IMG/VR virus record: IMGVR_UViG_3300048023_000075
Coordinates: 1 to 20,283 of that record
Reading direction: 5' to 3' (one strand)
Length of the DNA stretch: 20,283 bases
Source of the DNA: a virus
In this document: positions 1 to 20,283 of the stretch, one piece after another
How positions within the stretch are numbered: position 1 is the first letter of the stretch
Layout: each line of letters begins with the position of its first letter
Made by a program: the position numbers and the translations under genes
Notes under the pieces: model-generated
What the model saw: the letters and a program-made list of their open reading frames with translations, nothing else
What the model was told of the DNA's origin: nothing
The model's database searches: none

Positions 1-458
1 ACTGTGGCGCTGCCGCCGTAAGACGCAATAAATATTGCGCTTGCAGTGGCGCTCGCCGCACCAGTTACCGATGCCGCAAAAGGCTGCACGCGGTTGGCTG
101 AGGCTGTGACAGTTGCCGCAATAGACGCGGCACCGTCAGTAACCTGCACATGCTGTGGCGTGGCTGTTGCTGTGACCGCGACGTTTGCGGTGCCTGCTAT
201 CTCAATAGCAAACTGCACAGCGCCGGTGGCTGTTAGCGCGACAGATGCGGAACCCTCAAACGCCAAAACCTCAAGGTCGGCCATCTGCTCAAGCGTGCCA
301 AACGTATCTAGCTGCTCAAGCGTACCCCAGTTATCGAGCTGTTCGAGAGTGGGGTTTGACCAATCGACCTTAGTTAGCAGTAACGCGCTATCCAGCGAAT
401 AGGGTAGCGCGTCAATACTTGACGTAAAGTTGTCTAGGCTAGGGGTTCCTGTTGCCAT
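1..458 (-). CDS. Ala/Thr-rich putative tail or virion structural protein, 3' end cut by window edge
   Basis: An open frame runs from an ATG at 458-456 off the left edge, giving 152 complete codons with no stop. The start follows a Shine-Dalgarno-like GAGGCGG and lies 8 bases after the preceding gene's stop. Residues 1-36 are mixed. Residues 37-63 are three copies of a nine-residue unit (TLEQLDNWG, TLEQLDTFG, TLEQMADLE). From residue 66 on the protein is low-complexity Ala/Thr/Val with recurring blocks such as VAVTATAT, suggesting a beta-rich repetitive stalk. I do not recognise a named family. Its place at the end of the structural operon, after the adaptor and a tail-type protein, suggests a tail, fibre or appendage component. 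That role is inference. The reading frame is well supported. Confidence 0.72.
   Translation of the reverse strand, partial: MATGTPSLDNFTSSIDALPYSLDSALLLTKVDWSNPTLEQLDNWGTLEQLDTFGTLEQMADLEVLAFEGSASVALTATGAVQFAIEIAGTANVAVTATATPQHVQVTDGAASIAATVTASANRVQPFAASVTGAASATASAIFIASYGGSAT
270..350 (-). repeat. Three tandem 27-bp coding repeats
   Basis: Three in-frame 27-bp units encode T-L-E-Q-(L/M) nonapeptides inside the partial structural protein. The copies differ at many third positions but keep the Thr-Leu-Glu-Gln core, so the repeat seems to be maintained at protein level rather than being a recent slippage product. Confidence 0.7.
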
Positions 459-466
459 TACCGCCT

Positions 467-853
467 CTAAGCTGCGGTGATGTCGAGATCACCTGTGGGT
501 ATCTTCAAGATGTCGCCTGACGCGATTGTTTTGGCTGTGGTGAACGCGCCGTGGATAAGCAGGTTGCCAGAGCTGGCGGCATCAAAAATGCCGAAGTGAG
601 ATATCAAGCCCCAAGAGCCGGTGGCCGCATTAAACTCGATAGCCGCGCTGTTTGACGTTGTGCCACTAGCCGCCGCGCTAAACGTAGCCGCCACGCGGGC
701 GTAGTTGCTGCCAGTCAACTCGGTGCCGCTGTTGTCGTCGTTAAACGACCCAGTCGACAGACCGACATATACGGCTGTTGGCATCGTGTAGGCGCCGGTG
801 CCTAAGATGTGGTCGAGAATTTCATTCTCAAGGTAGTCAGATAGACTGGACAT
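467..853 (-). CDS. Phage tail-fibre-type small protein (Gp80-like)
   Basis: 128 residues. Its N-terminus (SLSDYLENEILDHILG) is followed by a segment in which YVGLSTGSF, GTELTGSNYARV, GSWGLISHFGIFDA and GNLLIHGAFT occur in order. From memory this pattern is a widespread small phage protein annotated as tail fibre protein or Gp80-like, usually 120-140 residues, so the length is normal. It is probably a beta-rich virion component, but its exact position in the particle is not known to me. The ATG follows GGAG by about 10 bases and lies 3 bases after the adaptor's stop, implying translational coupling. Confidence 0.72.
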   Translation of the reverse strand: MSSLSDYLENEILDHILGTGAYTMPTAVYVGLSTGSFNDDNSGTELTGSNYARVAATFSAAASGTTSNSAAIEFNAATGSWGLISHFGIFDAASSGNLLIHGAFTTAKTIASGDILKIPTGDLDITAA

Positions 854-856
854 AGC

Positions 857-1501
857 TTAGCTCTCCACTGCTGAATTTTGTCGTTGATACACACTGCTGA
901 TAAACAACGACCCGGTGCCGTAATGCGAGCGCTGCTCATCAACCTTGATCTCCTCAAGCGCAAGGTTGAACCGTTGCAGGTACTGCGACGCACGCGTCTC
1001 ATCTAACAGGTAAGCATACGCCTCGGCCAGTGCGCCGTAAAGGTAGGCGTCGGGTGACCGGCTCAGGATGTTGTTTGTCTGGTTTGCGGCTGACAGTGCC
1101 TCGATCGTGCCGATGTAGACAATCTCAACCGTGTAGGCTGTGTCCGGTATCGGCCGCAGCTTGATCTCGTCGCCGATGATGCTGTAGCCCAGCGGCTTGC
1201 CAGCGCCGCCTGACGAAAACTTGGTGTCGAGAGCTGACGGGCTGTAGTAGGACAGCACGGTCAGCGGCGTGGTGTTTAGCTTCACCTCACGCACCTCGCG
1301 CAAGTCAACCGGCAGGGCGAGGTATTCGTTGTTCGCAACCGTTGACGCCGTGACGCGCTTTTCCTGACTGCGCGTCTCAAGCTCGCGGCTCATGCGCGCC
1401 TCAGCCATTGTGATGAAGTCCGGTATCTGCGCCGTTAAGTCGTCACGCGCCAAGAAGTTGGCAATCGCCGCTTGCAGGTTTGTGTAGGTGTCGACTGCCA
1501 T
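857..1501 (-). CDS. Head-tail adaptor protein, SU10-type
   Basis: 214 residues. The N-terminus (TYTNLQAAIANFLARDDLT, then IPDFITMAEARMSREL) and the middle (LPVDLREVREVKL; PLGYSIIGDEIKLRP; YTVEIVYIGTIEAL) match the phage adaptor family typified by phage SU10. That family forms a ring under the portal and connects it to the tail. The helical C-terminal half contains SPDAYLYGALAEAYAYLLDE, a conserved motif in this family. Length is typical (about 200-220). The ATG overlaps the upstream gene's TAA by one base (TAATG), and GGCGGAAA lies upstream. Position after capsid genes and before tail-type genes agrees with the role. Confidence 0.82.
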   Translation of the reverse strand: MAVDTYTNLQAAIANFLARDDLTAQIPDFITMAEARMSRELETRSQEKRVTASTVANNEYLALPVDLREVREVKLNTTPLTVLSYYSPSALDTKFSSGGAGKPLGYSIIGDEIKLRPIPDTAYTVEIVYIGTIEALSAANQTNNILSRSPDAYLYGALAEAYAYLLDETRASQYLQRFNLALEEIKVDEQRSHYGTGSLFISSVYQRQNSAVES

Positions 1502-1824
1502 TATACGTTTCCGCCGCCTGTTCTAAAGTCACGGTTCTGGTTGTCGTTTAGCCACGCCTTCCAACCCTTCGGGTTTTCCTGCGGTGTGCCAAGCGTCTCA
1601 ATCAGGTGATTATACACGACGTTTGGGATTTCCGCTACATGCTGCATGTGGCGCTGCGTGTTGCCGATCATGTTGCCCTTTTGGTAGTCGTTGCTCATCT
1701 GACGGTTGAGCTTCACCAGACCCTCAAAGCTTTGCTTCTGCTCAATGTAAGATGTGCCGTCATTATTCTGATGCATGTACACTTCTTTTTTTGTGTGTGG
1801 GTCTGTGTATAAAACGCGCTTCAT
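1501..1824 (-). CDS. Conserved-looking small hypothetical protein of the head/adaptor region
   Basis: 107 residues with no family I can name. It is polar, rich in Asn, Gln and Lys, with no Cys and no membrane segment. It starts MKRVLYTDPHTKKEVYM and ends in a Gly-rich tail. The ATG is preceded by AGGTGG at good spacing, and the stop overlaps the adaptor start by one base. It is the first gene after the hairpin that follows the capsid gene, so its expression may be lowered relative to capsid. Its place between capsid and adaptor suggests a head-completion or minor virion protein, which is inference only. Confidence 0.7.
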   Translation of the reverse strand: MKRVLYTDPHTKKEVYMHQNNDGTSYIEQKQSFEGLVKLNRQMSNDYQKGNMIGNTQRHMQHVAEIPNVVYNHLIETLGTPQENPKGWKAWLNDNQNRDFRTGGGNV

Positions 1825-1847
1825 ATTACCACCTATGAATTAGAAGA

Positions 1848-1871
1848 GAGGGGGCAGTCGCCCGCCCCCTC
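1848..1871 (-). terminator. Terminator-like hairpin after the capsid gene
   Basis: On the minus strand, GAGGGGGC, an 8-base loop and GCCCCCTC form a perfect 8-bp GC-rich stem starting 7 bases after the capsid stop codon, followed by TCTTCT. The U-tract is poor, so partial termination or 3'-end protection of the abundant capsid transcript is more likely than a full stop, since the next gene begins 24 bases downstream. Confidence 0.55.
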
Positions 1872-1878
1872 AGTGATG

Positions 1879-3112
1879 TTACGAACCGTTAAGGTCAAAC
1901 ACAACAGCGTGTGCCTTAGGCGCGGTCGGCTTGAGCGCCCACTCAACCACAAGGTGGCTGGTTTGAGCGTCGCCGTCTTTTGCCAAGTCTTCCTCAAGGA
2001 AGTTACGGCCGTTCAGTGTGCAGATTGACACAAAGTCTGGGTCAATCAAGAACAAGCGGTCGTTACCAAGCAGTCGAGACGGGACGGCCTCCACCGTACC
2101 CCAATCCGTCAAAAATACACTCGTGGAACCAACATATGCGACCTCTTTAGCCGCAGTCATGTTCACGTCGTTTGACACCAGATTGCCTGTGGCAGACAGG
2201 TCCGAGAAATTGGCCCGGTTGGTAGCGCTGGCAACCATCAGGCGAGGGTTACCGCCGTCGGTCCACGCGTCTTGCATGCCGTCCTCGATCAAGGCAAGTG
2301 TCAACGGGCGGGCCGTGCCTGACGTGATTGTTGTTGTGCCGTCGGCACCAACAGCAAACGCACCAGTTGCGCCGACTGAACCGTTTGACATCCAGCAAGT
2401 CAGAGACGCTGACTTACGAGGGTCATTGCCGTCACGGGCAACGTCGGTGTCACCGATTGCCTTTTCTATATCGCGGCGCAGTTCGAGAGCCTTCAACACC
2501 TTCTGGTAGTTGTGTTCCCGCTCACGGCCTGCTGTGTCAACTGCGTCAAGCACTTTGTTACCGCTGGCCTGTTTATGACCAACTTCTACGGCTTGTAATT
2601 AGGTTATACCGTAGATCAGACTATATCTTCACTTTCGTGTTGGGCGCTCGTGGGCAGATTATTCTTTCGTCACCGCCTAGTCGTTGAACCTTCACCAGCC
2701 CTCAGCTTTCGCTTCCATCTGGCGCTTGGCTGCTGATTACCCGCCTCCGGGCTTCCCAGCAATTCACCCAATTTTTTTCCTGAACCAGTCAGATAGCAAT
2801 CTGATTTAGAACAGGGGAACCATTGAACAGTTTAGTTCCACTGGTAGCAAATACCTTCTTGGAAATCTGGTGGTAGTTGCCCACGCGTGATGTTGGGGTC
2901 GCCGCTGCTGTCGCAGTGGTCGCACCTTCGTTGTGGTAGTTAGTGTCTGACGCGGCAGTCAATTCTTGGACCTGCCACTCAGTAAAGATACCATTGCTGG
3001 TCTCTTTTTTTACGTTGCTGAAAATCGGTGTCTCAGCAGGGTCGATGCGGTAAATAATATCGGCGAGTTGCTCCTTTTCGCCAATCGCCGCTCCTGTCGA
3101 AAAAACAGTCAT
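1879..3112 (-). CDS. Major capsid protein, SU10/DUF5309-type, split by a group I intron (join 3112-2834, 2550-1879)
   Basis: The mature product is predicted as 93 residues from exon 1 (3112-2834) plus 223 from exon 2 (2550-1882), 316 in total, normal for this family. Exon 1 has the family's N-terminal pattern: STGAAIGEKEQLADIIY, IDPAETPIFSN, then WQVQELTAA and RVGNYHQISKKVFATSGT. Exon 2 continues LDAVDTAGREREHNYQ and LELRRDIEKAI, which in relatives directly follows the SGT. Read without splicing, exon 1 runs into the insert and stops after 14 extra codons (107 residues), losing most of the protein. The ATG has GAGGAG upstream. The gene follows the scaffold gene by 17 bases. Capsid identity is confident. 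Exact exon ends are inferred from intron pairing and the protein alignment. Confidence 0.88.
2551..2833 (-). ncRNA. Group I self-splicing intron (IA-like, no ORF) in the capsid gene
   Basis: Minus-strand coordinates. P element AATTGCTGGGAA (2764-2753); Q AATCAGCAGCC (2738-2728); R GTTCAACGACTA (2689-2678); S AAGATATAGTC (2629-2619). Pairings seen: P1, exon GGAACU (2839-2834) with GGUUCC (2821-2816), ending in U.G at the 5' splice site; P3, UUGGGUG (2771-2765) with CGCCCAA (2646-2640); P4, UGCUG with CAGCA; P5, GCCC with GGGU; P6, GCC with GGC; P7, GACUA with UAGUC; P7.1-like GGCGG with CUGCC between P7 and P3, typical of subgroup IA; P8, CAC-GAAA-GUG; P9, CUACGG with CCGUAG; P9.1, UUGGUC with GGCCAG; P10, UCAA (2826-2823) with exon-2 UUGA (2549-2546). 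The terminal G is 2551. The 283 nt hold no endonuclease ORF. Confidence 0.92.
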
Positions 3113-3129
3113 GTTTTAGTCTCCTCGGG

Positions 3130-4146
3130 CTATCTGCCCATTAGATAATTAACGGCAGCGTCGACAGTTCCGGCGCTTTCAAAACGCTTTTTTGCCTCAC
3201 GCTGAGAACGGGTAGCAACTTCTCGCTTGGTCTTCGGGCGTCCTGCCTTAGCCATCTTTGGCGCCTGCCGGGTGCGTTTTTTGGCGGCGGGTTTCTTCGA
3301 CTGAAGATTGTCCCACTTCCACGCCTTGTAAAGCAATTCGATAGCCCGCGCGTCAGACGCGTTGGCGATCTCTTCTTCACTAAACCCAATGCGACGCTGT
3401 GCGTACTTGATGACTTCCTGACGCTCATTCTCGCGAATGTCGTCATTCTGCCAGTCAGGTATGCGCTGCAACATATCGGCGCGCTGGTTCTGCAAGTGCT
3501 TCTCCAGATTGCGCTGATGATCGTGCATCTGTTCCTGAGCGACGCGCTGCCTCTCGGCCTCGACTGTCTTCTGCTGTTCCTTGTACTGATCCCATTCGGT
3601 CTTAGCTAGGAACAAGTCACGCTCGCTCATCGTTTCGGCTAATGCTCTCCAATCAGGTTCCTGCTGGACTGTCTGTTGGATTTGGGCGCTCAACTGATCA
3701 AGTTGCTGCGCGTAGGCGTCTCGGAGTTGCTTGGTCTCGGCTGCCTCTTGCTCAAAGGCTTTGCGTTGCTCAGCAAGTTCCATCGACTTCCTAGTAAATG
3801 ACTGCTGCATCATAAATCCAGACTTCAGCTCGTCTAGGTTCACCTCTACAGTCTGTCCGTCAATTTTGACTTCGTACTTTTGTTGAGGCTCCTCGACAAC
3901 TTCGTCGTCGTCATCATCGTAGTAGTCATCTTCGCCGTCACTAGCCTCATCATCGTCGATGTCGTCATCCGGCGCCTCGTCGGCGTTGTCGGTGGCGGCA
4001 TCTAGTGCCTCGGCTTCGGGCTGTTGAAGCTGCTCTTCGTCAGCTTCAGTCCGCTCTTCTGCCGCAGTATCCGCTGGGGGATTGCTCAGAAGGCTTAATG
4101 CGTCATTCATTGAAAGAGTGTCGGTTCCATTCGGATTATCGACCAT
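3130..4146 (-). CDS. Capsid scaffold / assembly protein
   Basis: 338 residues with a scaffold-like layout. Residues about 20-90 are extremely acidic, including long Asp/Glu runs. Residues about 90-125 are a short folded part (KYEVKIDGQTVEVNLDELKSG). Residues about 125-225 are Gln/Glu/Ala-rich coiled coil. The C-terminal 70 residues are Lys/Arg-rich (KKPAAKKRTRQAPKMAKAG). A basic C-terminal tail binding capsid subunits fits known scaffold proteins. The gene lies immediately before the major capsid gene, as usual. ATG is preceded by AAGGTG. Function is assigned from architecture and position, not from catalytic residues. No protease domain is visible. Confidence 0.8.
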   Translation of the reverse strand: MVDNPNGTDTLSMNDALSLLSNPPADTAAEERTEADEEQLQQPEAEALDAATDNADEAPDDDIDDDEASDGEDDYYDDDDDEVVEEPQQKYEVKIDGQTVEVNLDELKSGFMMQQSFTRKSMELAEQRKAFEQEAAETKQLRDAYAQQLDQLSAQIQQTVQQEPDWRALAETMSERDLFLAKTEWDQYKEQQKTVEAERQRVAQEQMHDHQRNLEKHLQNQRADMLQRIPDWQNDDIRENERQEVIKYAQRRIGFSEEEIANASDARAIELLYKAWKWDNLQSKKPAAKKRTRQAPKMAKAGRPKTKREVATRSQREAKKRFESAGTVDAAVNYLMGR

Positions 4147-4153
4147 AATGTCA

Positions 4154-4441
4154 TCACCTTATTTTGTTAAAAATGGCACGCCTCTGCAAATCTTCCAGTT
4201 GCGCTTCGGCTAACTTACCATCCTCTACCACACTTTGAAAATACCCCCTTAGGGCGCTAAGTGCTTGGCTTAGGTTATAAATACGCTCGCGTGCCTCTGC
4301 GTCCTTAACGTCGCTCGACTTCCACGCCTCGATAAACTGCGTGTCGAGGTAATCAAACGCCTCAACAAAAAGCTCATGCCTTAGCAGGCTGGCGGCCTTT
4401 TCTGCCCGCGCCTGCTTGTCCCTTAGTTTGTGTTTGTCCAT
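4154..4441 (-). CDS. Small helical hypothetical protein
   Basis: 95 residues, predicted almost entirely alpha-helical and charged (KHKLRDKQARAEKAASLLRH; EAFDYLDTQFIEAWKSSD; ARERIYNLSQALSALRGYF; DGKLAEAQLEDLQRRAIF). Similar short helical proteins with an EAF..LE..FI.AW pattern are common next to head genes in phages of alphaproteobacteria, as far as I recall, without assigned function. It sits 7 bases upstream of the scaffold gene and 6 bases after the preceding stop, with a weak GGGAAAA before its ATG. A head-assembly accessory role is a guess. Confidence 0.68.
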   Translation of the reverse strand: MDKHKLRDKQARAEKAASLLRHELFVEAFDYLDTQFIEAWKSSDVKDAEARERIYNLSQALSALRGYFQSVVEDGKLAEAQLEDLQRRAIFNKIR

Positions 4442-4447
4442 TTTTCC

Positions 4448-5572
4448 CTACGATAAAAGTGTGTAGCCTGTCAGGTTAGGCGCTTGCTGGAAATACTGCG
4501 GGCGCGTCGCCGCACCACGCCGAAACGCCAAGTTGGCGGCGCTGAAGTCCTGCGGCGTGCCAAAGCCCGCGCCATACCGATCGGCGAACATTCCCATACC
4601 CATAGGCGCCACATCGAGCAAGCCCATACGCGCGTAGTCGCCAGCCTCATAAGGGCCAGCGCCGGTGACTGGTGTGCCGAAGCTCGGCGTACCGCCGCCC
4701 ATACGGCACGCCTGCAAGTCCTCGTCGAAGACGTAGCCTTCGGGGCATTGGTCTTGCCGGCCGGTGTTTGGGTTGTATTCTGCGGCTACGGTTTCGCGGC
4801 CGTCGCCTTCTCTACCCATTCCGTCACCAATAGTGCCGTCTTGATTAAAGCCAGTAGTCACATAAGGGTCTAGGTCAAAAAGCTCAGAAATAAATCCGGG
4901 CATACCAAAGCTCGGAGCCTGACTGTCGAAGCTGCTAAAAATACCTCTATTGGGGTCGTCAAATGTTAGATAGTTTTGTGTCCGCCCTAGTGGCATCCCA
5001 AAAAACCCAGCAATACCCGGCGCTTTTCCAGTTTGGTACGCTTTCATTATTTGTCTGTCTGTAAAGCCAAGCCTTTGACTGGCCGGAGCCGCAGCTATTC
5101 GAGACATCGCCTTGGCAAGATTTACATCAAATCCACGCCCTACAGACGGCGCAGTTTGGTAAGCGCTTCCAATCATTCCGCCCATCGCGCCGGGGGATTG
5201 GGCCTGACGAGCAGCCTCTGCTCTTGCAATTTCTTGCTTCGCGGCAGCTTCAGCTTTCGCTCGCTCTGTGGCCTGACGAGCGGCGTCTCTGGCTGCCCTT
5301 TCAGCTTTTGCCGCCTCTAAAGCCTTGTCTCGGCCTTGACTGTCTCTTTCATTTCCGCCGCCGCCGCCATAATCTCTGCCACGGCCACCGAAACCGCCCT
5401 GAGAGCGGCCAGCGTCTGGGCCACCATAATAAGCAGGGATACCGTGTACCTTTTCACCCGATCCGCCCATAGCCTTTAGCACCTTCGCCTCTTCCGGCGT
5501 GATGTAAGCCAGTAGGTGCTTCTGGCCTTTAATGGTGGTGCGGCGTGGTGGGTTCTTCATAGCCATCGTCAT
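4448..5572 (-). CDS. Hypothetical Gly/Ala-rich virion-region protein
   Basis: 374 residues, no recognised catalytic motif. The N-terminal 50 residues (HLLAYITPEEAKVLKAMGG, then VHGIPAYYGG) look like a short conserved motif. Residues about 55-75 are Gly/Arg-rich, 80-125 an Ala/Arg/Glu helix, 190-240 aromatic and Phe-rich. Near residue 275 is a two-cysteine segment (QDQCPEGYVFDEDLQACR), resembling short disulphide or metal-binding motifs of some virion proteins. The ATG overlaps the portal stop (ATGA), so translation is coupled. Internal ATGs at codons 3 and 5 are possible starts. Position between portal and scaffold suggests an ejected internal or minor head protein. This is inference. Confidence 0.68.
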   Translation of the reverse strand: MTMAMKNPPRRTTIKGQKHLLAYITPEEAKVLKAMGGSGEKVHGIPAYYGGPDAGRSQGGFGGRGRDYGGGGGNERDSQGRDKALEAAKAERAARDAARQATERAKAEAAAKQEIARAEAARQAQSPGAMGGMIGSAYQTAPSVGRGFDVNLAKAMSRIAAAPASQRLGFTDRQIMKAYQTGKAPGIAGFFGMPLGRTQNYLTFDDPNRGIFSSFDSQAPSFGMPGFISELFDLDPYVTTGFNQDGTIGDGMGREGDGRETVAAEYNPNTGRQDQCPEGYVFDEDLQACRMGGGTPSFGTPVTGAGPYEAGDYARMGLLDVAPMGMGMFADRYGAGFGTPQDFSAANLAFRRGAATRPQYFQQAPNLTGYTLLS

Positions 5573-7629
5573 GCCCTCGGCAGGTTGGTTGATATTTCGG
5601 CGTCGGTCACAGCCTTAGCCACGCGTAGTTGCGCCTCGGCTTCCAGCTCTTGTCGCCGCATGTCCATTTCCATAATCATCTTCTCGCGCTCAAGCTCTAG
5701 CTCGGCCTGCATACGCTCGCGCTTCAACGCGATCTCCGCCTCAGCCTTTTGCTGTGCGATCTGCATGTCCATCTGCGCCTTCTGCTGTGCAGCCACCAGT
5801 GCCGGGTCTTGCTGCGGCTGCTGCTGCGCGGCCTGCTGCTTCTGCATTGCCAGCGTCTGGGCGACAACCTGCGGCGGGTTGAAGAATTGGTCGGCATCCT
5901 TAAAGCCGCCAATCTCGGCAATCGAGCGCAGCGTGTTCACATACTGAGGCGCTGACACCAGCGGGTTGTCCGCGCCTAACTGCATCAGGATCTGCTCCTG
6001 CTTCGCCGCAATCTGCGTCAGGAACGCAATCTTGGTTTCGTCGTCAGTCGTGCCAAGCCCGACCTGCACGATGGTGTCAAACTGCGACTTCCACTCGGCC
6101 GGGTTAATCGGCACAAAGCTGTTGTTGAGGCGTAGCATCTTTTCGTTGGTGTCGAATTTGAGAACTAAATGCAAAATACCCTTAAAGAGTGTCTTAACGC
6201 CTGTCTCAGCCATTGTGCGCGCATAAGATTCCAGCTTGACCTGCGCGCCGCGTACCGTCGCGCTGACGGCTGACGCTGTAGACGACTGCAAGCTGTTGGC
6301 GTCCAGACCCTGCGAGGCACGGCTCATGCCGGTCCTCTGTTCCTTAACCGTGTCCAAATAATCCATCAGCGGACGTATTTCGCTACCCACAGACGCGCCA
6401 GCCAGTGGCTGTATCATGCCCGGTTGGCGAACCCGGATTACACCTCCAGCCTGTGCATCCAATAAATCATCGAGATTTACGGCACCTTCGACGGCCGCTA
6501 TGCGCGGCAGTGTCGATGAATACACGCTGTCCAGATACTGGCGCATCAGCGTGGTCTTAATGACCTGCAAGTCCTCGGTCATGTCGTAGATCGAGCGACC
6601 GACCAGCCGGTGCGGCATCAGGATGGGCGACGCAACCGCAAACGGGATGTGATCCCACGGCTCGTTGTGCAGTATCTCGGCGCCGTCGGAGCCAATCGCG
6701 CAGATGCGCCGACGCTCGGCGATGCCGTCGCCGTCGAAGTCTACGTTCATAATGCACTCGTGGTAAATGACCGAGCGCAGGGTCGGGTCGGCCGGGTCAA
6801 CGCCGGTCGCGGCCTCGATGTCTTGGAAGCGGTTGTTGACCTCGCGGTCGACGTCCAGCTCATTCTCGCCCGCGTGCTTCTCGACGATGTCGCGGTCGTA
6901 ACCCATAGCCACAAGCTCGGACACAGTCAGCGACGTGCGGTGCGCCATAAAGTGTGCGTCCTCAAGTGAGGTGCAGTGACGCGACACGAGAAATTCCTCG
7001 GGCGGCACGTTGATCGCCTTAATCTCGCCCTCTTTGCGTGTGACGCGGACGGTCAGGTCGTACTCAGAGCGAAGCGGCACGGTCTCGCCTGTCTCTTCGC
7101 TGTACATGCTCTCCATCACGGTCTCGGCCTGCTCGACGATTTCGACGTCGGGGTCGTTCATCAGCATGACCAGCTCGTCCTCGGACAAGCCGTTGTATTC
7201 TTCTTCGTCTACCTGCTCTTTTTCTTCGTAGAAAAATTTGATGACGCCCATACGAAACAGCAGCGCGTCCTTGAAAAACGTGTGCAGCAGCTTGTAGCCG
7301 TCGTTGCGCTGGTTGATGATGTAGTTGACGTAATCGGACGCCTGCTCGGCTGCCTCGACGTCCTCGGCGTTACGCGGCGCGAAGCGGACGTATTTGTCGT
7401 TGGACGTAAACACCCGCATCAGGTTGGGCATGATCGCCTCAACCGTGTCGGCGACTTCAGTGGCGACTACAGACGACCGACCCTCAACCTCGTTGCCCAG
7501 CGGCTCACCCAAGTAAAAGTCGAGGGCGCGGAGCCGCTCCTCGGTGTATTCGCTGTCAAAGTGGTTTAGCGCGTCGGTGATTTCACCTGACACAATCGAG
7601 CCGAGCTGGTAGTCGTCCATTTTAGCCAT
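5569..7629 (-). CDS. Portal protein (P22/SU10-like)
   Basis: 686 residues from the ATG at 7629. The portal is the dodecameric ring at the head vertex through which DNA enters and leaves. The N-terminal part (SEYTEERLRALDFYLGEPLG, EVADTVEAIMPNLMRVFTSND, YVNYIINQRNDGYKLLHTFFKD) is typical of the large P22-like portals of podoviruses. Residues near 430-460 contain QRTGMSRASQGLDANSLQS, a conserved segment of these portals. The last 130 residues are a Gln/Glu/Lys coiled coil with poly-Gln, like the portal barrel. A GTG 12 bases further upstream is also in frame, but the ATG fits better with AAGGTG and GAAG upstream. It overlaps the end of the tiny basic gene before it and the next gene by 4 bases (ATGA). 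Confidence 0.9.
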   Translation of the reverse strand: MAKMDDYQLGSIVSGEITDALNHFDSEYTEERLRALDFYLGEPLGNEVEGRSSVVATEVADTVEAIMPNLMRVFTSNDKYVRFAPRNAEDVEAAEQASDYVNYIINQRNDGYKLLHTFFKDALLFRMGVIKFFYEEKEQVDEEEYNGLSEDELVMLMNDPDVEIVEQAETVMESMYSEETGETVPLRSEYDLTVRVTRKEGEIKAINVPPEEFLVSRHCTSLEDAHFMAHRTSLTVSELVAMGYDRDIVEKHAGENELDVDREVNNRFQDIEAATGVDPADPTLRSVIYHECIMNVDFDGDGIAERRRICAIGSDGAEILHNEPWDHIPFAVASPILMPHRLVGRSIYDMTEDLQVIKTTLMRQYLDSVYSSTLPRIAAVEGAVNLDDLLDAQAGGVIRVRQPGMIQPLAGASVGSEIRPLMDYLDTVKEQRTGMSRASQGLDANSLQSSTASAVSATVRGAQVKLESYARTMAETGVKTLFKGILHLVLKFDTNEKMLRLNNSFVPINPAEWKSQFDTIVQVGLGTTDDETKIAFLTQIAAKQEQILMQLGADNPLVSAPQYVNTLRSIAEIGGFKDADQFFNPPQVVAQTLAMQKQQAAQQQPQQDPALVAAQQKAQMDMQIAQQKAEAEIALKRERMQAELELEREKMIMEMDMRRQELEAEAQLRVAKAVTDAEISTNLPRA

Positions 7630-7768
7630 TTTTCTTCGCACCTTTAGCCACGCGTCTTGGCGCGGGTTTAGCTTTATCCGCTACGCTATTATTACACAGT
7701 TCCGGCTTTTCTTCCAGCGGGGGCTGAACGCGGCGTATGCGGCCAACTATAGGGCGCCGCACCATCAT
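7622..7768 (-). CDS. Tiny basic protein, 48 residues
   Basis: ATG at 7768 overlaps the preceding gene's stop (ATGA). The frame reads MMVRRPIVGRIRRVQPP, then LEEKPELCNNSVADKAKP and ends APRRVAKGAKKNG, with TAA inside the start region of the portal gene. It is strongly positive and has one Cys, with no family I recognise. Support comes from the exact fit between neighbours and from matching the pattern of five other very small mostly basic genes just upstream. A second ATG one codon in is equally possible as start. Nucleic-acid binding, or packaging with DNA, is speculation. Confidence 0.55.
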   Translation of the reverse strand: MMVRRPIVGRIRRVQPPLEEKPELCNNSVADKAKPAPRRVAKGAKKNG

Positions 7769-7983
7769 TGCATTGTCACCTTGCGCGTCTTCTTTTTCGC
7801 GCCCTTGGCAGGCTTAATCGTCGCACCTATTTTTGCGGCTGTCTCGGTGTGTCCGAATGTCGTCGCCACAGTTTTTGGTGGGCGAGGCGTAGCCACGACT
7901 TCGACCGCCGGATTTTTACCTTGGATGCAACGCGCCATATTCTCACAACGCCCGCGGTACGGGCAATTATCACATACAATCAT
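7765..7983 (-). CDS. Small Cys-cluster protein, 72 residues
   Basis: The start at ATG 7983 is chosen because it overlaps the upstream stop (ATGA) and has AGAGGAAG just before it. A longer TTG-initiated frame is less likely. The N-terminus is MIVCDNCPYRGRCENMARC, a C-x2-C-x5-C-x5-C cluster that could bind zinc or an iron-sulphur cluster. The rest is a Pro/Thr/Lys-rich basic tail ending KKKTRKVTMQ. No named family. The four-cysteine knuckle followed by a basic tail suggests nucleic-acid or protein binding in the virion or during assembly. This is inference. Confidence 0.62.
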   Translation of the reverse strand: MIVCDNCPYRGRCENMARCIQGKNPAVEVVATPRPPKTVATTFGHTETAAKIGATIKPAKGAKKKTRKVTMQ

Positions 7984-8213
7984 TTCTTCCTCTTCTTTCC
8001 AGACGCCGTAACCGACCACTTTACCCTTGCCGGGCCGGTTTTCTTTTGCGCCTCTTTTTTGGTCACGCGCTTGGCGACCTTCTTTGGACGACAAGCAGGG
8101 TAGCCACGCTTCTCACCGGCTTTACGCCCGCAGGGCTTGCCGGTCTTAACGTCGACCCACTTCTCGCCAAACCACTTGCCGAGGCCAGCCTTAGGCTTTC
8201 GCTTTGCTGCCAC
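7980..8213 (-). CDS. Small basic conserved protein (KWVDVKTGKPCGR motif), 77 residues
   Basis: GTG start at 8213, preceded by AGAGGACGAAG. The product begins MAAKRKPKAGLGKWFGEKWV, continues DVKTGKPCGRKAGEKRGYPA and CRPKKVAKRV, and ends SGKKRKK. The GKWFGEKWVD..TGKPCGR...E.RGYPACRP pattern recurs, as I remember, in many marine viral contigs as a family of unknown function with two conserved Cys. Upstream in-frame codons exist but would overlap the preceding gene deeply and lack a ribosome site. It overlaps that gene by 23 bases and the next by 4. Confidence 0.7.
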   Translation of the reverse strand: MAAKRKPKAGLGKWFGEKWVDVKTGKPCGRKAGEKRGYPACRPKKVAKRVTKKEAQKKTGPARVKWSVTASGKKRKK

Positions 8214-8388
8214 GTTTCTTCGTCCTCTTAACACGGTTGTCAGGGCCTGACCAAGTCCCGCCGCGACGCTTGTACTCTTTCGACGCCCAAGCATTAGCAT
8301 AAGCGGACGGGTACACGTCAAATTTTTTCCTCGCCTCAGACTTTACGCGAGACCAAAGCGAGGGATTTTTGGGTTTCGGTGAGGCCAT
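8191..8388 (-). CDS. Small basic protein with KKFDVYPSAYANAWASKEYKRRGG motif
   Basis: 65 residues. The central segment (KKFDVYPSAYANAW, then ASKEYKRRGGTW) is a strongly patterned motif that I recall from uncharacterised small proteins in large marine viruses and phages (possibly DUF5872, from memory only). The rest is basic, ending KKRGSKAKA. ATG overlaps the 26-residue gene's stop by one base (TAATG). No enzymatic motif. A structural or DNA-condensing role would fit its charge and the location among virion genes, but is not shown. Confidence 0.72.
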   Translation of the reverse strand: MASPKPKNPSLWSRVKSEARKKFDVYPSAYANAWASKEYKRRGGTWSGPDNRVKRTKKRGSKAKA

Positions 8389-8468
8389 TACTTGCAGTAT
8401 TTACCGGTCTGCATGTTGATGCCTTTACCTTTGCCTTTGCCTTTTTTCTTACCGTAATGTCCGGGCAT
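8388..8468 (-). CDS. Micro-protein, 26 residues, Lys-Gly repeats
   Basis: A strong AGGAG sits 6 bases before ATG 8468. The product is MPGHYGKKKGKGKGKG, then INMQTGKYCK and TAA, whose last base starts the next ATG. The perfect ribosome site and stop-start overlap make translation very likely despite the length. The alternating Lys-Gly tract and C-terminal Cys resemble tiny basic ORFs of related marine phages. No function is known to me. Confidence 0.65.
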   Translation of the reverse strand: MPGHYGKKKGKGKGKGINMQTGKYCK

Positions 8469-8477
8469 GTTTTTCTC

Positions 8478-8735
8478 CTAACACTTCCATCTGCGTCGAG
8501 CCGCCTTGCCGCGCGGGCTTGTCCAGCTCCTCGATCTGGCGCAGAAACTCTTGCGCCGCTTTGCGTCCTTACTGCCCGGCTTTACTTTGCCGGTCACGGG
8601 CGCCTTTAACTTCGAGCCGGTGGCTCGGTTGTATTTTGCACGACCCTTGGCCGTAAGTCCACCGCCAGCCTTAACCGACTGCTTCTCGCCGCGACCGACT
8701 GACAGGCTCACGTTTTTCTTTTTGCGGGTGGGCAT
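8478..8735 (-). CDS. Small basic protein, DUF6321-like, 85 residues
   Basis: The protein contains GGLTAKGRAKYNRATGSKLK, then APVTGKVKPGSKDAKRRKSF and CARSRSWTSPRGKAARRRWKC. The LTA.GR.KYNR.TGS.LK...T....S..A.RRKSFCAR order is the hallmark I recall for DUF6321, a short basic family of unknown function in phages. The ending RRRWKC appears complete. About one third of residues are Lys or Arg. It follows the polyvalent-like gene with a one-base overlap and precedes the Lys-Gly micro-protein. Confidence 0.75.
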   Translation of the reverse strand: MPTRKKKNVSLSVGRGEKQSVKAGGGLTAKGRAKYNRATGSKLKAPVTGKVKPGSKDAKRRKSFCARSRSWTSPRGKAARRRWKC

Positions 8736-10801
8736 TACATTCCCTTACCTAACAAGCCACGATTAAAATACTCTTGAAACACCGACACGTCGTCAGCGAC
8801 TGGCTGTGTTATCTCTTGTAACACGTTGCTGATTTCTGCTGAACGACGATCTGATGATGGCGCCTTACCTTCGGCACGGCGTGCCGCAAAGAAGTCAGGC
8901 GCTAACAATATGCGTGGTACAGGTGTCGATAACCCGCCCAAGTCAGTGCCGCTAATCGCCTGTCTATATGTTTTATGAAACTCAGGTATGTTGCCCTCGC
9001 CAGACATTGGCAACATTGGGTCGGCGTCAAACTCGACAATACGACCACCAGTTGGCGCCAACATAGCAGACGGGTCATTCACGCGGCTAGACATTTGAGG
9101 GTCAGACACAGTCATGCGAACAGCGGTAACATCAGGGAAGCCACTGTCTCTAAATGTGCTTTTTTCCATTGTGTCAGCAACAGCTTTTCGCGCGGCGCCT
9201 TTGCCGGGCGAGTAAAGATATTTTTCAATATTGCGGCTAGTGATGCCGGGAAAATCGCTAAACGGTGTTATCGTTGTTTTTTCACCCGTTTTAGGATCTT
9301 CTCTTGTATCTTTTAGGTTTCTGACTTGCTCGTCAAAATCAGCTATTTTTTCTTCGGGTATCCATTTTTTCGCCTGCTTAGTCATATCGACAAGCACATC
9401 AGCTACATGATGTGAGAAGTCGCCACCACGTCCACCCATCGACGTGTATATGCCCAAAAGACCGGGCATTTCGCGCGCCTGTTTTGCATAACCAGAGATG
9501 ACAGCGGGGTCAGACGCCCAAACAATACCAAGCTCACGCGATAATTTTTCAGAAGAAAAATCTTTTCCGCCGGTCATACGCACGGGGTTTTTTAGTTTTA
9601 TTCCCTGCACATGCGTAATTTCTTTACCGGCCATCGTCATATCGCCGGGCATTAATTTTGCGGTGCGTCCAATTAGGCTTTGAATGTCTAGGTCTGGGCT
9701 TCGGGCTAGTGTGTCGAGATCACGCATAACCGTGCCGCTAAGGTCAGGCATGTCGCGGCTCAGGTTCTGAAAGCCGGGGTCGACTAACAGACCTTGGCTA
9801 CCGACGTCTGCGGTTCTGGCGCCATACTCATACGCACGTTGCGGTAAAAGCAACCCCTCGCCCACCTCACGCGGTAGTTGAAACGCGGCGGCCGCTTCGT
9901 ATAAGTCCTGTTCGGCCTGCGGCATCTGGCGTATTTTCGGGCGTTTTTTCGGCTGTTGCATCAACAGTGTGTCGCTGACGTCTTCACGCCCACCCATACC
10001 GAGTGTAACATCAGATGACGTGTCTCTTGGCGCATCTCTAAATGCAACGCTATAATCATCACCAGACCGTCCAGCCTCTTTGATGGTCATAGCGTTTAGA
10101 CCAAGATCACTCATAAACATCTTTTCGGCACGCCCCGGCACGGCGTTATAAGACAAATTTAGTGCGGCAAGCGCCCTGCTGGCACCAGCCGCACCACCCT
10201 GCTCAACACCCTTTCGAACATCAGAGACGCCGCGCGATATGCCTGATTGCTCTAGCTCATCAGCTTTATTCGACGCCCAACCCAGAACCAAGTCACTGTT
10301 TTCTGAAGACCTTATATCAAATACATCTCTAGGCATTTCCGCCTGTCTTAAAACCCTGTCATCGCTACCGTAAAGGTCTACATAAGATTTGTCTGGGGAA
10401 AAAAAGACAGCACCCTCTCCGGGTGATTGATATTCTGGCGCATCATATCTATACAAAAGTTTTTGTCCGGCCTGACGAGGCGCAAGTAATCCGGCGCCGG
10501 TTACCGCACCGGCGGCACCAAACGCGTCCATCAGCACGTCTTCGGTTGGCAGGCCGGTCTCTGGGTCTATGGTCAACGGCAACTCACCCTGAGATCGAGC
10601 AACCGTTCTTGCCAGCTCTTGTATTGCCGAAGGAAACGAATACATCGCGCGACCTTCTGGCGTTATCGAAACTGGAAGTATCGGATTTGCGTATGCGTAG
10701 TCACCCATACCGTAAAGCGACGCCATAGGGTCGCCGGTCATCTCTGGCGTACCCTGAGCGCCTGCCATCATCATGTCGTCGGGAGACAGTAAGCCGTTCA
10801 T
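8735..10801 (-). CDS. Large polyvalent-like protein with possible ADP-ribosyltransferase-like region
   Basis: 688 residues from ATG 10801, which overlaps the terL stop (TGATG); the TTG one codon earlier is unlikely. Residues about 115-260 hold LLYRYDAPE, then FFSPDKSYVDLYG and, about 85 residues later, LGLNAMTIKEAG and DDYSVAFRD. This order resembles ADP-ribosyltransferase-like domains of phage polyvalent proteins (R/H, F-S/T...Y, then a final strand), but a Glu at the expected end position is not clear. Residues about 385-475 (HVQGIKLKNPVRMTGGKDF, VWASDPAVISGYAKQARE, IYTSMGG.GGDFS) form a second domain I recall from large marine podovirus proteins, function unknown. It sits between terminase and portal, so it may be packaged and ejected. 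Confidence 0.62.
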   Translation of the reverse strand: MNGLLSPDDMMMAGAQGTPEMTGDPMASLYGMGDYAYANPILPVSITPEGRAMYSFPSAIQELARTVARSQGELPLTIDPETGLPTEDVLMDAFGAAGAVTGAGLLAPRQAGQKLLYRYDAPEYQSPGEGAVFFSPDKSYVDLYGSDDRVLRQAEMPRDVFDIRSSENSDLVLGWASNKADELEQSGISRGVSDVRKGVEQGGAAGASRALAALNLSYNAVPGRAEKMFMSDLGLNAMTIKEAGRSGDDYSVAFRDAPRDTSSDVTLGMGGREDVSDTLLMQQPKKRPKIRQMPQAEQDLYEAAAAFQLPREVGEGLLLPQRAYEYGARTADVGSQGLLVDPGFQNLSRDMPDLSGTVMRDLDTLARSPDLDIQSLIGRTAKLMPGDMTMAGKEITHVQGIKLKNPVRMTGGKDFSSEKLSRELGIVWASDPAVISGYAKQAREMPGLLGIYTSMGGRGGDFSHHVADVLVDMTKQAKKWIPEEKIADFDEQVRNLKDTREDPKTGEKTTITPFSDFPGITSRNIEKYLYSPGKGAARKAVADTMEKSTFRDSGFPDVTAVRMTVSDPQMSSRVNDPSAMLAPTGGRIVEFDADPMLPMSGEGNIPEFHKTYRQAISGTDLGGLSTPVPRILLAPDFFAARRAEGKAPSSDRRSAEISNVLQEITQPVADDVSVFQEYFNRGLLGKGM

Positions 10802-12201
10802 CAAACCACCCAGTTCGTCTTCGGTTTCAGTGTGCGATTGTGATTATAACCCCTTGAGTAGCCGCCAGCAACCGCACCCTGCCCCGCGAAGGTCAGCACA
10901 AACGCGTCGGCCACGTCGGGGCTGCGCTGGCCGCGACGCTTCATCTCGTCCTTACTCTCGACCTTCAGCTTGCCGGTCGACAGGTATTTATACCGTATGC
11001 CCGACAATTCCGCCATCAGCGTGCCGTCGTCCGGTATGTGGCAGTCTCGCGCCTCAAACCACTCGCGGGCGCCCCAGAACAACTCGTCGCGCAGCCGGTT
11101 GAAGCGATCCTTCAGCGACGCAGTCTCGGATACCGACACAGCGACGGCGGGCATGTCCAGCTCGCGCAGTCGGTCAGCCAGCCCGGCGCCCAAGCCAATC
11201 GCGTCAATGTATATGGCCTGCGGCCGCTGGCTGTACGGCACGGCGTCGTATTCGCTCAGCACGATGCCGGCAAGCTCCATCAGGTCTTTGTTCTGCCACG
11301 TCTTGATCGGCTCAATCAGCACGTTGCCCTGACGCTTCGCCAGTGCCGACCGGTCGCCGCCAAAGCGCGCCACGTCCAAGCCCCAGACGACGGGGGTGGT
11401 AGGCCCGGCCTCGACGTCGCGCGTCACCGCGTCCTCGATCAAGTGCAACGGCAGCAGCACGTCGTCGGATTGCGTCGGAAACTCGCCCAAGACGCGCACC
11501 TTAAACACGTTGCTCTCGTCGCCGTATTTCTCCGCCATCTCGGCGATAAACTTCGGGTCAACGTACTCGCCCTCTTCGCACGACACAGTGATGCAGTGCC
11601 ACTTGTCGCGGTCGCCGTGGAACGCGTCGTAAAAATACCCGTCGGATCGCGTGGGGTTGCCGCACATGATGATTTTCGCGCCGGGGGTGGATAGCGCGCC
11701 GCTGGCCGTCTCAAATATCACGTTAGGCACGCCGGACGCCTCTTCGACCACAAACAGCATGTGGGGGCTGTGGAAGCCCGCCAAGCTCTCCGGGTTCTCG
11801 CGCCTCGATGTACGCGCCACGGCGAAGCTGTCGGTTGCGCCCTTGAGCGATATTTTGTCCGACTTAAATTCGAGCAGGTCTTTGAACGCCTGCGGCATGT
11901 TGCGCGCCCAGCGGTCTATCTCTGTCCACAGCACGTCGGATAGCTGGTGCGCGCTGTTCGCCGTCACGGCGACCTTGCAGGGGTAGTGCGTCATCAGCCA
12001 CCACAGCACGACCCAACTCTCAAATGCGGTCTTCCCGACGCCGTGGCCGGATTTTATGGCGACGCGGTCGTGCTTTGCTATGGCGTCGAGCGCCTGCGCC
12101 TGCCAGCGCTGCGGCGTGGCTTGCAGTACCGTCTCAACGAATAGGGCGGGGTCTTCGCGCAGCGCGGCGATTGCTTCGACGGTGGCGTGGGTGTCAGTCA
12201 T
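10801..12201 (-). CDS. terL: Terminase large subunit
   Basis: 466 residues. ATPase-nuclease motor that packages DNA into the prohead at the portal. Walker A is KSGHGVGKT (about 50-58), Walker B is LFVVEEA (about 149-155), and a coupling-type motif IIMCGNPT is near 177-184. The nuclease domain begins at GLDVARFGGDRSA with Asp about 276, followed by IYIDAIGLGAGLADRL (Asp about 333) and SPDVADAFVLTF (Asp about 429 and 432), the RNase-H-fold acidic residues. Length is usual for this family. ATG is preceded by GGAG at 8 bases. It follows terS after a 201-bp gap. Confidence 0.95.
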   Translation of the reverse strand: MTDTHATVEAIAALREDPALFVETVLQATPQRWQAQALDAIAKHDRVAIKSGHGVGKTAFESWVVLWWLMTHYPCKVAVTANSAHQLSDVLWTEIDRWARNMPQAFKDLLEFKSDKISLKGATDSFAVARTSRRENPESLAGFHSPHMLFVVEEASGVPNVIFETASGALSTPGAKIIMCGNPTRSDGYFYDAFHGDRDKWHCITVSCEEGEYVDPKFIAEMAEKYGDESNVFKVRVLGEFPTQSDDVLLPLHLIEDAVTRDVEAGPTTPVVWGLDVARFGGDRSALAKRQGNVLIEPIKTWQNKDLMELAGIVLSEYDAVPYSQRPQAIYIDAIGLGAGLADRLRELDMPAVAVSVSETASLKDRFNRLRDELFWGAREWFEARDCHIPDDGTLMAELSGIRYKYLSTGKLKVESKDEMKRRGQRSPDVADAFVLTFAGQGAVAGGYSRGYNHNRTLKPKTNWVV

Positions 12202-12215
12202 GCGTCAGCTCCGAC

Positions 12216-12239
12216 GGGGGGGTGTGGGGTGGTAAGGGG
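12216..12239 (+). other. G-quadruplex-like G-run cluster
   Basis: The + strand reads G7, TGT, G4, TGGTAA, G4, matching a G3+N1-7 quadruplex pattern if the G7 run is split. It lies 15-38 bases upstream of terL on the template strand. Further runs (C6 at 12258-12263, G8 at 12278-12285) could pair as a hairpin. Confidence 0.35.
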
Positions 12240-12285
12240 TATATATTTTTCTTCCCGCCCCCCGCGTGTGATCGACCGGGGGGGG

Positions 12286-12302
12286 TAACCAGATTTTGGT
12301 TA
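12286..12302. repeat. Inverted repeat copy 1, TAACC-N7-GGTTA
   Basis: TAACC, AGATTTT, GGTTA: 5-bp arms with a 7-base spacer. The same core with one spacer difference occurs at 12444-12460, about 158 bp away, so it seems to be a paired site rather than chance. Confidence 0.5.
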
Positions 12303-12385
12303 TTTTTCGGCATAATTGCAGAAAATGTCGCATAACGTTGATTATGGAATTTCGTTGTTGTGCAAAAACAATGACTTACGCTGCC

Positions 12386-12394
12386 TGTGGATAA
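12386..12394 (-). promoter_or_regulatory. DnaA-box match TTATCCACA
   Basis: A perfect match to TTATNCACA on the minus strand, 9 bases after the terS stop. A single box can be chance; no clear cluster of boxes is seen, so an origin is not claimed. Confidence 0.3.
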
Positions 12395-12402
12395 CTTTAC
12401 CG

Positions 12403-12915
12403 TCATTTGCGCTGTTTTGCCTTTTTTTTGTGCAACTTCTTGTTAACCGGATTTTGGTTAACTTCATCGCGCGCGCGTAGTCTATCGGGTTGTGTGTCTT
12501 CTTTGCTTTCGATCAATCTGTCCTTAGCCGCATCATTGACCTTCGTTAGCAGCTCAAGGTAGCTGCCGCCCTTCACCGCCTGCACATCGACCTGCTGCCT
12601 ATCACCATACATCTTCGGCGTCATGCGAGCCGCTTGCCACTTGAGTATATCAGCAGCGACGCGTGCGCTTGCTGGGTCGATCAACCCGGTCTTTGCCTCG
12701 CGCTTTATGTCGTCAAGCTCGTCAGCAAGCACCATCCCGCGAAACTCTAACGCCAGCCGATACTGTTGTTCAAACTCAGGGTCAGCCGCTATGCGTGTCG
12801 ATATCGTCACCCAAGCAGGCATAGATGGGTCTTTGCAAACCTTACTCACCGGCTCACCACTGGCGACACGCTCTAAAAACTTGTTCAACACTTCCTGTGG
12901 CGTCTTAGCTGACAT
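12403..12915 (-). CDS. terS: Terminase small subunit (putative)
   Basis: 170 residues from ATG 12915, chosen because GAGGACG precedes it; an upstream ATG at 12939 would overlap the preceding gene more and lacks a good site. The middle has EPVSKVCKDPSMPAWVTIST, then DPEFEQQYRLALEFRGMVLA and ASARVAADILKWQAARMTPK with MYGDR. This is the order seen in small terminase subunits: a helix-turn-helix-like N-terminal half, an oligomerising helix, and a K(M/K)YGD motif. Helix-turn-helix plus a very basic C-tail (KKLHKKKAKQRK) fits recognition of the packaging site. It lies directly upstream of terL. Its 3' end carries one inverted repeat. Confidence 0.85.
   Translation of the reverse strand: MSAKTPQEVLNKFLERVASGEPVSKVCKDPSMPAWVTISTRIAADPEFEQQYRLALEFRGMVLADELDDIKREAKTGLIDPASARVAADILKWQAARMTPKMYGDRQQVDVQAVKGGSYLELLTKVNDAAKDRLIESKEDTQPDRLRARDEVNQNPVNKKLHKKKAKQRK
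12442..12462. repeat. Inverted repeat copy 2, perfect 7-7-7 palindrome inside terS
   Basis: GTTAACC, GGATTTT, GGTTAAC: perfect 7-bp arms and 7-bp spacer, within the last codons of terS (encoding VNQNPVN). It shares TAACC-(A/G)GATTTT-GGTTA with copy 1 in the gap. Small terminase subunits often bind near their own gene, so a pac-type or autoregulatory site is a reasonable hypothesis. Confidence 0.5.
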
Positions 12916-13129
12916 CGTCGTCCTCGTCGTAATCATCATTTTCTAAAGTCACAATCAGCGTCGGCTTGTCTTCGATAATGAGCAGCGGCTGCTTGCACAG
13001 GCTGCACACGATCGACTGCATGCCCTCGTACACAAAGCCTTTCGTTTCCTCGTCACACCAGTCGCACGTCACTGGGTCGGTGAAGAAGTGGACGACGTGA
13101 CGCTCGCCGAATTTTATTATGTCAGCCAT
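12905..13129 (-). CDS. Small zinc-ribbon-like protein with acidic tail
   Basis: 74 residues from ATG 13129, which overlaps the upstream gene's stop by 8 bases. Two CxxC pairs, CDWC (22-25) and CSLC (42-45), are 16 residues apart, a treble-clef or zinc-ribbon spacing. The C-terminus is very acidic (ENDDYDEDDDVS). No family is recognised. It precedes terS in a block of small proteins, and the tail overlaps the terS start by 11 bases. A longer start at 13177 is in frame but lacks a ribosome site. Confidence 0.65.
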   Translation of the reverse strand: MADIIKFGERHVVHFFTDPVTCDWCDEETKGFVYEGMQSIVCSLCKQPLLIIEDKPTLIVTLENDDYDEDDDVS

Positions 13130-13391
13130 CGACGTCAACGCATTCCGCAGCGCACGCCAGATACCCGGCACCGTCAACGTAGTTGTCCTCGTGGAATGGA
13201 TTGCTCTTTACCCGCGCCATCTTCAGCAGCGCCATCATCACGCCAACATCTTGCGGCTCGATCTTGTGACCCAGATGCGTCGACCAGTAGGTCGCAATCG
13301 TCCTAAAGTTGTCTTCCATATCGCCGTGATCGTTTGCCCGATCCTTCGTAACATATGCCTTAGCCGTATCCAAACAGTCCGCTCGTTTCAT
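13122..13391 (-). CDS. DUF6378-like small protein
   Basis: 89 residues. MKRADCLDTAKAYVTKDRAN, then DHGDMEDNFRTIATYWSTHL and DVGVMMALLKMARVKSNPFH with EDNYVDGAGYLACA, follows the pattern of a small phage and bacterial family (DUF6378, from memory): ILD.A..YVT.DRA..HGD.E.NF..IA.YWS..LG...T..DVA.MM.LLK.AR....P...D...D..GY..C. Function is unknown; the helical bundle resembles MazG-like all-alpha nucleotide pyrophosphatase folds only in appearance. Its ATG overlaps the preceding TAA (TAATG), with AAGGA upstream. Confidence 0.8.
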   Translation of the reverse strand: MKRADCLDTAKAYVTKDRANDHGDMEDNFRTIATYWSTHLGHKIEPQDVGVMMALLKMARVKSNPFHEDNYVDGAGYLACAAECVDVDG

Positions 13392-13558
13392 TATTCGCTA
13401 TCCTTTACGTCAACTACTTTCAAACCACACACTATGCAATCGTATTTCTTTTTGTACCCGTCGTCGCTCTGTATCAGCATCAACGACCGGCACCTCGGAC
13501 AACGCTGCTGCGACAGCAGCCTAGCCATTGACCCGTCACCCTGCTCAATCTTCGACAT
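13391..13558 (-). CDS. Small zinc-ribbon protein, 55 residues
   Basis: The frame from ATG 13558 has GAGGG 7 bases upstream and a stop sharing one base with the next ATG. It reads MSKIEQGDGSMARLLSQQ, RCPRCRSLMLIQSD, then YDCIVCGLKVVDVKDSE. Two CxxC knuckles (20-23 and 41-44) with an 18-residue connection form a classic zinc ribbon. It is too short to name. Zinc ribbons of this size often bind nucleic acid or protein partners. It is the second two-CxxC protein within 700 bp. Confidence 0.72.
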   Translation of the reverse strand: MSKIEQGDGSMARLLSQQRCPRCRSLMLIQSDDGYKKKYDCIVCGLKVVDVKDSE

Positions 13559-13763
13559 CGCTTCCCTCGCTGAATGGCACCGAGAGCGTCGCTATGGGCG
13601 CGTATCCCCGCATCAGCTCTCTCGGCCACACGTCGACCGTAACACCCGCCTCAGTGCGCTGCACGTTCACTGTGAGATTGCGTATGTCGATCCACGTCGA
13701 CTTACCGAGCAGCATGTACTCGCGGTCTTTCAGTACGTCATCACGCTCGGTTTCGTATTCCAT
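13545..13763 (-). CDS. Hypothetical protein, 72 residues
   Basis: MEYETERDDVLKDREYMLLG, then KSTWIDIRNLTVNVQRTEAG and VTVDVWPRELMRGYAP. The pattern is probably mixed beta, with a hydrophobic middle. I recognise no family. ATG overlaps the upstream stop (TGATG), with GAGGTG upstream; its 3' end overlaps the zinc-ribbon gene by 14 bases. Position in the replication-to-packaging transition block gives no clear function. Confidence 0.65.
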   Translation of the reverse strand: MEYETERDDVLKDREYMLLGKSTWIDIRNLTVNVQRTEAGVTVDVWPRELMRGYAPIATLSVPFSEGSDVED

Positions 13764-14347
13764 CAGAACGGCACCTCGTCATCCAGCAGCAACTGGTTTT
13801 TCACTATACTCTCAACCACCGCGCCGGGGAAAACATTTTTCGCCTCATCGACCAGCGTCTTCGCCTTGTTCTCTTCCAGCCACTTTTCCAGAACGACGCC
13901 CACCTCGTCAACCGTAAACACCTTCATCTCGCGGTTGTCCTGTTTCACCTTACCCGCCTCATACCCGTTGGCCGTTATCGCCAGCACCCTGCCGTCCGGC
14001 ATCCTGCCCTCGATGTACTCGCCGGTTAGCGGCTCGGCGCCACCCTCGATAGCTGCACGCTCGATGGCGGCACAACCCCTGAGCGTCACCTCGACCTCGT
14101 GGTCAACGCCCTCACACTTGTCGATCGCCGCGTTGAGCTTGTCGAGCTGCTCGTAAAAACGCTCACGCAATTGCAGCGGCACAAGCCAAGGCAGTCTGTC
14201 GATGCCCCACTTCCGCTCCAGCCGGTTAACCTCGTCATCGTATTTGTGCAGGCTCTGTTGCTGACGCCTCATAGCCGCTTGGCTCGGTTGATAGTACACC
14301 TTATCCGTCTTCGGCTTACCTCTCGCCACACGCTTCTTAGCCACCAT
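13763..14347 (-). CDS. Hypothetical protein of the replication block
   Basis: 194 residues. The N-terminus is basic (MVAKKRVARGKPKTDKVYYQ), followed by long helices (RRQQQSLHKYDDEVNRLERK; RLPWLVPLQLRERFYEQLDK; LNAAIDKCEGVDHEVEVTLR), a short strand segment (EPLTGEYIEGRMPDGRVLAI) and a charged C-terminal part. Similar proteins lie near replication genes in phages of alphaproteobacteria, as I recall, without a known role. The start has a strong AAGGAG at 7 bases. It follows the structured gap 14348-14479, so it may begin a transcript or be controlled there. Confidence 0.7.
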   Translation of the reverse strand: MVAKKRVARGKPKTDKVYYQPSQAAMRRQQQSLHKYDDEVNRLERKWGIDRLPWLVPLQLRERFYEQLDKLNAAIDKCEGVDHEVEVTLRGCAAIERAAIEGGAEPLTGEYIEGRMPDGRVLAITANGYEAGKVKQDNREMKVFTVDEVGVVLEKWLEENKAKTLVDEAKNVFPGAVVESIVKNQLLLDDEVPF

Positions 14348-14370
14348 AATTAACTCCTTTTTCCCTTGTA

Positions 14371-14470
14371 ACGTCCGAGCGTCACGGTGTCCGTCCGGTT
14401 CCTAAGGAAAACCGGACAGGACGTGACACCGTCCGCCAACCGTGACAGCGTCCGGCGGACACCGGACATT
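14371..14470. repeat. Nested dyad and 19-bp-phased direct repeats between primase and the 194-residue gene
   Basis: Perfect arms GTCCGGTT (14393-14400) and AACCGGAC (14410-14417) sit inside CGGTGTC (14385-14391) and GACACCG (14425-14431). Overlapping them are two direct repeats, CGTGACACCGTCCGCC (14422-14437) and CGTGACAGCGTCCGGC (14441-14456), 19 bp apart start to start; a degenerate inverted copy lies at 14373-14387. It could be an operator, a transcript-end hairpin or iteron-like site. No U-tract follows, so simple termination is unlikely. Confidence 0.6.
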
Positions 14471-14479
14471 TTCTTCCAA

Positions 14480-16321
14480 CTAATTGTTTTCATTTACTAT
14501 CCACACCCGATTGCCGTCGGACGCCACAATTCTCTTCTCCATTAGCTTGTGGCGCGCCTCACCGGCTCTCTGACGCGCTAAATCGGGGCATTTTGCCTTA
14601 TGCGCCTCGTGCCAAAGTGACGACGCGACGGCCTGATTACCCGTCTCGATAATCACGTTTTGCAGCGCCTCAAGCGCCATCTGCTGATTAACCGACAGGC
14701 CGCCCGACTTGCGCTTCTTCGGCACCTCATCGCCGTCCAGACGCGTCAACACAATGGACGACCCGTCGATCAGCGCCACCTCGGTCATCTCGAACACCTG
14801 CTCATCGACTGGCTCGGCGTCCTTCTGCTTCTCGCACCGCATATATACGAGGCTCTCGTCCTTTGCGACCACCAGCGACGTATCTACGGCGCCCAGAAGC
14901 GCGCTGGAGCCGCGCATGCCTCTCGTGCTGTCCTTGCCGCTGTGGTGTATACCCACCAACGCGCACTTGCAGTGCGCCTTGAGGCTATCCGCCGCGGCAA
15001 CCCACAGCCCCAGCTCGGTCGCGCTGTTCTCGTCCGCCCCGACCAGTGACCGCGCCACCGTGTCGACGAACACGCACGTCCAGCCGTCACCCTCACGGTC
15101 GATCGAGCGCATCAGCTTCTCGACGTCGCTTTGTTCACGAAAATTCACCGCCACCTGCAAGACGTGCAGGTTCTCGCCCACCTGACGGCCGTTGTGCGCT
15201 TCCCACGCCTTGAGGCGCTTACCCAGCCCGCCAACGCCCTCGCCCGCTATGTACAGCACCTTACCCTGCCGCGTCTGCATGCCCTGCCACGGGATGCCCT
15301 CAGCAATCGACAGCGCCATATCTAGCGCGATAAACGACTTGCCCGCACCCGGCGCGCCATACATAACGCTGAGGCCGTGCTGCGTAATGATGCCACTATC
15401 GCCATCGCCAATGACCCAGTCTATCGGCGGCATGTTTCGTATGTAGCTGGCGCCAACGAAGTCGAAGTAATCGACGTCCGGCTCACCCGCATTGTCGTTG
15501 TCCGCCGCCACGTCGACCGCCGGCGCCTCGCCCAGCATCTCTGCCGCCTTAACTTCCGACAGCATGTCCTCAATATCCCGACCGCCGGCGAGGTAGTCGA
15601 CGACGTCGCCCTTGTCTGCCAGCCCCGACAGCTCGACGACCTTGACCGCCGCCGCACCGTCGAAGATATTGGCGACGACCGTGTCGGCGTGCGCCCTGCC
15701 CGCGTCGTCGTTGTCAGGCAGGATCACGACATTGCGACCCGCGAACCACTGGTTCAGCTCGGGCTTCCAATTCTTCGCCCCGCCGTTATTCGTTGTGGCG
15801 ACGATGCCGTGCCGCGCCAAACGGTCGGCCGCCTTCTCACCCTCGACGATAAACACCGGCATGTCCGGGCGTGCCAGCATGTCGTGCAGGCGGTACGGCA
15901 ACGGCGTCACGCCGTCGAGGTTGTGCAGCCAGCCGCCGTTACCGTCTGGCCTGACAGCCCTAAACGTCTTCGGCTCGTAACGCCTCACCTGATACTGCAC
16001 GACGCCGTCAGCGTCTGTGTAATCATACACCGCGCTCATAAACCGCGCCGGTTGCAACTTCACCTGCGCCTGCTTTTGTATGCCAAATTTCTTTTCGAGT
16101 ATGTCCGGGATGCTACCCATTATTGTGGCGCCCTCATTCGCGCGCACAAGATCGACGACACCCCCGCCCTCGTTTGCCTCGAAGTCAAACCAAGTGCCTT
16201 TCCGCAGGTCGACTTCCCTTGAGCCGTGCGTACCCCAGCGCAGCGTGTGTCCGCGCTTCTGGTTAGGCTCGCCCCAGTACGCCTTGGCGACCGTCTCTAT
16301 ATACGATGCGATATTACTCAT
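14480..16321 (-). CDS. TOPRIM primase / RepA-like helicase fusion
   Basis: 613 residues from ATG 16321, preceded by GAGGG; a longer frame to 16384 is in frame but lacks a site. Residues about 40-60 show WFDFEANEGGGVVDLV, a phage-primase N-terminal signature; no zinc-finger cysteine set is seen. The TOPRIM domain has FIVEGEKAADRL (Glu about 160) and VVILPDNDDAGR (Asp about 203 and 205). The helicase half has Walker A YGAPGAGKS (321-329), a Walker B-like CVFVDT (Asp about 420) and GIHHSGKD (about 457-463), as in RepA/RAD55-type hexameric ATPases. It probably primes and unwinds phage DNA. The next gene on the strand is across a 132-bp structured gap. Confidence 0.9.
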   Translation of the reverse strand: MSNIASYIETVAKAYWGEPNQKRGHTLRWGTHGSREVDLRKGTWFDFEANEGGGVVDLVRANEGATIMGSIPDILEKKFGIQKQAQVKLQPARFMSAVYDYTDADGVVQYQVRRYEPKTFRAVRPDGNGGWLHNLDGVTPLPYRLHDMLARPDMPVFIVEGEKAADRLARHGIVATTNNGGAKNWKPELNQWFAGRNVVILPDNDDAGRAHADTVVANIFDGAAAVKVVELSGLADKGDVVDYLAGGRDIEDMLSEVKAAEMLGEAPAVDVAADNDNAGEPDVDYFDFVGASYIRNMPPIDWVIGDGDSGIITQHGLSVMYGAPGAGKSFIALDMALSIAEGIPWQGMQTRQGKVLYIAGEGVGGLGKRLKAWEAHNGRQVGENLHVLQVAVNFREQSDVEKLMRSIDREGDGWTCVFVDTVARSLVGADENSATELGLWVAAADSLKAHCKCALVGIHHSGKDSTRGMRGSSALLGAVDTSLVVAKDESLVYMRCEKQKDAEPVDEQVFEMTEVALIDGSSIVLTRLDGDEVPKKRKSGGLSVNQQMALEALQNVIIETGNQAVASSLWHEAHKAKCPDLARQRAGEARHKLMEKRIVASDGNRVWIVNENN

Positions 16322-16340
16322 AATAAACCCTCGACCCCTG

Positions 16341-16385
16341 TTCCCTTGAGGTGGTGGGCGACGCCAAGGGAAAACGCCGCCCACC
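16341..16385 (-). promoter_or_regulatory. Interleaved stem-loops in the primase leader
   Basis: The minus-strand order is A GGTGGGCG (16385-16378), B TTCCCTTG (16372-16365), A' CGCCCACC (16360-16353), B' CAAGGGAA (16348-16341), each arm pair a perfect 8 bp. They cannot form as two simple hairpins, so they are alternative folds or a pseudoknot, ending 20 bases before the primase ATG and 11 bases before its GAGGG. Confidence 0.55.
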
Positions 16386-16391
16386 CACGCA

Positions 16392-17039
16392 CTAGAACAG
16401 GTCGCTGCCTGCGCTTGCAGCGGCCGGTGGTGTAGCCGCTACGGGCGGCGCTACCGGTGCTGGTGCGTGTTCTTGTGACGCAGGCGTGCTGCCTGCCCCA
16501 TCCATTGCTGCTGGACGATCGACCCAGTTGACGATGCTCAATACCGGCGCCTTGAAACGCAACTCGCCCTGTGGCGACTGCATCTTAATCGTCTCGGGCG
16601 TGCCAGCCTCGATCACCGGTATCTTGCCGGGGTTCGCATTACGCTCGGCCATAAACTGGTCGTGCAGCTTGTCGACCACCCGCAGCACAGTCTTCGCGCT
16701 GTGGCTAAACTCCCGCGGGCCGCTCTCGCCGCTGATAACGATACGCATACGAAACGCCTGCTTATGCTCTTCGCTTGGCTTCGCCATCATCGCGTCGCCG
16801 ATCTTGACCATATGAAAGTCAGGCGCACCCGAGGCAAAGCTCAGCCAGCCCACTTCCATCGCGTCCAAGTCTGCGGCGAATTTGAAACCCGGCGCAATGT
16901 CCTCTTCGTTCTTTTGCCAAGTGCCGTCCGCGCCTTGGACGCGGTCTTGCTTGATCCAGTCACCACCCTTCGCATCGAATTTGATGATCGGTAAAATGTC
17001 CCCGCTGCTGCGGGCTTCTGTAGAAAAACCTAATGCCAT
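16392..17039 (-). CDS. SSB-like single-stranded DNA-binding protein (putative)
   Basis: 215 residues. The first 170 are an apparently beta-rich domain with FDAKGGDWIKQDRV, MEVGWLSFASGAP, SGESGPREFSHSAK and a conserved-looking FKAPVLSIVNWVDRPA. The last 45 residues are Pro/Ala-rich and disordered, ending GSDLF, which resembles the short acidic-aromatic C-terminal hook of bacterial SSB. Proteins of this size next to primase genes are common in phages of alphaproteobacteria; the SSB role is inference from position and tail. ATG preceded by AAGGAG. A 70-base leader follows before primase. Confidence 0.62.
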   Translation of the reverse strand: MALGFSTEARSSGDILPIIKFDAKGGDWIKQDRVQGADGTWQKNEEDIAPGFKFAADLDAMEVGWLSFASGAPDFHMVKIGDAMMAKPSEEHKQAFRMRIVISGESGPREFSHSAKTVLRVVDKLHDQFMAERNANPGKIPVIEAGTPETIKMQSPQGELRFKAPVLSIVNWVDRPAAMDGAGSTPASQEHAPAPVAPPVAATPPAAASAGSDLF

Positions 17040-17071
17040 AACGATTTGCTCCTTAACATCAACATTAGTTA

Positions 17072-17503
17072 TTAAAATGACCTGATTACTCGCAGGTCGC
17101 TTAGTTGGTAGTAGGCACAGACGTCGGCGTCCTGTGGGTCGCCTCGGTCTGACCTACCACCCTTCCGCACCTCGAAGTCGCTGGCAAAGTCCAAACGCGC
17201 CAGACAGTCGAGGTAGAGAATTATGAGATAAGACGGCAAACCAGTCGTGTCTGTCAACTGCCTTGCCTTCAAAACTTTTGATAAGCTGATCATCACCGAC
17301 GGGTATGCGTCGTGTTTTACCCGGCGCGCCTTGACCTCACCGAAGCCGCAGACCGAGCCGCCGTCGCGCAGGTCGTGTATGGCGAAGTCCAGCTCATAAC
17401 GCACCGGCAGCTTGCAAAGCTCGTACCCGTGCAGCTCTAGCATGTCAGCGACGCGCTGCTCGTTGTCTAGGTCGCCCTGCGTCTCATACTTCGGCCGGGT
17501 CAC
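17072..17503 (-). CDS. PD-(D/E)XK-like nuclease (putative)
   Basis: 143 residues using GTG 17503, which overlaps the previous stop (GTGA); a TTG 12 bases upstream would give 147. Near the N-terminus, DNEQRVADMLELHGYELC puts a Glu in the first helix, ELDFAIHD supplies the Asp (about 39) and GFGEVKARR the E-x-K (about 56-58). This spacing is the PD-(D/E)XK core. The family is not named; Holliday-junction or restriction-like nucleases are candidates. It lies between two other small genes and near another ExK nuclease. Confidence 0.65.
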   Translation of the reverse strand: MTRPKYETQGDLDNEQRVADMLELHGYELCKLPVRYELDFAIHDLRDGGSVCGFGEVKARRVKHDAYPSVMISLSKVLKARQLTDTTGLPSYLIILYLDCLARLDFASDFEVRKGGRSDRGDPQDADVCAYYQLSDLRVIRSF

Positions 17504-17679
17504 TTGATTTTCCAATCGACGCCATCTTCGGTAATTAAGCAGTAGGTGTTCTCAACCTGCTCAAAGCCGCGCGCTGTCATTGCGACGTGACACTCGCTGA
17601 TCGTCTCGTGCTTCGATATGACGTCGACCTTACCCGACGTGTCGCTAGTCATCACCACTAATATCAGCCAATACTTCAT
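17500..17679 (-). CDS. Small hypothetical protein, 59 residues
   Basis: ATG 17679 overlaps the stop of the nuclease gene (ATGA), and the TGA overlaps the next GTG. It reads MKYWLILVVMTSDTSGK, then VDVISKHETISECHVAMTAR and GFEQVENTYCLITED. The first ten residues are hydrophobic, possibly a short signal or strand. Two Cys. I recall comparable small phage proteins with an E-C-H-V-A-M motif but no known role. Good linkage to both neighbours supports translation. Confidence 0.62.
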   Translation of the reverse strand: MKYWLILVVMTSDTSGKVDVISKHETISECHVAMTARGFEQVENTYCLITEDGVDWKIK

Positions 17680-18122
17680 ACTACCCCCGCCAGATGCTCT
17701 CGCAGCACCATCTCGAATGTGTCCCAGTCCATCGTTACCGTGTAGCGCCAGTCATACGCCTCAGCCAAGTCACCGGCCAACGGTGCGCCCAGCATCACCA
17801 GCGCCTGCACCGGCAGCCTCACCTGTATCGGCTGGCGATCGAGCTTATATATCAGGCACGGCAGGGCGTCATCGACGTTAGCCGCAGACCGTGCCGCCGT
17901 GACGATTTGATCCCACCACTTCGGCGACACACCGCTCGCGTACCGCTTGCACTCGATCAGGAACGGGAACGGCTTGCCGTCGGCAGGTTCCAGATCGCTC
18001 AGATCCTTCTCCTGATATTGCGATAGGCGTCTTCGTAATTTGCGAGATGTGGCCTGCTCAACCAGCTTGGCTATTTCGCGCTCGAAGGTCGCCCCCTTAG
18101 AACGTCCACCACCGGCGCGCAT
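17676..18122 (-). CDS. Holliday-junction-resolvase-like PD-(D/E)XK nuclease
   Basis: 148 residues. GRSKGATFEREIAKLVEQ (Glu about 14), then QEKDLSDLEP (Asp about 43) and FPFLIECKRY with Glu about 57 and Lys about 59, followed by WWDQIV (Gln about 72). The order GR.KG..FER.IA....D..DL....PF.IECK....W.Q is characteristic of archaeal Hjc-type or phage resolvase-like nucleases, which cut branched DNA before packaging. It starts one base overlapping the RHH gene's stop (TGATG). Length is right for the family. Substrate is inferred from the fold only. Confidence 0.78.
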   Translation of the reverse strand: MRAGGGRSKGATFEREIAKLVEQATSRKLRRRLSQYQEKDLSDLEPADGKPFPFLIECKRYASGVSPKWWDQIVTAARSAANVDDALPCLIYKLDRQPIQVRLPVQALVMLGAPLAGDLAEAYDWRYTVTMDWDTFEMVLREHLAGVV

Positions 18123-18331
18123 CAGCCCAGCTTCTCCAAACCGGCACGCCCAGCCTGACCGTCGAGCGACGACTGAACATTGCGCTGCCGGATCTTGCTG
18201 GCAATCTGCGCCGCAAGCATCTCATCCGCCAGCGACGACTGGCTACGGTGAGCCGATAATTCTAGCTCGCCCTTGAGCGCCTCGATGGTCGAGGTTCTGA
18301 GCCTCAGCAATACTGGCTTGATTTCAGACAT
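18122..18331 (-). CDS. Ribbon-helix-helix DNA-binding regulator
   Basis: 69 residues. KPVLLRLRTS is a basic amphipathic beta-strand at residues 5-14, followed by helix STIEALKGELELSAH and helix SSLADEMLAAQIASKIRQ, the Arc/MetJ/CopG fold that binds DNA as a dimer through the strand. The last 20 residues are a Gly/Ser/Asn tail. ATG has GAGGTGA upstream. It is the first gene of the long leftward unit and faces the divergent rightward genes, so it probably represses or sets one or both. The palindrome between them is a candidate site. Confidence 0.75.
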   Translation of the reverse strand: MSEIKPVLLRLRTSTIEALKGELELSAHRSQSSLADEMLAAQIASKIRQRNVQSSLDGQAGRAGLEKLG

Positions 18332-18441
18332 TTGATATCACCTCAAAATTATTTAGCTATAGGGGTTGTGTTTTATGAATATAAAGTCCATATTCAAATA
18401 GTCGAGAGGCACAAAACAGGTAAATTGCAAGGGAGACTAAA
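18332..18441. promoter_or_regulatory. Divergent intergenic control region
   Basis: This AT-rich 110-bp gap must hold promoters for the leftward RHH unit and the rightward early genes. A possible rightward pair is TTGTGT then ATATTC about 17 bp on; leftward, TATAGC-like sequence lies before the RHH site. Both are weak matches. The palindrome at 18376-18396 lies centrally. SD AAGGGAG precedes the rightward ATG. Confidence 0.45.
18376..18396. promoter_or_regulatory. 7-7-7 palindrome, candidate operator
   Basis: TGAATAT, AAAGTCC, ATATTCA: perfect 7-bp arms with a 7-bp spacer, centred between the two divergent genes. Position within the likely promoter overlap suggests repressor binding, most simply by the adjacent RHH protein. 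Confidence 0.5.
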
Positions 18442-18672
18442 ATGACTAAGATTGATTGGAACCGCGAAGACAAATACACCGACGCAGAGTTTGACGCAAT
18501 CGAGCGCAATGCCGACGGTGACATTTGTCACGACCTTGACCTGCATCTTTTGTGGATGACCGAGGCACAGCGTGATCGCTTGACTGGCGACGATCAGTAC
18601 CGCGCCGATCTGGCTGACGAGGAAATGGCCTGCATGCACGCAGATGCCGCAATCGAATTTGGCGTGGCCTAA
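18442..18672 (+). CDS. Acidic small hypothetical protein
   Basis: 76 residues: MTKIDWNREDKYTDAEFDAI, then ERNADGDICHDLDLHLLWMT and DEEMACMHADAAIEFGVA. It is strongly acidic, with no membrane segment and no family I recognise. SD AAGGGAG lies 7 bases before ATG. It is the first gene of the rightward unit, so likely early expressed. Small acidic early phage proteins often bind host enzymes or inhibit DNA-binding proteins; nothing in this sequence decides that. Confidence 0.68.
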   Translation: MTKIDWNREDKYTDAEFDAIERNADGDICHDLDLHLLWMTEAQRDRLTGDDQYRADLADEEMACMHADAAIEFGVA

Positions 18673-18696
18673 CAGCCCCGCCTGATGGAGATCACA

Positions 18697-18816
18697 ATGA
18701 TTAAAGACATAATCGGAATGTTGTTTTTGGTGTCGTTTGCGGTGGTGATGTGTACCAACATCGTGACGACTAAGTGGAACGTGTGGGCTTTGATGGTCAA
18801 GTTAGGGGTGCAGTGA
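18697..18816 (+). CDS. Single-pass membrane micro-protein, 39 residues
   Basis: GGAG lies 7 bases before ATG 18697. The product is MIKDIIGMLFLVSFAVVM, then CTNIVTTKWNVWALMVKLGVQ. Residues about 5-22 are hydrophobic and can span the membrane. The Cys at 19 lacks a good lipobox (Met before it). The stop shares one base with the HNH gene's ATG (TGATG). Function unknown; small membrane proteins in early phage operons may affect host envelope or superinfection, but this is conjecture. Confidence 0.6.
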   Translation: MIKDIIGMLFLVSFAVVMCTNIVTTKWNVWALMVKLGVQ

Positions 18817-19490
18817 TGATACACGCATTTACTACCGCCTCAGACATACGCGGGCATGAGAGCGTCGTCAGAGCCTTTGAGGCTGACGGCATGAAGGTCG
18901 AGCTTCCAGACGGCTACATCGTGTTCGATCACTTCTATGACCCCAACCGCCCAGTCGAGGTGAATGGCTCGATATACGCGCCAGAAGTTGGCACAGTCGT
19001 TTACCCCACATCTGTCGGCATGCCAGCCGACGCGTCCTGCTACCTTGTGCTGGCGAAGCACCGCACCCAGAAAACTTACTTCAACGGTGACTACGACGTC
19101 AGCTCGGACATCGTCTGCGTCAAGACGCATAAGACGCCGAAGTTTCGCACGGTCAAGCACATCATTCGGTTTGTGCCAGAAACGCGCCGCCTTGTGTTTG
19201 AGAAGACAAAGCGAGAGAGGCGCAAGCAGTCGCCGTCAATGCGGCTGGCCTCGTTCAAACGTCAGAAGGCTTTGCGCTGGGCGACGCCAAGGTGGTGCGA
19301 CAGGCGCGAGCTTGACCGGCTGGTGAGAAAAGTCAGGGGCATGAATAAGCAAGCTGGCTTTATCAAATTTCATTTAGACCACATCGTGCCGCTTCAAGGT
19401 AACGACATATGCGGTCTACATGTGCCGTGGAATTTGCAGGTAATCACGGCTGAAGAAAACCTGCGTAAATCTAACAAGTGGAGCAGTTAA
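18816..19490 (+). CDS. HNH homing-type endonuclease
   Basis: 224 residues from ATG 18816, chosen by its overlap with the micro-protein stop; a longer frame from 18774 is unsupported. The C-terminal domain has HLDHIVPLQGNDICGLHVPW, then NLQVITAEENLRKSNK: His 186, Asp 188, His 189, His 202, Asn 206 and Asn 215, an HNH nuclease core of the restriction/homing type. Residues about 10-130 are an N-terminal domain of unknown role, with a strongly basic linker about 130-180. It may nick host or phage DNA, cut during packaging, or be a mobile gene. It is 16 kb from the intron. Confidence 0.82.
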   Translation: MIHAFTTASDIRGHESVVRAFEADGMKVELPDGYIVFDHFYDPNRPVEVNGSIYAPEVGTVVYPTSVGMPADASCYLVLAKHRTQKTYFNGDYDVSSDIVCVKTHKTPKFRTVKHIIRFVPETRRLVFEKTKRERRKQSPSMRLASFKRQKALRWATPRWCDRRELDRLVRKVRGMNKQAGFIKFHLDHIVPLQGNDICGLHVPWNLQVITAEENLRKSNKWSS

Positions 19491-19491
19491 A

Positions 19492-20283
19492 ATGGTCGGT
19501 AAAAAAACACCAAATCACATCATCACCGCGAGCCGCATACCGGCTCTGATGAACGCGTCGCCCTACGACACACCCAACGATCTGCTGGCAAGCGTGCTGG
19601 CAGACATCGAGGGCAAACCCGACCCGAAGCCGTTTAACGGCAACGAGGCATGCGATTGGGGCGACACACTTGAGCCGGTCATACTGCTTACCGCAACCGA
19701 GCGCCTCGGCCTCGACGACTTGAAGCTCGAACACGACGCGCTGTTCTACGACAAGATACCGTTTGCGGCGTCGCTCGATGGCACCGCAGATGCCGGTGTC
19801 GGTGGCTGGGTCGACACCGATTATGACAAGGGCATCATCTGCCCCAACGGCCGGGTGTTTGTGACCGGCACGGGCGTGCTGGAGAGCAAGCTCACCAGCG
19901 CTAAGCCAGAAGAGGCGCCAGCGGCTCACAGGGGTGTCCTACAGCTACAGGGGCAGTTACTGGTCAGCAAAGCCACTTGGGGCGCTGTGTGCGTGCTATA
20001 CGGCGGTGTAGAGCTACGCATCTTCCTGTATCAAGCCGACGCGGCCGTGCAGGCGAAGATCATCGACGCCATCGAGGACTTCGAGCGCCGCAAGCGCGAC
20101 ATCGAGTGGTATCCGGTGCTGTCGTCGTCTGACGGCAACACCGCCTACCCACGGGTGGACGACGGCGCCCCGCCGCTGGATCTGCCCGCCACCGAGGCTG
20201 AGTGGCTCGCACAGCTCGTTAATGCCAAGGACGCCAAGAAGGCAGCCGAGGCGGACATAGACGAGGCTGAGGCGGCTCTCAAA
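19492..20283 (+). CDS. YqaJ / lambda-exonuclease-type recombination nuclease, 3' end cut
   Basis: 264 codons open from ATG 19492 to the window edge, GGAG about 8 bases upstream. N-terminal HIITASRIPALMNASPY, then NEACDWGDTLEPVIL (Glu about 61), AASLDGTAD (Asp about 96), VLESKLTSAKPEE (Glu about 131, Lys about 133) and HRGVLQLQGQLLV (Gln about 154). This is the YqaJ-type PD-(D/E)XK core of 5'-3' exonucleases that make single-stranded tails for phage recombination. A ssDNA-annealing partner may lie beyond the window. An extra loop at about 102-126 before the ExK strand is unusual. The C-terminus after about 205 is helical and acidic. Confidence 0.85.
   Translation, partial: MVGKKTPNHIITASRIPALMNASPYDTPNDLLASVLADIEGKPDPKPFNGNEACDWGDTLEPVILLTATERLGLDDLKLEHDALFYDKIPFAASLDGTADAGVGGWVDTDYDKGIICPNGRVFVTGTGVLESKLTSAKPEEAPAAHRGVLQLQGQLLVSKATWGAVCVLYGGVELRIFLYQADAAVQAKIIDAIEDFERRKRDIEWYPVLSSSDGNTAYPRVDDGAPPLDLPATEAEWLAQLVNAKDAKKAAEADIDEAEAALK

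Follow-up and report, generated by a model that had tools for sequence, protein, structure and literature searches.

An ORF-less group I intron in the major capsid gene of a phage, and its relatives at other sites of the same gene

The split capsid gene and its intron

The window, by which we mean the whole stretch of DNA analysed, is a virus contig of 20,283 bases in which the major capsid gene occupies 1879-3112 on the minus strand and is split into two exons by an intron. The features of this locus, in the order of transcription, are as follows.

2834..3112, minus strand: exon 1, capsid codons 1-93 (frame join and Pfam match)
2834-2839, minus strand: P1 exon strand GGAACU, the final six bases of exon 1
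2551..2833, minus strand: group I intron of 283 nt, with omega-G at 2551 (RF00028, homology and P1)
2823..2826, minus strand: P10 intron strand UCAA, partner of exon 2 UUGA (2546-2549)
2816..2821, minus strand: internal guide sequence GGUUCC, the P1 intron strand
2765..2771, minus strand: P3 5′ strand UUGGGUG, partner of CGCCCAA (2640-2646)
2730..2762, minus strand: P4 (2757-2762 / 2730-2735) and the P5 hairpin (2748-2751 / 2740-2743)
2689..2729, minus strand: P6, P6a and P6b, with a GAAA loop
2619..2682, minus strand: P7 (GACUA 2678-2682 / UAGUC 2619-2623), enclosing P7.1 (2673-2677 / 2653-2657), the P3 3′ strand and P8 (GAAA loop)
2552..2616, minus strand: P9 (2609-2614 / 2586-2591), P9.1 (2577-2583 / 2563-2569) and, within the same span, P9.0 (2615-2616 / 2552-2553)
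1879..2550, minus strand: exon 2, capsid codons 94-316 and stop (frame join and Pfam match)

Excision of 2551-2833 joins position 2834 to 2550, placing codon 93 (ACT) directly before codon 94 (CTT), and yields a 316-aa ORF in which ...KKVFATSGT is followed by LDAVDTAGRER.... The spliced protein matches Pfam SU10_MCP over residues 9-313 (2.7e-70) and is of the SU10 type, with solved relatives 9ny2 and 7z45. It is collinear with the proteins of intron-less relatives, the nearest of which (L002-L006, 95-97% identity) are uninterrupted across the codon-93 site. Without splicing, the ORF comprises 107 aa (2789-3112). These results bear out a sequence-only reading of the window, which had described an SU10-type capsid gene split by an insert, a capsid frame restored by the 2834/2550 join and an unspliced product of 107 residues, and had pointed to the SGT site of intron-less relatives, which is unbroken in the closest of them.

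The insert matches Rfam RF00028 at 2598-2835 on the minus strand (64.1 bits, E 1.8e-14, against a gathering score of 50), and no ORF of more than 53 codons was found within 2551-2833. P1 is formed by GGAACU and GGUUCC, its pair at the 5′ splice site being U.G, and the final intron base is G; both features are likewise present at every site of the census described below. A P1-P10 structure drawn by hand, in which P2 and P2.1 are also drawable, fits the MFE fold (fold z = -2.7) except for P7, P9.0 and P10, whose pairing is non-nested or involves exon bases. The MFE fold cannot represent the P3-P7 pseudoknot, and offers a different local hairpin at the position of P7. Covariation was followed helix by helix within the window intron's own family only, comprising ten distinct copies. 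The core helices form in all ten and nearly all pairs are retained, with one P4 pair broken in one copy, and compensatory changes occur in P1, P5 (two), P7.1, P9.0, P9.1 and P10; no compensatory change was found in P3, P4, P6, P7 or P8 within this close family, and for these helices the evidence is the Rfam model. The copies at codon 112 keep three of the four P10 pairs. P7.1 is a single hairpin between P7 and P3 with one compensatory change, and the intron probably belongs to subgroup IA. By the tests applied, 2551-2833 is a group I ribozyme intron, presumably self-splicing. The earlier outline of an ORF-less intron on the minus strand, with both splice sites, P1 with U.G, P3-P9, a P7.1-type hairpin and P10 with exon 2, stands on the RF00028 search that the same reading had suggested, on the intron-less relatives and on covariation in several of the helices.

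Intron sites across the capsid family

IMG/VR was queried with capsid codons 113-316 only, a C-terminal query whose ranking is unaffected by upstream introns, and 155 contigs were returned, 139 of them usable and nearly all spanning the entire upstream part of the gene. The capsid gene is uninterrupted in 111 of the 139 and split in 28. ORF-less group I introns are found in the capsid gene of about 20% of the full-length IMG/VR relatives, about 80% having none, a figure to be taken descriptively rather than as a rate since the contigs are non-independent samples. An intron of this kind had seemed uncommon from the sequence alone, an impression contradicted by this proportion and by the capsid introns of isolates (LittleE and Tuc2009, discussed below). 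Six sites are occupied, all within codons 23-112.

Codon 22.67: intron of 210 nt, splice sites solved with P1 (L249 included)
Codon 54.33: intron of 250 nt, splice sites solved with P1
Near codon 79: intron in L098, RF00028 70.4 bits, placed by eye with one P1 mismatch
Codon 93.0: intron of 283-285 nt, splice sites solved with P1
Codon 107.33: intron of 251-252 nt, splice sites solved with P1 (phage C72C1, OQ984150, included)
Codon 111.67: intron of 284-287 nt, splice sites solved with P1

At the five sites solved with P1 (here called codons 23, 54, 93, 107 and 112), excision restores the frame except in L230 and for L249's second insert, and the product of the spliceable copies is 316 aa wherever the contig is complete. 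Among 80 loci in a search open to downstream introns, none was found beyond codon 113. A search of genome contigs for prophage relatives returned none, with a query that joined the C72C1 N-terminus to the L096 C-terminus and is little informative. The split in L230/L387 was dropped as an intron: codons 85-112 are tandemly duplicated there, with no intron, possibly through an assembly error.

Codons 93 and 112 are occupied by a single intron lineage, with few differences in the 266 nt past the guide (more in L229). Between L264 at codon 93 and L258 at codon 112 there are zero substitutions in these 266 nt, with only a 2-nt insertion, exon identity at synonymous codons being 87.5%. Over the first 16-19 nt the two sites have different sequences, each fitted to its own exon, such that the guide changes together with the exon strand (codon 93: GGAACU/GGUUCC; codon 112: GGUGCU/GGCACC). 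A second lineage, 85-86% identical, occupies codons 54 and 107. One further record, L109/L249 (IMGVR_UViG_3300025759_005138), has a codon-23 intron and a second intron that links the site-93 5′ exon to the site-112 3′ exon, with codons 94-112 lost; this second insert may be an assembly chimera or may derive from recombination inside the intron.

Spread within a site and change of site

Other copies of the window intron share 92-98% of their sequence with it, in hosts that match at 27-42% of fourfold exon sites and, for three close-kin copies, at 71-72%. Within six codons of the insertion site, synonymous identity among independent bearing lineages is 0.73 at codon 93 and 0.77 at codon 112, versus 0.31 and 0.43 among intron-less ones (p <= 0.0005 by permutation, and about 0.005 after the P1/P10 codons are excluded). 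At codon 23 the permutation test was not significant, a footprint there being present in some lineages only, and at codon 107 the co-conversion footprint was not significant. Beside the site, bearers are unlike their nearest intron-less relative and like distant bearers, in L178 by 10 to 0, with 6 to 113 in the same comparison away from the site; the distant partner was picked by top local match, which inflates the p values of this comparison, a bias from which the permutation test is free. The tract can be read in individual codons, where L264 at site 93 has TTT GCC ACG AGT GGA ACT / CTT GAT GCA GTT and its relative L250 has TTC GCC ACA TCC GGC ACT / CTG GAT GCT GTG. The serine codon three before the site is AGT in all lineages bearing the codon-93 intron, and in the intron-less relatives displayed it is mostly TCN, with one AGC. 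Exon codons up to about 20 nt from the site moved with the intron, and the exon tree requires at least 13 gains or losses to account for the patchy presence of the intron. Because RNA-based insertion would not bring exon changes, we interpret spread within a site as DNA homing, and the footprint points to a mobile intron with co-conversion typical of that process despite the lack of an intron-encoded endonuclease.

No endonuclease gene was found inside the intron or adjoining the capsid gene, and homing of an intron without its own endonuclease would be driven in trans. The window has one candidate for this role.

18774..19490, plus strand: free-standing HNH-type gene, phrog_26577 (weaker: phrog_1035), on the opposite strand to the capsid gene

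Among the window and contigs of at least 33 kb, the HNH gene occurs in 4/6 intron-bearing and 1/11 intron-less contigs (p = 0.03, confounded by kinship). An identical HNH gene is present in G019, whose site 93 is empty, and in the window, whose site 23 is empty. As a proven mobiliser it was rejected, in that the window and G019 share the HNH block but differ in their introns. This block (window 15612-20282; L316) is 4.7 kb long and 99.7% identical to G019, whereas the two capsid genes are about 92% identical; by sequence comparison, both genomes are mosaic. In 29 contigs, Pfam HNH_3 had zero matches, and GIY-YIG was found in four intron-less contigs only. Distant SU10-type capsid genes in L087 and L099 contain group I introns with opposite-strand HNH-like ORFs, making an uncoupled pair of intron and endonuclease plausible. 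It is hypothesized that the gene at 18774-19490 is a candidate helper for homing of the intron, to which it shows a weak association.

Taken as a whole, we consider it highly probable that the insert is a splicing group I intron and a selfish passenger, homing in trans and becoming established at new sites more rarely. The transcript would fold such that P1 sets the U.G exon-intron junction into the active site, a guanosine held in P7 would attack the 5′ junction, and exon 1 would attack the phosphate after omega-G (2551) by way of P9.0 and P10, rejoining the capsid mRNA exactly to give the full 316-aa protein. Among coinfecting phages, the intron would spread through double-strand-break repair at intron-less alleles (homing). 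More rarely, its core would settle at another site of the same gene, where the guide would come to fit.

Were the insert not spliced, the two halves would have to be produced separately, or ribosomes would have to bypass it. The end of the site-93 intron does supply an in-frame GTG or ATG ahead of exon 2, but the equivalent position at site 112 is ATG TAA, a ribosome-binding motif is not evident by eye, and in every copy the frame is restored exactly by excision at group I splice sites whose P1 is matched; this reading is barely tenable. Hardly more credible is regulation of capsid synthesis through conditional splicing, a role that the sequence-only reading had allowed for. It appeals only to the location in a highly expressed gene, whereas roughly four-fifths of full-length relatives manage without an intron in this gene and its presence is patchy even among near relatives. 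This patchiness, together with the flanking-exon footprint, favours a selfish mobile element over capsid control, which is unsupported. A splicing intron inherited vertically, its high identity reflecting structural constraint on the ribozyme, would agree with the strong constraint on group I cores and with changes in the family that are mostly compensatory or in loops. However, the loops are conserved too, although synonymous exon sites are near saturation, and vertical descent is contradicted by flanking synonymous codons that move with the intron and by an exon tree that demands many gains and losses, leaving it very unlikely.

Two further explanations concern the change of site. Cores may have been swapped by recombination between introns already present at both sites, with no move to a virgin site, a rival that bears on this step only. 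L264 at codon 93 combines the invariant site-93 5′ end with a core identical to the site-112 introns of its own lineage, and the L249/L109 join resembles such recombination (or an assembly error); yet identity identifies the donor weakly because core diversity is low, and no gene was found in which both sites have an intact intron. We regard core swapping as possible, though on the unlikely side. The other explanation, compatible with the selfish, trans-homing intron proposed here, is an RNA route, in which the intron reverse-splices into capsid mRNA and is returned by reverse transcription and recombination, after which the guide adapts. The same core at codons 93 and 112 (L264 and L258) and the second lineage at 54 and 107 are in keeping with it, as are the 4-6 positions at which, judged by eye, an old guide would pair with a new site. 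Reverse splicing would, however, bring the old 5′ end, yet the first 16-19 nt differ by site; partial guide matches at several sites are expected by chance, and the flanking-exon tracts show same-site spread to be DNA-based. The RNA route is accordingly rated as doubtful.

Relation to known introns

Capsid introns, ORF-less phage introns and collaborative homing are each already known. The cluster J mycobacteriophage LittleE has a probable group I intron in its major capsid gene, efficiently spliced in vivo as judged by RT-PCR and N-terminal sequencing, and the same work cites a capsid intron in lactococcal Tuc2009 (PMC3706429). In both LittleE and the window, an intron of this type interrupts the major capsid gene, but that of LittleE has a LAGLIDADG-like ORF and one known site, whereas the window intron is ORF-less and its gene has six sites; no capsid introns closer than that of LittleE were found in the literature searched. 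The BAKA/Optimus tail gene has an ORF-less intron of 265 nt with confirmed splicing, part of which is nearly identical to the LittleE intron of another gene (PMC3706429). Here too a small ORF-less group I intron lies in a structural gene, but it is a tail gene, and the sharing is across two genes rather than two sites of one capsid gene. In cyanophage S-PM2, a psbA intron and the free-standing F-CphI engage in collaborative homing (PMC6083498), an arrangement like that of the window in pairing an ORF-less intron with a separate endonuclease gene (here a candidate). F-CphI adjoins psbA, whereas the window's candidate HNH gene is 16 kb away from the capsid gene. Between the S-PM2 psbA intron and the window intron there is a short DNA match in the P3-P6 region.

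Related rDNA group I introns occur at two positions, for which reverse splicing has been hypothesized (PMC1299323, PMC3984707), a route without direct experimental evidence according to a review (PMC3984707). As in the capsid series, relatives occupy two sites of one gene, which has been regarded as circumstantial evidence for ectopic movement, but the rDNA introns are in rRNA genes, whereas the capsid series is in a phage protein gene and has near-identical cores with exactly refitted guides. The Jug phages have many small group I introns in essential genes, with splicing partly supported by metatranscriptomes (PMC12363816); they are other phages with introns in other genes, and the portion of the source consulted describes no multi-site capsid series.

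What appears to be new in the literature searched is the multi-site series in one capsid gene and its near-identical cores with refitted guides. That an endonuclease-free intron family homes in trans and hops between sites of one phage gene, its guide refitted each time, can be put forward only tentatively and with low confidence. Such single hops could possibly be reconstructed from close natural phages, with reverse splicing as one conceivable route. Six sites, two two-site lineages with refitted P1, intron-less siblings for many of the bearers and a measurable exon footprint occur together in one short gene, a series that makes DNA-based versus RNA-based intron movement testable and offers a natural test case for how group I introns spread and shift position.

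Environmental phage capsid genes can be mis-annotated as two fragments, as is also the case for phage C72C1 (L082, OQ984150). There, each half of the intron-split gene is annotated as a separate "major head protein" gene, and three small hypothetical genes, all antisense, are placed between the halves or across them. Group I introns also occur in L085, L086, L090, L091 and L095, in genes resembling another phage capsid family; those of L085 and L091 were checked by Rfam, and Pfam support for the five loci is absent or below the curated cut-off. Related introns with an endonuclease-like ORF inside are found in L103, in a gene that resembles ribonucleotide reductase by eye, and in L104 (Proteus phage PV535314), in an annotated terminase gene.
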